In this document: positions 1 to 64,000 of the stretch, in pieces
Numbering within the stretch: position 1 is the first letter of the stretch
Layout: each line of letters begins with the position of its first letter
Source: Gemmobacter caeni
Lineage (GTDB): Bacteria; Pseudomonadota; Alphaproteobacteria; Rhodobacterales; Rhodobacteraceae
Assembly: GCF_003054195.1 (NCBI RefSeq)
Contig: NZ_QBKP01000011.1
Coordinates: 62,001 to 126,000, forward strand
Length of the DNA: 64,000 nt
Reading direction: 5' to 3'
Notes under the pieces: model-generated
What the model saw: only the letters and a program-made list of their open reading frames with translations
What the model was told of the DNA's origin: nothing
Databases searched by the model: none
Program-made: the position numbers and the translations under genes

Positions 1-2
1 TG

Positions 3-2858
3 GCGGTTGCGGCAAAGGCAAAGATCCTGCTGATCGCCCGGCGTGACCTGCCGCCGCGTGACGACTGGACAGCGCATCTGGCCCGGCACGGTGCTGTCGA
101 TCCGCTGTCGCGGCGCATCCTCGCGGTGCAGCGGCTGGAAAGCCTTGGCGCCGAGGTGCGGGTCGCCCGCGCCGATGTCTGCAACACCGAGGAGATGCGC
201 GCGGCGATCACGGAGGCGGAGGCCGAATTCGGCCGCATCCGCGCGGTGATCCATGCGGCGGGTGTGGTGGACGACGGCCCGCTGCTGACCAAGAGTCCGG
301 CGGCGGTGGAGGAGGTCTTTGCGCCGAAGCTGCACGGCACGCAGGTGCTGGATACGCTGTTCCCCGATGGGACGCTGGATCTGCTGGTGCTGTTTTCCTC
401 GACCTCCACCATCACCGGCCCGGCGGGGCAGGTGGATTATGTGGCGGCGAACGAATACCTGAACGCCTTTGCGCAGGCACGGGCTGGGGGCAAGACGCGG
501 GTTCTGGCGCTGAACTGGGGTATCTGGTCCGATGTCGGCATGGCGGCAGAGGCGTTGGCAGACCGCACCGGCAACCGCCCACCCGCGCCGAAACTGCCGG
601 TCAGCGGGCGCCCCCTGCTGGCCGAGAGCACCTTTGACCGCGAGGGCGCGCGGCTTTACGAGACCGATCTGAATACCGGAAGCTGGCTGCTGGATGGCCA
701 CCGCACGACGGCCGGTCAGGCCCTGGTGCCCGGTACCGGCTATCTGGAAATCGCGGCCGAGGCGGCGGCGGAAGAAGGCTGGGCGGCCTTTGAACTGCGC
801 GATCTGATGTTCTTCCGCGCGCTTGAAGTGGCGGATGACGCGCAGCGCGCGATGCGGTTGCGACTGTCCGCCACGGACGAGGGCTTTGCGTTCGAGGTCC
901 GTTCTGCGCAGGACTGGCGCGGGCGGCAGGGGTTTGCACTGAACGCGCAGGGGCGGCTGATGCCGCTGCGGGGAACGGCGGCCACGGTCGATCTGGCGGC
1001 GATTGCCGCGCGGATGGGACCGGCAGCCGAGGATGCGAGGGGCATCCGCTCGCCACAGGAGGACCACCTTGCCTTCGGTCCGCGCTGGCGCGTGCTGCAC
1101 CGCATGGCGCTGGGGCAGGGCGAGGGGCTGGCGGTGCTGACCCTGCCGCTGGCAGCGCAGGTCGATCTGACACAGGGCTGGCTGATGCATCCGGCGCTGA
1201 TGGATCTGGCGACCGGCTGGGCCATGGGCCTGATCGAGGGCTACCGCCCCGACCACCTCTGGGTGCCGGTCTCCTATGGCCGGGTGCGGGTCTGGGGGCC
1301 GATCCCGGCGCGGGTCCACAGCTGGGTGCGCAATGCTGCCGCCAACCGGGGCGAGGGACCGGTGGCGGTATTCGACGTCACGCTGGCGGACGACACCGGC
1401 CGCGTGCTGGCCGAGATCGAGGGCTTCACCATCCGGCGGCTGGAAACCGGCTTTGCCGCACCGCCACTGGCCGAACGCGATCTGACCTTCGACACCGATC
1501 CCGCAGGCGCCCGCCCGGCCTCGCCGCAAGAGGAGCGGCTGCTGCACAACCTGTCGCAGGGCATCCGCGCCGAAGAGGGCGCCGATGCCTTCCTGCGTGC
1601 CGTGGCAACCGGGCAGTCGCAGGTCATCGTCTCGTCGCTGGACCTGCCCGCGCTGGTGCGGCAGGCTGACCGGGCCGAGGCCGCCGCACGACCGGAGGGG
1701 CAGAGCTTCGCCCGCCCGGATCTGGACAGCGACTATATCGAGCCACGCAATGACATCGAACGCACGCTTGTCGGCTTCTGGCAGGATCTGCTGGGCGTCG
1801 GGCAGGTGGGGGTCGAGGATGATTTCTTCGCGCTGGGCGGGCACAGCCTCATTGCGGTGCGCCTGTTTGCCATGGTGAAAAAGGCGTTCCGGGTGGATTT
1901 CCCGATCTCTGTGCTGTTCGAGGCGCCGACCATCGCCGCCTGTGCCCGTCTGATCGAGGAACGCATCGGTCCGCAGGACAGCGTGGCCGAAAAGGCGCCG
2001 CAGCCGACCCGTCGCTTCACGCATCTGGTTGCCATGCACGAAGGTGCGGGCGGGCCGAAGCAGCCGTTTTTCCTTGTCGCGGGTATGTTCGGCAATGTGC
2101 TGAACCTGCGGCATCTGGCGCAGCTTCTGGGCGGGGACCGGCCGTTCTATGGCCTTCAGGCGCGCGGGCTGTTCGGCGAGGACGAGCCGCACCGCACCTT
2201 GCCTGAGGCCGCCCGTGACTACATCGCCGAACTTCGGCAGGTGCAGCCTCAGGGGCCTTACCTTCTGGGCGGGTTCTCGGGTGGCGGCCTGACCGCATGG
2301 GAAATGGCGCGGCAACTGGAGGCGGAGGGTGAGGCGGTTTCGCTTCTGGTTCTGCTCGATACGCCGCTGCCGTTGCGCCCGCCGCTGTCCGGTCGCGACA
2401 AGGCGCTGATCAAGCTGGCAGAGCTGAAGATGCGGGGGCCGGGTTATCTGCTGGACTGGGCGAAAGCGCGCTGGGCCTGGGAGGTGCAGAAGCGTCGCCC
2501 CAAAGCAGTGACGGAAACTTCAAATCAGTTCCACAACGCGGAAATCGAAGCCGCCTTCCGGGCCGCCCTGCCGCAATATGCACTGCCGCTTCGCAAAGGG
2601 CCGACCGCCCTGTTCCGTCCGCCGCTGGACCGCAAGTGGAAGGTGTCTAACGGTCAGTGGGTCAGCGCCGCGAAGGAATATGTGTTCGCAGACAATGACC
2701 TGACCCGTTTCGCCCCGGCGCTGGTGGTGCAGGAGGTTCCGGGCGATCACGACAGCATGGTGCTGGAGCCGAATGTCCGCGTTCTGGCGGCGCGTCTGCG
2801 CGAGGCGATTGCGGCGGCCGAAGCCCCGGCCGCGCATCTGCGCGAGGCGGCGGAGTGA
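3..2858 (+). CDS. Type I polyketide synthase, C-terminal part (KR-DH-ACP-TE), 5' partial
   Basis: The frame is open from the window edge, so the N-terminus (KS, AT and the start of KR) lies outside. A ketoreductase comes first: the Rossmann strand KILLIARRD, VIHAAGVVDD, the Ser pair in LVLFSSTSTI, and the catalytic Tyr in VDYVAANEYL at 438. Next is a dehydratase-like hot-dog domain, with GHRTTAGQALVPGTGYLE near 700 and HPALMDLA near 1190. A carrier domain follows, with GGHSL and the phosphopantetheine Ser at 1845. Last is a type I thioesterase, with GGFSGGG (Ser at 2277) and VPGDHDSM as the His. The expected job is reduction, dehydration and release of a polyketide intermediate. Placing KR before DH is not the usual modular order and recalls PfaA-type synthases. 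The next gene starts 4 bases downstream, so they are co-transcribed. The product is unknown. Confidence 0.9.
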   Translation, partial: AVAAKAKILLIARRDLPPRDDWTAHLARHGAVDPLSRRILAVQRLESLGAEVRVARADVCNTEEMRAAITEAEAEFGRIRAVIHAAGVVDDGPLLTKSPAAVEEVFAPKLHGTQVLDTLFPDGTLDLLVLFSSTSTITGPAGQVDYVAANEYLNAFAQARAGGKTRVLALNWGIWSDVGMAAEALADRTGNRPPAPKLPVSGRPLLAESTFDREGARLYETDLNTGSWLLDGHRTTAGQALVPGTGYLEIAAEAAAEEGWAAFELRDLMFFRALEVADDAQRAMRLRLSATDEGFAFEVRSAQDWRGRQGFALNAQGRLMPLRGTAATVDLAAIAARMGPAAEDARGIRSPQEDHLAFGPRWRVLHRMALGQGEGLAVLTLPLAAQVDLTQGWLMHPALMDLATGWAMGLIEGYRPDHLWVPVSYGRVRVWGPIPARVHSWVRNAAANRGEGPVAVFDVTLADDTGRVLAEIEGFTIRRLETGFAAPPLAERDLTFDTDPAGARPASPQEERLLHNLSQGIRAEEGADAFLRAVATGQSQVIVSSLDLPALVRQADRAEAAARPEGQSFARPDLDSDYIEPRNDIERTLVGFWQDLLGVGQVGVEDDFFALGGHSLIAVRLFAMVKKAFRVDFPISVLFEAPTIAACARLIEERIGPQDSVAEKAPQPTRRFTHLVAMHEGAGGPKQPFFLVAGMFGNVLNLRHLAQLLGGDRPFYGLQARGLFGEDEPHRTLPEAARDYIAELRQVQPQGPYLLGGFSGGGLTAWEMARQLEAEGEAVSLLVLLDTPLPLRPPLSGRDKALIKLAELKMRGPGYLLDWAKARWAWEVQKRRPKAVTETSNQFHNAEIEAAFRAALPQYALPLRKGPTALFRPPLDRKWKVSNGQWVSAAKEYVFADNDLTRFAPALVVQEVPGDHDSMVLEPNVRVLAARLREAIAAAEAPAAHLREAAE

Positions 2859-2862
2859 CGCG

Positions 2863-3828
2863 ATGCCCCGGCTGCTGACGGTCATTCTCAACTGGCGGAC
2901 GCCTGACATGACGCTGCGTGCCTGCGAGGCGGCGCTGCGCGAAATGGCCGGGCTTGAGGGCGCCATCACCATCGTTGACAATGCGTCGGGCGATGGCTCG
3001 TTCGAGGCGATGCAGGCAGGCGTCACCGCGCGCGGCTGGGACCGTGGCGCGGTGCCTGTGCAGGTGCTGCAATCCGGACGCAACGGCGGCTTCGGCGCGG
3101 GCAACAACTTTGGCATTCGTGCGGGCCTGCCGGGCGATGTGCGGCCCGATTACGTCTATATCCTGAACTCGGATGCTTTCCCCGATCCCGGTGCCATCCG
3201 TGCGCTGCTGGATCATCTTGAGACCCATCCCGCCACCGGCTTCGCGGGCAGCTATATCCATGGGGATGATGGCGCGCCGCATCGCACAGCCTTCCGCTTT
3301 CCGACCCTCTGGTCGGAACTTGAAGGCGCCGCGCGCTTCGGCCCGATCTCGCGCCTGTTGCGACGCCATATCGTTGCACAGCCGATCCCGCAGGCGACCA
3401 CGCGGGTCGACTGGCTGGCAGGCGCCAGCCTGATGATGCGGCGGGAGGTGCTGGACCGGATCGGGCTGTTCGATGAAACTTTCTTCCTTTACTTTGAGGA
3501 AACCGACCTGTGCCTGCGCGCGGCCCGTGCGGGGTGGCCCACCGATTATGTGCGCGGCTCCGAGGTCACGCATATCGGCTCGGTTTCGACGGGCATGAAG
3601 ACCTGGAGCCGCATTCCGCAATTCTGGCTGGACAGCCGGCGCCATTATTTCACCAAGAACCATGGGCATATCTATGCCGCTGTCGCGACGCTTGCCCATG
3701 TGGCGGGCGGGGTCTTGTGGCGCCTGCGCCTGCTGGTGCAACGCAAGGACCGGGGCGATCCGCCGCATTTCCTGCGCGATCTGATCGTGCATTCCTTGCG
3801 GCGGGTCGGGCAGCGCGATCCGGGGTAA
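2863..3828 (+). CDS. Glycosyltransferase family 2
   Basis: This 321-residue GT-A enzyme is of the rhamnosyltransferase-like kind. Visible motifs are the N-terminal LLTVILNWRT, TIVDNASGDGS (nucleotide-binding Asp), GRNGGFGAGNNFGIR, ILNSDAFPDPGAI (a DxD-equivalent NSD), WLAGASLMMRREV, and FLYFEETDLCLRA, whose ED pair matches the catalytic base region. No transmembrane segment is obvious, so it is probably cytosolic or membrane-associated. The start was chosen at the ATG 4 bases after the PKS stop; an upstream in-frame ATG would overlap the PKS. The position between two synthetase genes suggests it glycosylates the cluster product, but a polysaccharide role cannot be excluded. The sugar donor cannot be read from the sequence. 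Confidence 0.85.
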   Translation: MPRLLTVILNWRTPDMTLRACEAALREMAGLEGAITIVDNASGDGSFEAMQAGVTARGWDRGAVPVQVLQSGRNGGFGAGNNFGIRAGLPGDVRPDYVYILNSDAFPDPGAIRALLDHLETHPATGFAGSYIHGDDGAPHRTAFRFPTLWSELEGAARFGPISRLLRRHIVAQPIPQATTRVDWLAGASLMMRREVLDRIGLFDETFFLYFEETDLCLRAARAGWPTDYVRGSEVTHIGSVSTGMKTWSRIPQFWLDSRRHYFTKNHGHIYAAVATLAHVAGGVLWRLRLLVQRKDRGDPPHFLRDLIVHSLRRVGQRDPG

Positions 3829-3901
3829 ACCCGGAGGAAGAATGGTGTGCGCCCCTTGCAACAGGGGCATCGCCGCCCGCAAGGGGCGGAAGGAGTGTAT
3901 G

Positions 3902-6900
3902 ATGAACCCGGTGTCCTGTTACCTGATCGGCAATGAAAGCCTGACGCGCGAATGCGGTGCGATGTGGCTGGCGCGTGGCCATGCCATTGCGGCGCTGATC
4001 ACCCGCAATGCGGATGTCGCCGCCTGGGGCGTGGGGCAGGGGCTGACGGTCATCGCGCAGGAACCGGGGTGGGAGACGGGGCTGCCTGGCGCGGTGGACT
4101 GGCTCTTGTCGGTGGCCAACCTCTCGCTGGTGCCCGAGACCGCCTTGCAATGCGCGGCGAAGGGCGGCGTGAACTTCCACGACGGGCCGCTGCCGCGTCA
4201 TGCCGGTCTGAACGCGCCGGTCTGGGCCATTCTGGGCGGCGAGTCGGAACATGGCATCACCTGGCATCGCATCACCGATGGCGTGGACGAAGGCGCTATT
4301 CTGGTGCAGCGCCGCTTTCCCATTGCCGCGACCGATACTGCGCTGACGCTGAACACCCGCTGTTTCGAGGCAGCTTTGGACAGCTTCGCCGAGGTGATGG
4401 CGGCGCTGGAGGCCGATGCGCCGGGCGTGGCACAGGATTTCACACAGCGCAGCCTGCATCTGCGGACGGATCGTCCAGCTGCGGCAGGACGGATCGATTT
4501 CACCCAAAGCGCGGATCAGGTGGCCGGGCTGGTGCGGGCGCTGGATCATGGCAGCTATTGGAATCCGCTGACCACGGCAAAGCTGTGGGACGGGCGGCGT
4601 TATGTCGTGGCAGGCGGGGCTGAGGTGGTGCCCGGTGTCGGTGTGCCGGGGCAGGTGCTGGCGGCGCGCGAGGATGCCGTGACGGTGGCCTGCGGCACAG
4701 GCGCAGTGCGGCTGTCGCGGCTGACCTGCCAGAAGGGCTTCCCGGTTTCAGGTCTCAGCCTGCCGAACGCGCTGACATCGGCCAGCCCGGCGGAGGCAGA
4801 GGCCCTGACCCGCGCGCTGGCCGGGGTGGTGCCGAAGGAACTGGCGCATCGCAGGGCGCTGCTGACGCTCGACCCCGCCGAGGTGCCGGGGGCCACCGCC
4901 GCGACGGCACCGGAAGTCTGGAAATCGGTTCCGCTGTCCCTGCCGTCACTGGCACTGGGCGCCCTTGGAGCGGTGCGGCTGTCGGGCAAGCCGGTGGCCG
5001 ATCTGGCCTGTGGCGCGGCCCATGCGACGGAGGGCATCCTGTCGGACTGGGTGCCGCTGCGGGTGGCGGCCGAGGGCCCGCTGCCCGAGGCGCTGGACCG
5101 GGTGGAGGCAGCCTTGCAGGCGGCCGGGCTGCATCCGGCCTTCGCGCTGGACTTGCTGGCGCGTGAGCGGCGGCTGTTCGGGCTGGCCCCGCCCGCCTTT
5201 GGCATTGGCCTTGCGCCGGTACCGGGCACGGTGGTCACGCTTTCCCCTGACGCGCTGCATTATGACGCGAGCCGCCTGAGCGTGAAACAGGCGGAGGCGC
5301 TGGCTGCACGCCTGTCAACCTTTGCCGCTGCCGCGCAGGGCGAGGCGCGGGTGGAAAGTCTGCCGGTTCTGACTGACGCGGAGCGCGAGGCGGCGCTGGT
5401 CGCCCCGAACCGCACGGCGACATCCTATGACGCCACGCAATGCGTGCATCAGGCGTTCGAGGCGCAGGTGGTGCGCAGCCCCGAGGCGGTGGCCGTGGTT
5501 TTCGAGGGCGAAAGCCTGACCTATGCGCAACTGAACGCCCGGGCCAATCGTGCCGCGCATGTGCTGGCGGGTATGGGAGTTCTCCCCGGCACGCTGGTCG
5601 GCCTGCATTGCCGCCGCTCGCTCGATCTGCTGGTGGGCGCGCTGGCCATCCTCAAGGCGGGGGGCGCCTATGTGCCGATGGACCCTGCCTATCCGGCCGA
5701 GCGCACGGCCCTGTTCATCGAAGACAGCGTCTGCCCGGTGATCGTGACGCAAGGCGCACTGTCCGCGGCCTTGCCCGCTGGTCCGGCGCAGCTGTGCCTT
5801 GATACCGATGCCCGGCTGGCCACGGCGCCCGAGGCCAATCCGCACAGCGGCGTCACCTCCGCCGATCTGGCCTATATGATCTATACCTCCGGTTCCACCG
5901 GACGCCCCAAGGGGGTGATGGTTGAACATCGCAATGTGGCGAATTTCTTTGCCGGGATGGATGACCGCATCGACCACACGACAGGGGCGGTCTGGCTGGC
6001 CGTCACCTCGTTGTCCTTCGACATCTCGGTGCTGGAACTGTTCTGGACGCTGGCGCGCGGGTTCAAGCTGGTGCTGACCAGCGACGATAACCGGGCACTG
6101 GTATCGAACGGGCGCATCGGCTCGGCGAAGGGGATGGAGTTTTCGCTTTATTACTGGGGCAATGATGACGGCGCCGGGCCGAAGAAATACGAATTGCTGC
6201 TGGAGGGCGCGAAATTCGCCGACAGCCACGGCTTCTGCGCCGTCTGGACGCCAGAGCGGCATTTTCACGCCTTCGGCGGTCCCTATCCGAACCCTGCGGT
6301 CACGGGCGCGGCGGTCGCGGCGGTCACGAAGAACATCGGTGTGCGGTCGGGTTCGGTCGTTTTGCCCTTGCATCACCCCGCACGGGTGGCCGAAGATTGG
6401 GCCGTGATCGACAATCTGACAAACGGGCGGGCCGCTTTGGCCGTCGCCTCGGGCTGGCAGCCGGACGATTTTGTCCTGCGCCCCGAAAACACTCCGCCGA
6501 ATAACCGCGCCGCGATGTTCGAGGGGATTGAGCAGGTCCGCCGCCTGTGGCGGGGCGAGACTGTGGATTTCCCGACGAAAACCGGAACCTTTGGTGTGGT
6601 GACACAACCGCGCCCGGTGTCGAAGGAACTGCCGGTCTGGATCACCACCGCCGGTAACCCCGCGACCTGGCGCGAGGCAGGCGAGATCGGTGCCAATGTG
6701 CTGACGCACCTGTTGGGCCAGAGTATCGAGGAAGTCGCCGACAAGATCCGCATCTATCACGACGCGCTGCGCAAGGCGGGCCATGATCCGGCGGATTTTA
6801 AGGTGACGCTGATGCTGCACACCTATGTTTGCCGCGACCGCGATCAGGCGCGGCGGGTGGCGGAAAAGCCGATGAAGGATTACCTCGCCTCGGCCGTGGG

Positions 6901-8416
6901 CCTTGTTAAGCAATATGCCTGGGCCTTCCCGGCCTTCAAGAAGCCGCAGGGCATCGAAAATCCGCAGGACATCGACCTGCGCAGCCTGTCGGACGAGGAG
7001 AACGAGGCGATCCTCGATTTTGCCTTCCACCGCTATTTCGAGGATTCGGGCCTGTTCGGCACGGTCGAGGATGCGCTGGACCGGGTCGAAAGCCTGAAAC
7101 GCATCGGCGTGACCGAGGTGGCCTGTCTGATCGACTATGGCATCGCGCCCGAGGCGGTGATGGAGGGGCTCTATCCGCTGGCCGAGGTGCTGCGCCGCGC
7201 CAATGCGGGCGGGGAACCTGCGGCAGACGATTTCTCGATTGCCGCGCAGATCCTGCGCCACAAGGTGACGCATCTGCAATGCACGCCCTCAATGGCGCGG
7301 ATGATCCTGATGAATGCCGAGGCTGGTATGGCGCTGGGGCAGGTGAAAACCCTGATGCTGGGCGGCGAGGCGCTGCCGGGCGCTTTCGTCCGCGATCTGC
7401 GCAAGGTGACCGGGGCGCGTATCCTCAACATGTATGGGCCGACCGAAACGACGATCTGGTCCACGGTCGAGGAAGCGGGCGATGGCGAAGGCGTGGTGAA
7501 CATCGGCACCCCCATTGCCAATACACAGGTCTATGTGCTGGACGACCGGCAGCAGCCGGTGCCACCCGGCGTGGCGGGCGAGCTGTGGATTGGCGGCGAT
7601 GGCGTGACGCGCGGCTACTGGCAGCGCGAAGATCTGACGGCGGAACGTTTCCTGCCCGATCCGTTCACACCGGGTGGCCGGATGTATCGCACCGGCGATC
7701 TGGTGCGGCTGCGGAGGGATGGCAAGCTCGACTATCTCGGTCGGGCCGATTTCCAGGTCAAGCTGCGCGGCTACCGGATCGAACTGGGCGAGATCGAAAG
7801 CCGGCTGGAGGCGCTTCCGGGCGTCACGCAGGCGGTGGTTCTGGCACGCGAGGATCAGCCGGGCGATTTGCGGCTGGTGGCCTATTACACTGGCACGGCA
7901 CAGGAAACTGCGCTGCGGACGGCGCTGGCTGACAGCCTGCCCGAACATATGGTGCCCGCGCATTTCCTGCTGCTGGAGGTCTTTCCGCTGACCCCCAACC
8001 TCAAGGTGGACCGCAAGGCGCTGCCCGCGCCGCAGGTTCAGGTGGCGGCGGTGGTGCACGAGGCGCCGCAGTCTGGCCTTCAGACACAGATTGCGGAGGT
8101 CTGGCAGCGCGTGCTGGGTGTGCCCAAGGTCGGCGCGAAGGACAATTTCTTTGCACTTGGCGGGCATTCGCTGCTGGCGGTGCAGGCCCACCGGGAACTG
8201 CGCGACGGTCTGGGGCTGTCGAAGCTGTCGATCACCGACATCTTCCGCTTCCCCGTTCTGTCCGCACTGGCCGCGCATCTGGGGGATGCCGCGAAGCCCT
8301 TCGCTGCCCCTGCTGCGAATACAACCGCGCCGCCGCCGGTGACGGAAGACCGGGCGGCCACGCGGGCGGACATGATGGCGCGGCGGCGTGCGCTGCGGAC
8401 GGGGCGTGATGGCTGA
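3902..8416 (+). CDS. Non-ribosomal peptide synthetase: FMT - half C - A(monooxygenase insert) - T
   Basis: The product has 1504 residues if it starts at the ATG six bases after AGGAG (3891-3895). Residues 1-310 resemble methionyl-tRNA formyltransferase, N- and C-domains, with the catalytic triad kept (N91 and H93 in VNFHDGPLP, D129). Residues about 340-500 look like only the C-lobe of a condensation domain; no HHxxxDG is present. The adenylation domain has YTSGSTGRPKG (661), FDIS (706), YGPTE (1178), YRTGD (1262) and K1368. Between A4 and A5, residues about 740-1100 form a luciferase-like FMN monooxygenase (starts EFSLYYWGNDD). The carrier domain has GGHS with S1423. Pocket residues by eye are D707 I708 L711 Q1126 M1152 G1154 M1177 I1185 W1186, close to the glycine code. 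Similar A-domain inserts occur in MtaG/MelG and Atu3671-type synthetases. There is no thioesterase. Confidence 0.92.
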   Translation: MNPVSCYLIGNESLTRECGAMWLARGHAIAALITRNADVAAWGVGQGLTVIAQEPGWETGLPGAVDWLLSVANLSLVPETALQCAAKGGVNFHDGPLPRHAGLNAPVWAILGGESEHGITWHRITDGVDEGAILVQRRFPIAATDTALTLNTRCFEAALDSFAEVMAALEADAPGVAQDFTQRSLHLRTDRPAAAGRIDFTQSADQVAGLVRALDHGSYWNPLTTAKLWDGRRYVVAGGAEVVPGVGVPGQVLAAREDAVTVACGTGAVRLSRLTCQKGFPVSGLSLPNALTSASPAEAEALTRALAGVVPKELAHRRALLTLDPAEVPGATAATAPEVWKSVPLSLPSLALGALGAVRLSGKPVADLACGAAHATEGILSDWVPLRVAAEGPLPEALDRVEAALQAAGLHPAFALDLLARERRLFGLAPPAFGIGLAPVPGTVVTLSPDALHYDASRLSVKQAEALAARLSTFAAAAQGEARVESLPVLTDAEREAALVAPNRTATSYDATQCVHQAFEAQVVRSPEAVAVVFEGESLTYAQLNARANRAAHVLAGMGVLPGTLVGLHCRRSLDLLVGALAILKAGGAYVPMDPAYPAERTALFIEDSVCPVIVTQGALSAALPAGPAQLCLDTDARLATAPEANPHSGVTSADLAYMIYTSGSTGRPKGVMVEHRNVANFFAGMDDRIDHTTGAVWLAVTSLSFDISVLELFWTLARGFKLVLTSDDNRALVSNGRIGSAKGMEFSLYYWGNDDGAGPKKYELLLEGAKFADSHGFCAVWTPERHFHAFGGPYPNPAVTGAAVAAVTKNIGVRSGSVVLPLHHPARVAEDWAVIDNLTNGRAALAVASGWQPDDFVLRPENTPPNNRAAMFEGIEQVRRLWRGETVDFPTKTGTFGVVTQPRPVSKELPVWITTAGNPATWREAGEIGANVLTHLLGQSIEEVADKIRIYHDALRKAGHDPADFKVTLMLHTYVCRDRDQARRVAEKPMKDYLASAVGLVKQYAWAFPAFKKPQGIENPQDIDLRSLSDEENEAILDFAFHRYFEDSGLFGTVEDALDRVESLKRIGVTEVACLIDYGIAPEAVMEGLYPLAEVLRRANAGGEPAADDFSIAAQILRHKVTHLQCTPSMARMILMNAEAGMALGQVKTLMLGGEALPGAFVRDLRKVTGARILNMYGPTETTIWSTVEEAGDGEGVVNIGTPIANTQVYVLDDRQQPVPPGVAGELWIGGDGVTRGYWQREDLTAERFLPDPFTPGGRMYRTGDLVRLRRDGKLDYLGRADFQVKLRGYRIELGEIESRLEALPGVTQAVVLAREDQPGDLRLVAYYTGTAQETALRTALADSLPEHMVPAHFLLLEVFPLTPNLKVDRKALPAPQVQVAAVVHEAPQSGLQTQIAEVWQRVLGVPKVGAKDNFFALGGHSLLAVQAHRELRDGLGLSKLSITDIFRFPVLSALAAHLGDAAKPFAAPAANTTAPPPVTEDRAATRADMMARRRALRTGRDG

Positions 8417-9035
8417 TCTGAAGGCGTTGTCTGTTGCGGCACGGGATCTTCTGCCCGCAGCCGTCGGGGTTGGTGTCAGCGATCCGCAGGGTGATCACCC
8501 TCCCTTTCCGGGCGAAGAGGCGAGCGGCCTGCCCCAGCGGCTGGCCGAGTTCCGCGCCGGTCGAGTGGCGGTGCGCGAGGCGATGGCGATGATTGGCCTG
8601 CCGCCCCTGCCGGTGCCGATGGGTGAGGACCGCGCGCCGGTCTGGCCCAGGGGGCTGATCGGCTCGATCAGCCATTCGGCGCAGCTTTGCCTTGCCGCCG
8701 TCGCCGTGCCCTCGCCCCTTCGGGGGCTTGGTGTCGATCTGGAACCGGCGCTGCCGCTGGAGGACGATCTGCGCGCGGCGGTCCTGCGTCCCGAGGAAGA
8801 GCATTACGACCCGCACAGGGCCAAGCTGGTCTTTGCAGCCAAGGAAGCTGCCTACAAGGCGCAATATGGCCTCAGCCGCACGCTGTTCGATTTCCATGTC
8901 CTGTCGGTCGATCTGCAACCCGGCAGCTTCACGGCGACATTTCAGGAGGAAATCACCCCCTTCCGTGGCGGCCATATCCTGCATGGCAGATGGGCCGAGG
9001 TGGCGGGCCATTTCCTGTGCACGGTAACGCTCTGA
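8409..9035 (+). CDS. 4'-phosphopantetheinyl transferase (EntD/Sfp type)
   Basis: This enzyme of 208 residues transfers phosphopantetheine from CoA to carrier-domain serines, here most plausibly those of the PKS and NRPS just upstream. The signature elements are all visible: GSISHS, GLGVDLEPALPLE (Mg-binding Asp/Glu) and LVFAAKEAAYKAQYG, the (W/F)xxKExxxK block. The EntD-like N-terminal segment includes FRAGRVAVREAM. The ATG at 8409 overlaps the NRPS stop by 8 bases, which points to translational coupling and to dedication to this cluster. It is the last gene of the cluster; a GC-rich inverted repeat without a T tract (9043-9060) follows. Confidence 0.93.
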   Translation: MADLKALSVAARDLLPAAVGVGVSDPQGDHPPFPGEEASGLPQRLAEFRAGRVAVREAMAMIGLPPLPVPMGEDRAPVWPRGLIGSISHSAQLCLAAVAVPSPLRGLGVDLEPALPLEDDLRAAVLRPEEEHYDPHRAKLVFAAKEAAYKAQYGLSRTLFDFHVLSVDLQPGSFTATFQEEITPFRGGHILHGRWAEVAGHFLCTVTL

Positions 9036-9072
9036 TCTTTTCGCGGCGCTGCGGCGCCGCTATGACAGGATC

Positions 9073-10167
9073 ATGCGCGAGACCCTGACCCAGATCTACG
9101 AAGCCCGTGTCGCTGCCGGACGGCTGCGGCCCGATCCGGCCCAACATGCAGTATTGCCGATCCTTGAGGATCTGCGCCGCTGGCTGGAGGAAAACGCCAC
9201 CCGCAAGGTGGGGCTGTTCGCGGGCCTGTTCGCCCGCCCGGTGACGCCACCCAGGGGGCTGTATCTTTGGGGCGGGGTGGGGCGCGGCAAGTCCATGGTG
9301 ATGGATCTGTTTGTCGAAAGCCTGGACATTACGCAGAAGCGGCGGGTGCATTTCCATGCTTTCATGCAGGAAATCCACAAGGGTATGCATGAGGCGCGAC
9401 AGCGCGGAGTGGAAGATGCGCTGAAGCCTGTGGCTGACCGCGTGGCCAAAGATGTGCGGCTGCTGGCCTTCGACGAAATGCAGATCACCGACATTACCGA
9501 TGCGATGATCGTCGGGCGGCTGTTCCAGCTGCTTGCCGATCAGGGCGTGGTGATCGTGACCACCTCGAACCGGGTGCCCGAGGATCTCTACAAGAACGGG
9601 CTCAATCGCGGGCTGTTCCTGCCCTTCATCGACTGGCTGCGCGAGAGGTTCATCGTGCACGAGCTGGAGAGCCCGAACGATTACCGCCAACACCGGCTGC
9701 AAGGGGCGCAGGTCTATTTTCATCCGGCAGGGCAAAGCGGCCCGGCGATCGAGGCGATCTGGCGCGATCTGGTGGGCGGGGTCTCTGGTCAGCCGCTGCT
9801 GCTGGAGGTGAATGGCCGACAGGTGGAAATTCCGCGCTTTGCCAATGGCGTGGGGCGCGCGACCTTCTGGGATCTCTGTGCCCGTCCTCTGGGACCGGCG
9901 GATTATCTGGCCATCGCGCAGGCGCTGCGCGTGCTGGTGCTGGAGGATGTGCCACAACTTTCCGCCTCGAACTACAACGAGGCGAAGCGCTTCGTCACGC
10001 TGATCGACGCCTTGTATGAGGCAAAGGTGCGGCTGATCTGTTCGGCGGCGGATGTGCCCGAACGGCTTTATGCCGAGGGCACGGGGGCGTTTGAATTTGA
10101 ACGCACCGCCAGCCGTCTGCGCGAAATGCAGGATGCCGCCTGGGGCAGCGAGGCGGCGGCGGAGTAA
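9073..10167 (+). CDS. zapE: Cell division protein ZapE (AFG1-like ATPase)
   Basis: The product is an AAA-like P-loop ATPase of 364 residues, the length normal for bacterial ZapE. Walker A is GGVGRGKS, Walker B is LLAFDEMQITD, and sensor-like TTSNRVPEDLYKNGL and RFIVHELESPNDYR follow, all typical of the AFG1/ZapE family. In E. coli ZapE acts at the constricting Z-ring, and the mitochondrial relative Afg1/LACE1 assists respiratory complex turnover. The start is the ATG directly before RETLTQIYEARV, the usual N-terminus. It stands alone, with the carbonic anhydrase gene converging 16 bases downstream. Its position after a secondary-metabolite cluster looks incidental. Confidence 0.92.
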   Translation: MRETLTQIYEARVAAGRLRPDPAQHAVLPILEDLRRWLEENATRKVGLFAGLFARPVTPPRGLYLWGGVGRGKSMVMDLFVESLDITQKRRVHFHAFMQEIHKGMHEARQRGVEDALKPVADRVAKDVRLLAFDEMQITDITDAMIVGRLFQLLADQGVVIVTTSNRVPEDLYKNGLNRGLFLPFIDWLRERFIVHELESPNDYRQHRLQGAQVYFHPAGQSGPAIEAIWRDLVGGVSGQPLLLEVNGRQVEIPRFANGVGRATFWDLCARPLGPADYLAIAQALRVLVLEDVPQLSASNYNEAKRFVTLIDALYEAKVRLICSAADVPERLYAEGTGAFEFERTASRLREMQDAAWGSEAAAE

Positions 10168-10183
10168 CCGCCGCCGCGAAGGC

Positions 10184-10831
10184 TCAGAACGGCACGAAGG
10201 CCTTGGCTGCAGGGTCGTATTGTTCCAGCCCGCCTTCGCCGATGTCGTTCCACAACCCGTGCAGGGTCAGGATTTCCGATTCGACGGCTTCGCGCACGAA
10301 GGGGAAGGTCATCAGGTTTTCCAGGCTGACCAGCACCGCTTCCTTTTCCAGTGCGCGGGCGCGGTCGGCATCGGGCAGATGGGCAACCCGTTCATAGCCG
10401 GGGCGCAGAATATCCATCCAGCGGCCGACGAAGCTGGTTTTTTCCAGCAGTTGCGGCGCGTGGCCGGAACACATGTCGTCGCAGCCCTTCACGCCCCCGC
10501 AATTGGAATGGCCGATGACGATGACATGCGCCACTTTCAGCGCCGTCACCGCATATTCGACCGTGGCCGAAGTGCCGTGATTGCCGCCATCGGGGCTGTA
10601 AGGCGGCACGAGACCGGCGATATTGCGGTGGATGAAGAACTCGCCTTCATCCGCACCGAAGATCGAGGTCACATGCTGACGCGAATCGCAGCAGGAAATG
10701 ATCATGGCGCGGGGATGCTGGCCGTGGGCGGCGAGGCGGCGATACCAGGCCTTGTTGTCCTGATAGGTCGTGGCCTTCCAGCCTGAGTAGCGGCTGACAA
10801 GGTAGTGCGGCAGCGGTCTGGCGTATTCCAT
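10184..10831 (-). CDS. Beta-class carbonic anhydrase
   Basis: This 215-residue enzyme interconverts CO2 and bicarbonate in the cytosol. Zinc ligands are visible as the C-x-D-x-R motif in SCCDSRQHV and as HSNCGGVKGC (His and Cys). FIHRNIAGLVPPY and TSATVEYAVTALKV are family-typical. The start is the ATG giving MEYARPLPHYLVSRY, preceded by a GGAGG box 6 bases upstream; the frame stays open further upstream without support. The gene converges with zapE. About 150 bases separate it from the divergent small gene at 10982, leaving room for two promoters. It could be named can or cynT; nothing nearby suggests cyanate metabolism, so no symbol is given. Confidence 0.93.
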   Translation of the reverse strand: MEYARPLPHYLVSRYSGWKATTYQDNKAWYRRLAAHGQHPRAMIISCCDSRQHVTSIFGADEGEFFIHRNIAGLVPPYSPDGGNHGTSATVEYAVTALKVAHVIVIGHSNCGGVKGCDDMCSGHAPQLLEKTSFVGRWMDILRPGYERVAHLPDADRARALEKEAVLVSLENLMTFPFVREAVESEILTLHGLWNDIGEGGLEQYDPAAKAFVPF

Positions 10832-10981
10832 CGGGGCCTCCGTCAGATCTGGCAGAATGTGGCCCGGCAATACGATGCAATCGCAGAAAATTCGAGAGGT
10901 TTCTTTTACACGCCGCAACCTTTTGTTCAGCCTGCCCGCGCAGGATGGACGCGGGTGTGAAACAACGGGTTGGGTGACGCC

Positions 10982-11365
10982 ATGAGCGTTCAGGTAACGG
11001 TCCTTCGACCGAAAGAGCAGTTGCGGCAGGATGTGGAGCCTGTTGCGGCCATGTATCGTGATATGGGCACCGCGCAGGCGGAACAGGTGGTGACGCGCGC
11101 GCTGGGGGAGCTTGCGCTGACCATGGCGGGGCTGGCGCAGCAGGTGCGCGGCCATGACATGACGAACCTGTCACGCCAGTTGCGCAGGCTGCAACGTATG
11201 TCTGAACATATGGGCATGATCAGCCTTGGCCTTGTGGCCGCCGATGCCCGCGATTGTCTGGAACAGGGCGATTCGACGGCTTTCTCGGCGGTCTGGGCGC
11301 GGCTGTTGCGGGTGGCCGAGCGGTCTTTGGTGGTGGATAAGGACGTGCTGGACCAGAGCCTTTAG
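10982..11365 (+). CDS. Uncharacterised helical protein
   Basis: The 127-residue product is not one I recognise. It appears entirely helical, with a centre rich in Leu, Arg and Met (LSRQLRRLQRMSEHMGM) and no signal peptide, transmembrane segment or cysteine. It has some look of a four-helix Hpt- or chemotaxis-like fold but no HxLKG phospho-acceptor motif, so that is only an impression. The start was placed at ATG 10982 (MSVQVTVLRP); an in-frame ATG 12 bases upstream is possible, and neither has a strong ribosome site. It lies 58 bases before the aminopeptidase gene and may share its transcript. Confidence 0.6.
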   Translation: MSVQVTVLRPKEQLRQDVEPVAAMYRDMGTAQAEQVVTRALGELALTMAGLAQQVRGHDMTNLSRQLRRLQRMSEHMGMISLGLVAADARDCLEQGDSTAFSAVWARLLRVAERSLVVDKDVLDQSL

Positions 11366-11423
11366 CGGGGCTTGCGGGCGGCGATGGAACGGCTAGGCTT
11401 CGGCCGATCTGGAAGGAGTTGCC

Positions 11424-12800
11424 ATGACCCCCGCATTCGCCGATCCGCAAAGCCTCTCGCGCCCGCTGCATGTGGTGGCTGCCGACGATCTGGAACGCTG
11501 GCTGGAGGCCGCGCCGCCCGGTCTTGCCGTCTGGGCGCGGGACAATGCCTTCAGGGCCGGTCTGGGCGATGTGCTGCCTCTGCCGGGCGAGGGTGGGGTC
11601 ATGGCCGGGGCGCTGATCGGGTTCGGCACCGCGAAGACCCGTGCGCGCAGCCGGTTCGGCCTGTCGCGTGCGGTCACCACCCTGCCTGCGGGCGACTGGC
11701 ATTTCGAGGGATTGCCGCCGGATCACGCCGCCGAGGCGGCTCTGGGCTGGCTGCTGGCACAGTATCGGTTCGACCGTTACAAACCTTCGACCCGCATTCT
11801 GCCGCGCCTGAAATGCCCGGCGGGTGTGGATGAGGCGCAGATTCTGGCGATGGCGGCGGGGGAATATCTGACCCGCGACCTGATCAACACCCCCGCACAG
11901 GATATGGGACCGGCCGAGCTTGAGGCGGCCTTCCTGGCGCTGGCCGGGCGTTTCGGTGCCGCGACCCAGATTGTCGCGGGCGATGCGCTGGAGCGGGACT
12001 TCCCGATGGTTCATGCGGTCGGCAAGGGATCGGACCGGGCGCCACGTCTGATGTCGCTGCGCTGGGGGCAAACGGGGCCGAGCCTGACGCTGGTCGGCAA
12101 GGGGGTGTGCTTCGATACCGGCGGGCTGAACCTGAAACCGTCCTCTGGCATGCAGCTTATGAAGAAGGACATGGGCGGCGCGGCCACGGTCATGGGGCTG
12201 GCGCTGATGATCATGCAACTGGACTTGCCCATCCGGCTGCGCGTCATCGTTCCGGCTGTGGAAAACAGCGTGTCGGGCCGTTCGATGCGGCCGAAGGACA
12301 TCCTGCGCTCGCGGAAGGGACTGACGGTCGAGGTAAATGACACCGATGCCGAAGGACGGCTGGTGCTGGGTGACGCGCTGACATGGGCGGCAGAGGAAAA
12401 CCCGGAGCTTCTGGTCTCGATGGCGACGCTGACCGGCGCGGCGCGGGTGGCGGTGGGGCCGGATCTCGCCCCCTATTACACCGATGACGCAAGGCTGGCA
12501 GCGGCGCTGGAGGCGGGGGCTGCCACAGGTGCCGATCCGGTGTGGCGGCTGCCGTTCCATGATGCCTATGAAAGCGTGATCGAGCCGGGGATTGCCGATC
12601 TCGACAATGCGCCGGGCTTCGGCTTTGCCGGGTCGATTACTGCCGCGCTGTTCCTGCGCCGCTTTGCCGATCATCCTCGCTATATGCATTTCGACATTTA
12701 CGGCCATACGCCCAGCGATGCCCCGGCCCGGCCCAAGGGCGGCGTGGGGCAAGGCGCGCGGGCGCTGCTGTGCGCGCTTCCTGATATGCTGGGACTCTGA
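11424..12800 (+). CDS. M17 leucyl aminopeptidase family protein
   Basis: This di-metal exopeptidase of 458 residues should release N-terminal residues from peptides in the cytosol. The M17 catalytic domain is intact: GKGVCFDTGGLNLKP (metal Lys and Asp), MKKDMGGAATVMGLA, and the signature NDTDAEGRLVLGDAL with the metal-binding Asp and Glu. The N-terminal region is the divergent regulatory domain typical of the alphaproteobacterial branch. A strong GGAAGGAG site lies just upstream of the ATG. The NlpC/P60 gene starts at a TTG one base after its stop, so the two are co-translated, perhaps pairing peptide breakdown with murein peptide cleavage. Confidence 0.92.
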   Translation: MTPAFADPQSLSRPLHVVAADDLERWLEAAPPGLAVWARDNAFRAGLGDVLPLPGEGGVMAGALIGFGTAKTRARSRFGLSRAVTTLPAGDWHFEGLPPDHAAEAALGWLLAQYRFDRYKPSTRILPRLKCPAGVDEAQILAMAAGEYLTRDLINTPAQDMGPAELEAAFLALAGRFGAATQIVAGDALERDFPMVHAVGKGSDRAPRLMSLRWGQTGPSLTLVGKGVCFDTGGLNLKPSSGMQLMKKDMGGAATVMGLALMIMQLDLPIRLRVIVPAVENSVSGRSMRPKDILRSRKGLTVEVNDTDAEGRLVLGDALTWAAEENPELLVSMATLTGAARVAVGPDLAPYYTDDARLAAALEAGAATGADPVWRLPFHDAYESVIEPGIADLDNAPGFGFAGSITAALFLRRFADHPRYMHFDIYGHTPSDAPARPKGGVGQGARALLCALPDMLGL

Positions 12801-12801
12801 T

Positions 12802-13623
12802 TTGGACCGGCGCCTGACCCCCGCAAATGCCCGTGCCGCGCTGGACAGCCTGCGCGGGATTGTCGATGCGCCGGTCTATGTGCCGGGTGAACCCGCGCGG
12901 GTTCTGCCGGCTGTTTCGGATCTGCTGAAAACGCCCGAAGGCGCGCGGGACCGTCAGGTGCTGCACGGCGAGGTGATGACGGTCATTGACAGGCATGAAG
13001 GCTGGGCCTTCGTGCAGGCGGCGAAGGATGGCTATTGCGGCTATCTGCCGGACAGGGCGTTGGGCGCGCCAGAGGCGGCAACTCACTGGGTCTGTACCCC
13101 GTCAACGCATCTCTACGAAGGGCCTAAAGTGCAGCACCGCGCATTGATGCAGCTGCCGATGGGGGCCCGGCTGAGGGTCATCGGGCAAACCGGCCCCTGG
13201 GCGGAAACGGCGGCAGGCTTTGTGCCCGCAATGCATCTTATGGCGCTGGGGCAGCACCATCCGGACCCGGCGCGTGTGGCGCAGAGGTTTCTGGATGCGC
13301 CCTACCTTTGGGGCGGCAATTCCGTGGCCGGGCTTGATTGTTCGGGGCTGGCCCAGCTTGCCTTCGCCGCCTGCGGGGTTTCACTGCCCGGTGACAGCGA
13401 TCTGCAATCCGCCTGCGGGCGGGCCATCGCGGCCGAAGAGCCGCTGCGCCGCAATGACCTTCTGTTCTGGAAGGGTCATGTTGCCATCGCCCTGTCCGCG
13501 GACCACATGATCCACGCCACTGCTTCGGTCATGGCGGTGACGGAAGAACATATCGGTGAGGGTATCGCCCGTATCCTTGCGGCAGGGGAGGGGCCTGTGA
13601 CGCACCGGCAGCGGATCGTCTAG
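12802..13623 (+). CDS. NlpC/P60 family peptidoglycan hydrolase with SH3 domains
   Basis: The 273-residue protein has two SH3-like segments (about residues 20-80 and 95-150) and a C-terminal NlpC/P60 (C40) papain-like domain. The nucleophile is in GLDCSGLAQLAF and the catalytic His is in WKGHVAIAL; DHMIHATA follows. Such enzymes cleave bonds within murein stem peptides. The start is TTG at 12802, one base after the aminopeptidase stop, giving LDRRLTPANAR as N-terminus; upstream ATGs would lie deep inside the preceding gene. No signal peptide is visible, so cytosolic recycling of murein peptides is an alternative to export. Confidence 0.88.
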   Translation: MDRRLTPANARAALDSLRGIVDAPVYVPGEPARVLPAVSDLLKTPEGARDRQVLHGEVMTVIDRHEGWAFVQAAKDGYCGYLPDRALGAPEAATHWVCTPSTHLYEGPKVQHRALMQLPMGARLRVIGQTGPWAETAAGFVPAMHLMALGQHHPDPARVAQRFLDAPYLWGGNSVAGLDCSGLAQLAFAACGVSLPGDSDLQSACGRAIAAEEPLRRNDLLFWKGHVAIALSADHMIHATASVMAVTEEHIGEGIARILAAGEGPVTHRQRIV

Positions 13624-13632
13624 CCTGACGGC

Positions 13633-13989
13633 CTATTCGATGGGACGGATCAGCTTGCGGTCAAAGACACGCAGCACGGCCACCAGATCATGCCCGCGTC
13701 GCAGCACCTGCCCGCCTTCCCCGATCACGGCATAGGCCCCCTGTTTCTGCCGCAGCTTCGGGCGCTTCTCGATCCGGTACAGCGGCACTTCGGCAGTGCG
13801 GCGGAAAACCGAGAAGATCGCAACATCGCGCAGGGCAGAGATCGCATAATCGCGCCACTCGCCTGCGGCGACCATGCGGCCATAGACCGAAAGGATCTGG
13901 CCCAGTTCCATCCGGTCGAAACGCACAACCTCTGCCGAAGTCGAGGGCAGCGGGATCGGGGCAGGCGGCACGGGAGGCAGGATCGACAT
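13633..13989 (-). CDS. DUF2794 family protein
   Basis: This small protein of 118 residues is of a family found in alphaproteobacteria, with no known function. The centre (VVRFDRMELGQILSVYGRMV, then EWRDYAISALRDVAIFSVFRR) is the recognisable part. It has no signal peptide or membrane segment. It converges with the NlpC/P60 gene 9 bases away. The upstream interval 13990-14266 holds no gene I can support, only a GC-rich inverted repeat at 14201-14233. Confidence 0.75.
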   Translation of the reverse strand: MSILPPVPPAPIPLPSTSAEVVRFDRMELGQILSVYGRMVAAGEWRDYAISALRDVAIFSVFRRTAEVPLYRIEKRPKLRQKQGAYAVIGEGGQVLRRGHDLVAVLRVFDRKLIRPIE

Positions 13990-14200
13990 GTCATGATGCT
14001 GTCACCAACCCTGCCGCAAATCAAGCGGTCTGGCGGCGCGGCCCTTTGGCCTCAAGCTTGCCGCGATCTTCGTCAAAAGGCCCGGATGGCACCATGATTG
14101 CGCCGCGAATCCGGGGGATGGTGAGAGCAGGGTGAAAGCCGGGGTCGATGGACGAAAGCCCCCACCCAGCCTGTCGGCCCCGGTTTTTGCCTGTGAGTGG

Positions 14201-14233
14201 CCCCCCGGACAGCCCTTTCGGCTTTTCGGGGGG
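14201..14233. terminator. Strong inverted repeat, possible terminator
   Basis: Six C and six G bases flank an inner AGCC/GGCT stem around CTTTC. It lies past the 3' end of the minus-strand asparaginase gene. There is no clear T tract on either side, so a processing or Rho-dependent end is as likely as an intrinsic terminator. Confidence 0.4.
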
Positions 14234-14266
14234 TCTTGTCATTTGGCCAGCGCGTGCGCCAGGCGG

Positions 14267-15268
14267 TCAGGCGCCGGGGAAGCCTTCGGCAAGCCGGATC
14301 TCGCCCGTCTCGATCCCGCGCCAGTTGCGCTGGACCGCAGCGAGCCGCCGCCGGGCAGCGGGATGCGCCGGGTCCAGCACGCCAAGGCGCACCAGAAGTG
14401 CGGCGATGGCGGCCTCCGACGCGCGGCTGTTGCCATCGATGATCTTCAGCGCAATGCCCATCCTGCGTTCGGGCACGATAGCGACGAATACCGCTTCGGC
14501 TCCGGTCTTGATCGTCACGCGGCCGCCCATGGCACGCATCAGCTCGGTACAGGCACGACCTTCACCACCCACAAGTTCGGGAAATTCTGCCATGGCGCGC
14601 GTCAGGCGGTGCGCCGCGCGGTCGCGGGCATCTCCCGTGCCGGTGGCGGTGGCGAAAGAGGCCATGGCGCGGGCAAGGCCATGGACCGTGGTGGCGAAGT
14701 TAGGGGCCGAACAGCCATCGACACCCCAGCCGGGGCTGGCCTCGCCCGTCACCTCTTCAAAGGCGGCGCGGATGGCGCGTTGCAGCGGATGGTCGATTTC
14801 CACATATTCAGGGCCAGCCTTCACATGACGGCTGTAGGTCAGGAAGCCCGCATGCTTGCCGGAACAGTTGTTGTGATACTGGCAGGGCTCGTCCCCGGCG
14901 CGGATCAGCCGGTCGCGTTCCGTCCGGTCTGACGGCTCGTGGCTGCCGCAGCGCAGATCGGCCTCGGCCAAACCCAGACCCTCCATCCAGGCGCGTACCG
15001 TATCGACATGCAGCGCTGCGCCCTGATGGCTGGCGCAGGACAGCGCGAGTTGTGCCGGGCGCAGACCCGCCGCATCGGCGGCCCCGCTTTCGACCAGTGG
15101 CAGCGCCTGCAACATCTTGCAGGAGGAGCGCGGAAAGATCACCGCGCCGGGATCGCCCCAGCTTTCGACGATCGCGCCGGTTTCATCGCAAATCACTGCA
15201 TGGCCGCTGTGGCTGCTTTCCGGCAGCCCCCCACGCCAGAGTTCGACCATCCGCACCGCTGCTGTCAT
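14267..15268 (-). CDS. L-asparaginase II family protein (AnsA type)
   Basis: This protein of 333 residues belongs to the asparaginase family best known from rhizobia, which is unrelated to E. coli AnsB. It would hydrolyse asparagine to aspartate and ammonia in the cytosol. Recognisable blocks are ESSHSGHAVICD, FPRSSCKMLQALPLVESGA, LSCASHQG (Ser and His), NNCSGKHAGFL (Ser-Gly-Lys) and DGCSAPNFA. Two ATGs six bases apart are possible; the inner one at 15268 has AGGA five bases upstream and was chosen. It is divergent from the IalB-family gene with 166 bases between them, where I see no recognisable regulatory box. Confidence 0.88.
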   Translation of the reverse strand: MTAAVRMVELWRGGLPESSHSGHAVICDETGAIVESWGDPGAVIFPRSSCKMLQALPLVESGAADAAGLRPAQLALSCASHQGAALHVDTVRAWMEGLGLAEADLRCGSHEPSDRTERDRLIRAGDEPCQYHNNCSGKHAGFLTYSRHVKAGPEYVEIDHPLQRAIRAAFEEVTGEASPGWGVDGCSAPNFATTVHGLARAMASFATATGTGDARDRAAHRLTRAMAEFPELVGGEGRACTELMRAMGGRVTIKTGAEAVFVAIVPERRMGIALKIIDGNSRASEAAIAALLVRLGVLDPAHPAARRRLAAVQRNWRGIETGEIRLAEGFPGA

Positions 15269-15434
15269 TTTCATCCTCACAGATGCGCGATTCCTTGCCC
15301 AGCAGACTTTCGCGCCTTGCCATTTTCTTGTTATGCAGGGATATCGGGTGAAATGCCCGCCCGCCACAGGAAAAGCCGGAAGAACGGTACTGGCGGGGCG
15401 GCAGAGGCAAAGACACGGCTGGAGGCTGTATCAG

Positions 15435-15968
15435 ATGACATCCCTTCTCGCACGCACGCTTGGCGGGGCAGCGCTGGCATTCGTTGCGGTGACCGGAGCG
15501 CAGGCGCAGGAATCGACCAACCAGGTTGCGGTTCAGACCGACTGGTCTGTGTTCGTGGAACCCAAGGATGGCAAGCCCAAGGAATGCTGGGGCGTTTCGG
15601 TTCCCAAGGAAACGGTGAACAGCCGGGACGGCAAGCCTGTCTCGGCCCGCCGTGGCGACATCCTGCTGTTCGTCACCTATCGCGCAGGCGGTGGTGGTCG
15701 GGGCGAGGTGAGCTTCACCGGCGGCTATCCTTTCGCCAGCGGATCGACCGTAACGGTGGATATTGGCGGCACGACCTTCGATCTGTTCACCGATGGCGAA
15801 TTCGCCTGGGCCGCGCCGGAACAGGATGCGTCCATCCTTGCGGCGATGAAAAAGGGCAACAGTGCCATTCTTTCGGCCCGGTCCGGGCGCGGGACGCAGA
15901 CCAAGGATACGTTCTCGCTGCGCGGCTTCACCGCAGCGATGGACGATGCGGCCAAACGCTGCCAGTAA
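15435..15968 (+). CDS. IalB-family periplasmic protein
   Basis: The 177-residue precursor starts with a clear Sec signal peptide (TLGGAALAFVAVTGAQA, cut before QE). The mature part matches the invasion-associated locus B family: WSVFVEPKDGKPKECWGVS near the start, a central Gly-rich strand pair and FTAAMDDAAKRCQ at the end. The two distant cysteines could form a disulfide. In Bartonella IalB is linked to erythrocyte invasion; in free-living Rhodobacteraceae the role is unknown, so the name implies no virulence. A strong terminator follows. Confidence 0.85.
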   Translation: MTSLLARTLGGAALAFVAVTGAQAQESTNQVAVQTDWSVFVEPKDGKPKECWGVSVPKETVNSRDGKPVSARRGDILLFVTYRAGGGGRGEVSFTGGYPFASGSTVTVDIGGTTFDLFTDGEFAWAAPEQDASILAAMKKGNSAILSARSGRGTQTKDTFSLRGFTAAMDDAAKRCQ

Positions 15969-15989
15969 ATCGGTGATCTGGTCCCCCGC

Positions 15990-16012
15990 AGGCCGCCTTC
16001 GGGCGGCCTTTT
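15990..16012 (+). terminator. Rho-independent terminator
   Basis: An 8-bp GC stem, AGGCCGCC with GGCGGCCT, closes on a TTCG tetraloop and is followed by TTTGCGTTT. It sits 21 bases after the IalB-family stop codon. Confidence 0.8.
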
Positions 16013-16091
16013 GCGTTTCGTCGCCCAAGCCCCTTTGGCAAAGGCGGCGATTTCCTGTATGAACCCCCTTCATCCGAAGGAATCCGTTGCC

Positions 16092-17300
16092 ATGAACGCC
16101 CCGAATCCCATGCCCGAGGCTCCCGCTGCCGTCGCCCCGATCACGCAGGACGTGCTGACCATCCCGCGCAAACTGCCTGAGGGCGGGTTGCGCAATCTCG
16201 TCGGCCTCACGCGCGATCAGTTGCGCGACGCGCTCATTGCGGCGGGCACGCCGGAAAAGCAGGCCAAGATGCGGGTCGGGCAGATCTGGCAATGGATCTA
16301 CCATTGGGGCGTGCGCGACTTCGCCGCCATGACCAATCTGGCGAAGGATTATCGCGCGCTGCTGGCCGAGCATTTCGAGATTTCGGTGCCCGAAGTGGTG
16401 ACGCGGCAGGTCTCCGCCGATGGCACGCGGAAATATCTGCTGCGCATCGCGGGCGGGCACGAGGTCGAGGCGGTCTATATTCCCGAGGAAACCCGTGGGA
16501 CGCTGTGCATCTCCAGCCAGGTTGGCTGCACGCTGACCTGTTCGTTCTGCCACACCGGCACGCAAAAGCTGGTGCGCAATCTGACAGCGGCGGAAATCGT
16601 CGGTCAGGTTATGGTGGCGCGCGACGATCTGGGCGAATGGCCGGTGCCGGGTGCGCCGAAGGATGAGACGCGGCTGGTATCGAACGTTGTGCTGATGGGC
16701 ATGGGCGAGCCGCTTTACAACTTCGACAATGTGCGCGACGCGATGAAGGTGGTGATGGATGGCGAGGGCATCAGCCTGTCGCGTCGCCGCATCACCCTTT
16801 CCACCAGCGGCATCGTGCCGGAAATCGCCCGCACGGCCGAGGAAATCGGCTGTCTGCTGGCGATCAGCTTCCATGCCACCACCGACGAGGTGCGTGATCG
16901 CCTGGTGCCGGTGAACAAGAAATGGAACATCGCCACCTTGCTGGACGCGCTGCGCGACTACCCGCGCCTGTCGAACAGCGAGCGCATTACCTTTGAATAT
17001 GTGATGCTGAAAGGCGTGAACGACAGCGATGCCGATGCAAAACGCCTGGTGAAGCTGATCGCGGGCATTCCGGCCAAGATCAACCTGATCCCCTTCAACG
17101 AATGGCCCGGTGCGCCTTATGAGCGTTCCGACTGGGAGCGGATCGAGGCCTTTGCCGACATCGTCTACAAGGCCGGTTACGCCAGCCCCATCCGTACCCC
17201 GCGCGGCGAGGATATCATGGCGGCCTGTGGCCAGTTGAAATCGGCGACCGAACGCGCGCGCAAGTCGCGCGCCGAAATCGCGTCGGAAGCCGGGCTGTAA
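16092..17300 (+). CDS. rlmN: Dual-specificity RNA methyltransferase RlmN
   Basis: This radical-SAM enzyme of 402 residues methylates C2 of adenosine 2503 in 23S rRNA, and A37 in some tRNAs. The iron-sulfur motif is [34 protein letters not shown] and [23 protein letters not shown] are diagnostic. The C-terminal [13 protein letters not shown] carries the second, methyl-carrying cysteine. The start is ATG 16092 ([11 protein letters not shown]); an in-frame ATG 33 bases earlier is an alternative. It follows the IalB terminator, so it has its own promoter, and converges with the protease gene 12 bases away. Confidence 0.96.
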
Positions 17301-17312
17301 GCCCGGCGCCGG

Positions 17313-18800
17313 TCAGACGAAGACGATCTGATCGCGGTCAGCCCAGACCAGATCGGTGAAGCGCAGATGCGCCTCGCCGATGGTGATTTCCAGCTTGCGA
17401 CCACTATAGCGGCTGAATACCGGCTCAGCCTCGCCGTCGATACGGATCGAGTCGGTCCCTGTGTCGAAGCCCATGATCCGGTCGATGCCCTTGTCCCGCG
17501 CCGGATCGATGATCACCACATGGTCCCAGCCGCTCAGGCGCAGCACGTCATCCCCCCGACCGCCACTCACCTCAGCGTAAATGCTGTTCCTGCGGACGAC
17601 CAGCACATCGGCGCCCGATCCCCCGAGCAGGGTGGAATTGCCTCCGATCATCTCCAGCCGGTCATCGCCCGCGCCGCCCGACAGGATGTCATTCCCCGAG
17701 GTCGAGATGAGCGTGTCATTTCCGCCGTCACCATGAAGCAGATCATCCCCGTAATCATAGCGACCGCTGTCCGAGGTAATGTGGTCGTCGCCCGTTCCGC
17801 CGCGGAGCAGATCCGAACCCGAGCCGCCTTGCAGCGTGTCACTGCCCGCGCCGCCGAACAGTAACTCGTCCGCCCAGCCGCCGGTCAGGCTGTCGTTCCC
17901 ACCTTCACCGTAGAGCCTGCCCTGCGTATCTGTCAGGACGTCAGCGCCACGACCACCCCGGAGAACATCATCCTCCCCGCCGCCGATGATCGTATCATTC
18001 CCGCCCATGCCCGAGAGGGTGCTCTGGCCAATGGGGCCAAGCAAGAACTCCGAGCGGCTGCTCATTTTCAGACTTACGCCGAAGCCGTCCGCCTCAACCT
18101 GCCAGCCTTTCGTGTTCAGTGGCTGGCCATAAAGCTTCTGAAGCGCCTCAGTATCCAGGGAGCGGTAGCTTGAGAAAAAACTGTTCCCGCTTTGCGTGTA
18201 GGACATCAGGGTATTGCTGCTGTTGTCATGCTGACCCGGCAGGGTGACCGAGCCTTCGAACGGGTGCTTCAGACCAAGAGCGTGGCCCAGTTCATGCAGC
18301 ATCACCTCGAAAGCGAAGGTTCCGGGCGCGTAACTGGTGTTCTGCGGAAAATCCAGCACGAGATCCCCGCCGCTTGGCAACGAGCCGTCTACCCAAGGAT
18401 AATTAGCCCAGCCCGCATAGCGATTGGTGCTGATGGAGTTGTAAATGTCGATCATCGCCCCGCCGGACTCGCTTTCAACCAGCAGGATCCCGGCGGTTTT
18501 CATGGCGATGTCGGCGGCCTTACGGAATTCTTCGCGCTGTGCCGCGTTGAACGGAATATAGCGGTCACTGTCGTAGGGGTTGACGTCGGACAGTGAGGGC
18601 AATTCCTTTTTAGACAGAAAGGAATAGGTCACGACAACGGGCGTTTTGAGATCCGTGAGGGCGTTCCAGCGCGCGCTGGGGTGCTCAAGATAGGCCAGCA
18701 GGGCGCGCGAGCTGCCTGCGGGGGGCGCGGGAATCTCTGCGCCGGGGCCATCATCCCCTTCACCCGGACTTTTGGCACCAAGCACACACAACAGACACAT
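17313..18800 (-). CDS. Serralysin-like M10 metalloprotease with RTX repeats
   Basis: The 495-residue secreted protease has the zinc site HELGHALGLKHP (three His plus catalytic Glu) and the Met-turn NTLMSYTQ, which places it in the M10B serralysins. About residues 260-430 carry glycine-rich GGxGxDxLxG calcium-binding nonapeptides, several of them degenerate. The C-terminus (LVWADRDQIVFV) fits a type I secretion signal. The start is the ATG giving MCLLCVLGA, which has AGGAGG exactly 6 bases upstream; a longer start lacks this. The CxxC N-terminus and short propeptide are unlike E. coli-type secreted proteins. No TolC, HlyD or HlyB homologue and no protease inhibitor lies nearby, so export depends on genes elsewhere. 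The substrate is unknown. Confidence 0.92.
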   Translation of the reverse strand: MCLLCVLGAKSPGEGDDGPGAEIPAPPAGSSRALLAYLEHPSARWNALTDLKTPVVVTYSFLSKKELPSLSDVNPYDSDRYIPFNAAQREEFRKAADIAMKTAGILLVESESGGAMIDIYNSISTNRYAGWANYPWVDGSLPSGGDLVLDFPQNTSYAPGTFAFEVMLHELGHALGLKHPFEGSVTLPGQHDNSSNTLMSYTQSGNSFFSSYRSLDTEALQKLYGQPLNTKGWQVEADGFGVSLKMSSRSEFLLGPIGQSTLSGMGGNDTIIGGGEDDVLRGGRGADVLTDTQGRLYGEGGNDSLTGGWADELLFGGAGSDTLQGGSGSDLLRGGTGDDHITSDSGRYDYGDDLLHGDGGNDTLISTSGNDILSGGAGDDRLEMIGGNSTLLGGSGADVLVVRRNSIYAEVSGGRGDDVLRLSGWDHVVIIDPARDKGIDRIMGFDTGTDSIRIDGEAEPVFSRYSGRKLEITIGEAHLRFTDLVWADRDQIVFV

Positions 18801-19099
18801 GCACGGCCTCCTACTGGCAAGATACAACCTTGGGGCGTGAACTTAGTCTGTGGGCAGGAGTGGCACAAGAGGCGGTGACCGCCGCTGAGGGCCGTGCTGC
18901 CCTGCCGGGTCAGGCCGGGCTCAGGATGCGGCTACCGTCGAAATCGAACCATTGCGGCAAGTCTGCGCTTGGGCGCCTGGGTGGCGCTTCGCCTGCTGCA
19001 ATCCATAATTGCTGTGGCAAGCCGGAATGCAGCGCGGAACAGACACGGGCGCGGGGTTCTCTGGCTTGTCTGTAGCGCGCCTGCTGCTAACCTGCGGCC

Positions 19100-20320
19100 A
19101 TGTCTCAGCTCCCGCTTGTTCCCAACGCCCGCGCCCGGCGCATTTTTCTAGACCGTCATGCGCTGGCCGAGGCGCCGTCAGGTGTGGCCAGTGGTGCGGC
19201 GCTGCATGAACTGATCACCCGGATCGGGTTCGTGCAGGTGGACAGCATCAACACCGTATCGCGGGCGCATCACATGATCCTGTGGGCGCGGCGTCAAAGC
19301 TATCGCCCCGAGGCGCTGGCCCGGTTGATGGAGCGTGACCGGCTGCTCTGGGAGCACTGGACCCACGATGCCTCGATCCTGCCGGTGGCGTGGTTTCCGT
19401 TCTGGCGGCGCCGGTTTGAACAGGATCGCGCCCGTCTGGTGCAGCGCTGGACCGGCTGGCAGCGCGCGGGATTCCACGAGAAGTTTGACGAGGTGCTGGC
19501 ACGGGTTGCCGATCATGGTCCCGTCACCTCGGCCGATGTGGGGGAGGGGGAGGCGCGCGGGTCTGGTGGCTGGTGGGACTGGCATCCGTCAAAGGCGGCG
19601 CTGGAATATCTGTGGCGCGTGGGCGAGCTGTCGGTGACGCGGCGCGACGGGTTTCGCAAGGTTTATGACCTGACCGAGCGGGTGATCCCGGCGGAATGGC
19701 GTGCCCACCTGCATGATGATGCAGCGGTTATCGACTGGGCCTGCAATACCGCGCTGGACCGGCTGGGCTTTGCAACACCGGGCGAGCTGGCGGCCTATTG
19801 GGCTGCTGTCACGCCGGATGAGGCAAAGGTCTGGTCCGAAGCCGCGCTGGCCTCGGGCGCTGCGATTCGTGTCGCGGTGGAAGGGGCCGATGGCAGCCTG
19901 CGCACCCATCTGGCCCGTCCCGATCTGCCGCAGTTCGACCCGCCCGAACCGCCAGGGCGCCTCCGCATCCTTTCGCCCTTCGATCCGGCCCTGCGCGACC
20001 GCAAGCGGGCCGAGCGACTGTTCGGGTTTCATTACCGGATCGAGGTTTTCGTGCCCGAGCCGCAGCGGCGGTTCGGCTATTACGTCTTTCCGGTGCTGGA
20101 GGGCGCACGGCTGGTGGGGCGTGTGGATGCCAGGGCGCAGCGCGACCGGGGCGTGCTGGCGGTCCGTGCCTTCTGGCCCGAGGCCGGAGTGTCGATGGGA
20201 ACGGGACGCCGCGCGCGGCTGGAGGCGGAACTGGATCGCCTCGCCCGGTTTTGTGGCTGTGATAACGGCGTCGAATTCGCCGCCGACTGGCTGCGCGACC
20301 ATCTGCCGCCTGAACGTTGA
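19100..20320 (+). CDS. AlkZ/YcaQ-like winged-helix DNA glycosylase
   Basis: The 406-residue protein belongs to the HTH_42 (YcaQ/AlkZ) family. It starts with ARRIFLDRHAL and carries the QxD catalytic motif in IGFVQVDSINTVSRAHH; TH-D-S-ILPV follows in the family pattern. Known members excise alkylated bases or unhook interstrand crosslinks, sometimes as self-resistance in antibiotic clusters. No biosynthetic partner is adjacent, so general alkylation repair is more likely. The YcaQ branch usually carries the QxD form, so a housekeeping paralogue is favoured. The 299 bases between it and the protease gene contain no convincing gene or element. Confidence 0.87.
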   Translation: MSQLPLVPNARARRIFLDRHALAEAPSGVASGAALHELITRIGFVQVDSINTVSRAHHMILWARRQSYRPEALARLMERDRLLWEHWTHDASILPVAWFPFWRRRFEQDRARLVQRWTGWQRAGFHEKFDEVLARVADHGPVTSADVGEGEARGSGGWWDWHPSKAALEYLWRVGELSVTRRDGFRKVYDLTERVIPAEWRAHLHDDAAVIDWACNTALDRLGFATPGELAAYWAAVTPDEAKVWSEAALASGAAIRVAVEGADGSLRTHLARPDLPQFDPPEPPGRLRILSPFDPALRDRKRAERLFGFHYRIEVFVPEPQRRFGYYVFPVLEGARLVGRVDARAQRDRGVLAVRAFWPEAGVSMGTGRRARLEAELDRLARFCGCDNGVEFAADWLRDHLPPER

Positions 20321-20332
20321 GGCCGGGCGGCG

Positions 20333-21214
20333 CTATTCCGCTGCCAGTGGCATCGCGCCGCCGGGGCGGCGGAATGCCCCCGCGAGTTCGGTGATGATGC
20401 CGCCGATCACCTGCCGGAAGGCGGTGAAATCCGTACTGCGGCGGATCGCTGTTTCGTCCATATAAAGCGCGCGGTCGATTTCGATCTGCACCACATGCTG
20501 CTGCTGCGACGGGCGGCCATAGGTCTGGGCAATATAGGCCCCGGCGAAGGGTGCATTGCGGACCACCCGCAGGCCCGCGCGGCGGAAGGCGGCCTCGATC
20601 CGATCCGTTACCTCGCGCGCCGCAGAAGCGCCGAAACGGTCGCCCAGCACGACCTCGGGATGGGCAATGCCGGGGCGTGAATGCACCTCGATCGCCTCAT
20701 GTGGCATGGAATGCCAGTCGAGCAGGATGGCCTGCCCCGCGCCCAGATGCGCCTCGCGCAGCAGTGTCTTCAACTGGTCGTGCCACGGATGCCAGTGCCG
20801 CGCGATGCGTGCTTCCGCCTCGGCCAGGGAAATCTTTCCGCGATAGATATTGCGACCCTGCGCCACCACACGGGGAATCACCCCTAACCCGGAACTGACG
20901 CGCGGATTATGCGCCGCCCGGCCGATTCCCTCGATCACTGCCGGGTCAAGTTCGTCGCTGCCCCGGTTCAGATCCAGAAACGCCCGTGGTACCCGCGCCG
21001 CCAGAAGCGGGATGCCCGCTGCCGGCGCCGTGCCGATAAGCTCGTCGACAAAGGCGTCTTCCGAGCTGCGGATCTGGGATGAATCGAGCAGAATGTTATC
21101 GAGAAACGCCGGATCATAGGCCCGGCCGCTATGCGGCGATGAAAATACCAGCGGCCCCCGCCCGATCTGCGGGGTGTTCAGGACATAGGCTTCGGTTTCG
21201 GTCCGGTGGATCAT
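20333..21214 (-). CDS. N-formylglutamate amidohydrolase
   Basis: This enzyme of 293 residues should release formate from N-formylglutamate, the last step of one histidine-degradation route, or act on related formyl amino acids. Family motifs are LVFSSPHSGRAYD, SSEDAFVDELIG, ARVPRAFLDLNRG and LLDWHSMPHEAIEVHSRPG, whose His and Asp residues fit the zinc site. No other hut gene is in the window, so the histidine assignment is not supported by context. It is divergent from tRNA-Val with 135 bases between them. Confidence 0.9.
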   Translation of the reverse strand: MIHRTETEAYVLNTPQIGRGPLVFSSPHSGRAYDPAFLDNILLDSSQIRSSEDAFVDELIGTAPAAGIPLLAARVPRAFLDLNRGSDELDPAVIEGIGRAAHNPRVSSGLGVIPRVVAQGRNIYRGKISLAEAEARIARHWHPWHDQLKTLLREAHLGAGQAILLDWHSMPHEAIEVHSRPGIAHPEVVLGDRFGASAAREVTDRIEAAFRRAGLRVVRNAPFAGAYIAQTYGRPSQQQHVVQIEIDRALYMDETAIRRSTDFTAFRQVIGGIITELAGAFRRPGGAMPLAAE

Positions 21215-21255
21215 GTCAAAAGGTATAGCGCGGATTTTTCTGTTGTCGAAACCCC

Positions 21256-21284
21256 TTGAACACCGCTGCGACTCTCTTTATAGA
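21256..21284 (+). promoter_or_regulatory. Sigma-70-type promoter for tRNA-Val
   Basis: TTGAAC at 21256-21261 and TATAGA at 21279-21284 are separated by 17 bases. The predicted start near 21291 would put a short leader before the tRNA. The leader contains a 7-bp hairpin (CCTTTGT with ACAAAGG, 21313-21330). Confidence 0.6.
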
Positions 21285-21349
21285 CCCCTCCACGACGCGG
21301 TTCTGCCCGCGTCCTTTGTTTTTACAAAGGCTGCGGCAGGGGCAAGTCA

Positions 21350-21424
21350 GGGCGGTTAGCTCAGCGGTAGAGCACTACGTTGACATCGTAGTGGCCACTG
21401 GTTCGATCCCAGTACCGCCCACCA
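21350..21424 (+). tRNA. tRNA-Val (GAC)
   Basis: The cloverleaf can be folded by eye. The acceptor GGGCGGT pairs with ACCGCCC and the anticodon stem CTACG pairs with CGTAG around TTGACAT (anticodon GAC at 21382-21384). The T-loop is GTTCGAT. The 3' CCA is encoded. It reads GUC and GUU valine codons. Confidence 0.97.
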
Positions 21425-21487
21425 TTTTCGTCCCGCAAGGGGCACAAGGCAAGAAGGCGCACGCGCGCCGCGATAAGGAGACGACCC

Positions 21488-21613
21488 ATGAAGGTCAAGA
21501 ACTCGCTGCGCTCGCTGAAGACGCGTCACCGCGACTGTCAGGTTGTGCGCCGTAAAGGCCGGGTCTATGTGATCAACAAGACCCAGAAGCGCTACAAGGC
21601 CCGTCAGGGCTGA
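21488..21613 (+). CDS. rpmJ: 50S ribosomal protein bL36
   Basis: This protein of 41 residues starts [18 protein letters not shown] and ends with QKRYKARQG. It is the form common in alphaproteobacteria that lacks the complete zinc ribbon: only one cysteine is present, where the C-plus form has three Cys and one His. It binds 23S rRNA in the large subunit. AAGGAG precedes the ATG. It stands 63 bases after tRNA-Val and may share its transcript, and a strong terminator follows. Confidence 0.96.
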
Positions 21614-21636
21614 TTGGCGCCAAGCCATCGCTTTGG

Positions 21637-21668
21637 AAAGACCGCCGCGGGAAACCCGGCGGTCTTTT
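21637..21668 (+). terminator. Rho-independent terminator after rpmJ
   Basis: GACCGCC pairs with GGCGGTC, with an inner GGG/CCC around GAAA, followed by TTTTT. A-rich bases before the stem mirror the T tract, so it may also end the convergent minus-strand gene. Confidence 0.88.
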
Positions 21669-21673
21669 TCATT

Positions 21674-22240
21674 TCAGCGCGCCATGGCGTGATATTCGGG
21701 GTTCGGCCGCATCTCAACCGCCGCCGCCAGCCGGTTCGACATGTTGTAGAAAGCGGCGACGGCGGCGATATCCCAGATATCCGCATCGCTGAATCCTTCC
21801 GCCCGCAGGGTGGCCCGGTCGGCCTCGCCCATTTCGGCGGGATGGTTGGTCAGCTTCACCGCGAAGGCCAGCATGGCCCGCTGCCGGGGGGAGATATCGG
21901 CCACGCGCCAGTTCTGCGCCACGGTTTCCGCCAGCGCCGGATCGCCGGAAAGCTGGCGCAGCGCCGCGCCATGGGCAGTCAGGCAATAGACGCAGGCATT
22001 CTGCGCCGAAACGGCGACCGCGATCATCTCGCGTTCCGCTTTGGTCAGCCCCGAGGGTGCCAGCATCAGGTCGTTATACATCGCACTGAAGGCGCGCAGT
22101 TTTTCCGCGTCGAAAGCATAGGCCAGCAGCACATTCGGGATCATGCCCAGCTTTTCCTGACACTTGCCGAAATAGGCGGCGATGTCGTCGGGCAGCGGGT
22201 TTTCGGGCTCCAGATCCAGCGCGGTTACGGTTTCGGTCAT
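21674..22240 (-). CDS. AhpD-like peroxidase-related protein (carboxymuconolactone decarboxylase fold)
   Basis: The product of 188 residues contains NACVYCLTAHGAAL, the CxxC-x3-H redox/proton-relay motif of AhpD-like proteins, preceded by AEREMIAVAVS. ADIWDIAAVAAFYNMSNRLA near the C-terminus is typical of the 'peroxidase-related enzyme' subgroup. AhpD in mycobacteria reduces AhpC; for this subgroup the substrate is not known. The start at 22240 has GGGAGGA just upstream. It is divergent from the GST gene, which could link both to oxidative or electrophile stress. Confidence 0.85.
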   Translation of the reverse strand: MTETVTALDLEPENPLPDDIAAYFGKCQEKLGMIPNVLLAYAFDAEKLRAFSAMYNDLMLAPSGLTKAEREMIAVAVSAQNACVYCLTAHGAALRQLSGDPALAETVAQNWRVADISPRQRAMLAFAVKLTNHPAEMGEADRATLRAEGFSDADIWDIAAVAAFYNMSNRLAAAVEMRPNPEYHAMAR

Positions 22241-22348
22241 TGCATCCTCCCTTATAAGTGACAGCCTGCACCGAAGCGGGAAAGGTTCCAACGCGAAATC
22301 GCGGGGCTATGCTGCCTGAAGTCGAATCGCCGACCGGAGGACAGGATC

Positions 22349-22960
22349 ATGCGGCTGTTTCATTCCCCGACCTCGCCCTATGTGCGTAAGGTCATGGTTT
22401 TGCTGCACGAAACCGGGCTGCTGCCAAGGGTCGAACTGGTGGCGGCGCAGGGCACGCCGGTTGATCCTGGGTCCATGCCGGTGGACCGCAATCCACTGGG
22501 CAAGATTCCAGCGCTGGAAACCGACGAGGGGGTGGCGCTTTATGACAGCCGGGTGATCTGTCGCTATCTGGATGATCTGGGCACCGCAGGGCTTTACCCG
22601 CCTGCGCCCGCCCTGTGGGAGGTGCTGACACTGGAAGCGACAGCGGACGGTATCCTCGATGCCGCGATCCTGATGGTCTACGAATCGCGGGTGCGGCCCG
22701 AGGAGCGGCGGCATCCCGACTGGGTGGAAGGGCAGTGGGCCAAGATCGCCCGTGCGCTGGATGCGGCCGAACGGCGGTGGTCCGGTCATCTGGCCGGGCC
22801 GCTGGACATGGGCCAGATCGCCCTGGGTTGTGCGCTGGCCTACCTGGACTTCCGGCATTCTGACCGACCGTGGCGCGCAGCGCATCCGCATCTCGCCGCC
22901 TGGGAGGCCGAGTTTTCCGGCCGAGCCTCGATGCTGGCGACGCGCCCGTCAACGGTTTGA
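22349..22960 (+). CDS. Glutathione S-transferase family protein
   Basis: The protein of 203 residues has an N-terminal thioredoxin-like domain (MRLFHSPTSPYVRKVMVLLHE, with PLGKIPALETDEG and YDSRVICRYLDDL forming the glutathione site, including the cis-Pro and Ser) and a helical C-terminal domain ending in WEAEFSGRASMLAT. It probably conjugates or reduces electrophiles with glutathione in the cytosol; the substrate cannot be read. The promoter region is the 108 bases shared with the divergent AhpD-like gene. Confidence 0.9.
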   Translation: MRLFHSPTSPYVRKVMVLLHETGLLPRVELVAAQGTPVDPGSMPVDRNPLGKIPALETDEGVALYDSRVICRYLDDLGTAGLYPPAPALWEVLTLEATADGILDAAILMVYESRVRPEERRHPDWVEGQWAKIARALDAAERRWSGHLAGPLDMGQIALGCALAYLDFRHSDRPWRAAHPHLAAWEAEFSGRASMLATRPSTV

Positions 22961-22973
22961 TTTCGAAGGGCTT

Positions 22974-23549
22974 CTAGGTTCTGGAAGGCAGGTGCGACCA
23001 GAGACTGCGGCGGCAGGCGGCGCGCAGGCTGCCAAGCCATCGGATCACGGTGCGGCGTGCGCGGCTGTCGCGGCGCAGCACGCGTTCTCCCAGCCAGCCC
23101 AGAACGGCCCCGGCCAGAACCTGCCAGATGTCATGGGCCTGCGCCTGAATGCGTGAGGCCCCCACAAAACCCGCCCCGATCACCACCACCGCACGGGCGA
23201 CCGGATGCGGCGGCAGGCAGTCATGCAGCAGCGCGCTGGCGCCGAAACCGGCAGCGGCGGTGTGCGCCGAGGGGAAGCCATCGCTGCCACCGCCGGGCCG
23301 CCGGTTCAGCGCCGTGTTGCCCAGCAGTTGCTTGGTGCCATGCGCAACGGCAATCACCCCGGTAAACCGCAAAAGCAGCTCGCCCGCCCGGCCATCCGCT
23401 GCGGCACAGGCCAGGGCCACGACCGGCAGCGCGATCTGAAGCCGGTCGCCATAGCGCCGCGCCGCCGGTTCGCAGAGAATCAGGCTCAGCGACAGAGCTG
23501 CCAGCACCAGCTGGACACGGCCGAGCATTTTCCAAAAGGGCCTGATCAT
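22974..23549 (-). CDS. PAP2-family membrane phosphatase
   Basis: This integral-membrane acid phosphatase relative has 191 residues and about five hydrophobic segments. The PAP2 motifs are partly visible: KQLLGNTALNRRP, GFPSAHTAAA (PSAH) and SRIQAQAHDIWQVLAG (SR-x5-H-x3-D). It may act on undecaprenyl pyrophosphate, phosphatidate or lipid A phosphates. The start at 23549 has GGAGG six bases upstream, better than an ATG 15 bases earlier. It converges with the GST gene. The 254 bases on to petA contain no gene I can support. Confidence 0.85.
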   Translation of the reverse strand: MIRPFWKMLGRVQLVLAALSLSLILCEPAARRYGDRLQIALPVVALACAAADGRAGELLLRFTGVIAVAHGTKQLLGNTALNRRPGGGSDGFPSAHTAAAGFGASALLHDCLPPHPVARAVVVIGAGFVGASRIQAQAHDIWQVLAGAVLGWLGERVLRRDSRARRTVIRWLGSLRAACRRSLWSHLPSRT

Positions 23550-23803
23550 CGGTGCCTCCGCCACTTGCGGGCCTGCCTAACGTGCCGATGTAACAGGCAG
23601 TTCACGCGCCCGTGTCGCAGGCATTGTGGCATTGCGAGGGGCGAATGATGCGAAAATGCCGCATCAAACCGGGGCCTGCGCGCCTATGACCGCTGGACGT
23701 GACGGGGGCGCTTGGCTAAAACCCGCCCATCACGGCTGCGGGCGACCGCCGCCCCTGATTTGCATGGGTCGCATGAGGCGGCCCTTGAGAGGGAGAAGAT
23801 CTC

Positions 23804-24364
23804 GTGTCCCACGCAGAAGATCACGCAGGCACCCGCAGGGATTTCCTGTACTATGCAACGGCTGGTGCCGGCGCCGTCGCTACCGGCGCGGCGGTCTGGC
23901 CGCTGATCAACCAGATGAACGCTTCGGCTGACGTGCGCGCCCTTGCCTCGATCCATGTCGATGTCTCCAATGTGGCTGTGGGCTCGCAGCTCACCGTGAA
24001 ATGGCTTGGCAAGCCGGTCTTCATCCGCCGCCGCACCCCCGAAGAGATCGACGCCGGACGCGCCGTTGCGCTGACCGATCTCGTCGATCCCCATGCCGAC
24101 AATGCCAATAAGCCGGATGCCGATGCCGCCGACCAGAACCGCACGCTGGACGAAGCGGGCGAGTGGCTGGTGATGATGGGCGTCTGCACCCACCTCGGCT
24201 GCGTGCCGCTGGGCAATGGCGCCGGTGACTTCGGCGGCTGGTTCTGCCCCTGCCACGGCTCGCACTACGATACGGCTGGCCGCATCCGCAAAGGGCCCGC
24301 GCCGCGTAACCTGCCTGTGCCGGTGGCGCAGTTCACCGATCCGAACACCATCAAGCTGGGCTGA
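23804..24364 (+). CDS. petA: Ubiquinol-cytochrome c reductase, Rieske iron-sulfur subunit
   Basis: This 186-residue subunit of the bc1 complex carries electrons from quinol at the Qo site to cytochrome c1. A twin-arginine N-terminus ([17 protein letters not shown]) forms the uncleaved membrane anchor. The 2Fe-2S ligands are in CTHLGC and CPCHGS. Translation starts at GTG (VSHAEDHAG); a purine-rich GGGAG lies upstream. The gene is first in petABC (fbcFBC), with 11 bases before petB. Confidence 0.97.
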
Positions 24365-24375
24365 GGGAGACACCG

Positions 24376-25689
24376 ATGGCCGGAATTCCGCACGACCATT
24401 ACGAGCCCAAGACGGGCATCGAAAAGTGGCTGCATTCGCGCCTCCCGATTGTCGGGCTGGCCTATGACACGCTGATGATCCCTACCCCGAAGAACCTCAA
24501 CTGGATGTGGATCTGGGGCATCATCCTGACCTTCTGCCTTGCATTGCAGATCGTGACCGGCATCGTGCTGGTGATGCACTACACGCCGCATGTCGATCTG
24601 GCCTTCGCCAGCGTCGAGCACATCATGCGTGACGTGAACGGCGGCTTCGCCCTGCGTTATCTGCATGCCAACGGCGCCTCGCTGTTCTTCGTGGCCGTTT
24701 ACCTGCACATCTTCCGGGGGCTCTACTACGGCAGCTACAAGGCACCGCGCGAAGTGACCTGGATCGTCGGCATGCTGATCTACCTCTGCATGATGGGCAC
24801 CGCCTTCATGGGCTATGTTCTGCCCTGGGGTCAGATGTCCTTCTGGGGCGCGACCGTGATCACCGGCCTGTTCGGCGCCATTCCGGGCATCGGGCCGGAT
24901 ATCCAGGCCTGGCTGCTGGGCGGACCGGCTGTCGATAACGCCACGCTGAACCGCTTCTTCTCGCTGCACTACCTGCTGCCCTTCGTGATCGCGGCCCTCG
25001 TCGCCGTACACATCTGGGCCTTCCACACCACCGGCAACAACAACCCCACCGGGGTCGATGTGCGCCGCGGGTCGAAGGAAGAGGCGAAGAAAGACACCGT
25101 TCCGTTCTGGCCCTACTACGTCATCAAGGATCTGTTTGCGCTGGCCGTGATTCTGGTGGTGTTCTTCGCCATCGTCGGTTTCATGCCGAACTACCTTGGC
25201 CACCCGGACAACTATATCGAGGCGAACCCGCTGGCGACGCCTGCGCATATCGTGCCGGAATGGTACTTCCTGCCGTTCTACGCCATCCTGCGTGCCTTCA
25301 CTTCGGACGTCTGGGCGGTGCAGTTCGTTCAGTTCATCACCTTCGGCATCGTGGACGCCAAGTTCTTCGGCGTGCTGGCGATGTTCGGCGCGATCGCGGT
25401 TATGGCGCTGGCGCCCTGGCTCGATACCTCGTCGGTGCGTTCGGGCAAGTATCGTCCGATGTTCAAATGGTGGTTCTGGCTGCTCTGCGTCGACTTCATG
25501 GTCCTGATGTGGGTTGGCGCCCAGTCGACCGAGTTCCCCTATGACTGGATCTCGCTCATCGCTGCGACCTACTGGTTCGCCTACTTCCTCGTGATACTGC
25601 CGCTTCTTGGCGTGATCGAAAAGCCGCTGGCCATCCCGGCGACCATCGAGGAAGACTTCAAGGCCCATTATCCGCACGCGGCCGAGTGA
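24376..25689 (+). CDS. petB: Cytochrome b of the bc1 complex
   Basis: The 437-residue polytopic protein carries both b hemes. Heme-ligand histidines are in [19 protein letters not shown] and in [20 protein letters not shown]. The Qo-site motif is [13 protein letters not shown]. At least eight hydrophobic helices are visible. The C-terminus ([14 protein letters not shown]) is the usual alphaproteobacterial extension. It lies between petA and petC, and its stop is 19 bases before petC, behind an AGAAAGGAAG ribosome site. Confidence 0.98.
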
Positions 25690-25708
25690 GAGAAAGGAAG
25701 TAACTGAG

Positions 25709-26497
25709 ATGCTTCGCAAAATCGCAATCAGCGCGATCTCGGCTCTGGCCATCACCTCCGGCGCCGCCATGGCTGCCGGTGGCGGCGGCCACATCGAGGA
25801 TGTCGCCTTCTCCTTCGAAGGTCCGTTCGGCAAGTTCGAAAAGAACCAGCTCCAGCGCGGTCTTCAGGTCTTCACCGAAGTCTGTGCGGCCTGCCACGGT
25901 CTGAAATATGTGTCGATCCGCACGCTTTCGGACGAGGGCGGCCCGCAGCTTCCCGATGATCAGGTCCGTGCCTATGCCAAGAACTTCTCGGTGGTCGACA
26001 AGGACACCGGCGAAGAGCGTGAGGCGGTCCCGTCGGATCACTTCCCGCCGAACACCGGCGCGGGTGCCCCTGACCTCAGCCTGATGGCCAAGGCGCGTGC
26101 GGGTTTCCACGGCCCTTACGGCACGGGTCTGAGCCAGCTGTTCAACGGCATCGGCGGTCCGGAATACATCCATGCGATTCTCACCGGCTATACCGGCGAG
26201 ACCAAGGAAGAAGCGGGCGAGACCTATTACGAGAACCACGCCTTCTCGACCGGCTGGATCAAGATGCCCCCGCCGCTGGCGGATGATCAGGTGACCTATA
26301 TCGACGGTCATCCCGCGACGGTGGACGCCATGTCGGAAGACGTGTCGGCCTTCCTGATGTGGACCGCCGAGCCGAAACTGATGGCGCGCAAACAGATGGG
26401 TTTTGTCGCCGTTCTGTTCCTGATCGGCCTTTCGACGCTGCTTTACCTGACCAACAAGCGGCTCTGGGCCAAGGTTAAGGGCAAGAAGCTGGTCTGA
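25709..26497 (+). CDS. petC: Cytochrome c1
   Basis: This precursor of 262 residues has a Sec signal ([13 protein letters not shown]), the heme-binding CAACH in [14 protein letters not shown], and a likely Met axial ligand in [11 protein letters not shown]-terminal transmembrane anchor ([16 protein letters not shown]) is followed by a basic tail. It passes electrons from the Rieske centre to cytochrome c. It is of Rhodobacter length and lacks the long acidic N-terminal insert for which Paracoccus denitrificans c1 is known. It is last in the operon, and a strong terminator follows. Confidence 0.97.
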
Positions 26498-26515
26498 TCT
26501 GGCGCCTGTGAAACG

Positions 26516-26546
26516 AAAAGCCCCGCAGGAAACTGCGGGGCTTTTT
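26516..26546. terminator. Bidirectional terminator between petC and thiQ
   Basis: GCCCCGCAG pairs with CTGCGGGGC around GAAA. There are four A before the stem and five T after it, so it can work for both converging operons. Confidence 0.92.
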
Positions 26547-27250
26547 CATGTGCCGAGATAGCGGGCCAGCGCAGGTGGCGGATTGGCGAATAGCGCTTCC
26601 GTTGACGCAGGGGGGGCGGCGACACCATCAGCCACCAGAATGGTGTGCGAAGAAAAGCGCTGCGCATCCTCGGGGTCATGCGTGACCATGAGGACCAGCG
26701 CCGGACCCGCGAGTTCTTCGACCAGCGCCAGCATTTCGGCCTTAAGGGCCGGGCCAAGCGCGGCGAAGGGTTCATCCAGCAGCAGCATCGGCCGGGCGCG
26801 CAGCAAGGCGCGGGCCAGCGCAGCGCGGCTTTGCTGGCCGCCCGACAGCGCGGCGGGGCGCCTGTTGCCCAACCCCCCCAGCCCGACCCGCTCCAGCGCC
26901 CGGTCAACCGCCGCCGAGTCGACGCGCCGCAGCGAGGGGTCAAGCCCGAGGCCAAGGTTCTGCGCCACAGTCAGATGCGGGAACAGGTTCTGATCCTGAA
27001 ACAGGATCGACAGCGGGCGCCTGCCCGGCGTCAGCTCGTCCAGCGGCTGACCTTCCCAGCGAATATGACCTGACGCCAGCGGTATGAAGCCTGCAAGAGC
27101 ATTCAGCAGGGTCGACTTTCCGGCCCCAGAGGGGCCGATGACCGCGATACGCTGGCCCGGCCCGGCCTGCCAGTTGGCGACCAGGCTGAAATCGTCCTGC
27201 TGAATCGTGACATTCTCAAAGCTCAGCACCGGCGCGCCCCCATCTGTCAC
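26546..27250 (-). CDS. thiQ: Thiamine ABC transporter ATP-binding protein
   Basis: The 234-residue ATPase has Walker A GPSGAGKS, Q-loop FQDQNLFPHLT, signature ALSGGQQSRAALARAL, Walker B MLLLDEPFAAL and the H-loop MVTHDPEDA. It powers uptake of thiamine or thiamine pyrophosphate through ThiP. The gene overlaps thiP by 35 bases, and both lie downstream of a TPP riboswitch, which supports the thiamine assignment over other substrates. Confidence 0.95.
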   Translation of the reverse strand: MTDGGAPVLSFENVTIQQDDFSLVANWQAGPGQRIAVIGPSGAGKSTLLNALAGFIPLASGHIRWEGQPLDELTPGRRPLSILFQDQNLFPHLTVAQNLGLGLDPSLRRVDSAAVDRALERVGLGGLGNRRPAALSGGQQSRAALARALLRARPMLLLDEPFAALGPALKAEMLALVEELAGPALVLMVTHDPEDAQRFSSHTILVADGVAAPPASTEALFANPPPALARYLGT

Positions 27251-28742
27251 ATATCCAGAACACGCCGAAGGCCGCGATCACCAGCAAAAGCGACGCCGCC
27301 GCCGCCGCCTCCATCCGATAGGCGGCCATCAGGCGGGAAATCACAAGGGGCAGGGTCGCCCCGTGCTCTGCCGCGAACAGCGCGACGACGCCCAGGTCAC
27401 CCACCGCCAGCGCGGCAGTCAATCCCAGTGCAAAGCCCAGCGGGCGGCGGAGGCGGGGCAGGATCAGCAGGCGGAGCGCGGCCCAGCCACACAGGCCCAG
27501 TGATTCCGCCAGCGTGCCATAATCGGCCACCAGCACGCGCGCCTCTGGCAAAAGGATGCGATAGGCGAAGGGCAGCGCCATGACGGCGGTCACCAGAATG
27601 GTGACCGGCACCGCCATGTCGGGTGGTGCCACGAACGGAAAGACCAGCAGAAACAGCCCGGTGCCCAGAACAAGCTGTGATCCGGCCATGGGCAGCATCG
27701 CCACCGGCTCCAGCCAGCGGGCCCCATGGGCGCGGGCCAGCGCCAGCACCAGCGCGGCAGAAACGGCCAGAGGTGCGGTGCAGAGGGCGACCAGCAGCGA
27801 GGTCAGCAGGCCGGGCCAGACCCCTGCGGGCAGGCTGGCAAGGCCGGGAACGCCACGCAGCACCACTGCGCCGATGGGCAGGGCGAGGAAGGTCGCCGCC
27901 AGCCCGATGGCGCCAAAGTCGATCAGCTGCCGCCAGCCGCCGGGCGCGGGCAGATCGGCCTGACGGTCGAGGCCGGCGCCGAATCCGCCCGGCGTGGTGA
28001 AGAAGGACGCCAGCGCCACCGCCAGCCCGCAGGTCCCCACCTGCATCAGGGCCAGCGTGGCGGCACGGGGCAGGTCGAACTCGAACCGGATCGCCTGATA
28101 GATTGCCAGTTCCACGGTCGTGGCCGCCGGACCGCCGCCCACAATCAGCACCACGGCAAAGCTGGTCAGGCAGATCGCAAAGACCGCGAGCAGCACGCCG
28201 GGCAGCACATCGCGCAGCATCGGTGCCTCGATATGGCGCCAGAAATCGGTGGGCCTGAAATCGAGACTGGCGGCAAGCCTCAGGCGTTCCGCCGGAATGG
28301 CCTGCCAGCCTTGCAGCAGCATTCGCGTCGCCAGCGGCATGTTCAGAAAGATATGGGCCAGCACCACGCCGCCCAGCCCGAAGATCGAGACGGGGGCCAG
28401 ACCCAACAGACGCAGCCCGCCATTCACAAGACCGGCGCGGCCGAAAACCGCCAGCAGGCCCAGCACCGCCACGATGACCGGCAACAGGAAGGGTGCCCCC
28501 AGCGCAGTGATCATCAGCCTGCGCCCGGCAAAGCGGCGGCGGGCCAAAGCACGGGCAAGCGGCACCGCACAGGCGGTGGAGGCCAGCGCGGAAAGCGCGG
28601 CCTGCGTTACCGTAAAGCGCAATGCGGCCAGATCGGCTGTGCCGACCCCGCCGCGCCCGGCTTGCGCCAGAACGACTGCCACGGGGCCCAGCGTCAGCGC
28701 CGCCAGCCCCGCCGCAATCAGCGCGCCAGCGCGGCGCGCCAT
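27216..28742 (-). CDS. thiP: Thiamine ABC transporter permease
   Basis: The permease of 508 residues is a fused, two-repeat protein as usual for ThiP. Many hydrophobic helices are visible. EAA-type loops occur in each half: the second half has LPEARVLVADYGTLAESLG, and the first has AERLRLAASLDFRPTDFWRHIEAPML. It forms the inner-membrane channel with ThiQ and receives thiamine from ThiB. It overlaps thiB by 25 bases and thiQ by 35, a tightly coupled operon. Confidence 0.94.
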   Translation of the reverse strand: MARRAGALIAAGLAALTLGPVAVVLAQAGRGGVGTADLAALRFTVTQAALSALASTACAVPLARALARRRFAGRRLMITALGAPFLLPVIVAVLGLLAVFGRAGLVNGGLRLLGLAPVSIFGLGGVVLAHIFLNMPLATRMLLQGWQAIPAERLRLAASLDFRPTDFWRHIEAPMLRDVLPGVLLAVFAICLTSFAVVLIVGGGPAATTVELAIYQAIRFEFDLPRAATLALMQVGTCGLAVALASFFTTPGGFGAGLDRQADLPAPGGWRQLIDFGAIGLAATFLALPIGAVVLRGVPGLASLPAGVWPGLLTSLLVALCTAPLAVSAALVLALARAHGARWLEPVAMLPMAGSQLVLGTGLFLLVFPFVAPPDMAVPVTILVTAVMALPFAYRILLPEARVLVADYGTLAESLGLCGWAALRLLILPRLRRPLGFALGLTAALAVGDLGVVALFAAEHGATLPLVISRLMAAYRMEAAAAASLLLVIAAFGVFWICDRWGRAGAEL

Positions 28743-29698
28743 TCTTCCAGTGCCGGGGCGCGCAGCGCCTCGGCCTCATCCGCGCCCAGCAGCAGCGATT
28801 TGGTCGGCTGCACCAGCGTCTCGAACCCCTTCGGCAGCCCCTCGGCGGGTACATGGGCGGGATACATCCAGTTCGTCGTCGGCAGCACCGCCTGCGCCGC
28901 ATCCGACAGCATATAGGCCATAAAGCGGTCAGCCAGTTCAGGCTGGTCGGAAGCGGCCAGTTTGCCCATCACTTCGACCTGCATATAATTGCCCTCGTCG
29001 AAGACGGCGGCGGTCTTGCTGTCATCCTGTTCCGAGATCAGGTGATAGGCGGGCGAGGTGGTGTAGCTGAGCACCATATCCGCCTCGCCTTCAAGGAACA
29101 TGCCATAGGCTTCGGACCAGCCGGGGGTGACGGTGACGATATTGTCGGCCAGATCCTTCCAGACCTGCGCCGCCTCGTCGCCATAGGCCGCCTTCACCCA
29201 CATCAAAAGGCCCAGACCGGGGGTGGAGGAACGCGGGTCCTGAATGACGATCTTCAGGTCCGATCCCGCCAGATCACGGAAGTTCTTCGGTGCATCCAAT
29301 GTGCGGTTGTGGACAAAGGCGAACCAGCCCCAGTCGTAGGGCACGAAGTTCGCATCTTCGAAGGCGACCGGCAGGTCGAGTTCGGGGGCCTGACCATGTG
29401 GCGCGAACAGGCCGGTTTCGCGGGCCGCGGCGGTCAGGTTGGTGTCCAGACCCAGAACCACGTCGGCATCGGTCCTTGCGCCTTCCAGTTGCACGCGTGC
29501 CAGCAGCGCGGCACCGTCCCCTGCCGGTATGAAGCGCAGATCGCAGCTGCATTCGGCCTCGAAGCCCGTTTCGATGGCCGGGCCGGGGCCCCATTCGGAT
29601 ACGAAGCTGTCATAGGTCAGCACGTTCAGTACCGGGGTCTCTGCCGCCACGGATGTGGCGACAAAAGCGAGACCCGCAGCAAATTTGAGAGATTTCAT
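28718..29698 (-). CDS. thiB: Thiamine-binding periplasmic protein
   Basis: This 326-residue precursor has a signal peptide (MKSLKFAAGLAFVATSVAA). VLNVLTYDSFVSEWGPGPA, FPYDWGWFAFVHN-like and PGWSEAYGMFLEGEADMVLSYTTSPAYH blocks are typical of ThiB. It captures thiamine and its phosphates in the periplasm. The start at 29698 has GGAG seven bases upstream; an ATG six bases earlier abuts that site. It is first in thiBPQ, immediately behind the riboswitch. Confidence 0.95.
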   Translation of the reverse strand: MKSLKFAAGLAFVATSVAAETPVLNVLTYDSFVSEWGPGPAIETGFEAECSCDLRFIPAGDGAALLARVQLEGARTDADVVLGLDTNLTAAARETGLFAPHGQAPELDLPVAFEDANFVPYDWGWFAFVHNRTLDAPKNFRDLAGSDLKIVIQDPRSSTPGLGLLMWVKAAYGDEAAQVWKDLADNIVTVTPGWSEAYGMFLEGEADMVLSYTTSPAYHLISEQDDSKTAAVFDEGNYMQVEVMGKLAASDQPELADRFMAYMLSDAAQAVLPTTNWMYPAHVPAEGLPKGFETLVQPTKSLLLGADEAEALRAPALEEWRAALAR

Positions 29699-29747
29699 CG
29701 TCATTCTCCTATCTGCGACGGGCGGAGACGGGAGTATGGCCGGGCCA

Positions 29748-29835
29748 CGCACCTTCCCTCCGCCGGTCCTAACCGGTTCAGGTTCAACGGGTCCGCGTTG
29801 CCGCATCTCAGCCCAGTAGGGCCCCCCGAGGTGCG
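29748..29835 (-). promoter_or_regulatory. TPP riboswitch (THI element)
   Basis: Read on the minus strand, the outer stem AGGTGCG/CGCACCT is present as its complement (29829-29835 with 29748-29754). Inside it are the pyrimidine-sensor CTGAGA (29806-29811), ACCTGAACCGG and GCGGAGGGAAGG. These are the conserved blocks of the thiamine pyrophosphate aptamer. It ends about 50 bases before thiB. The known mode in proteobacteria is repression by TPP, through sequestering of the ribosome site or termination; which applies here is not clear. Confidence 0.95.
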
Positions 29836-29890
29836 GGAGACAATAGGGCAGGGTGAGCCATGTGCAAGGGGAATCGACAGGAAACTGGAC

Positions 29891-29919
29891 GGCGCCACCG
29901 GCCCGGGGGAGGTGGCGCC
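29891..29919 (-). terminator. Stem-loop downstream of thyX, possible terminator
   Basis: GGCGCCACC and GGTGGCGCC form a perfect 9-bp stem with an 11-base loop, 11 bases past the thyX stop. No T tract follows on the minus strand. Confidence 0.45.
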
Positions 29920-29929
29920 CGGTCGGGGG

Positions 29930-30835
29930 TCAGCCCCAGACCTCGGTGAACTCGCGCCATTCGCCCTTGCTCATGCCGCTGTCTTCCTGCGCGACTGTTT
30001 CGCCCGCGAGACGACGCTTCAGGACGGCGATGGCCCTGGCCGACAGGGTGACTCCGCCCATGCGGTAATCCTCGAAAGCGCCAAACGCGACCGGCACCCA
30101 GTCCGCCACCACTTTCGCAATCGCCTCGGCATAGACGCGAATTTCATATTGTGCATGGGCGTCGGCGCGCAGCCGCAGGAAGTGGAACAGGTTGTGCAGA
30201 TCGACCTTCCAGTACCATTGCGTATAGATATTGGCGGGCAGGTTCATCCGCGCCAATTCGCGCGCAAGGCCCTGCTGGCCGTCCTGGCTGAGCATTTCCT
30301 CGTAATGGTCATAGCTGCGGGCGGCATCGGATTTCAGGATTTCCAGCACCCGCGCCGCTTCATCGCCTTGCAGCACGGCGCCACGGCCCTGATTGTTGAC
30401 CGTCGATTGCGCGGCCAGATGTTCAGGGGTCGGGATGTAGAACTCACGGTCCATGATCGAATAGCGGGCGCTGTATTCGTTCACATTGGCGGTGCGGTGG
30501 CGAATCCACTGGCGCGCGACAAAGATCGGCAGCTTCACATGCAGCTTCACCTCGCACATCTCGAACGGGGTGGAATGCCAGTGCCGCATCAGATAGCGGA
30601 TCAGGCCGCTGTCGTCGTTCACTTTCCTCGTGCCCGCGCCATAGCTGACCCGCGCGGCCTGCACGATGGCGGCATCGTCGCCCATATAGTCGATCACCCG
30701 GACAAAGCCGTGGTCCAGCACCTGATGCGCCCGGTAAAGATGGGCCTCCATCCCTTCGGAGACAGCGCGAAGGGTAGGGCGCGGGGTCGCACGCAGGGCG
30801 TCGATCTCGGCTTGCTGTTCAGGGGTCAGGGGCAT
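29930..30835 (-). CDS. thyX: FAD-dependent thymidylate synthase
   Basis: The 301-residue enzyme makes dTMP from dUMP using FAD, NADPH and methylenetetrahydrofolate, without oxidising the folate to dihydrofolate. The ThyX motif is present as RHRTANVNEYSARYS, with QWIRH before it; YMGDDAAIVQAARVSYG and WHSTPFEMCEVKLHVK are family blocks. It stands alone between the thi operon and the surface-lipoprotein pair. Use of ThyX is usual in Rhodobacteraceae. Confidence 0.96.
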   Translation of the reverse strand: MPLTPEQQAEIDALRATPRPTLRAVSEGMEAHLYRAHQVLDHGFVRVIDYMGDDAAIVQAARVSYGAGTRKVNDDSGLIRYLMRHWHSTPFEMCEVKLHVKLPIFVARQWIRHRTANVNEYSARYSIMDREFYIPTPEHLAAQSTVNNQGRGAVLQGDEAARVLEILKSDAARSYDHYEEMLSQDGQQGLARELARMNLPANIYTQWYWKVDLHNLFHFLRLRADAHAQYEIRVYAEAIAKVVADWVPVAFGAFEDYRMGGVTLSARAIAVLKRRLAGETVAQEDSGMSKGEWREFTEVWG

Positions 30836-31027
30836 GGTGTGGTCCTTCGTATGAGTCGGAAACCACTATATCTGGGCGAAGCCCCGCATATAACCCACCG
30901 GATGATGCGTGGTGCAGAGATGCCGCAGCCTTCATCCAAAGTGATGAACGGTGCGAAACTCGTTGACTTTACAGGGATTTTGGAAAATCTGGAAAGAAAA
31001 ACGCAGCAGTGTCACAGGACCGTTATC

Positions 31028-32086
31028 ATGTCTCAGCTTCGTACGGCGCTTGCCGCGCTTCTGCTTTTGTCTGCCTGTAGCGGCAGCCCGTTCGAGGACC
31101 CGACCGACGGGGGCACCGATGGTGGCACAGACGGCGGGACCGATGGCGGAATTGACAGCGACCGCGAGCTGCCTCCCGGCACCGCCAGCCCCAAACCGGA
31201 TAAGCGGATCGTCCGGTACGAGGCGCGGGGTACGGCCTCCACCGATGGCGACAGCGGCAACGGCTATGTGACGAAGGTCAGCTACAACCGCGACAGTGAC
31301 ACGTTCAGCGTGGATGGCCTGCCCTTTGATGGCGACAATGCCTATACCCGTGGCACCAAGGTCGGCTCGCTGGGCAAGGTGGCGGTTTACGAAGGAAAGC
31401 CCACCCTGGACGGGATCGAGCAGATCCAGCACCGTGCGCTTTATGGTGTCAGCAGCGACGGGCAGGTCGAATTCGCCATCGTCCGCACCGGCGGCTATGT
31501 CGATTACGGCTTCGGCGGGTTCATCTATCAGCGGAACGGATCGGTCACTCTGCCCGCCGAGGGCACCAATACCGCCGACTATCGCGGCCAGGCGCGTTAC
31601 AAGGGCAAGTTCGATTCGCTGCGGGATTTCAAGGCCAAGAGCGGGCTTGAATATGGCCGCGCTGACATGACCATGGATATCGACTACGACGATTTCAACG
31701 ATGGCAATGGCGTCAAGGGCCGCATCTACAACCGCAAGATCTATGATATCAACGGCAAGGAAATCACCGACGAGGTGGTGGCCGCGCTGTCCGCGGAGTC
31801 GGATCGCAAGCAGGACGGTCTGCCGGAAATCCGCTTCCGCGTGCAGCAGGGCGTGATGGACGACAATGGCGAGATCGTCGGAACCGTCTCTTCCAGCTAT
31901 TATAATGGCAGCGGGGCGATCGAAGGCTTCGAACAAGGCAACTACTATGCCATCGTCTCGGGCAAGAATGCCGAGCGGGTGGTTGGTGTGGTTGTGGTCG
32001 AAGGCGACGACCCGCGCTGGTCGGGCGTGACCACGCGCGAGACCGGCGGCTTCATCCTGAAGCGCAAGAAGGCGAGCACGAACTGA
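31028..32086 (+). CDS. Putative surface lipoprotein (TbpB-like beta-barrel), Slam substrate candidate
   Basis: The 352-residue precursor has a type II signal peptide with lipobox LLSAC (Cys17). A linker of four TDGG units (residues 26-41) follows, then a beta-rich domain with many Tyr, Gly and Asp. The C-terminal part (VVVVEGDDPRWSGVTTRETGGFILKR) recalls the small barrel of transferrin-binding-protein-B-like lipoproteins. A 2-base gap to a Slam-like gene strongly suggests it is flipped to the cell surface by that protein. The ligand is unknown; nearby genes do not point to iron or heme. The start ATG directly precedes the hydrophobic stretch. A TTGACT box lies at 30963-30968 but no convincing -10 follows it. 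Confidence 0.8.
   Translation: MSQLRTALAALLLLSACSGSPFEDPTDGGTDGGTDGGTDGGIDSDRELPPGTASPKPDKRIVRYEARGTASTDGDSGNGYVTKVSYNRDSDTFSVDGLPFDGDNAYTRGTKVGSLGKVAVYEGKPTLDGIEQIQHRALYGVSSDGQVEFAIVRTGGYVDYGFGGFIYQRNGSVTLPAEGTNTADYRGQARYKGKFDSLRDFKAKSGLEYGRADMTMDIDYDDFNDGNGVKGRIYNRKIYDINGKEITDEVVAALSAESDRKQDGLPEIRFRVQQGVMDDNGEIVGTVSSSYYNGSGAIEGFEQGNYYAIVSGKNAERVVGVVVVEGDDPRWSGVTTRETGGFILKRKKASTN
31103..31150 (+). repeat. Tandem 12-base repeat encoding TDGG x4
   Basis: Four consecutive 12-base units encode Thr-Asp-Gly-Gly directly after the lipidated cysteine region. Synonymous differences between units show they are not a very recent duplication. It probably forms a flexible tether between the lipid anchor and the barrel. 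Confidence 0.9.
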
Positions 32087-32088
32087 CG

Positions 32089-33474
32089 ATGCTTCGGCCG
32101 CTGCGGTTCCGGCTGGCGGCGGGGCTGATCGCCGCCGCCCTGCTGGGGCCAACCCAGATCCGGGCCGAGGATGCCATGACGGCGCAGGAATTGCGCCGCA
32201 TCGGCTATGCGATGATGGCCGAGGGCGATGCCCGGGGCGCCGAGGCGCTCGCCGAGGCTTTGCTGGCACGGGATGCAGGCGATACCGCCGCGCTGATGCT
32301 GCGGGCACAGGCCCGGCTGAAGCTGGGCCGCGCGGGCAGCGCGCGGGCTGATGCGCGCGAGGTCTACCGGATCAGCGACAAGCAACAGGCCCGGTTCGGG
32401 GCGGCGATGTTCGTCGCAAGCTCGCTGGTGGAAGATGGCTATGTCACGCGCGGCCAGCTCTGGTTGCGTCTGGCGGCGCAGGCTGCGCCGGACGACGCCA
32501 GCCGGGCAGCGGTGGCCAAGGATTACGATTTCGTCCGTTCGCGCAATCCGTGGCTCTGGAACTTCAACCTGCGCGCCAATCCTTCGTCCAACGTGAACGA
32601 CGGATCGACCGAGGCGAGTTACACCAATCCGGGCATCCCCTGGCTGGGCCCCGAGATCGAGATTACCGGCGCGCAGAAGGCGCTGTCGGGGGTGGAGGCG
32701 ACTGCCGGGTTCGGCGTGACCTACCGCTTGCCCCCTACCGCCACCACGATGACCGCGCTGCATTTCCGCGCGGAACAGACCAAGGTACAGCTTTCATCCG
32801 AAGCGAAGCGCATCGCGCCCGGTGCTCTTGGCCGCGACTATGACAGCGCCAGCGTCGAGGCGGGCATCAGCCGCCGCTGGCGCCCCGAAACCGGCCAGAC
32901 AACCTATGGATTCGGGGCCTATGCCTCGCATGACTGGGCGGGTGGCTATGACCTGTCCAACGCGCTGCGGCTGGAGGCACAGGCAGACCGGCCGCTTGGG
33001 AACGGTGTGGCGGGCATGGTGGCGCTGAGCGCGGAACGGCAATGGCGGCTCGATTCCGCGGTGCGTTCGGCGGATGTCGTGTCGCTGACCTTCGGAGTGC
33101 AGCGCCAGCTCGCCAATCAGGACCGGCTTCAATTGACGTTGGGAGGGCGTGTTACCGCGACCGACAGCCCTGGCCTGCGCAACAATGCCGTCACGGCCCG
33201 TCTGGCCTGGGACAAGGCCCGGCCTCTGGCCGGGTTTTCGGTTGGCGGTGCGCTGACCTTCGAGGCGCGCGACTACCCGGATTCGCCCTTTGATCTGCGT
33301 GACGGGCGGCAAGACCGGCGCATGTCGCTGGATATCTCGATCCAGCATGAGGATGTGCAGTTTTACGGCTTTTCACCGACACTGGATATCCGCGCGGCCC
33401 GCAACCATTCCGATGTCGGGCTGTACAGCTCGCGCGGGCTGGGCGTGACGCTGGGCATCCAGTCCAGCTTCTGA
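32089..33474 (+). CDS. Surface lipoprotein assembly modifier (Slam-like) outer-membrane protein
   Basis: The 461-residue precursor has a signal peptide (LAAGLIAAALLGPTQIRA). A TPR-like helical domain follows (about residues 25-165, with repeats such as AEALAEALLARDAGDTAALMLRA). The C-terminal barrel of roughly 290 residues ends in Phe (LGVTLGIQSSF), the usual Bam signal. This is the architecture of Slam (DUF560) proteins, which in Neisseria deliver lipoproteins such as TbpB to the outer surface. The gene follows the lipoprotein gene after 2 bases, so the two are translated from one message. Confidence 0.85.
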   Translation: MLRPLRFRLAAGLIAAALLGPTQIRAEDAMTAQELRRIGYAMMAEGDARGAEALAEALLARDAGDTAALMLRAQARLKLGRAGSARADAREVYRISDKQQARFGAAMFVASSLVEDGYVTRGQLWLRLAAQAAPDDASRAAVAKDYDFVRSRNPWLWNFNLRANPSSNVNDGSTEASYTNPGIPWLGPEIEITGAQKALSGVEATAGFGVTYRLPPTATTMTALHFRAEQTKVQLSSEAKRIAPGALGRDYDSASVEAGISRRWRPETGQTTYGFGAYASHDWAGGYDLSNALRLEAQADRPLGNGVAGMVALSAERQWRLDSAVRSADVVSLTFGVQRQLANQDRLQLTLGGRVTATDSPGLRNNAVTARLAWDKARPLAGFSVGGALTFEARDYPDSPFDLRDGRQDRRMSLDISIQHEDVQFYGFSPTLDIRAARNHSDVGLYSSRGLGVTLGIQSSF

Positions 33475-33550
33475 CTGGCATCCGCCGGATTTGACCCTAT
33501 GTTTCCGCTACCGGCGGCACAGCCGCCACGGCCAAAGGCGAGGGAATCCG

Positions 33551-33979
33551 ATGAAGCTGAAATATCTGCACACCATGGTCCGCGTGCTGGACCTTGAAAA
33601 ATCCATGGCCTTCTATCGCCTGCTGGGGCTGGAGGAAACGCGGCGCTATGAAAACGAACAGGGCCGGTTCACGCTGGTCTTCATGGCGCCGCCCGGTCAG
33701 CCGGAATGCCCGGTGGAACTGACCTACAACTGGGATGGCGATGATGGCCTGCCCTCGGACAGCCGCCATTTCGGCCATCTGGCCTATGAGGTGGCGGACA
33801 TCTATGCCACCTGCCAGCATCTGATGGACAATGGCGTGACCATCAACCGGCCGCCGCGCGACGGTCGTATGGCCTTCGTCCGCAGCCCGGATAATGTATC
33901 GGTGGAGCTGTTGCAGGCGGGCACGGCGCAGGCGCCGGCCGAACCCTGGACCTCGATGCCGAATACAGGGCACTGGTAA
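33551..33979 (+). CDS. gloA: Lactoylglutathione lyase (glyoxalase I)
   Basis: The 142-residue enzyme isomerises the methylglyoxal-glutathione hemithioacetal to S-lactoylglutathione. Metal ligands are visible as His in LKYLHTMVRV, Glu in PVELTYNW, His in HFGHLAYEV and Glu in VSVELLQ. YRLLGLEETRRYENEQGRFTL is typical. The start is ATG 33551, behind AGGGAAT. It is followed 48 bases later by recJ in the same direction. Confidence 0.95.
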   Translation: MKLKYLHTMVRVLDLEKSMAFYRLLGLEETRRYENEQGRFTLVFMAPPGQPECPVELTYNWDGDDGLPSDSRHFGHLAYEVADIYATCQHLMDNGVTINRPPRDGRMAFVRSPDNVSVELLQAGTAQAPAEPWTSMPNTGHW

Positions 33980-34027
33980 GGCAGCAAACCCCTTGCGGGC
34001 ACGGGGCGAAGCGGTCAGGACGGGCGC

Positions 34028-35773
34028 ATGACGGATCGAGCTTTTCTGAATGTCGAAGCCTCGCTGACCGGACGGCGCTGGCTTGGCCCCGACCCATCGG
34101 TCACCCGGCAGGCCGAGGCGCTGGCCCAGGCAACGCGGCTTCCCGCCGCGTTGTGTCAGGTTCTGGCCGAACGCGGCGTGGCCCCGCAGGAGGCGCAGGC
34201 TTTCCTCGCCCCCGCGCTGCGCGACCTGCTGCCCGATCCGCTGAGCCTGCGTGACATGACCCCGGCGGCAGAACGCTTCCTGAAGGCGCTGCGCAACCGC
34301 GAACGCATTGCCATCTTCGCCGATTACGATGTGGATGGCGGCTCGTCCGCCGCGCTGCTGCTGACGTGGTTGCGCGCCATGGGGCGGCCTGCGACGCTTT
34401 ATATCCCCGACCGTATCGACGAGGGCTATGGTCCCAACGTGCCTGCCATGCAGGCGCTGGCCGCTGCGCATGACCTGATCATCTGCGTCGATTGCGGCAC
34501 GCTGAGCCATGAGCCCATCGCCGCCGCGAAGGGCGCAGATGTGGTGGTGCTGGATCACCACCTTGGCGGCGAGACGCTTCCCGATGCCGTCGCGGTGGTG
34601 AACCCCAACCGGCAGGACGAGGATGGCAGTCTTGCACATCTTTGCGCGGCTTCGGTCGTGTTTCTGTTGCTGGTCGAGGCGAACCGCCGTCTGCGGGCCG
34701 AAGGCGTGCAGGGACCGGATCTGATGGCGCTGCTCGATCTGGTGGCGCTGGCCACCGTGGCCGACGTGGCGCCGCTCATCGGGGTGAACCGTGCCTTCGT
34801 GCGGCAGGGGCTGCGGGTGCTGGCGCGGCGCGAACGCGCCGGGCTGCGTGCGCTGGCCGATGTGGCGCGGATGGATCAGGCACCCACGCCCTACTCGCTG
34901 GGCTTCCTGCTGGGGCCAAGGGTGAATGCGGGCGGGCGGATCGGTCAGGCCGATCTGGGCGCCCGTCTTCTCGCCACCGATGACCCGGCCGAAGCGGCGG
35001 CGCTGGCCGAACGTCTGGACCAGCTCAACACCGAGCGGCGCGAGATCGAGGCGGCGGTGCGTGCCGCGGCCCTCGCGCAGGCCGAAGCCCGCGGGCTGGA
35101 TGGTCCGCTGGTCTGGGCCGCCGGGGCAGGGTGGCATCCGGGCGTTGTCGGCATCGTGGCCGCGCGTCTGAAAGAGGCGACGAACCGTCCCGCCGTGGTT
35201 ATCGGGCTTGAGGGCGGCATCGGAAAGGGATCGGCCCGGTCCGTGACTGGCGTGGACCTTGGCGCAGCGGTGCAGCGGGTCGCGGCCGAAGGGCTGCTGC
35301 TGAAGGGCGGCGGGCACAAGATGGCGGCGGGTCTGACGGTGGCCGAGGATCAGATCGAACCCGCCATGGCGCGGCTGGCCGAACTGCTGAAGCGGCAGGG
35401 GGCGGGGGCCACTGGCCCCGCTGACCTGCGGCTGGACGGTCTGCTCAGCCCAATGGCGGTCAGCCCCGCGCTGATCGAACAGCTTGAGGACGCCGGTCCC
35501 TTTGGCGCTGCCGCCCCGGCCCCGCGCTTTGCCTTTGCCGATCAGGCGGTCAGCGCGCGTCGCGTGGGCGAAAGCCATCTGCGGCTCAGCTTCGGGGATG
35601 GCAGTGGCCCGAAGATTGACGCCATCGCCTTTGGCGCCTTCGACGGCCCGCTTGGCCCCGCGCTGGAGAACGCGGGACACCAGCGTTTCCATCTTGCCGG
35701 GCGGCTGGAGCTGAACAGCTATGGTGGCCGCACGCGGGTGCAATTGCGTCTGGAGGATGCGGCGCGCGCTTGA
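34028..35773 (+). CDS. recJ: Single-stranded-DNA-specific exonuclease RecJ
   Basis: The 581-residue 5'-3' exonuclease is used in recombination and mismatch repair. The DHH-family motifs are AIFADYDVDGGSSAALLL (motif I), IICVDCGT (II) and VVVLDHHLGG (III). PRVNAGGRIGQADLGARLL and the DHHA1 block KGGGHKMAAGLT follow. The motif I continuation has Gly where many homologues have Ala. The C-terminal OB-like domain ends in GRLELNSYGGRTRVQLRLEDA. Confidence 0.96.
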   Translation: MTDRAFLNVEASLTGRRWLGPDPSVTRQAEALAQATRLPAALCQVLAERGVAPQEAQAFLAPALRDLLPDPLSLRDMTPAAERFLKALRNRERIAIFADYDVDGGSSAALLLTWLRAMGRPATLYIPDRIDEGYGPNVPAMQALAAAHDLIICVDCGTLSHEPIAAAKGADVVVLDHHLGGETLPDAVAVVNPNRQDEDGSLAHLCAASVVFLLLVEANRRLRAEGVQGPDLMALLDLVALATVADVAPLIGVNRAFVRQGLRVLARRERAGLRALADVARMDQAPTPYSLGFLLGPRVNAGGRIGQADLGARLLATDDPAEAAALAERLDQLNTERREIEAAVRAAALAQAEARGLDGPLVWAAGAGWHPGVVGIVAARLKEATNRPAVVIGLEGGIGKGSARSVTGVDLGAAVQRVAAEGLLLKGGGHKMAAGLTVAEDQIEPAMARLAELLKRQGAGATGPADLRLDGLLSPMAVSPALIEQLEDAGPFGAAAPAPRFAFADQAVSARRVGESHLRLSFGDGSGPKIDAIAFGAFDGPLGPALENAGHQRFHLAGRLELNSYGGRTRVQLRLEDAARA

Positions 35774-35841
35774 TGCGAAACTGTCGCATTTTCCTCTTGC
35801 GCCGCAGCCAACGCGCCGCTAGATAGCCCCTCACCGGCCAC

Positions 35842-35916
35842 GGCCCGTTCGTCTATCGGTTAGGACGTCAGGTTTTCAACCTGAAAAGAGGGGTTCGACT
35901 CCCCTACGGGCTGCCA
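35842..35916 (+). tRNA. tRNA-Glu (TTC)
   Basis: The acceptor GGCCCGT pairs with ACGGGCT (a G-U at the first pair). The anticodon stem TCAGG pairs with CCTGA around TTTTCAA (anticodon TTC at 35875-35877). The T-arm is AGGGG-TTCGACT-CCCCT. The 3' CCA is encoded. It reads GAA and GAG. Confidence 0.97.
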
Positions 35917-36023
35917 CTTCCTTGTCAGGAAATGGCGGGTTTTCCCCAAGAAGTGGAATACATGCTTGCCCACCCGCCAGGTGCGGGCTACTGCGGGAAA
36001 CTGGTAAATTCATGGAGCGTCAG

Positions 36024-36350
36024 ATGATCCTTTACGGCATCTCCACCTGCGACACATGCAAGAAAGCTCTGAAGGCCATCGAGGCGGCGGGTCATGCGGT
36101 GACGTTCCGCGATATCCGTAAAGAGCCGCTCAGCGAGGCGGAAATTGCGGTGCTGGTGGTGGAGTTCGGGGATCGGATCATCAACAAATCCTCGACCACC
36201 TATCGTAGTTTTAACGATTTTCTGAAGGCATCCGAACCGGAGGCGCAGCTTGCCGCGCAGCCGACCGTTATGAAACGGCCGGTCATCGAATCGGAGGGTA
36301 AGTGGTTTCTGGGCTGGGATGCCGCAGTGCAGGGCGCGATTCTGGGTTAA
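36024..36350 (+). CDS. ArsC/Spx-family thioredoxin-like protein
   Basis: The protein of 108 residues has the ArsC fold. The N-terminal redox motif is CDTCKKALKAIEA (CxxC, then the RxxxxxL helix). RDIRKEPLSEAEI and VMKRPVIESEGKWFLGW, which includes the cis-Pro and Arg-Pro loop, are typical of the YffB/Spx-like branch. A true arsenate reductase is unlikely with no ars genes nearby; a glutathione- or thioredoxin-dependent redox role is more plausible. The start ATG at 36024 has GGAG six bases upstream; an ATG 12 bases earlier is possible. Confidence 0.85.
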   Translation: MILYGISTCDTCKKALKAIEAAGHAVTFRDIRKEPLSEAEIAVLVVEFGDRIINKSSTTYRSFNDFLKASEPEAQLAAQPTVMKRPVIESEGKWFLGWDAAVQGAILG

Positions 36351-36378
36351 GCCGTTCAACGCGGCTGCAAAATGCAAA

Positions 36379-36396
36379 CGGCCCCTCGCGGGGCCG
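36379..36396 (-). terminator. Terminator stem downstream of cspA
   Basis: CGGCCCC pairs with GGGGCCG across a TCGC loop. On the minus strand it is followed by TTTGCATTTTG, fitting termination of cspA; it lies between converging genes. Confidence 0.65.
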
Positions 36397-36422
36397 CAGC
36401 GTACCGCTTCGATCCGGGCGGA

Positions 36423-36629
36423 TCAGAGCAGTTTCAGATCGCCAGCCGACGAACGGCCGTCACGGCCCGATTGAAGCTCGTAACCGATTTTCTGGTTGTC
36501 GCTCAGACCCTTGAGCCCGGCGCGTTCCACCGCCGAGATATGGACGAACACGTCCTTGCCGCCATCGTCGGGTGCAATGAAGCCATAGCCCTTGGTGGCA
36601 TTGAACCATTTCACGGTGCCGGTCGGCAT
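36423..36629 (-). CDS. cspA: Cold-shock domain protein
   Basis: The 68-residue single cold-shock domain opens MPTGTVKWFNATKGYGFIAP, which includes RNP1 KGYGFI. RNP2 is DVFVHIS. It binds single-stranded RNA and DNA and melts RNA secondary structure. AGGAG lies 6-7 bases before the ATG. The 150 or so bases upstream, before the thrS terminator, probably hold its promoter and a long 5' leader, as is common for this family. Which of the organism's csp genes this is cannot be told. Confidence 0.93.
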   Translation of the reverse strand: MPTGTVKWFNATKGYGFIAPDDGGKDVFVHISAVERAGLKGLSDNQKIGYELQSGRDGRSSAGDLKLL

Positions 36630-36775
36630 GCCGTCTCTCCTTCATCAGACATCCCGCGGCGGAATTACCGTGGGCCGTGCAGCCAGGTCTTCCAATTCTC
36701 CGGCTGCCTGTCCGGCAGAAGGCGGTCGAAAGTCTGTCGTCACTTGATCCATGATGACACGGGCTTGGTAAAAAT

Positions 36776-36811
36776 CAAGAAAATAGCTTGGGCGGCCAAT
36801 GGACCGCCCAA
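36776..36811 (-). terminator. Rho-independent terminator of thrS
   Basis: TTGGGCGG and CCGCCCAA pair across an 8-base loop. On the minus strand GCTATTTTCTTGATTTTT follows, a good T-rich tail. It lies 36 bases past the thrS stop. Confidence 0.8.
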
Positions 36812-36846
36812 TTCTTCAGGTCTTCAGCAGCACGTCCGGGCGAACG

Positions 36847-38784
36847 TCAGGGCATCTGCCCTTCCTTGGCCAGTTGCGGGATGATCTGGTCCAGCGCAAC
36901 GGTTTCCGTGCGCGTCTCGCCCAGACGCCGCACCGATACTGAACGATCTTCCACCTCTTTCATGCCGATGGCAAGGATCACGGGCACCTTGCCGACGGAA
37001 TGTTCACGGACCTTGTAGTTGATCTTCTCGTTCCGGGTATCCGCCTCGGCCCGGATGCCCGCCGCTTTCAGCGCGGCGACCACCTCATGCACATAGGCAT
37101 CGGCGTCCGAAACGATGGAGGCGACAACGACCTGCCGCGGGGCCAGCCAGAACGGCAGCTTTCCAGAATAGTTCTCGATCAGGATGCCGATGAAGCGCTC
37201 GAACGAGCCCAGAACGGCGCGGTGCAGCATGACGGGGCGATGCTTGGCGCCATCCTCGCCAACATATTCCGCATCCAGCCGCACAGGCAGGTTGAAATCG
37301 GCCTGGAACGTGCCGCACTGCCATTCGCGCCCGATCGCATCGGTCAGCTTGAAGTCGAGTTTCGGCCCGTAGAACGCCCCGTCGCCGGGGTTGATCTCAT
37401 AGGGCAGGCCAAGGCTTTCAATGGCCTTTTGCAGCGCATTCTCGGCCTTGTCCCAGATTTCGTCGCTGCCCACACGCACATCGGGACGGGTGGACAGTTT
37501 GATGTCGAACTTCTCGAACCCCAGGTCGCGGTAAACCGACGACAGCAAGCCGATGAAGCCCGCGCATTCGGCCTCGATCTGATCCTCGGTGCAGAAGATA
37601 TGCGCATCGTCCTGCGTGAAGCCACGCACCCGCATCAGCCCGTGCATGGAGCCGGAGCTTTCATAGCGGTGGCACGACCCGAATTCGGCCAGCCGCAGTG
37701 GCAGGTCACGGTAGGATTTCAGGCCCTGATTATAGACCTGCACATGGCAGGGGCAGTTCATGGGCTTCAGCGCATTGATGCGCTTTTCCTTGGCGCCTTC
37801 CTCGTCCACCTCGACGATGAACATGTTCTCGCGATAGGCTTCCCAGTGGCCGGATTTCTCCCACAGCACGCGGTCAACCACTTGCGGCGTCTTGATTTCC
37901 TTGTAATCCGCCTGCCGCAGCCGCTTGCGCATATAGTCTTCCAGCGTGCGATAGACGGTCCAGCCATTCGGATGCCAGAACACCATGCCCGGCGCCTCTT
38001 CCTGAAGGTGGAACAGGTCCATCTCGCGGCCCAGCTTGCGGTGGTCGCGTTTTGCGGCCTCCTCCAGCATCGTCAGATGCGCCTTGAGGTCGTCGCGGTT
38101 GCGGAATGCCACACCATAGATGCGTTGCAGCATCGGGCGCGTGGCATCGCCCAGCCAATAGGCGCCAGCGACATGCGTGAGCTTGAAGGCATCGGCCGGA
38201 ACCTGGCCCGTGTGTTGCAGGTGCGGGCCACGGCACAGATCCTGCCAGTCGCCATGCCAATACATGCGGATGTCCTGATCTTCGGGAATCCGGTCCAGCA
38301 GCTCCAGTTTGAACGGTTCGCCCTTGCCGCGATAATATTCGACGGCGCGCGCGCGGTCCCACACTTCGGTTTTCACCGGCTCGCGGGCGTTGATGATCTG
38401 CTTCATCCGCGCCTCGATCTGGCCGAGGTCTTCGGGCGTGAAGGGTTCTGCGCGGTCGAAATCGTAGAACCAGCCATAGTCGCGGACCGGGCCGATGGTG
38501 ACTTTCACATCGGGCCAGATCTCCTGCACGGCACGCGCCATGATATGCGCGAGGTCGTGGCGGATCAGTTCCAGCGCCTGTGCCTCGTCCTGCATCGTGT
38601 GGATGGCGATGGTCGCATCCGCCGGGATCGGCCATTGCAGATCCCAGTGCGCGCCGTTCACCGTCGCGCTGATCGCCTTTTTCGCAAGGCTGGTGGAAAT
38701 GGCGGCAGCCACTTCAGCAGGCGTGACGCCCGTCGTGAAGTCGCGCTTGTTGCCATCGGGGAATGTCAGGGAAATCTGGCTCAT
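36847..38784 (-). CDS. thrS: Threonine-tRNA ligase
   Basis: This 645-residue class II synthetase has an N-terminal TGS domain ([15 protein letters not shown]) and an editing domain with [12 protein letters not shown] and the [10 protein letters not shown] site. The catalytic core has [25 protein letters not shown] and GCRYE-like [26 protein letters not shown]. The C-terminal anticodon-binding domain begins near [12 protein letters not shown]. The start at 38784 has GGAGG six bases upstream; a second ATG directly abuts that site. It is monocistronic with its own terminator. Confidence 0.97.
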
Positions 38785-38946
38785 GGCCATCCTCCTCGTC
38801 GGTTTGGCGCCCACGGAACGCCCGGTTGCGGGTATGTCGGCGCGGTTTTGCGCCCTGTGCGGGGCGGCGTCAAGCCACTGTCGCGCCTTCTTGCCGGGCG
38901 CGGGCGGTTCTGCCACGCTGGACCGACCAGGTGGGGGAGGGTGGCG

Positions 38947-39615
38947 ATGCGCAGCTTTGATGAAATTCTGACCATCGCGGCGGCCCGTAAGGGTAGCGCC
39001 GAGGCGGTTCTTGCTGGCGCCACGCCGGTGAAACCGGCTGCCGAACTTGCCGCCATCCCGGGGGACCGCTGGCTTGCCTCCATGGCGCGCGGCATCTTTC
39101 AGGCGGGCATAAGCTGGACGGTGGTCGATGCCAAATGGCCTGGCATCGAAGCGGCTTTTAGCGGCTTCGATGTGGGCCGCGTGTCGATGATGGACGATGC
39201 GTGGTTTGATGCGCTGCTGGCGGATACCCGTGTCATCCGCAGCGGACCGAAGATTGCGGCGATCCGTGACAATGCCGCGTTCATCCGTCGGGCCAACGAA
39301 GCCGAAGGCGGTTTCGCCCGCCGTATCGCCGACTGGCCGGTGGAGGATTATGTCGGCCTGTTGGACTGGCTGACGAAGAATGGCAGCCGTCTGGGCGGCA
39401 ATACCGGCGCCTACCTGCTGCGGTGGATGGGCAAGGAAAGCTTCATCCTCTCGCAGGATGTGGTGGCGCGGCTGGTGGCGGAAGGCGTGGTGGACACGGC
39501 GCCCAAGTCGAAGAAGTCCATGCTGCCGGTGCAGGCGGCGTTCAACCAGTGGCGGGCCGAAAGCGGGCGAAGTTTCAACGAAATCGGCCGCGTTCTGGCG
39601 CAGAGCATCGGTTGA
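38947..39615 (+). CDS. DNA-3-methyladenine glycosylase I-like protein, divergent
   Basis: The protein of 222 residues shares the TAG core pattern ([25 protein letters not shown], then [18 protein letters not shown]). It lacks the N-terminal CGW/His and C-terminal His/Cys zinc ligands of E. coli Tag. In an alignment by eye it has Gly where Tag has its base-recognition Glu38. It may be a different HhH-type glycosylase or a protein that has lost base excision. GGGGAGG precedes the ATG; a GTG two codons upstream is possible. It is divergent from thrS with 162 bases between them. Confidence 0.72.
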
Positions 39616-39660
39616 GCCGTTCCGCGCGCCTCTGCTAAGACTCGGGCAAAGGAGAATGCC

Positions 39661-40404
39661 ATGCCCGAATTTCTGACCACGCCGCAAGGCCGCCGCATCG
39701 CCTATCACCGCACAGCGGGAAAGGGGCCGGGGGTGGTGTTCCTTGGCGGGTTCAAATCTGACATGACGGGCACCAAGGCAGTACATCTGCAAGCCTGGGC
39801 CGAGGCGCAGGGCCGTGCCTTCCTGCGGTTCGATTATTCCGGCCATGGCCAATCCTCTGGCGATTTTCTGGATGGCTGCATCGGCGACTGGGCCGAAGAT
39901 GCGATTGCGGCAGTGGCCAGCCTGACCGAGGATGCGCAGATCCTGGTCGGCTCGTCCATGGGGGGCTGGATGGCACTTCTGGTAGCGCGCGCCATGCCGG
40001 AACGGATCGCCGGGCTGATCGGTATCGCCGCCGCGCCGGATTTCACCGAAGATCTGATGTGGGCGGGCTTTACCGAAGCCGAACGCGCCGCAGTGATGGC
40101 CGGGCGGCTGGAGCAGCCCTCGGAGTATTCGGACGAGCCCTACGTCATCACACGCAAGCTGATTGAGGACGGCCGTAACCGGCTGGTCCTGCGCACCCCC
40201 CTGCCGCTGCCTTTCCCGGTGCGGCTGTTGCAGGGCACGGCGGATGTGGATGTGCCTCCTGCGGTGGCGCTGCGCCTTCTAAATCATGCCGAAAGCCCTG
40301 ACCTGCGGCTCTGTCTGGTGAAGGGGGCGGATCACCGCTTCTCGACGCCCGAATGTCTTGATCTGATCACGGCCAGCCTTGGCGAGATTGACGCGGTCCT
40401 TTGA
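39661..40404 (+). CDS. Alpha/beta hydrolase
   Basis: The 247-residue enzyme has a complete triad: nucleophile in [11 protein letters not shown], acid in [12 protein letters not shown] and His in [11 protein letters not shown]. The oxyanion-side block [11 protein letters not shown] and [12 protein letters not shown] resemble ABHD10-like palmitoyl-protein or carboxyl-esterase relatives. The substrate is unknown. It begins 45 bases after the glycosylase gene, probably on the same transcript, behind AAAGGAG. Confidence 0.85.
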
Positions 40405-40531
40405 CCGCTGTGGCGCAAATGCCCGCCGTCGCCGCCGCGCGAAGGGGCACTCTGGTCCGCGCGGGGGCCTTGCAGTAACCTTGTCGGCAACACCGCCCTC
40501 AGACGCGGTGATCCACAAGGTCTTGAGGCCC

Positions 40532-41233
40532 ATGAACGAGCCGGTCATCCTGATTCCAGGGCTGCTTTGCGACGCCCGTGCCTTTGAACATCAGATCCTG
40601 CATCTGTCGCGGCACCGACCTGTGATGATCGCCCAGCCGCAGGGCCATACGGTCGAGGAAATGTCAGCCGCGCTCGTCCCGCAACTGCCGCCCCGGGCGG
40701 TTGTGGTAGGGCAGGGGCTGGGCGGCGATGTGGCGCTGGATGTTCTGCGGCGCGCGGGCGACCGGATCAGCCGGATAGCGCTGATCTCTACCGATCCGCT
40801 GGCCGAACCCGCAAATATCGCTGCCGCGCGCGAGGCGCGCATGGTGGCCGCGCGCGCGGGGCGGCTGTTTCAGGCGGTGGCAGAGGAATACCCGCTGGAC
40901 GAAGCCGGGCCACGCACGGGGGCCATGACCGCACTGTTGCGCGAGATGGCGGATCATCTGGGCGAAGGCGTCTACCTTGCGCAGTCGCGCGCCATGCAGC
41001 GGCGGCCAGACCAGCAAAAGACCCTGCGCCGCGCGACGGTGCCTGCCCTGATCCTGGGCGGTGCACGCGATACGCTGGTCCCGCCGCGGCGGCACGAGTT
41101 GGTGGCCGGGCTGATGCCCTTTGCCAAATTGCGGATGATTGAGGGGGCTGGGCACCTTCTGACGCTGGAAGCGCCCGAGGTGGTGACGGCCGCGCTGGAG
41201 GAATTCCTGCGCGGCCCGATGCTTCTGCGCTGA
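40532..41233 (+). CDS. Alpha/beta hydrolase-fold protein lacking the nucleophile serine
   Basis: The product of 233 residues begins VILIPGLLCDARAFEHQ, a normal HG-type oxyanion region. It keeps the acid (LGGARDTLVPP) and His (GAGHLLTLEAPE). The nucleophile elbow, however, reads VVVGQGLGGDVAL: the expected G-x-S-x-G is G-Q-G-L-G, with Gly (GGG) for Ser. It is therefore probably inactive as a hydrolase, or works by a different mechanism. The codon use looks normal and the frame is intact, so it is not simple decay. Its stop abuts the convergent phaZ stop with no gap. Confidence 0.82.
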   Translation: MNEPVILIPGLLCDARAFEHQILHLSRHRPVMIAQPQGHTVEEMSAALVPQLPPRAVVVGQGLGGDVALDVLRRAGDRISRIALISTDPLAEPANIAAAREARMVAARAGRLFQAVAEEYPLDEAGPRTGAMTALLREMADHLGEGVYLAQSRAMQRRPDQQKTLRRATVPALILGGARDTLVPPRRHELVAGLMPFAKLRMIEGAGHLLTLEAPEVVTAALEEFLRGPMLLR

Positions 41234-42505
41234 TTACTTGGAAACGGCGAGCTTCACTGGCGCTTTCGCCGGTTTGCCGGAATTGGCGTCGATGAAGCTC
41301 AGCACGAGCGGACGAATATTCAGGCGCCAGGACTTGCCCGCGAAGATGCCGTAATGGCCTGCGCCGGGTTCAAGGTGCTGCGCCTTTTTCGACTCGGGCA
41401 GGTTGGTCAGCAGCTTCAGCGCAGCAAGGCATTGACCGGGGGCCGAGATATCATCCTTCTCGCCCTCGACGATCTTCACGGCGACATTGGTGATCGCGCC
41501 CATGTCGACCTTCTTGCCCGCCACGGTAAAGACGTTGCGCGCGATTTCGCGGTTCTTGAAGACGCGCTCCACCGTCGAGAGATAGAATTCTGCGGTCATA
41601 TCCATCACCGCCAGATATTCATCGTAGAAGCGGTTGTGGGCATCGTGGTCCGACGACTCGCCACGCGCGGCGCGCATGATCTGGTCGGTAAATGCCTTGG
41701 AATGCCTTTCGGCATTCATCGACATGAACCCCGCGAGTTGCAGCAGCCCCGGATAGACCAACCGCCCGGCGCCCTTGTATTTGAAGCCCACACGCTGAAT
41801 CGCCCATTGCTCCAGCTGGCCCATTGTGACCCGACGACCGAAATCGGTCACTTCTGTCGCGGCGGCATCCGGGTCCACCGGCCCGCCCATCAGTGTCAGC
41901 GAGCGCGGCTGGGCAGCGGGGTCTTCTGCGGCGAGATACGCGGTGGCGGCCAGCGTCAGCGGCACCGGCTGACACACGGCGATGACATGGGTGTCAGGCC
42001 CGAGGTGGCGCATGAAGTCGACCAGATAAAGCGTGTAATCCTCGACATCGAATTTCCCGGCCGAAACCGGGATGTCGCGGGCATTGTGCCAGTCGGTGAC
42101 ATAGACATCGGCATCGGGCAGCAGGCTGGCGACGGTCGGGCGCAGCAGCGTGGCGTAGTGGCCCGACATCGGCGTGACGACGAGGATCTTGCGGGCCATC
42201 GGCGGGCGGCGGCGCACGAAGAACTGGATCAGGTCGCCAAAGGGCTTTTCTACCACCTGCTTGATGTCGACGAGGTGATCCTGCCCGTCCGGCCCGACGA
42301 TCGAACGGATGCCCCAGTCGGGCTTGGCGACCATGCGACCGAAGGTCCGCTCGGTCACCTCGCCCCATGCGGCGGTGAGGTTGACAAGCGGATTGGTGGA
42401 AAGTGCGAAAGCCGGGTAAGAGGCCATGGCCCGTGCGGTTGCCCCAAGCCATTCATTTGTGTTGCGGGCAGTTTCCATAAGGTCGTAAGTCGCCATATAC
42501 TTCAT
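41234..42505 (-). CDS. phaZ: Intracellular polyhydroxyalkanoate depolymerase
   Basis: This enzyme of 423 residues should release 3-hydroxybutyrate units from native PHA granules. The nucleophile is a cysteine in VIAVCQPVPLTLAA, as in the intracellular PhaZ of Cupriavidus. KILVVTPMSGHYATLLRPTV and DVYVTDWHNARDIPV are family blocks, and the His is in LEPGAGHYGIFAG. The start at 42505 (MKYMATYDLMETARN) has AGGAG five bases upstream. It is divergent from phaC across 99 bases, so synthesis and breakdown of the polymer share one control region. Confidence 0.95.
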   Translation of the reverse strand: MKYMATYDLMETARNTNEWLGATARAMASYPAFALSTNPLVNLTAAWGEVTERTFGRMVAKPDWGIRSIVGPDGQDHLVDIKQVVEKPFGDLIQFFVRRRPPMARKILVVTPMSGHYATLLRPTVASLLPDADVYVTDWHNARDIPVSAGKFDVEDYTLYLVDFMRHLGPDTHVIAVCQPVPLTLAATAYLAAEDPAAQPRSLTLMGGPVDPDAAATEVTDFGRRVTMGQLEQWAIQRVGFKYKGAGRLVYPGLLQLAGFMSMNAERHSKAFTDQIMRAARGESSDHDAHNRFYDEYLAVMDMTAEFYLSTVERVFKNREIARNVFTVAGKKVDMGAITNVAVKIVEGEKDDISAPGQCLAALKLLTNLPESKKAQHLEPGAGHYGIFAGKSWRLNIRPLVLSFIDANSGKPAKAPVKLAVSK

Positions 42506-42565
42506 CGCGTCTCCTTGCCCGTTGGGGCCGTGGCTCTGCCGCGCAACCCCGGAAGGCAGGCGGAA

Positions 42566-42582
42566 ATGCTGCATGCGCAAAA
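42566..42582. promoter_or_regulatory. TGC-rich element between phaZ and phaC, possible PhaR site
   Basis: ATGCTGCATGCGCAAAA lies about 22 bases before the phaC start. It resembles, imperfectly, the CTGC/GCAG palindromes in front of phaP. Assignment to PhaR is inference. Confidence 0.35.
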
Positions 42583-42604
42583 ACTTTAGGGGGGAATTGT
42601 TGAT

Positions 42605-44398
42605 ATGACAACCGAGACCAAGGACGATGACGCACGGCTGGAACGGCTCAATGCGAATCTTGTCAGGGTCGACGAGTTGTCGAGGCGCCTTGCAGCGGCG
42701 CTAACACATCGCAAACAGGTTGATATGTCGCTTCATGGCCCCTCTCAGGAGGTCTATTTGAAGGCGGCGGCGGCCTATGTTGCTGAAATGATGCAGGACC
42801 CCTCGAAAATCATCGAACAGCAGGTCGGCTACTGGGGGAAGACCCTGAAACACTATGTGCAGGCGCAGCATGCGCTGGCGCAGGGAGAATTGAAGGCTCC
42901 GGCAGACCCCGGCCCGAAGGATCGCCGATTCGGCAACCCGCTCTGGGACAGCCACCCGTTCTTCAATTACCTCAAGCAGCAATATCTGATGAATGCCGAG
43001 GCGATCAGCGGCGCTGTTTCCGGTATCGAAACGCTGGATGCCACTGACAAGAAGCGGATCGAGTATTTCTCGCGCCAGCTGGTCGATATGTTCTCGCCCA
43101 CCAATTTTCTTGGCACCAACCCTGACGCGCTGGAGCGCGCGGTGGCAACCGATGGCGAAAGCCTGGTGCGGGGGCTGGAAAACCTGGTGCGCGATATCGA
43201 AAGCAACCATGGCGATCTTCTGGTCACGCTGGCGGATCGTGATGCGTTCCACGTTGGCGAGAATATCGCCACCGCGCCGGGATCGGTGGTTTTCCGCAAT
43301 CACATGCTGGAACTGATCCAGTATACCCCGACGACCGAGAAGGTGCATCAGACCCCGCTGCTGATCTTCCCGCCGTGGATCAACAAGTTCTACATCCTCG
43401 ATCTGAAGCCTGCCAACAGCCTGATCCGCTGGATCGTCGATCAGGGCTTTACCCTGTTCGTGGTCAGCTGGGTCAACCCGGATGCGAGCTATGCCGATGT
43501 CGGCATGGATGATTACATCCGTGACGGCTATATGGCGGCGATCAACGAGGTGAAGCAGATCACCGGCGAAAAGCAGATCAACGCGGTGGGCTATTGTATT
43601 GCGGGTACGACGCTGAGCCTGACGCTGGCCCATATGCAGAAAACCGGCGACAAGTCGGTGAAATCGGCGACGCTGTTCACCACACTGACTGATTTCAGCG
43701 ATCAGGGCGAGGTCGGGGTTTTTCTCAACGACGACTTCATCGACGGAATCGAGCGGCAGGTTGCTGTCGACGGGGTGCTGGACAAGTTCTTCATGAGCAA
43801 GACCTTCAGCTTCCTGCGCTCGAACGACCTGATTTATCAGCCTGCCATCAAAAGCTACATGATGGGCGAGGCGCCGCCTGCTTTCGACCTGCTGTTCTGG
43901 AACGGCGACGGGACAAATCTTCCGGCGAAGATGGCGGTCGAATACCTGCGCGGCCTGTGCCAGCACGACGAATTTGCCCGCCAGGGCTTTCCGGTCTTTG
44001 GCGAGCGGGTTCGGCTGGCGGACGTCAAGGTGCCTCTGTGCGCGATTGCCTGCGAGACCGACCATATCGCCGCCTGGAAAAGCAGCTTCAACGGCGTGCG
44101 GCAGATGGGGTCGAAGGACAAGACCTTTATCGTCTCGGAAAGCGGCCATATCGCGGGCATCGTCAATCCGCCGTCGAAAGGGAAGTACGGGCATTACACC
44201 AATGATGCCCAGATGACCTCGGCGGACGAGTGGATGCAGGGCGCAACCTTCACGCCCGGAAGCTGGTGGCCGCGCTGGGGAGAGTGGCTTGCAGCGCGGT
44301 CGGGCAAGATGATTGCTGCCCGCGTGCCGGGCGATTCGACCAATCCGGTACTGGCACCTTCGCCTGGCACCTATGTCGCCGCAGTCCCAAGTCTCTGA
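42605..44398 (+). CDS. phaC: Class I polyhydroxyalkanoate synthase
   Basis: The 597-residue enzyme polymerises 3-hydroxyacyl-CoA on the PHA granule surface. The lipase-like box with catalytic Cys is AVGYCIAGTTLSL. The Asp is in CAIACETDHIAAW and the His in ESGHIAGIVNPPS. PPWINKFYILDL and FVVSWVNPD are diagnostic of PhaC. The N-terminal 80 residues are variable, as usual. It heads phaC-phaP-phaR, but phaP has its own promoter and operators, so phaC is probably a separate transcript. Confidence 0.97.
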   Translation: MTTETKDDDARLERLNANLVRVDELSRRLAAALTHRKQVDMSLHGPSQEVYLKAAAAYVAEMMQDPSKIIEQQVGYWGKTLKHYVQAQHALAQGELKAPADPGPKDRRFGNPLWDSHPFFNYLKQQYLMNAEAISGAVSGIETLDATDKKRIEYFSRQLVDMFSPTNFLGTNPDALERAVATDGESLVRGLENLVRDIESNHGDLLVTLADRDAFHVGENIATAPGSVVFRNHMLELIQYTPTTEKVHQTPLLIFPPWINKFYILDLKPANSLIRWIVDQGFTLFVVSWVNPDASYADVGMDDYIRDGYMAAINEVKQITGEKQINAVGYCIAGTTLSLTLAHMQKTGDKSVKSATLFTTLTDFSDQGEVGVFLNDDFIDGIERQVAVDGVLDKFFMSKTFSFLRSNDLIYQPAIKSYMMGEAPPAFDLLFWNGDGTNLPAKMAVEYLRGLCQHDEFARQGFPVFGERVRLADVKVPLCAIACETDHIAAWKSSFNGVRQMGSKDKTFIVSESGHIAGIVNPPSKGKYGHYTNDAQMTSADEWMQGATFTPGSWWPRWGEWLAARSGKMIAARVPGDSTNPVLAPSPGTYVAAVPSL

Positions 44399-44446
44399 AT
44401 CGGATATCTATTGTCGTTCCGCCCGGCTCTGCAACCTCTGATTTTG

Positions 44447-44457
44447 CTGCGTCGCAG
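44447..44457. promoter_or_regulatory. Putative PhaR operator 1 upstream of phaP
   Basis: CTGCGTCGCAG is a perfect CTGC-N3-GCAG palindrome, flanked by TTTG and AAA. PhaR of Paracoccus denitrificans is known to bind TGC-rich sites before phaP. Confidence 0.65.
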
Positions 44458-44466
44458 AAATTTCAC

Positions 44467-44495
44467 TTGATTTTCTGCGGTGCAGCATTTATGTA
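44467..44495 (+). promoter_or_regulatory. phaP promoter with embedded PhaR operator 2
   Basis: TTGATT (44467-44472) and TATGTA (44490-44495) are 17 bases apart. The second palindrome, CTGCGGTGCAG (44475-44485), fills the spacer, so a bound repressor would block RNA polymerase. Its centre is 28 bases from that of operator 1. Confidence 0.6.
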
Positions 44496-44510
44496 GGTGG
44501 TCAGGAAACG

Positions 44511-44525
44511 GCACTGCTTCAGTGC
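44511..44525 (+). repeat. Palindrome in phaP leader
   Basis: GCACTGCTTCAGTGC is a perfect 6-bp inverted repeat around CTT, just after the predicted start of transcription. It may be a third, wider-spaced CTGC/GCAG repressor site or an mRNA 5' hairpin. Confidence 0.5.
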
Positions 44526-44549
44526 AGACCCGATAGATGGAGCACTAGT

Positions 44550-45005
44550 ATGACCAAGACCCCCGACATGACCAAGATGGTTCAGGACATGATGGCTGCG
44601 TTCCCGGTGGACGGCACCGCGTTCCAGAACGCCTTCAAGACCCAGGCCGCCATGGGTGAAAAGCTGACCAAAGTGGCTCTGGAAGCCGCTGAAAAGTCGA
44701 CCGAGATCACCTCGAAATGGGCCAAGGACACCATCGCCAAGATGGCCGACGCCTCGAAAGCCAAGGCTGACGTCGCCGAATACGGCAAAGCCGCTTCGGA
44801 CTTCGCTTCGTCCGCTGCCGAGATGGCTGCCGAGAACATGGCCGCTTTCGCCGAGATCGCCAAGAAAGTTCAGATGGAAACCGTCGAACTGATGCTGGCT
44901 GCTGGCAAGGACGCTTCGGAAGAAGCTCAGGCTGCCGTGAAGAAAGCCACCACCGAAGCGACCGCTGCGGTGAAGAAAGCTGCTTCGGCTGCTGCCGCGA
45001 AGTAA
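44550..45005 (+). CDS. phaP: Phasin (PHA granule-associated protein)
   Basis: This 151-residue amphipathic helical protein coats PHA granules. It is rich in Ala, Lys and Glu with few aromatics. The N-terminus is MTKTPDMTKMVQDMMAAF, and long helices run through SKWAKDTIAKMADASKAKAD. The C-terminal tail has repeated AAVKKA units. GGAG lies seven bases before the ATG. Codon use is more uniform (GCT and TCG for Ala and Ser) than in neighbours, fitting very high expression. It is bounded by operators upstream and a strong terminator downstream. Confidence 0.95.
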   Translation: MTKTPDMTKMVQDMMAAFPVDGTAFQNAFKTQAAMGEKLTKVALEAAEKSTEITSKWAKDTIAKMADASKAKADVAEYGKAASDFASSAAEMAAENMAAFAEIAKKVQMETVELMLAAGKDASEEAQAAVKKATTEATAAVKKAASAAAAK

Positions 45006-45054
45006 TTCTTCGCGCGCATTCCCGGCCTCTCCTCCCTGCCGGGAGAATGCGCAG

Positions 45055-45083
45055 GGGCGGGCTTCGGCCCGCCCTTTCTTTTT
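45055..45083 (+). terminator. Rho-independent terminator of phaP
   Basis: GGGCGGGC pairs with GCCCGCCC around a TTCG tetraloop, followed by TTTCTTTTT. Confidence 0.95.
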
Positions 45084-45148
45084 GCTTTCCTTTTCCGCTG
45101 CGCCTGCCCTAATCTTCTCTGCAAGCGCATAAAAGGGGAGGCGCCGCC

Positions 45149-45712
45149 ATGGCCAACACCGAGAAGCCGCTGCTGATCAAACGCTATGCCAGCCGCCGTC
45201 TCTATAATACCGAAACCAGCGATTATGTGACGCTGGAAGATATTGCCGGATTCATCCGCGCCGGGCGCGAGGTGCAGATCGTCGATCTGAAATCGGGCGA
45301 TGACCTGACCCGTCAGTACCTGCTTCAGATCGTGGCCGAACATGAAAGCAAGGGCGAAAGCGTCCTGCCGATCAACGTGCTGACCGATCTTGTCCGCAGC
45401 TACACCACCGAAATGCAAAGCGTGGTGCCGCATTTCCTCGCGGCCTCGTTCGAGATGCTGCGCGACGGCCAGTCCAAGATGCTGGAGAATTTCAGCAGTT
45501 TCCCCAACCCGATGAGCGCGATGCCGGGGTTCGAGGCGATGCGCAAGCAGCAGGAAGCCTTCATGAAATCCATGATGGGCGGGTTGCCTGCCTGGGGCAC
45601 GACGGCGCCGGGCCGCGAGGCGGATGACGACAAGCAGGGATCTTCTGCCGAAGAACTGGCACAGATCCGCAAGCAACTGGCCGATCTGCAATCCAAGCTG
45701 TCCAAGCTTTGA
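45149..45712 (+). CDS. phaR: PHA synthesis repressor PhaR
   Basis: The 187-residue regulator has the PHB/PHA accumulation DNA-binding domain at the N-terminus (LLIKRYASRRLYNTETSDYVTLEDI) and a second conserved segment (VLPINVLTDLVRSY). A helical C-terminal half carries a coiled-coil end (EELAQIRKQLADLQSKLSKL). In Paracoccus it binds granules and represses phaP and itself until polymer titrates it away. GGGGAG lies upstream of the ATG. The interval after the phaP terminator contains GCTGCGCCTGC, which may serve autoregulation. Confidence 0.96.
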   Translation: MANTEKPLLIKRYASRRLYNTETSDYVTLEDIAGFIRAGREVQIVDLKSGDDLTRQYLLQIVAEHESKGESVLPINVLTDLVRSYTTEMQSVVPHFLAASFEMLRDGQSKMLENFSSFPNPMSAMPGFEAMRKQQEAFMKSMMGGLPAWGTTAPGREADDDKQGSSAEELAQIRKQLADLQSKLSKL

Positions 45713-45733
45713 TGCCCTGATCCCGGTGCGGCG

Positions 45734-46702
45734 ATGAACGACACCCAGAGCCGCATTTCCCTGTGGGGGGTCGAAATCTTTCTGGCAACCGCCGAAGCCG
45801 GGTCGATTTCTGCAGCGGCGCGGCGGCTTGGGGCGAGCACATCGACCCTGAGCCAGCAACTTGCCGGGCTAGAGGGCGTTCTGGGGGTGACGTTGCTGGA
45901 TCGCGGCGCGCGCCCGATGAGGCTGACCTCAGCGGGGCGCGTCTTTCTGCGGCACGCCCGCAGCATGCTGGACAGCGCGACGGCCGCCCGTGCCGAACTG
46001 GCGCTGGCGGATCTGTCGGGGCTGCCCCGCCTGCGTCTGGGCGTGATCGAGGATCTGGACGCCGATGTCACGCCGCGCCTGCTGACCGCGCTTTCGGCGC
46101 AGTTTCGCAACAGCCGCTTCCTGCTGGAAACCGGCGCGAGCCATCGCCTTCTGGAGCAGCTTTCCGCCCGTGCGCTGGATATGGTGATCACCGCCGACCC
46201 GGGGCTTGCCCGCAACGCCGAGCCGGGGGAGGAAAGCTATCCTCTGCTGGCAGAGCCGTTTGTGGTCGCCATTCCTCGGGGAACGCCGACCGATGCGCTG
46301 GCCGACACGCTGCGCGGGCTGCCGCTGATCCACTATTCCGCGCGGCATCTGATGGGGCGGCAGATCGCGGCGCATCTGGCCGGCCAGAGCCTGACACTGG
46401 CGCATCGGTTTGAACTGGACAGCTATCACGCCATTCTGGCGATGGTCGCGGCAGGGCAGGGCTGGACGATCCTGACCCCGCTGGCTTTGCACCATGCCGC
46501 GCGCTTCCTGCCCGAGGTGGAGGTCTGCCCGCTTCCTTTCGGGGGGCTGGAACGGCGGATCGTGCTGTCAGCCCGCAGCGGCGCCTTGCAGACCATGCCG
46601 GGGCAGGTGCGCGAGCATGTGCAGGCCCTGCTGGCCGAGGCGGTGATCGCCCCGGCGCTGCTGCGCTGGCCCTGGCTCGACGGGCAGTTGCGGCTGCTTT
46701 AG
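45734..46702 (+). CDS. LysR-family transcriptional regulator
   Basis: The 322-residue protein has an N-terminal winged helix (VEIFLATAEAGSISAAARRLGASTSTLSQQL by stretch, ending in LLDRGARPMRLT) and a periplasmic-binding-like effector domain with LRLGVIEDLD and YHAILAMVAAGQGWTILTPLAL. It begins 21 bases after phaR and may be read through from it. Its 3' end overlaps the convergent aminotransferase gene by 4 bases. It could control the amine/glutamylation genes that face it, but it is not divergent from their promoter, so this is a guess. Confidence 0.92.
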   Translation: MNDTQSRISLWGVEIFLATAEAGSISAAARRLGASTSTLSQQLAGLEGVLGVTLLDRGARPMRLTSAGRVFLRHARSMLDSATAARAELALADLSGLPRLRLGVIEDLDADVTPRLLTALSAQFRNSRFLLETGASHRLLEQLSARALDMVITADPGLARNAEPGEESYPLLAEPFVVAIPRGTPTDALADTLRGLPLIHYSARHLMGRQIAAHLAGQSLTLAHRFELDSYHAILAMVAAGQGWTILTPLALHHAARFLPEVEVCPLPFGGLERRIVLSARSGALQTMPGQVREHVQALLAEAVIAPALLRWPWLDGQLRLL

Positions 46703-47886
46703 CCCTTCAAATCCGCTGCCGCGGCGACCAGTGCCTCGGCAATGAAATCCAGTTCCGCCCGGTTCAGCCGGGTCGGCAGCCGCACATCACAGGCGCGCAT
46801 CAGCATGGCCCGGGTCTGCGGCAGCTCTGGCAGGTCACCAAGGAATTGCCAGTTCCAGAAGGCGCGGGCGTTATCATCGCTGAGACCGAAGACCTGCACC
46901 GACACGCCGCGTGTCTTCGCGGCGGTCTGGAATGCGCGCGCTTCGGCATCAGTCTCAAAGCCCACGAGGTTGAACTGAATCGAATCCGGCGCGCGCTCCT
47001 CCGGGGCCAGCGGCGCGGGCACTGACAGCCAGGGCGAGCGGTTCAGCGCCTCCGCCACATGGTCATGGTTCTCGCGCCCCTTTTCGACACGCCGTGCCAG
47101 TTCCGGCAGTTGCGGGCGGATGACGGCGGCAGACAGGTTCTGCATCCGCATATTGTAAAGCGGTAGCTTGTTCTGCCACAGCATATAGCTGTTTTGCAGG
47201 CCCGGATGCTTCTTCCAGTTGTGCTCGTAGGCGCCCGACATGATGACCGCACGAGCTGCCAGTTCGGGATCGTCGGTGATCAGGATGCCACCTTCGCCGG
47301 CGTTGATCATCTTGTAAGACTGAAAGCTGAAACAGCCGATCTTGCCGAAGGTGCCGATATTGCGGCCATGCCAGGTGGTGCCGAGGCTATGCGCCGCATC
47401 CTCGACCACCGGCACGCCCGCAGCATCGCAAAGCTGCATGATCGCGTCCATGTCCGCGGTATGTCCGCGCATGTGGCTGATGATGACCGCCGCCGCGTCG
47501 GGCAGCTTGGCGGCGAAGTCGTCCATGTCGACGCGATAGTTCTCGCCCACCTCGACCAGAACGGGGGTGCAATCGGCATGCACCACGGCCGAGGGCACAG
47601 CGGCGAAGGTGAACGCCGGGATCAGCACCCTGGCGCTGCGCGGCAGGTCCAGCGCCTTCAGCGACAAAAAGAGCGCAGCGGAACAGGACGATACCGCCAG
47701 CGCATAGCGCGCGCCCAGAAGCTCGGCGAATTCCGCCTCCAGCAGCGCGACCGGGGCACCTTCCGGCGCTGTGTATCGGAACAGATCGCCCGAAGCGAGC
47801 AGCGCCTCGATTGCCGCGCGCGCGGCCTCGGGGATCGGTTCGGCGTCATAAACATTGGGCGGGGCGATCTGTCCGTCAGCGGCCAT
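46699..47886 (-). CDS. DegT/DnrJ/EryC1/StrS-family PLP aminotransferase
   Basis: This protein of 395 residues has the family's fold-type I motifs: SCSAALFLSLKALDL, IPAFTFAAVPSAVVHAD, VVEDAAHSLGTTWHG (PLP Asp) and FSFQSYKMINAGEGG (PLP Lys). Members usually aminate keto-sugars, but some act on cyclitols or other carbonyls. Here it is the last gene after a glutamine-synthetase / oxidase set, 113 bases past the oxidase gene. An amine-catabolic or amine-forming role is therefore more likely than sugar synthesis; no nucleotide-sugar genes are nearby. Confidence 0.87.
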   Translation of the reverse strand: MAADGQIAPPNVYDAEPIPEAARAAIEALLASGDLFRYTAPEGAPVALLEAEFAELLGARYALAVSSCSAALFLSLKALDLPRSARVLIPAFTFAAVPSAVVHADCTPVLVEVGENYRVDMDDFAAKLPDAAAVIISHMRGHTADMDAIMQLCDAAGVPVVEDAAHSLGTTWHGRNIGTFGKIGCFSFQSYKMINAGEGGILITDDPELAARAVIMSGAYEHNWKKHPGLQNSYMLWQNKLPLYNMRMQNLSAAVIRPQLPELARRVEKGRENHDHVAEALNRSPWLSVPAPLAPEERAPDSIQFNLVGFETDAEARAFQTAAKTRGVSVQVFGLSDDNARAFWNWQFLGDLPELPQTRAMLMRACDVRLPTRLNRAELDFIAEALVAAAADLKG

Positions 47887-47999
47887 ATTCGGCTTTCCTG
47901 AAACTTTTCTTCGGAAAACCTGTAAGCGCTATGCCCCGCCAACGCCAGCAACAACTGCATGACAAGGCGTCGGGCCGGGGCTTTCCGCCGACCGGCGCG

Positions 48000-49301
48000 T
48001 CAGATTCCCAGCCGGTCGCGCAGAGAAAACCACGTCATCGCGGCCACCAGCATTGGCCAGCGCAGCGCGACGCCGCCGGGGAAGCGCGGCTGCGGCAATG
48101 CGGCCATCAGGTCGAACCGCTCCGCCTGCCCGCGCAGCGCCTCGGCCATCAGCTTGCCCGCCAGTGTCGCCATCGCGACGCCGTGGCCGGAAAATCCGGA
48201 GGCCGACAGGATGTTGCCGGTGACGCGGGTAAAGCAGGGCAGGCGGTTCATTGTGATCGCCAGTGTCCCGCCCCATGCGTAGTCAATCTTCGCATCGCGC
48301 AGTTGCGGGTAGACCTCCAGCATCGGTTTCGACACCGTTTTCACGATGTCGGGGAACTTCCAGCCATAGCTTTCGCCACCGCCGAACAGCAGGCGGTTGT
48401 CTTCGGACAGGCGCCAGTAATTCACCACGAATTTGGTATCTGCCACCGCAACGGGTTGTGACAGGATTTCTGCCGCGCGGTCGCCCAAAGGCTCGGTCGC
48501 GACGATGAAATTGTTGATCGGCATGACCTTGGCCGCCACCTGCGGCTCCAGCCCGCCGAGATAGCCGTTGCAGGCCAGAACCACATGATCCGCGACGACG
48601 CGGCCATGATTGGTGGCGACGGTCGCCGGGGCACCCTTGTCGATCCGGTGCACGGGGCTGGTCTCATGGATCACCGCCCCTGCAGCCATCGCCGCCTGCG
48701 CGAGGCCCAATGCATAGTTCAGGGGATGCACATGCCCGGCGCCCCAGTCGATTTCGCCGCCCTTGTAGGCGTCCGACCCGATCAGCGCGCGGATGCCCGC
48801 ATGGTCCAGCACCTCCAACTGATCATAGCCGTAATCGCGGCGCAGCTTTTCGGCATAGGCATGGGTATGGCGGACCTCGCGGTCATGCCAGCAGGCATGG
48901 GCAACGCCGGGATGGAAGGTGCAGGGCATCGCGTGATCGGCGATCAGGCTCTTGACCAGCGCCTTGGCCTCCTCCGCCAGAACCCAGTAGCGGCGGGCGT
49001 TTTCACGCCCGGCGATCCGCTCCATTTCTTCCTGGTCAAGCCGCTGGCCGCTGCCGACCTGCCCGCCATTGCGGCCCGAGGCGCCAAAGCCCACGCGATG
49101 CGCCTCCAGCACCACGACGCGCAACCCGGCTTGCGCCAGATGCAGCGCGGCGGAAAGGCCGGTATAGCCCGCGCCGATCACGCAAATATCGGCGCGCACC
49201 TCGCCCCGCAGCTCGGGGAAGGGGGCAAGCTCGGCCTTTGTCGCAGCATAGAAGCTGGCCGGGTAGTGCCCCGGCCGGTCATTTGCGTAGAGAAGGTTCA
49301 T
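48000..49301 (-). CDS. FAD-dependent oxidoreductase, gamma-glutamylputrescine oxidase-like
   Basis: The 433-residue DAO-family flavoprotein opens with NLLYANDRPGHYPASFYAAT, as in PuuB/OrdL. The dinucleotide-binding motif is VIGAGYTGLSAALHLAQAG, and GFGASGRNGGQVGSGQRLDQ is the flavin-proximal block. FSGHGVAMATLAGKLMAEAL is near the end. PuuB oxidises gamma-glutamyl-putrescine to the aldehyde with release of ammonia and H2O2. It starts 7 bases after the glutamine-synthetase-like gene, consistent with that role. The true amine substrate is not proven. Confidence 0.88.
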   Translation of the reverse strand: MNLLYANDRPGHYPASFYAATKAELAPFPELRGEVRADICVIGAGYTGLSAALHLAQAGLRVVVLEAHRVGFGASGRNGGQVGSGQRLDQEEMERIAGRENARRYWVLAEEAKALVKSLIADHAMPCTFHPGVAHACWHDREVRHTHAYAEKLRRDYGYDQLEVLDHAGIRALIGSDAYKGGEIDWGAGHVHPLNYALGLAQAAMAAGAVIHETSPVHRIDKGAPATVATNHGRVVADHVVLACNGYLGGLEPQVAAKVMPINNFIVATEPLGDRAAEILSQPVAVADTKFVVNYWRLSEDNRLLFGGGESYGWKFPDIVKTVSKPMLEVYPQLRDAKIDYAWGGTLAITMNRLPCFTRVTGNILSASGFSGHGVAMATLAGKLMAEALRGQAERFDLMAALPQPRFPGGVALRWPMLVAAMTWFSLRDRLGI

Positions 49302-49308
49302 GCGGGCC

Positions 49309-50664
49309 TCAGACGTTCAGCAGAAGATGCTCACGCTCCCACGGACTGATGACTTGCAGGAACTCTTTGTATTCATTGCGCTTCACGCTGTCGTAGACAC
49401 CGCAGAACGTGACGCCCAGCACCTCGCGCAGCGGGCCGTCCTCTTCCAGAAGGTCCAGTGCATCGCCAAGGTTATAGGGGATGTCGTCGCTGTCGATATA
49501 GGCGTTGGTCGTGCATTCGGCACGGGGCATCTTCTTTTCCTTCAGCCCCAGATAGCCGCAGGCGAGGCTGGCGGCGATCCCCAGATAGGGGTTGCAGTCC
49601 ATGCCTGGCAGCCGGTTTTCCACCCGCCGCGCAGCGGGGCCGGAGATTGGTACACGCAGGCCGGTGGTGCGGTTATCGCGGCCCCATTCCAGATTGATCG
49701 GCGCCGCGAAGTCGGGAACATAGCGGCGATAGCTGTTCACATAGGGCGCGAGCAGCGCGATGGCCGCCGGAAGGTGGTTCTGCATCCCGGCGATGAAGTG
49801 CAGGAACTCCAGCGTCTCGCCGCCCTCGGCATCGGAAAAGATATTGGCGCCGGTTGCCGTATCCACCACAGAGTGATGGATATGCATGGCCGATCCCGGC
49901 TCGCCCGCGATGGGCTTGGCCATGAAGGTGGCGAAACAGTCATGGCGCAGCGCCGCCTCGCGGATAAGCCGCTTGAAGAAGAAGACGTCATCGGCCAGGC
50001 GCACCGGATCGCCATGGGCAAGGTTCAGTTCGATCTGCCCTGCGCCGCCTTCCTGAAGAATACCGTCAATCTCCAGCCCCTGCGCCTCGGCGAAATCATA
50101 GATGTCGTCGATGACCTTGCCATATTCATCCACCGCCGACAGGCTGTAGGCCTGTTTCTGCGCGGCGCGGCGGCCGGTGCGGCCCATGGGCGGTTGGATC
50201 GGCTGGTTCGGGTCGGTGTTGCGGGCGGTCAGGAAGAATTCCATCTCGGGCGCGACAACCGGGGTCCAGCCCTCGGCCTTGAACAGATCGACCACACGTT
50301 TCAGCACGTTGCGCGGGCTGAAGGCAACCGGATTGCCCTGCTGGTCCTGCGCGTCATGGATCACCTGAAGCGTGACATCGGCGGTCCAGGGCGCGGCGGT
50401 CGCGGTGCTGAAATCCGGCACGAGGATCATGTCGGGCTCGGTGAACGCATCGAAAGGATTGTCGGCCCATTCGCCGGTGATGGTTTGCAGGAAGATCGAG
50501 TTCGGCAGGAAATAGCTGGTCTGCTTGCCGAATTTCGCGGCCGGCATCGCCTTGCCGCGCGCCACACCGGCGACGTCGCCGATCACGCATTCCACCTCGT
50601 CCACGCGGCGGTTGGCAATATAGTTCCGGGCTGCCTCGGGCAGCTTGCTCGTCCAATCGGACAT
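49309..50664 (-). CDS. Glutamine synthetase-family gamma-glutamyl ligase (copy 1)
   Basis: This ligase of 451 residues has metal and substrate motifs of the GS fold: APEMEFFLTARN, GGAGQIELNLAHGDPVRLADD, TFMAKPIAGEPGSAMHIHHS, WGRDNRTTGLRVP and RVENRLPGMDCNPYL. The N-terminus (VECVIGDVAGVARGKAMPA) is that of PuuA/GlnA3-type enzymes, which glutamylate amines instead of ammonia. It lies between the amidotransferase and oxidase genes. The adenylylation-site tail of true GlnA is not evident. Confidence 0.92.
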   Translation of the reverse strand: MSDWTSKLPEAARNYIANRRVDEVECVIGDVAGVARGKAMPAAKFGKQTSYFLPNSIFLQTITGEWADNPFDAFTEPDMILVPDFSTATAAPWTADVTLQVIHDAQDQQGNPVAFSPRNVLKRVVDLFKAEGWTPVVAPEMEFFLTARNTDPNQPIQPPMGRTGRRAAQKQAYSLSAVDEYGKVIDDIYDFAEAQGLEIDGILQEGGAGQIELNLAHGDPVRLADDVFFFKRLIREAALRHDCFATFMAKPIAGEPGSAMHIHHSVVDTATGANIFSDAEGGETLEFLHFIAGMQNHLPAAIALLAPYVNSYRRYVPDFAAPINLEWGRDNRTTGLRVPISGPAARRVENRLPGMDCNPYLGIAASLACGYLGLKEKKMPRAECTTNAYIDSDDIPYNLGDALDLLEEDGPLREVLGVTFCGVYDSVKRNEYKEFLQVISPWEREHLLLNV

Positions 50665-50694
50665 GGGTCACACTCTGGTTTTGGCCCTGTGGCC

Positions 50695-51381
50695 TCAGTT
50701 TTCCCCGCGAGGGGCTTTGAAAAATGCGGCAATCCGACGCGCAATGGTCTGGTCATGGATCGGCGTTCCAAGACGCGCGCCCGCCCTGGCCATCACCTCG
50801 TCCGGCACAACGCCCTTGCCGCGCGTCTTCATCAGCCCGTCCACAAATTCGTCGCGGAATTCGGGATGGGCCTGCACTGTCAGCGCCCGGTCATCATAGA
50901 CCAGAGCGGCATTTTCGCAGAAGGCATTGCTGCCGATGACCTCGGCGCCTTCGGGCCGTTCAACCACCTGATCGCGGTGCCAGGCGTTCAGGGTCAGCGT
51001 CTCGTCGCCAAAGGCATAATCGGTCGGGCCGACTGCCCAGCCTCCGCCAAACCGTTCCACCTTGCCGCCAAGCGCCTGTGCGATGATCTGATGGCCGAAA
51101 CAGATACCGACCATGGGCACATGTTCGGCATAGGCGCGGCGGATGAAGTCTTCCAGCGGCTTGATGAAGGGATGATCCTCGTAGGCGCCATGGCGCGAGC
51201 CGGTGATCAGCCAGCCGTCACAGTCATGCACATTGGCGGGAAACTCCATGTCGACCACGCGATAGGTGCGGAAGTCGAAGCCGTTGCCATCCAGCAGGCG
51301 GGCAAACATGTCGGGGTAATCCCCCATCTGCGGCGCAAGCGCGTCAGGGGCGAAGCCGGTTTGCAGAATGCCGATGCGCAT
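50695..51381 (-). CDS. Class I glutamine amidotransferase-like hydrolase
   Basis: The protein of 228 residues has the GATase triad: Cys in MVGICFGHQIIAQ, then His and Glu in VQAHPEFRDEFV. It starts RIGILQTGFAPDALAPQMGDYP. In this gene context a gamma-glutamyl hydrolase role, as for PuuD, is possible. The sequence looks more like the GMP-synthase-like 'type 1 glutamine amidotransferase' branch than PuuD itself. It sits between two GS-like genes on the same strand (30 bases to one, 69 to the other). Confidence 0.88.
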   Translation of the reverse strand: MRIGILQTGFAPDALAPQMGDYPDMFARLLDGNGFDFRTYRVVDMEFPANVHDCDGWLITGSRHGAYEDHPFIKPLEDFIRRAYAEHVPMVGICFGHQIIAQALGGKVERFGGGWAVGPTDYAFGDETLTLNAWHRDQVVERPEGAEVIGSNAFCENAALVYDDRALTVQAHPEFRDEFVDGLMKTRGKGVVPDEVMARAGARLGTPIHDQTIARRIAAFFKAPRGEN

Positions 51382-51450
51382 GGATAACCTGTGTCAGTGA
51401 TACGGAAAATGTAGCAACCTGCCCCCCCTGACGGCAAGGGGGGCAAGGCA

Positions 51451-52791
51451 TCACACGGTGTCGAGATAAAGCTCGACCTGCTCCTCGGGGCTGAGTTCCG
51501 CTAGGTAATGCAGCTCCTGCCGTTTGGTCAGCACGAGATTGTGGATCAGGTCGGGCGGCAGGATGCGCGGCATGATCGTCGAATTTTCGAAGGCGTCGAT
51601 CGCTTCGGCCCAGTTCGCCGGGATCTGCGGCAGGTCCAGCGCATAGGCATTGCCGGTGATCGGCGAAGGCGGCTCCATCTCGTCCTCAATGCCGACAAGC
51701 GCGGCACCAAGGATGGTGGCAAGCATGAGGTAGGGGTTCACGTCCCCACCCGCCACCCGATGTTCCACCCGCCGGGCCGAGGGGCTGCCCGCCGGAATGC
51801 GGATCGCGGCGGTGCGGTTCTCGTAGCCCCAGGCAATCGCGGTGGGCGCATGCTTGCCCGGCACCAGCCGGTCATAGCTGTTCTGATGCGGCGCGAAGAT
51901 CAGTGTGCTGTCATGCATCGCATGCAGGCAGCCCGCCACCGCCTGACGCAGCGCCGCCGTGCCCTTCGGCCCGCCGCTGTCAAAGATATTGTCACCGTCC
52001 TTGTCGATCACGCTGAAATGGGTGTGCAGCCCCGAGCCGGAATATTCGGCATAGGGTTTTGCCATGAAGCTGGCGGCAAAGCCGTGACGGCGGGCCAGCC
52101 CCTTCACCAGCATCTTGAACAGCCATGCGTCATCCGCCGCACGCAGCGGATCGTCGCAATGCATCAGGTTCATCTCGAACTGGCCCAGCCCGGTTTCCGA
52201 TGTGGTGGTATCGGCCGGAATGTCCATCGCCTCGCAGGCGTCGTAAAGATCGGTGAAGAAAGTGTCGAAAGCGTCCAGCGCGCGGATCGAGAGTGTTTCC
52301 GCCGCTTTGCGCCGCTTGCCAGACCGGGGCGAGGCGGGCACCTGCATGGTCTTGCCGCTGTCGTCGATCAGAAAGAATTCCAGCTCCATCGCGCAGACCG
52401 GGGTCAGGCCGCGTGCCTTGTAGCGGTCGACCACCGCGCGCAGGGCATGGCGCGGATCACCGTCATAGGGCAGGCCGTTTTCGCGGAACATCCAGATCGG
52501 CAGCAGCGCGGTCGGGGCCTCCAGCCAGGGCATTGGCATGAACCCACGTTCGGTGGGCTTCAGCACGCCATCCTGATCGCCCTGTTCAAAGACCAGCGGG
52601 CTGTCGTCGATATCCTCGCCCCAGATGTCGAGGTTCAGGACCGAGAACGGGAAGCGCGTGCCGTTCTTCACCACATTCTCGGCAAAGCGGGCGGGGATGC
52701 GCTTGCCGCGCGCCTGTCCGTTCAGGTCTGCCGCCGCCACCCGGATCGTGCGGACCTCGGGGTGTTTACGAAGCCAATCCTTCATACTCAT
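51451..52791 (-). CDS. Glutamine synthetase-family gamma-glutamyl ligase (copy 2)
   Basis: This second GS-fold ligase has 446 residues. Motifs are CAMELEFFLIDD, GLGQFEMNLMHCDDPLRAADD, SFMAKPYAEYSGSGLHTHFS, WGYENRTAAIRIP and RVEHRVAGGDVNPYL. It is clearly diverged from copy 1 and carries an extra segment (PASPRSGKRRKAAETLS) after the first metal motif. Start at 52791 (MSMKDWLRKHPEV) or the ATG two codons on; neither has a strong ribosome site. The two copies may act on different amines, or one may be specific for the substrate imported by the adjacent transporter. Confidence 0.9.
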   Translation of the reverse strand: MSMKDWLRKHPEVRTIRVAAADLNGQARGKRIPARFAENVVKNGTRFPFSVLNLDIWGEDIDDSPLVFEQGDQDGVLKPTERGFMPMPWLEAPTALLPIWMFRENGLPYDGDPRHALRAVVDRYKARGLTPVCAMELEFFLIDDSGKTMQVPASPRSGKRRKAAETLSIRALDAFDTFFTDLYDACEAMDIPADTTTSETGLGQFEMNLMHCDDPLRAADDAWLFKMLVKGLARRHGFAASFMAKPYAEYSGSGLHTHFSVIDKDGDNIFDSGGPKGTAALRQAVAGCLHAMHDSTLIFAPHQNSYDRLVPGKHAPTAIAWGYENRTAAIRIPAGSPSARRVEHRVAGGDVNPYLMLATILGAALVGIEDEMEPPSPITGNAYALDLPQIPANWAEAIDAFENSTIMPRILPPDLIHNLVLTKRQELHYLAELSPEEQVELYLDTV

Positions 52792-52990
52792 CGTGTCGTT
52801 CAAGACCGTCAGGCGCCGGTTCACCGTCGTGGGCCCTCGCGCCCGCCGGGGTGAGAGCCATGCCCTTGGCCCTTTCTCCCTTGTTTGATCCTTGCCATCC
52901 ACGCCCGCCCGACGGGGCAGGGGACGCCATATGCCCCGCAGGGCGCACGGTTCGGGCGACGGCCCGAAGAATTTGATCAAATAATGGATA

Positions 52991-53818
52991 CTATCGGATC
53001 AGCCTCGGACGCAAGCGAATTTTGCTGCGAATGTTCGATGGCAGGTGCCGGTTCAGCCTCCGGTTCACGATTCCGAACAAAAGGATCAGCGTCGCGGTCA
53101 ACATGATGAAATAGAAGGCGACGATCGGATAGGGCACGAAAGGGTTGAACGTCTTGTCCGCGAAGTAGTTCGCGTAATAGAGCGCATCGCCCCTTTGCTG
53201 GAACGCCGGGAAGCCGGAAAAGAACACCAGCGTGGTGGCGTGGAACAGAAAAATCGCCTCGTTGGTATAGGCAGGCCAGGCCAGCCGCAGCATGGTAGGC
53301 CACTGGATGCGGCGGAACTTGGACCAGCCATGGATGCCGTAAGCCTCGGCCGCCTCCAGATCGCCTTTCGGCACCGACATCAGGGCGCCATAGAAGATCT
53401 CGGCGGCATAGGCGGCGGTATTGAGGAACAGCACGATCAGCGCGCCTGCCCATGCGCTTGTCAGCCAGTTGGTCGCAATATGCAGCCCGAAAATGTCGAT
53501 TCCGCCGCGCGGCAGCATCACCAGTGCCGAATAGGCAAGGAAGAACTGGATGAACAGCGGCGAGCCGCGGAACACGAAGATGAACCATTCAGCCGGTTTG
53601 CGCGCCCATGGGTTGTGCGAGGCCTTCGCCATGGCCAGCGCATTGGCGAAGAAGAAGCCGAACATCAGCGCCAGCGCGCCGAAATAGATGTTCCAGATCA
53701 GGCCGGAGCCGATCAGGGTGAATTGCTGGCACAGGGTGAAATCGCTGCGTGGCAGCAGTTTCTCGCCATAACCGAGGCTGCGGAAGGCATAGGCGCCAAT
53801 GGTTTCCCAGCAGGTCAT
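52991..53818 (-). CDS. Polar amino acid/amine ABC transporter permease (HisM-like)
   Basis: The 275-residue inner-membrane permease has five or six hydrophobic segments and the EAA loop AAEAYGIHGWSKFRRIQWPTMLRLAWPAYTN in the centre. FVFRGSPLFIQFFLAYSALV is typical of the HisM/OccM family. Its ATG overlaps the stop of the partner permease (ATGA). The 172-base stretch between it and the GS-like gene contains the palindromes ATTTGATCAAAT (52971-52982) and TTCGGGC/GCCCGAA (52951-52968). Confidence 0.92.
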   Translation of the reverse strand: MTCWETIGAYAFRSLGYGEKLLPRSDFTLCQQFTLIGSGLIWNIYFGALALMFGFFFANALAMAKASHNPWARKPAEWFIFVFRGSPLFIQFFLAYSALVMLPRGGIDIFGLHIATNWLTSAWAGALIVLFLNTAAYAAEIFYGALMSVPKGDLEAAEAYGIHGWSKFRRIQWPTMLRLAWPAYTNEAIFLFHATTLVFFSGFPAFQQRGDALYYANYFADKTFNPFVPYPIVAFYFIMLTATLILLFGIVNRRLNRHLPSNIRSKIRLRPRLIR

Positions 53819-54696
53819 TGCGCGGCCCTCCGCATCGCCTCGCCAGCGGCGGTGGCCTGGCCATGGTTCAGTCGTGCCGACAGACGGCCCAGCAGGATTT
53901 CGGAAACGCGCGTCATACAGAGATAGGCCACCAGCAGGAAGAGGAAATACCACAGCCGCCAGTCGGGATGCGGATAGGCATAAGCCTGGGTTTTGGCGCT
54001 GCCCAGTTCGCGCGCCCAATAAACGATGTCCTTGACCCCCAGGAGAAACAGCAGCGGCGTCGCCTTGATGAGGATCATCCACAGGTTCGACAGGCCCGGC
54101 AGCGCATAGGTCCACATCTGCGGCACCAGAATGCGGCGGAACACCTGACGGGGTGTCATGCCATAGCTTTCGGCGGTTTCAAGCTGCGCGCGGGGCACTG
54201 CATTCATGGCCCCATAAAGCACGTTCGCCGCGAAAGCCCCGAAGACGATTGAGAAGGTAAAGACCGCCAGCGCAAAGCCGTAAAGCTGGTGCCAGATCTG
54301 CGACGATGACCCCAGCGGCACCTTGGCCTGCGGGCAGACGCGGAATTCCAGCCCCTGGCGGATCGGCTCTTTCCAGTCCGGGCAGACCACCTGATGCTTC
54401 ATCCACTCGATCCCCTGATCAAGGGCGATGACGAAGAACATGAAGAACACGATGTCCGGCACGCCGCGCACCATGACGATGTAAATCTTGCCCAGCCAGC
54501 TGACCGGCGCGATATGGCTGCGCGCCGCCATGGCGCCGCCAAACCCGAAGGCCAGCGCCGTGGGGGCGGTGACCGCAAGCAGGGTCAGAACCGTCAGGAA
54601 CGAGGTGTAGAAGCCAAGATGCTTGCCGGAGGTCAGATAGCACAGAAGCCAGCCGAAGCCTTCCAGCGCCTTGGGGTCGGCGCAAAAGCTGAACAT
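53815..54696 (-). CDS. Polar amino acid/amine ABC transporter permease (HisQ-like)
   Basis: The protein of 293 residues has about five transmembrane segments. The block VMVRGVPDIVFFMFFVIALDQGIEW and the EAA loop TAESYGMTPRQVFRRILVPQMW identify the HisQ-type partner. A loop of about 40 residues with three Cys (VVCPDWKEPIRQGLEFRVCP) sits between helices, longer than in HisQ. The start at 54696 (MFSFCADPKALEGFG) was chosen because the upstream extension is proline-rich and lacks a hydrophobic start. Confidence 0.9.
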   Translation of the reverse strand: MFSFCADPKALEGFGWLLCYLTSGKHLGFYTSFLTVLTLLAVTAPTALAFGFGGAMAARSHIAPVSWLGKIYIVMVRGVPDIVFFMFFVIALDQGIEWMKHQVVCPDWKEPIRQGLEFRVCPQAKVPLGSSSQIWHQLYGFALAVFTFSIVFGAFAANVLYGAMNAVPRAQLETAESYGMTPRQVFRRILVPQMWTYALPGLSNLWMILIKATPLLFLLGVKDIVYWARELGSAKTQAYAYPHPDWRLWYFLFLLVAYLCMTRVSEILLGRLSARLNHGQATAAGEAMRRAAQ

Positions 54697-54737
54697 GGGT
54701 GACAGATCGCTGGGGCCGCGCGGGGCAGGTCGGAACA

Positions 54738-54760
54738 CCCCGCCGGACGAACCGGCGGGG
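54738..54760 (-). repeat. Stem-loop between binding-protein and permease genes
   Basis: CCCCGCCGG and CCGGCGGGG form a perfect 9-bp stem around ACGAA, 11 bases after the binding-protein stop. It has no T tract. Such elements often protect the binding-protein message or attenuate read-through to the permeases. Confidence 0.6.
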
Positions 54761-54771
54761 CAGGGGCGAAA

Positions 54772-55491
54772 TCAGAACAGCGGCGTATCTTCGCCGAAGT
54801 GCTTTTTCAGCGCGGCGTTCAGGGTGCCGTCGGCTTTCATCGACTGGATCGCGGCGGTGAATTTCTCGCGCAGTTCATTGTCGCTTTGACGGAAGCCGAG
54901 GCCGACACCGCCGCCCAGTTCCACATCGTCGCCCACGAACATCAGTTCGCCGTTCGACTGCTCGACATAGGGCTTCAGGAAGTCCTTGTCGGCAAACACT
55001 GCGGCCGCCTCGCCGTTGCGGACGGCGGCGATGGTTTCGTCGGGGGTGGCGAATTCCAGCAGGGTCGCGCCGGATTCGGCGACATAGCCCGCCTGAATGG
55101 TGCCGACCTGCGCCGAGACCACGCCCTTGATGTCAGCGCCCGCATCCGAGGCCACATAGGCCGAAGCGGCCGGGGGGAAGTAGTTCTCCGAGAAGCTGAT
55201 GACCTTCGAGCGTTCGTCGGTGATGCTCATGCCCGCGATGATGACATCATAGTTGCCCGATTGCAGGTTCGGGATGATCGAATCCCAGTCGTTCGTCACC
55301 CATTCGCAGGTCAGTTCGGCGCGCTTGCACAGTTCGTCGCCCACTTCACGCTCGAACCCGGCGACCTGGCCGTTGTCGTCGATGAAGTTGAAGGGCGGAT
55401 AGGCGCCCTCGGTGCCCAGACGCACGGTCTGCGCGGCAGCCGCACCGCCGGTCAGCGCCAGAAGCGCGGTGGCAAGAAGCAGTTTCTTCAT
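54772..55491 (-). CDS. Family 3 periplasmic substrate-binding protein
   Basis: The precursor of 239 residues has a signal peptide (KKLLLATALLALTGGAAAA). The family 3 hallmark is LGTEGAYPPFNFIDDNGQVAGFEREVGDELC. WDSIIPNLQSGNYDVIIAGMSITDERSKVISFSENYF follows the lysine/arginine/ornithine- and octopine-binding pattern. It delivers a polar amino acid or amine to the two downstream permeases. GGGGAG lies before the ATG. The position next to gamma-glutamyl ligases suggests the ligand is an amine-bearing compound. Confidence 0.93.
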   Translation of the reverse strand: MKKLLLATALLALTGGAAAAQTVRLGTEGAYPPFNFIDDNGQVAGFEREVGDELCKRAELTCEWVTNDWDSIIPNLQSGNYDVIIAGMSITDERSKVISFSENYFPPAASAYVASDAGADIKGVVSAQVGTIQAGYVAESGATLLEFATPDETIAAVRNGEAAAVFADKDFLKPYVEQSNGELMFVGDDVELGGGVGLGFRQSDNELREKFTAAIQSMKADGTLNAALKKHFGEDTPLF

Positions 55492-55565
55492 TGTTGGTCT
55501 CCCCTTGGTGATCTGATTTCTTTTTGGCCCGGAACGGCGGCGCAATCCAGCGTCAGGCGATGGTT

Positions 55566-56366
55566 TCAGGCCATTGTGGCTGAAAGGAAGCCGCGCAACC
55601 GTTCGGTCTGCGGATTTCCGAAAAGCTGGTCGGGCGGGCCTTCCTCCTCGATCCGGCCCTGATGGAGGAAGACGACGTGATCGGACACATCGTTGGCCAT
55701 CTTCATGTCATGGGTCACGATGATCATGGTCCGGCCTTCCTCGGCCAGCGCCTTGATCACCTTCACCACTTCCTGCTCAAGTTCGGGATCCAGCGCCGAT
55801 GTCGGTTCATCGAACAGCAGGGCGCGCGGCTCCATGCACAGGGCGCGGGCGATGGCGGCGCGCTGCTGCTGGCCACCGGAAAGCTGCGCGGGCCAGGCAT
55901 CGGCCTTGTCGGCAATGCCAACCTTGGCCAGATATTCACGCGCCTTCGCCTCGACCTCTTTCGGGTCGCGTTTCAGTACGGTCAGCGGTGCTTCCATGAC
56001 GTTCTGGAGGATCGTCATATGGGCCCAGAGGTTAAACTGCTGGAAAACCATCGACAGATTGGTGCGGATACGCAGAACCTGTGCCTTGTCAGCCGGGTGA
56101 CGGTGCAGGCCGGTACCCTTCCAGTGGACGGCTTCACCCTCGAACAGGATGTCGCCCTGCTGGCTGTCTTCCAGCAGGTTGCAGCAGCGCAGCAGCGTGG
56201 ATTTGCCAGAGCCGGACGACCCGATCAGCGAAAGCACATGGCCTTTCGGTGCGGTCATTCCGACACCCTTCAGCACCTCCAGCGGACCGTAGGATTTATG
56301 AAGATCTCGGATCTCGATGACCGGAACGCTGGCGTCCGGGGCGGGCGTAAGTTGGTCGGCAGTCAC
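55566..56366 (-). CDS. Polar amino acid/amine ABC transporter ATP-binding protein
   Basis: The 266-residue ATPase is of the HisP/GlnQ class. Walker A is GSSGSGKST, the Q-loop is FQQFNLWAHMTILQN, the signature is QLSGGQQQRAAIARAL, Walker B is ALLFDEPTSALDPE and the H-loop is VTHDMKMA. It is the first gene of the minus-strand transport/catabolic group, so the promoter for the group should lie in 56367-56503. I could not identify a clear box there. Confidence 0.95.
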   Translation of the reverse strand: MTADQLTPAPDASVPVIEIRDLHKSYGPLEVLKGVGMTAPKGHVLSLIGSSGSGKSTLLRCCNLLEDSQQGDILFEGEAVHWKGTGLHRHPADKAQVLRIRTNLSMVFQQFNLWAHMTILQNVMEAPLTVLKRDPKEVEAKAREYLAKVGIADKADAWPAQLSGGQQQRAAIARALCMEPRALLFDEPTSALDPELEQEVVKVIKALAEEGRTMIIVTHDMKMANDVSDHVVFLHQGRIEEEGPPDQLFGNPQTERLRGFLSATMA

Positions 56367-56503
56367 GGTTTCTCGCTTGTCGTTGGCCTGTCAGGGCTCC
56401 CTTGACGGTCGAGTAGTGCGGAATTCGTGGTGCATTGCAACGTCAATTGTGTCGGAACAAACAGAGTTGCCTGCAAAATGGGCAATCTGCCCGTTCATTT
56501 CGG

Positions 56504-57271
56504 TCAGCCCTGCGCCAAAGCGGGCGGTGGCGGGATCGGCACGGCAAGATAGTCGGCAGAGGGAATCTGGATCAGCCCGCACAGGCCAAGCGCGGCCCGG
56601 TCATCCGGCGGCAGGGTGACAATGGCCTCGGCCACGGCGGCGGCCAGAGGCGCGGGATCGGTGCCCCGCGCGGTGACATAGGGCAGGCCGGGCGTGGGGG
56701 CGGTCTGGCCGATCACGCGCAGGCGTGCTGCCACCTCCGGCTCCCACCGCAGCAAAAGCCGCCATGTCACCGCATCAAGGCTTGCCCAGTCTGCCCGGCC
56801 TTCCGCCACAGCACGGGCAGAGGCGGCATGACCGCCGGTTTCCAGCGCGGGGCGGATCGTCAGGCCAAGGGCCGTCATATGGTTTGCGGCGGCGGCCCAG
56901 CCCGATTGCGAGCGCGCTTCGTTGAAGGCGAAGGCTGCATCGGCAAAATCGGCCAGTTCCGCGCGCGGATCATCGCCGCGCGCGACCAGGACGCTGCGAT
57001 AATAGCCGGGCGGGCAGCCTTCCACCCCAAAATCAGGGGTGCCGACCAGCGTCACCACCTCCTTCAACTCGGTGCGATAGGGCATGCCGCAGGTCTGCGA
57101 GAGCAACAGGTCGGGCGAATGCCAGCCCGCCCACCAAGCGCGGTCGTCACGGGTCAGTGCCTCGGGTGCCTCGATCCCGCGTTTGCGCAGCCCGTCGCGG
57201 ATCAGCGACCAGTAAAGATCGGTCGGGCCGCGCAACTCGGGCCGGTCATACATGCCAAGGGCGGCGATCAT
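56504..57271 (-). CDS. PhnD-like phosphate/phosphonate-binding-fold protein without signal peptide
   Basis: The 255-residue product has the PhnD-type pattern: DLLLSQTCGMPYRTEL, GYYRSVLVARGDD, FAFNEARSQSGWAAAANHM (the ligand-binding S-x-S-G-like loop) and ADWASLDAVTWRLL. There is no signal peptide, and it starts IAALGMYDRPELRGP, so it seems to stay in the cytosol, unlike transport binding proteins. No permease or ATPase of a Phn system is nearby. Its ATG region is free; its stop is 137 bases from the ABC ATPase gene, which runs the same way. It overlaps the TerB-family gene by 4 bases. Confidence 0.75.
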   Translation of the reverse strand: MIAALGMYDRPELRGPTDLYWSLIRDGLRKRGIEAPEALTRDDRAWWAGWHSPDLLLSQTCGMPYRTELKEVVTLVGTPDFGVEGCPPGYYRSVLVARGDDPRAELADFADAAFAFNEARSQSGWAAAANHMTALGLTIRPALETGGHAASARAVAEGRADWASLDAVTWRLLLRWEPEVAARLRVIGQTAPTPGLPYVTARGTDPAPLAAAVAEAIVTLPPDDRAALGLCGLIQIPSADYLAVPIPPPPALAQG

Positions 57272-57708
57272 TGCGCGGCCTCGGCCCGTTGCCGGGCCTG
57301 TGCCGATTCGACATCGGTCAGCCCCAGCAGATTGGCGATGAGCCGCAGCATCTGATCCTCGTCATCCGAACGCTGCCCGTCAGCAAGCGCCACGGTCCAG
57401 AGACCCTCGACCAGCGCCGCCCGCGACTCCAGCGGCACGGCCTCCTTGAGCGCGCGGGTAAAGCGCACGGTATCGGGGGCGGAGGCTTCCAACGCCTCTG
57501 CCTCTGCGCGCAGCGCGGCGGCGGCAAAGGGCGACATTCCATGTACGCGGGTCAGAACCGCGTCGATCCGCGATTGCTCGGCCGGGTCATACACACCGTC
57601 CGCACGTGCCACGCGCACCAGCAGCGCCGCGAGTGCCAGCTTTGCCTCATCTGCGCCCAGACGGGCCGGGGCGGGGACGGTCAGGCATCGCAGGAGTTTT
57701 TCGAACAT
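57268..57708 (-). CDS. TerB-family (tellurite resistance B-like) protein
   Basis: The helical 146-residue protein has the TerB/DjlA-like pattern: LAALLVRVARADGVYDPAEQSRIDAVL (acidic metal-binding helix), and WTVALADGQRSDDEDQMLRLIANLLGL as the second half. Such proteins are linked to envelope stress or metal binding; resistance to tellurite itself is not implied. It overlaps the PhnD-like gene (ATGA), so both are co-translated. Confidence 0.85.
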   Translation of the reverse strand: MFEKLLRCLTVPAPARLGADEAKLALAALLVRVARADGVYDPAEQSRIDAVLTRVHGMSPFAAAALRAEAEALEASAPDTVRFTRALKEAVPLESRAALVEGLWTVALADGQRSDDEDQMLRLIANLLGLTDVESAQARQRAEAAQ

Positions 57709-57744
57709 GGTGCTTTCCGTTTTTCTGGCCCTGGCGGTTAGGCC

Positions 57745-58041
57745 TCAGGCGGCATCCCATCCTGCGACAATCATCACATCCGCGCGCGAGACGGGTTCGC
57801 GCAGCGCCTTCGCGGCCTGATATTCCGGGCTGTGATAGCAGGCGCGGGCAGTCTCGAGATCGGCGAATTCGATCACGACCGTGCGGGATTTCGCGCTGCC
57901 CTCGACGACCTGCTGCTCGCCGCCCCGCACCAGAAAGCGCGCGCCGTATCGGGCGAAGGGCAGGGCGTTTGCCTGGCGATAGGCCTCGTAGGCCTCGGCA
58001 TCGTCGATTTCGACATGGGCAACCCAATAGGCTTTGGTCAT
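57745..58041 (-). CDS. DUF1330 family protein
   Basis: The protein of 98 residues has a ferredoxin-like dimeric alpha-beta barrel fold by family: KAYWVAHVEIDDAEAYEAYRQ, GARFLVRGGEQQVVEG and VVIEFADLETARACYHSPEYQ are characteristic. The function is unknown; such proteins resemble monooxygenases or stress-response barrel proteins. Its ATG shares a base with the stop of the PhzF gene (TGATG). Confidence 0.9.
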   Translation of the reverse strand: MTKAYWVAHVEIDDAEAYEAYRQANALPFARYGARFLVRGGEQQVVEGSAKSRTVVIEFADLETARACYHSPEYQAAKALREPVSRADVMIVAGWDAA

Positions 58042-58952
58042 CACGCGCCTCCCGGTATGCGAATACGGCCCTGCGACACGGGGACGGCGCTGCCGCGAAT
58101 GCGGACTGCGGCAAGGCCGTCGGTCCCGTAATCGACCGTCATGGTCAGTTCGGAAGGCCGACCCATTTCGACGCCCTGACGCAGCCGGAACACCTGCGCG
58201 CCGCTGCGCAGAACCCGTGCGGCCCGCAGTTGCGCCGCCAGAATGGCAGTGGCCGAGCCGGTGGCGGGGTCTTCCGGGATGCCAGCGGTGGGCGAGAACA
58301 TCCGCGCGCGGAAATCGCAATCTGTGCCTTCGGTGTAAAGATAAGCGCTGTCCACCCCGGCGCAATCCATGAGGCCGGACCAGTGCGGCTCTATCGGCCG
58401 GGCGCGGGCCAGCACATCCTGCGATGTGACGGGGACGTAAAGGAAGCTTGGGCCGCCCTGCCAGATACCGGGACGATGGGCGGCGAAACCGATGTCGGCC
58501 TCGTCAATGTCCAGCGCGCGGGCGATCAGGTCCGTGGGGGCCTGGCCGGGTGCGGCCTTGGGCAGCACCGGCGCCGTGAACTCGGCTTCCACGATAGCGC
58601 CACGCCGCGTCACCTGCACCGGCACCAGCCCGGCTTCCTCCTCCAGCACCAGATCGGCGCGGAAATCGCCGGGGCCATGGGCGCGGCTTGCCAGAAGAAT
58701 TGCGCAACCGATGGTCGGATGCCCGGCAAAGGGGATTTCGGCCGTCGGGAAGAAGATCCGAACCCGCGCGGTATGCGCCGGATTCACCGGAGGCTGCACG
58801 AAGATCGTCTCGGACAGGTTGAACTCGCGCGCGATGACCTGCATCTGCCGTGCCGACAGCACGTCGGCCCCCAGCACCACGGCCAGAGGATTCCCGGCAA
58901 AGGGCGTTTCGGTGAAAACGTCCAGCGTATGAAATTCCAGCATATCGGTCAT
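58041..58952 (-). CDS. PhzF-family isomerase/epimerase
   Basis: The protein of 303 residues has the PhzF hallmark blocks: FTETPFAGNPLAVVLG, NLSETIFV (catalytic Glu), FFPTAEIPFAGHPTIGCA and PEDPATGSATAILAA. The fold is that of diaminopimelate epimerase, and PhzF isomerises a phenazine precursor. Without other phz genes, its substrate here is unknown. The ATG overlaps the rlmJ stop by 4 bases, which ties it to that transcript. Confidence 0.93.
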   Translation of the reverse strand: MTDMLEFHTLDVFTETPFAGNPLAVVLGADVLSARQMQVIAREFNLSETIFVQPPVNPAHTARVRIFFPTAEIPFAGHPTIGCAILLASRAHGPGDFRADLVLEEEAGLVPVQVTRRGAIVEAEFTAPVLPKAAPGQAPTDLIARALDIDEADIGFAAHRPGIWQGGPSFLYVPVTSQDVLARARPIEPHWSGLMDCAGVDSAYLYTEGTDCDFRARMFSPTAGIPEDPATGSATAILAAQLRAARVLRSGAQVFRLRQGVEMGRPSELTMTVDYGTDGLAAVRIRGSAVPVSQGRIRIPGGA

Positions 58953-59725
58953 GGTGCCTTGAACAGCTTTGAAAGATCGGCGGCCGCCTCGGTCAACCCC
59001 CAGGGCGGGTTCACCACGAACATGCCCGAGCCGATCATGCGATGCCCCGGACGCACGGGCGGAAAACGCACCTCGTGGCGCAGGTGGTCGGGGTGGGTCT
59101 GCTCCAGCCGGTCCAGCATCTCGCGATGCGCGCCCGAAGTCAGGATCGGATACCAGAGCATCAGGATGCCCACATTCCATTTGCGCGCGATGGCGGCGAA
59201 ATGTTTGGGGATGTTCTGGTAGTCCTCTTTAACCTCATAGGACGGATCGCAAAGCAGCAGCCCGCGCCGGGGCGTGGGCGGCGTCAGCGCCAGCGCGAGG
59301 TCAAAGCCGTCGCGTTTGTAGATATGGGCCGGGAAATCCGCCATCGCCCCGGCCAGCGCGGCATGTTCCTGCGGGTGCAACTCGGCCAGATGGATATTGT
59401 CCATGTCACGCAGCGACAGCGCCGCCACAAGCGGCGAGCCGGGATAGGCCATTTCCCCCCAGCGCCCGCGCACCGCGTTCAGCCGCTGACGGTAGGGATG
59501 GTCGGCGGGCAGACGGCGCTCCAGCACCGAAATGCCGCCTGCCGCCTCGCCGGTCTTCAGCGCCTCGTCGCTGCCTAGGTCATAAAGCCCGCGCCCGGCG
59601 TGCGTCTCGATATAGGTGAGCGGCTTGTCCTTCCCCACAAGATATTGCAGGGCTGAGGCCAGAAGCGCGTGCTTCTGCACATCGGCCGGGTTCCCGGCAT
59701 GGTAGATATGTTGGTAAGACAGCAT
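58949..59725 (-). CDS. rlmJ: 23S rRNA (adenine-2030-N6)-methyltransferase RlmJ
   Basis: The 258-residue enzyme methylates N6 of A2030 in 23S rRNA. It opens MLSYQHIYHAGNPADVQKH, and YIETHAGRGLYDL holds the SAM-binding region. The catalytic tetrapeptide appears as DPSY in LLLCDPSYEVKEDY. SGMFVVNPPWGL near the C-terminus is typical. It is the first gene of a tightly overlapped set with the PhzF and DUF1330 genes. Confidence 0.95.
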   Translation of the reverse strand: MLSYQHIYHAGNPADVQKHALLASALQYLVGKDKPLTYIETHAGRGLYDLGSDEALKTGEAAGGISVLERRLPADHPYRQRLNAVRGRWGEMAYPGSPLVAALSLRDMDNIHLAELHPQEHAALAGAMADFPAHIYKRDGFDLALALTPPTPRRGLLLCDPSYEVKEDYQNIPKHFAAIARKWNVGILMLWYPILTSGAHREMLDRLEQTHPDHLRHEVRFPPVRPGHRMIGSGMFVVNPPWGLTEAAADLSKLFKAP

Positions 59726-59781
59726 GGGTCAGGCGTAGCCCCGGCAGGGCTGCGCCGCAAGAGAAATAGCCGTGAGCGGCG

Positions 59782-61791
59782 TCACAGCCGCGCGGCGAGC
59801 CGCGTGCCCTGGTCAATGGCGCGCTTGGCATCCAATTCCGCGGCCACATCGGCACCACCGATGATATGGAAGGCACGGCCCGCAGCCTCCAGCGCCGGGG
59901 CAAGGCTTCGGTCGGGGTCTTGCCCGGCGCAGATCACCACCGTATCGACGGGCAGAACCTGCGGTTCACCGTTGAGGGTGACAGCAAGCCCCTCGGGCGT
60001 GATCGCCTCATAGGCCACCCCGCCCAGCATCTTCACGCGCTTCATCTGCAACGTGGCGCGGTGAATCCAGCCGGTCGTCTTGCCCAGCTTGCGCCCCGGC
60101 TTTTCGGGTTTACGCTGCAACAGCCAGACCTGCCGCGCGGGCGCTTCGGGCTGCGGCCCTTCCGGGGCAAGGCCGCCCGCCACCTGTGCCGGATCGCCGA
60201 CGCCCCATTCGCGGCGCCAGAGCGCCGGGTCCAGCGCGGGGCTGATGCCGTGATGGGTCAGGAATTCGGCAACATCGAAACCGATGCCGCCCGCCCCCAC
60301 GACCGCCACGCGCTTCCCGACGGGGGCACCCCGCAAGACATCGCGGTAGCCCAGAACCTGCGGCAGATCCTCGCCCGCGATTCCGGCGTGGCGCGGGGTG
60401 ATGCCGGTCGCAAGGATGACCTCGTCAAAGCCCATCAGCATTTCGGGTGTTGCCTCGGTGTTCAGCCGCAGTTCGACGGTGGAGGCGGAGATGCTGGCCT
60501 CGAACCAGTCGATCAGCCCGCGAAACTCCTCCTTGCCGGGGATGCTGGCAGCCAGATGCAACTGCCCGCCCACGCGCGCGGCGCGGTCGAACAGCGCGAC
60601 GACATGGCCGCGCCCGGCGGCAGTCAGCGCCGCAGACAGCCCGGCAGGCCCGGCACCGACTACGGCGATGCGGCGTGGCGCATCGGTTGGGGTGATCACC
60701 AACTCCGTCTCATGGCAGGCGCGCGGGTTCACAAGACAGGAGGTCAGCTTGCCGCTGAAGGTATGATCCAGACAGGCCTGATTACAGGCGATACAGGGCG
60801 CAATCTGCGCCGCACGGCCTGCCGCCGCCTTTGCCACGAAATCCGGGTCGGCAAGGAAGGGCCGCGCCATCGACACCATATCGGCCTGTCCACCGGCCAG
60901 CAGCCCTTCGGCCACATCCGGGGTGTTGATGCGGTTCGAGGTAATGACCGGAATGCCGACCTCCGGGCGCAAGCGCCCGGTCAGATGCGCGAAGGCCGCG
61001 CGGGGAACCGAGGTCGCGATGGTCGGCACCCGCGCCTCATGCCAGCCGATGCCGGTGTTCAGCACTGAAGCCCCCGCCGCCTCGATGGCTTTGGCCAGCG
61101 TCACGACCTCGTCCCAGGTGGAGCCATCGGGGATCAGGTCGATCAGCGAGATACGATAGATCAGGATCGCGTCGCCAATGGCGGCGCGCACCCGACGCAC
61201 CACCTCCACCGGCAGGCGCATGCGGTTTTCGTAAGACCCGCCCCAGCGGTCGGTGCGACGGTTCACATGGGTTACGAGGAACTGGTTGAGGAAATAGCCC
61301 TCGGACCCCATCACCTCGACCCCGTCATAACCGGCCTCGATGGCGCGGGCGGCGGCGGTCACGATGTCGGCGATCTGTTTCTCGATCCCTTCCTCGTCCA
61401 GTTCCTTCGGCGGGAAGGGTGAGATCGGCGATTTGACAGCAGAGGCCGAGACGCATTCCGGGCCATAGGCATAGCGACCCGCATGCAGGATCTGCATGGC
61501 GATCCGGCCCCCCGCATCATGTACGCGGTCGGTGACGATGCGGTGGTTGGCGATGTCCTGGGCGGTGAACAGGCCCGCCGCGCCGGGAAACACCCCACCC
61601 TCGCGGTTGGGTGCCATGCCGCCGGTGACCATCAGCCCGACCCCGCCCCGCGCGCGCGTAGCGTAAAACTCCGCCACGCGGTTCCAGTCGCCGGTTTCCT
61701 CCAGTCCCGTGTGCATGGAGCCCATCATCACGCGGTTGGGCAGCGTCACGGCGCCGAGCGTGATCGGCGACAGAAGATGTGGATAGGTCAT
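59782..61791 (-). CDS. fadH: NADPH-dependent 2,4-dienoyl-CoA reductase
   Basis: The 669-residue iron-sulfur flavoenzyme reduces 2,4-dienoyl-CoA during oxidation of unsaturated fatty acids. The N-terminal TIM barrel is OYE-like (LLSPITLGAVTLPNRVMMGSMHTGLEE, then GYDGVEVMGSEGYFLNQFL). The 4Fe-4S ligands are in CIACNQACLDHTFSGKLTSC. FAD- and NADPH-binding domains follow (GAGPAGLSAALTAAGRGH and VAVVGAGGIGFDVAEFL). It appears monocistronic, and no other fad gene is adjacent. Confidence 0.95.
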   Translation of the reverse strand: MTYPHLLSPITLGAVTLPNRVMMGSMHTGLEETGDWNRVAEFYATRARGGVGLMVTGGMAPNREGGVFPGAAGLFTAQDIANHRIVTDRVHDAGGRIAMQILHAGRYAYGPECVSASAVKSPISPFPPKELDEEGIEKQIADIVTAAARAIEAGYDGVEVMGSEGYFLNQFLVTHVNRRTDRWGGSYENRMRLPVEVVRRVRAAIGDAILIYRISLIDLIPDGSTWDEVVTLAKAIEAAGASVLNTGIGWHEARVPTIATSVPRAAFAHLTGRLRPEVGIPVITSNRINTPDVAEGLLAGGQADMVSMARPFLADPDFVAKAAAGRAAQIAPCIACNQACLDHTFSGKLTSCLVNPRACHETELVITPTDAPRRIAVVGAGPAGLSAALTAAGRGHVVALFDRAARVGGQLHLAASIPGKEEFRGLIDWFEASISASTVELRLNTEATPEMLMGFDEVILATGITPRHAGIAGEDLPQVLGYRDVLRGAPVGKRVAVVGAGGIGFDVAEFLTHHGISPALDPALWRREWGVGDPAQVAGGLAPEGPQPEAPARQVWLLQRKPEKPGRKLGKTTGWIHRATLQMKRVKMLGGVAYEAITPEGLAVTLNGEPQVLPVDTVVICAGQDPDRSLAPALEAAGRAFHIIGGADVAAELDAKRAIDQGTRLAARL

Positions 61792-61871
61792 GCGGCTGGC
61801 TCCTCCCGTAGCGTGGGCAGACTGGCAAAGCCGCCCGCCGGTGTCACGGCCAACGCTGCGTCACGAACGGA

Positions 61872-62309
61872 TCAGAACACCACGCCCATGCGGAGGATAA
61901 AGCAGCCGAAGGGGCGGTTTTCTGTGCAGCGGACCACGGCGTAACAGCCGGGGGCATGGGCGTAGAAGGCCTGCCGCTCGATAGATCGGGCCGCTGCACC
62001 TTCGGGCAGGGCGGGGCGCAGCACATCCAGCGCGTCGACATGAACCGGATCGGGGCGGTCGCCCGCGCCGTCGCGTTCCATCCACAGGGCCCCATAGTCG
62101 GTGAAGCCGTCCAGCGGCATCAGCTTGGTGATCAGGCGCAGCCCCTCGACCACATCAAGGCCCGCCAGATCAACCACGCGTCCGCTGCGGGTGGGCAGTG
62201 CGAAGGCCGGGTAATTGCTGTCCACCACCGCAAGCTCGTCGCCATGACCCATGCGCATCAGCACATCCAGCAGATCGGGCGTAACCCGCGGGTCGATCCC
62301 CTTCAGCAT
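61872..62309 (-). CDS. RbsD/FucU-family sugar mutarotase (L-fucose mutarotase-like)
   Basis: The 145-residue protein begins MLKGIDPRVTPDLLDVLMRMGHGDELAVVD, the FucU pattern with the catalytic His in GHGDE. QAFYAHAPGCYAVVRCTENRPFGCFIL at the end includes the His and Tyr region. It should interconvert sugar anomers, probably of fucose or ribose; no sugar operon is next to it. GGGAGG lies upstream of the ATG. It is divergent from the unknown gene at 62382. Confidence 0.9.
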   Translation of the reverse strand: MLKGIDPRVTPDLLDVLMRMGHGDELAVVDSNYPAFALPTRSGRVVDLAGLDVVEGLRLITKLMPLDGFTDYGALWMERDGAGDRPDPVHVDALDVLRPALPEGAAARSIERQAFYAHAPGCYAVVRCTENRPFGCFILRMGVVF

Positions 62310-62381
62310 CGGCGCCTCCCTGCCGGTTGAGGCCGCGGCGGAAAGGGCGTATCCCCGCCGCGACTGGATTAGGAGCAAAGC

Positions 62382-62996
62382 ATGGACGCAACGGCGGTGG
62401 AAGCCCTGTTTACCCGCAGCGACGGCAGCTATCTCTGTGCCCGCTGGGGACGCCCCATCGTGCCGGTGGTCTTTGGCGTCGAAGATGCGACGCTGTCGGT
62501 GGTAAAAGGCGCCATCGAGGCGGTGGTGACACTTGCCGGGCATCGCATGGCCGAGACCGATCCGGAACTTGGCGCCAATCTGATGGTGTTCTTCTTCCGC
62601 GACTGGGCAGAGCTGCCGCAGGTGCCGAACCTCGACCGGCTGGTGCCGGATTTGGCGCCGCTGTGTGAGCGTCTGGCGGCGGCGGGCGCAAACCAGTATC
62701 GCGCCTTCCGCTTTGACGAAGCGGGCGCAATCCGCGCGGTCTTCGTCTTCATCCGCATGGATGATGTGTTGTCCGAGATGCCTGCGGAGACGCTGGCGCT
62801 GTCGCAGGCGGCGCAGGTGATCCTGCTCTGGTCGGATACAGCCTTTGCCGGGATCTCGCCCCTGGCGCGGGTGGGCGAGGCTGTGGTGTTGCGCCCCGAG
62901 ATCGGCGCGGTGATCCGCGCCGCCTATGATCCGGTGATGCCGGTCGTGGCGCGTGAGGCGAGCCATGCCCTGCGTCTGGCGGCGCGGATCGGATGA
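62382..62996 (+). CDS. Uncharacterised conserved-looking protein
   Basis: I do not recognise this 204-residue protein. It appears to be a soluble alpha/beta protein without a signal peptide or membrane segment. Strands such as PIVPVVFGVEDATLS, ANLMVFFFRDWAEL and AIRAVFVFIRMDD alternate with helices. Two Trp and few Cys are present, and no catalytic motif stands out. AGGAG lies near the ATG. It is divergent from fucU and separated from ybgC by a hairpin-rich spacer, so it probably has its own promoter. Confidence 0.7.
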   Translation: MDATAVEALFTRSDGSYLCARWGRPIVPVVFGVEDATLSVVKGAIEAVVTLAGHRMAETDPELGANLMVFFFRDWAELPQVPNLDRLVPDLAPLCERLAAAGANQYRAFRFDEAGAIRAVFVFIRMDDVLSEMPAETLALSQAAQVILLWSDTAFAGISPLARVGEAVVLRPEIGAVIRAAYDPVMPVVAREASHALRLAARIG

Positions 62997-63001
62997 AGGG
63001 A

Positions 63002-63034
63002 AGGGGGCTTTCCGCCCCCTCGCCCCTTCGGGGC
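63002..63034 (+). terminator. Double hairpin and possible Rhodobacteraceae intergenic repeat
   Basis: AGGGGGC/GCCCCCT (63002-63020) and GCCCC/GGGGC around TTC (63022-63034) form two stem-loops after the unknown gene. The following CACCCCCGAGGATATTTGA looks like a short motif often seen between Rhodobacteraceae genes. There is no T tract. Confidence 0.5.
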
Positions 63035-63070
63035 TCACCCCCGAGGATATTTGAACCAAGGTGAAAGCAG

Positions 63071-63466
63071 ATGAGCCATAGCCATGCCGTGCGGGTCTAT
63101 TACGAGGACACCGATCTTGCCGGGATCGTCTATTACGCCAACTACCTGAAATTCATCGAACGCGGGCGCAGTGAGTGGGTGCGTACGCGGGGGCTGGATC
63201 AGGCGCGCCTGAAGGCGGAAACCGGCATTGTCTTTGCGGTGCGGCGGGTCGAGGCCGATTACCTGCGGTCTGCGGTGTTTGACGATCTTCTGACCGTGAC
63301 GACTGAGTTGCGGGCGCTGGGCGGGGCGCGGATCGACCTCTGGCAGCAGGTTCTGCGCGGGGAAGAGGTGCTTTTTACCGCGCAGGTGACGCTCGTCTGC
63401 ATGGGACGCGATGGCCGTGCACATCGCCTGCCGGGTGAGATCCGGGCGCTTCTGGCGCAGGGTTGA
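63071..63466 (+). CDS. ybgC: Tol-Pal system-associated acyl-CoA thioesterase
   Basis: The 131-residue hot-dog-fold thioesterase starts SHSHAVRVYYEDTDLAGIVYYANYLKF, which contains the catalytic Asp and the 4HBT signature. FIERGRSEWVRTRGL and VRRVEADYLRSAVFDD follow. YbgC hydrolyses short acyl-CoA or acyl-ACP thioesters and is conserved as the first gene of the tol-pal operon. Here tolQ follows after 143 bases with what seems to be its own promoter. Confidence 0.95.
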   Translation: MSHSHAVRVYYEDTDLAGIVYYANYLKFIERGRSEWVRTRGLDQARLKAETGIVFAVRRVEADYLRSAVFDDLLTVTTELRALGGARIDLWQQVLRGEEVLFTAQVTLVCMGRDGRAHRLPGEIRALLAQG

Positions 63467-63528
63467 CGCCGGTGCATGGCGGTTATGATGCAGGGATGGG
63501 CGGCAAATCGCATCCTGACGAGGATGTG

Positions 63529-63558
63529 TTGGCAATCCCCCTCAAAACCGGATAGAAT
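63529..63558 (+). promoter_or_regulatory. Promoter for tolQ
   Basis: TTGGCA (63529-63534) and TAGAAT (63553-63558) are 18 bases apart, about 50 bases before the tolQ ATG. Both boxes match the sigma-70 consensus well. Confidence 0.65.
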
Positions 63559-63609
63559 CGCCTGTAATAACGGGCCGACGAATGGACCCGATGGTAACGA
63601 GCAGGCGTA

Positions 63610-64000
63610 ATGGACACGAACACCCTTGCGATGGCGCAGGAGATTGATTTCTCCCTGCTCGCGCTTTTCGCGCGCGCAACCTTCACCGTGAAACTGGTCA
63701 TGATCGGCCTTCTGGTCATGTCGGTCTGGTCCTGGGCGATCATCATCCGAAAACATCTGATGTTCCGCGCCGCGCGGGGCGAGGCGTCGATCTTTGACCG
63801 GGCCTTCTGGTCGGGTGAGCCGCTGGACGAATTGTTCGAAAAGATCGGCCCTGCACCGGAAGGGCAGAGCGAGAAGATCTTTGCCGCCGGGATGATCGAA
63901 TGGCGGCGCAGCCACCGGCAGGATGGCGGGCTGATTGCCGGGGCGCAGTCGCGTATCGACCGGGCCATGGATGTGGCCATCGCGCGGGAAAGCGAAAGGC
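63610..64000 (+). CDS. tolQ: Tol-Pal system protein TolQ, 3' partial
   Basis: The first 130 codons are in the window. The N-terminus is DTNTLAMAQEIDFSLLALFARA. One transmembrane helix is visible (VKLVMIGLLVMSVWSWAII), then a cytoplasmic stretch with FWSGEPLDELFEKIG and IFAAGMIEWRRS, typical of TolQ. TolQ and TolR form the proton channel that energises TolA during outer-membrane constriction. The position after ybgC decides for TolQ over ExbB. Confidence 0.93.
   Translation, partial: MDTNTLAMAQEIDFSLLALFARATFTVKLVMIGLLVMSVWSWAIIIRKHLMFRAARGEASIFDRAFWSGEPLDELFEKIGPAPEGQSEKIFAAGMIEWRRSHRQDGGLIAGAQSRIDRAMDVAIARESER

Follow-up and report, generated by a model that had tools for sequence, protein, structure and literature searches.

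A formyltransferase-bearing synthetase with a monooxygenase-split adenylation domain in a polysaccharide locus of Gemmobacter caeni

Comparison with described initiation modules

Starter modules of nonribosomal peptide synthetases (NRPSs) with the order F-A(Gly)-PCP exist, and the section of PMC5764310 that covers them gives PtxE (phthoxazolin), OzmO (oxazolomycin) and CongA (conglobatin) an F domain, an A domain and a carrier followed by a polyketide synthase (PKS), with glycine as the residue for PtxE. In a passage of PMC9396620, the monooxygenase (MO) domain of the myxothiazol line is described as alpha-hydroxylating and cleaving glycine, and the flavin monooxygenase FbnE is proposed, in an excerpt of PMC12971057, to make alpha-hydroxycarboxylates. 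Domains nested in A domains lie generally between a8 and a9 in the part of a review that deals with their sites (PMC8949500).

The window analysed here (the whole stretch of 64,000 nucleotides, C11:62001-126000 of the 5.1 Mb Gemmobacter caeni genome) contains a synthetase gene (3902..8416, plus strand) that Pfam, NCBIfam and an alignment of homologues resolve into formyltransferase (FT), half condensation (C) domain, A(MO), PCP and tail. It resembles PtxE, OzmO and CongA in its domain order and its partner PKS, and differs in an MO insert, which the same section of PMC5764310 does not mention for those three. The insert lies between A4 and A5, unlike the general a8/a9 site of that part of PMC8949500. 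FbnE, as an assembly-line flavin monooxygenase in the excerpt cited, can be likened to the MO by description only. PuwE has an MO of the same family: the insert matches the PuwE structure 6ket with an E value of 2.9e-105, and the Foldseek alignment gave 48% identity with a TM score of 0.89 on the target. To our knowledge, the MO of neither PuwE nor FbnE is inserted in an A domain.

LgrA of linear gramicidin shares the F-A-PCP order, although its match to the FT is weak in sequence (about 1e-5), and its initiation module, as far as we know, has no MO and no half C domain. MtaG has the architecture C-A(MO)-PCP, with the MO inside a glycine A domain. Like MtaG and MelG, the synthetase carries its MO within an A domain for glycine, as judged by the specificity code; unlike those modules, it lacks the N-terminal half of the C domain, is headed by an FT and starts its line. 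An intact C domain that accepts a peptide, the feature of MtaG-type modules, was not found in the synthetase; upstream of the A domain, nothing of a C domain beyond its C-terminal half can be recognised, and no functional condensation domain stands in front. The catalytic N, H and D of an FT upstream of A-PCP, the feature of a formylating initiation module, are present. We regard the synthetase as a likely derivative of an MtaG-type amide-forming module, not as a member. Terminal amide formation as in myxothiazol is unlikely, since there is no intact C domain, the partner PKS ends in a thioesterase (TE) and the module apparently starts the line.

Domain architecture and history of the synthetase

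The open frame of the synthetase spans 3842-8416 on the plus strand (1524 codons). Most homologue alignments begin at residue 20 or 21 of this frame, so translation likely starts at 3902 or at 3899, the latter directly preceded by AAGGAG. Residues are numbered here in the 1524-codon frame, whereas the earlier note counted from M21. The synthetase has a 94% match in Gemmobacter lutimaris.

An earlier note, made from the sequence by itself, had read an FT, a split A domain and a carrier in one chain, and the domain search it proposed (Formyl_trans_N/C, AMP-binding, TIGR04020 and PP-binding), run with Pfam and NCBIfam, returned every one of these families. The FT (residues 21-310; 3902..4771), delimited by Pfam, conserved residues and a structure model, matched Formyl_trans_N at residues 84-180 (E 4e-17) and Formyl_trans_C at 215-303 (1.3e-7). 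AMP-binding matched in two stretches (6e-88), which correspond to an N-terminal part with A1-A4 (5456..6094; Pfam and motifs) and a C-terminal part with A5-A10 (7226..8026; profile matches and motifs). The carrier (8087..8281) matched PP-binding at 1416-1480 (1e-11) and has its serine, Ser1443, in the motif GGHS. A model of A(MO)-PCP (mean pLDDT 84.4, pTM 0.67) matched NRPS modules in Foldseek, LgrA structures among them, as well as the PuwE oxygenase.

Conservation was assessed in an alignment of the query and 88 homologues, which come from 79 of the 80 genome-contig loci (all except L083, which has no frame of at least 1300 aa) and from nine plasmid loci; loci L101-L122 stand outside it. Across these 89 sequences, the motifs of the A domain are retained, as is the serine of the carrier. 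Median identity to the query over the 88 rows was 57% for FT-N, 47% for FT-C, 37% for the half C domain, 78% for the MO and 66% for the carrier. After a variable linker rich in Pro and Ala, the homologues end in a conserved basic tail of about DAMARRRAMR (8369..8398), found in 84 of the 89 tails by one pattern and in 77 by another. This tail is possibly a docking element to the PKS.

The FT residues N111, H113 and D149 (4172, 4178 and 4286) are identical in all 89 aligned sequences. They are the N91, H93 and D129 that the earlier note had named as catalytic, with their loss in a proper alignment as grounds for abandoning its reading; all three are retained. Since they are invariant, the FT is not a relic, and its higher identity compared with the half C domain indicates that the FT is apparently under constraint while the half C domain drifts. 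The second option of that note, in which a relic FT would sit on an amide-forming module, conflicts with both findings.

The best PDB sequence match of the FT is the GDP-perosamine formyltransferase WbkC (E 1.1e-22), well ahead of LgrA, and a model of residues 20-532 (mean pLDDT 95.3) matches formyltransferases of the MTF, ArnA and WbkC kinds. This match, together with a locus that would make a polysaccharide, could mean that the FT formylates an amino sugar of the polymer instead of carrier-bound glycine. However, the WbkC match does not decide the substrate, because sugar formyltransferases are the presumed ancestors of NRPS F domains, and in all 89 aligned rows the FT and the A(MO) module form one chain; among the further loci it is a separate, adjacent frame in Deinococcus (L102) only. 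We consider sugar formylation improbable; the FT would instead N-formylate the residue that the synthetase loads.

The condensation domain, of which the C-terminal half remains (residues 312-532, about 220 residues; 4775..5437), had no Pfam match even at E values up to 10, and the 50 top matches of a PDB fold search with FT plus half C domain were formyltransferases and their kin, so its assignment comes from profile comparison. In hhalign, a profile of 41 half C sequences aligned with positions 190-457 of the 462 in a profile built from three intact C domains at a probability of 96.8% (E 3e-10), which upholds the half condensation domain of the earlier note.

The inserted luciferase-like MO (residues 767-1116; 6140..7189) is covered by TIGR04020, the MupA/Atu3671-type MO family, with 474 bits against a curated cut-off of 244, and by Bac_luciferase at residues 775-1091 (6e-52). 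It interrupts the A domain between FDISVLELF (726-734) and NMYGPTE (1196-1202), which we take to be A4 and A5; the placement proposed earlier thus holds. The specificity code reads DILQMGMIWK in 66 of the 89 sequences, differs at one position in 22, and differs at one position with a further residue unread in the remaining one. We take this code to be that of glycine, and the A domain probably loads this amino acid.

C-A(MO)-PCP modules with an intact C domain were found in Nostoc (L103), Streptomyces (L104) and genome G532 (L116). The Streptomyces module occurs with a TE and an adjoining flavin reductase. A midpoint-rooted MO tree was built from 38 sequences, namely the query and 37 of 104 rows (one in six of the genome-contig rows and all others), with MtaG, MelG and oxime-forming oxygenases outside the sampling. 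In this tree, 32 FT-type rows form one group with support of 93/84, just under the starred level; an inner group of 27 rows that includes the query has support of 100/100. The FT-type group adjoins the Nostoc, Streptomyces and G532 rows, and the comparison with MtaG-type modules made at the outset was therefore a useful one; these three have the MtaG-type layout, and MtaG and MelG themselves are likened by description only. In addition, at least 92 of 93 FT-type rows agree at each of 107 MO positions, and 80 of these positions are common to all three C-A(MO) rows. The half C domain is likely a fossil of an intact C-A(MO)-PCP state, and we infer as the simplest history that, in a glycine module of the C-A(MO)-PCP kind, an FT took the place of the C-domain N-lobe. 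The FT would then do the job of the C domain that was lost, N-acylation of glycine ahead of the MO reaction.

Counted by the TIGR04020 MO, irrespective of the FT, 84 of 248 Rhodobacteraceae genomes (one per genus; about a third) have a hit over the cut-off, within an open frame of 1,480 to 1,877 codons in 76 of them and a shorter one in eight. In a phylum-wide set the count was 14 of 299, seven of these 14, G. caeni included, being Rhodobacteraceae. Related loci occur in Hydrogenophaga, Aminobacter, Shinella, Paracoccus, Ruegeria, Rhizobium, Methylobacterium and Deinococcus. A second lineage in the Rhodobacteraceae has FT-A(MO)-PCP followed by a longer PKS/NRPS line (L099:15022-28761; the line of L122 is cut). 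Among phage records, 64 matched and none over 80% of the synthetase; the five listed match A-domain parts at 36-39%. A further NRPS-like frame of the G. caeni genome (C7:153688-155529; 1359 codons) is 37-40% identical to stretches of the A and carrier domains. We found no characterised product for the FT-A(MO) architecture in the open-licence literature, and one may possibly have been described elsewhere.

Partner polyketide synthase and polysaccharide locus

The synthetase is preceded on the same strand by a PKS gene, whose 3' part (1..2858) lies in the window and whose full length (C11:58463-64858, 2131 aa) encodes, by Pfam, the single module KS-AT-KR-DH-ACP-TE. A family 2 glycosyltransferase (GT2; 2863..3828, plus strand; Pfam Glycos_transf_2) lies between the two genes, and its homologues mostly align from about residue 31. 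A 4'-phosphopantetheinyl transferase (PPTase; 8409..9035, plus strand; Pfam 4PPT_N and ACPS) follows, and its start overlaps the synthetase stop. None of these four core genes encodes a flavin reductase. Downstream of the PPTase, an ATPase frame (9073-10167) that we provisionally name ZapE-like has counterparts near the synthetase in nine of the 80 loci.

A neighbourhood search, likewise put forward in the earlier note, recovered the block PKS-GT2-NRPS-PPTase as conserved in most genome-contig loci: the four genes stand side by side in 65 of 79 (contig ends cut some of the remaining 14) and in one of nine plasmid loci. The gene order is not fixed, and the PKS lies on the opposite strand in Aminobacter and Shinella. 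In the PKS rows of at least 2000 aa, with L099 left out, the catalytic positions of KS, AT, KR, DH, ACP and TE have the common residue in 77 or 78 of 78 rows; a PDB search with the PKS returned ordinary PKS relatives. The order KS-AT-KR-DH-ACP recurs in all four partner lines scanned, and these end in TE in the query and in Methylobacterium (L101), in C-A-PCP-TE in Aliiroseovarius (L099) and in C in Deinococcus (L102), which indicates a constant glycine-plus-malonate part with a variable release. The terminal C domain of the Deinococcus PKS (L102:20108-26770) has HHLAADA in place of HHxxxDG, and only its own record among the plasmid records covers at least 80% of that PKS. No frame of at least 60 aa carried the SGGKDS motif of CongE, PtxD and OzmP in the 92 loci scanned (L101-L122 stand outside the scan), and with no such cyclodehydratase near, we rejected an oxazole route as in phthoxazolin.

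Before the PKS, C11:46335-58273 encodes a GT4, a flippase, a priming sugar transferase (Bac_transf), Wzz, a ParA/CbiA-type ATPase, a WecG/TagA/CpsF protein, two GT2, an acyltransferase 3 and a polymerase candidate. By Wzx/Wzy criteria, the flippase, Bac_transf, Wzz, WecG and several glycosyltransferases are present, and the polymerase candidate has no Pfam match. WecG and Wzz each occur once in the genome, both at this locus, and one of the two Bac_transf genes is also here. Within the DNA covered at each locus, at least one strict polysaccharide marker was found in 69 of the 80 genome-contig loci, WecG in 43; six of the 11 loci with no strict marker are shorter than 20 kb. Polysaccharide genes surround the line in eight of the nine annotated plasmid loci viewed, and relatives lie among such genes in Hydrogenophaga, Methylobacterium and Deinococcus. 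In the unannotated Methylobacterium record (L101), a UDP-glucose dehydrogenase, a DegT aminotransferase and a GT4 occur together with a Wzz-like protein that scores just below its cut-off.

Among 100 Rhodobacteraceae genomes, one per genus and including G. caeni, a WecG-type glycosyltransferase was found in 38 of the 39 with an MO over the cut-off, compared with 12 of the 61 without (Fisher p ~1e-15, kinship ignored). The MO and WecG are on one contig no more than 30 kb apart in 34 of these 38 genomes, 10-15 kb apart in 29, and on different contigs in the remaining four. This association suggests that the surface polysaccharide carries a small group made by the assembly line, the two being linked by position only.

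A free small molecule from genes that are merely co-located would be compatible with the chemistry preferred below. The Aliiroseovarius line, with a similar starter and a longer KS-AT-KR-DH-ACP-C-A-PCP-TE line, shows no gene annotated for a sugar polymer within 15 kb on either side, which fits such a product. However, the co-occurrence of WecG and the MO at one genome per genus, the narrow spacing of most linked pairs and the polysaccharide genes around the Deinococcus and Methylobacterium lines as well argue for a tie to the polymer, and we consider a free product rather unlikely. An exosortase and a VPLPA-CTERM protein are encoded near the Aliiroseovarius line.

Proposed chemistry and its meaning

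We propose that glycine is loaded, formylated, alpha-oxidised and extended by the PKS to a C4 unit for the surface polysaccharide, with a probability of roughly 55%; domain order, conservation and gene linkage are observed, and the chemistry and the attachment are deduced. The synthetase would start the chain, its A domain loading glycine onto its own carrier and the FT N-formylating the carrier-bound residue. The inserted, presumably FMN-dependent MO would then hydroxylate the alpha carbon of N-formylglycyl-S-PCP, the position attacked in the myxothiazol line, where a peptide would acylate the glycine nitrogen. Either the carbinolamide or, after loss of formamide, a glyoxylyl thioester could pass to the KS of the neighbouring PKS, which would add one malonyl unit, reduce and dehydrate to give an oxidised C4 enoyl unit for release by the TE. 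This unit would most likely end on a sugar of the polymer from the linked Wzx/Wzy-type locus. Formylation followed by alpha-oxidation of the loaded residue was the first option of the earlier note, and it is the one that fits the data best.

The MO might instead oxidise the nitrogen of glycine to a hydroxylamine or oxime, as happens in benzolactone lines with an oxime, with the FT formylating N-hydroxyglycine to a hydroxamate starter that could bind metals. The side chain of lobatamide and oximidine is an oxime-butenoyl group of C4, the length expected when one KR-DH PKS module extends a glycine starter. By analogy, N-oxidation is possible because the oxime of the necroxime line is attributed, in a portion of PMC7318616, to oxygenase, DH and MT domains that act on a glycine primer. 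However, the closest relatives found for the MO belong to C-A(MO) modules, in which the nitrogen of glycine is expected to be acylated, and no genes for a metallophore were spotted in passing in the neighbourhoods viewed. We regard N-oxidation as unlikely, and prefer oxidation of the alpha carbon of formylated glycine.

The FT-A(MO) synthetase is real, conserved and widespread, a variant NRPS initiation module that is notable for its polysaccharide setting. More tentatively, it may mark a widespread class of polysaccharides decorated with an NRPS-PKS acyl group made from formylated, alpha-oxidised glycine and malonate, in which FT-A(MO) arose by an FT replacing half of a C domain. Enzymes of assembly lines are commonly associated with antibiotics and siderophores, and here one apparently belongs to a surface-polysaccharide locus. 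If the formamide is lost, the product would be an aldehyde-bearing enoyl group that could cross-link or glue the polymer. If confirmed, the pathway would be a new route for reactive groups on biofilm polymers, and an FT would be able to succeed a condensation domain in supplying an inserted MO with an N-acylated substrate.
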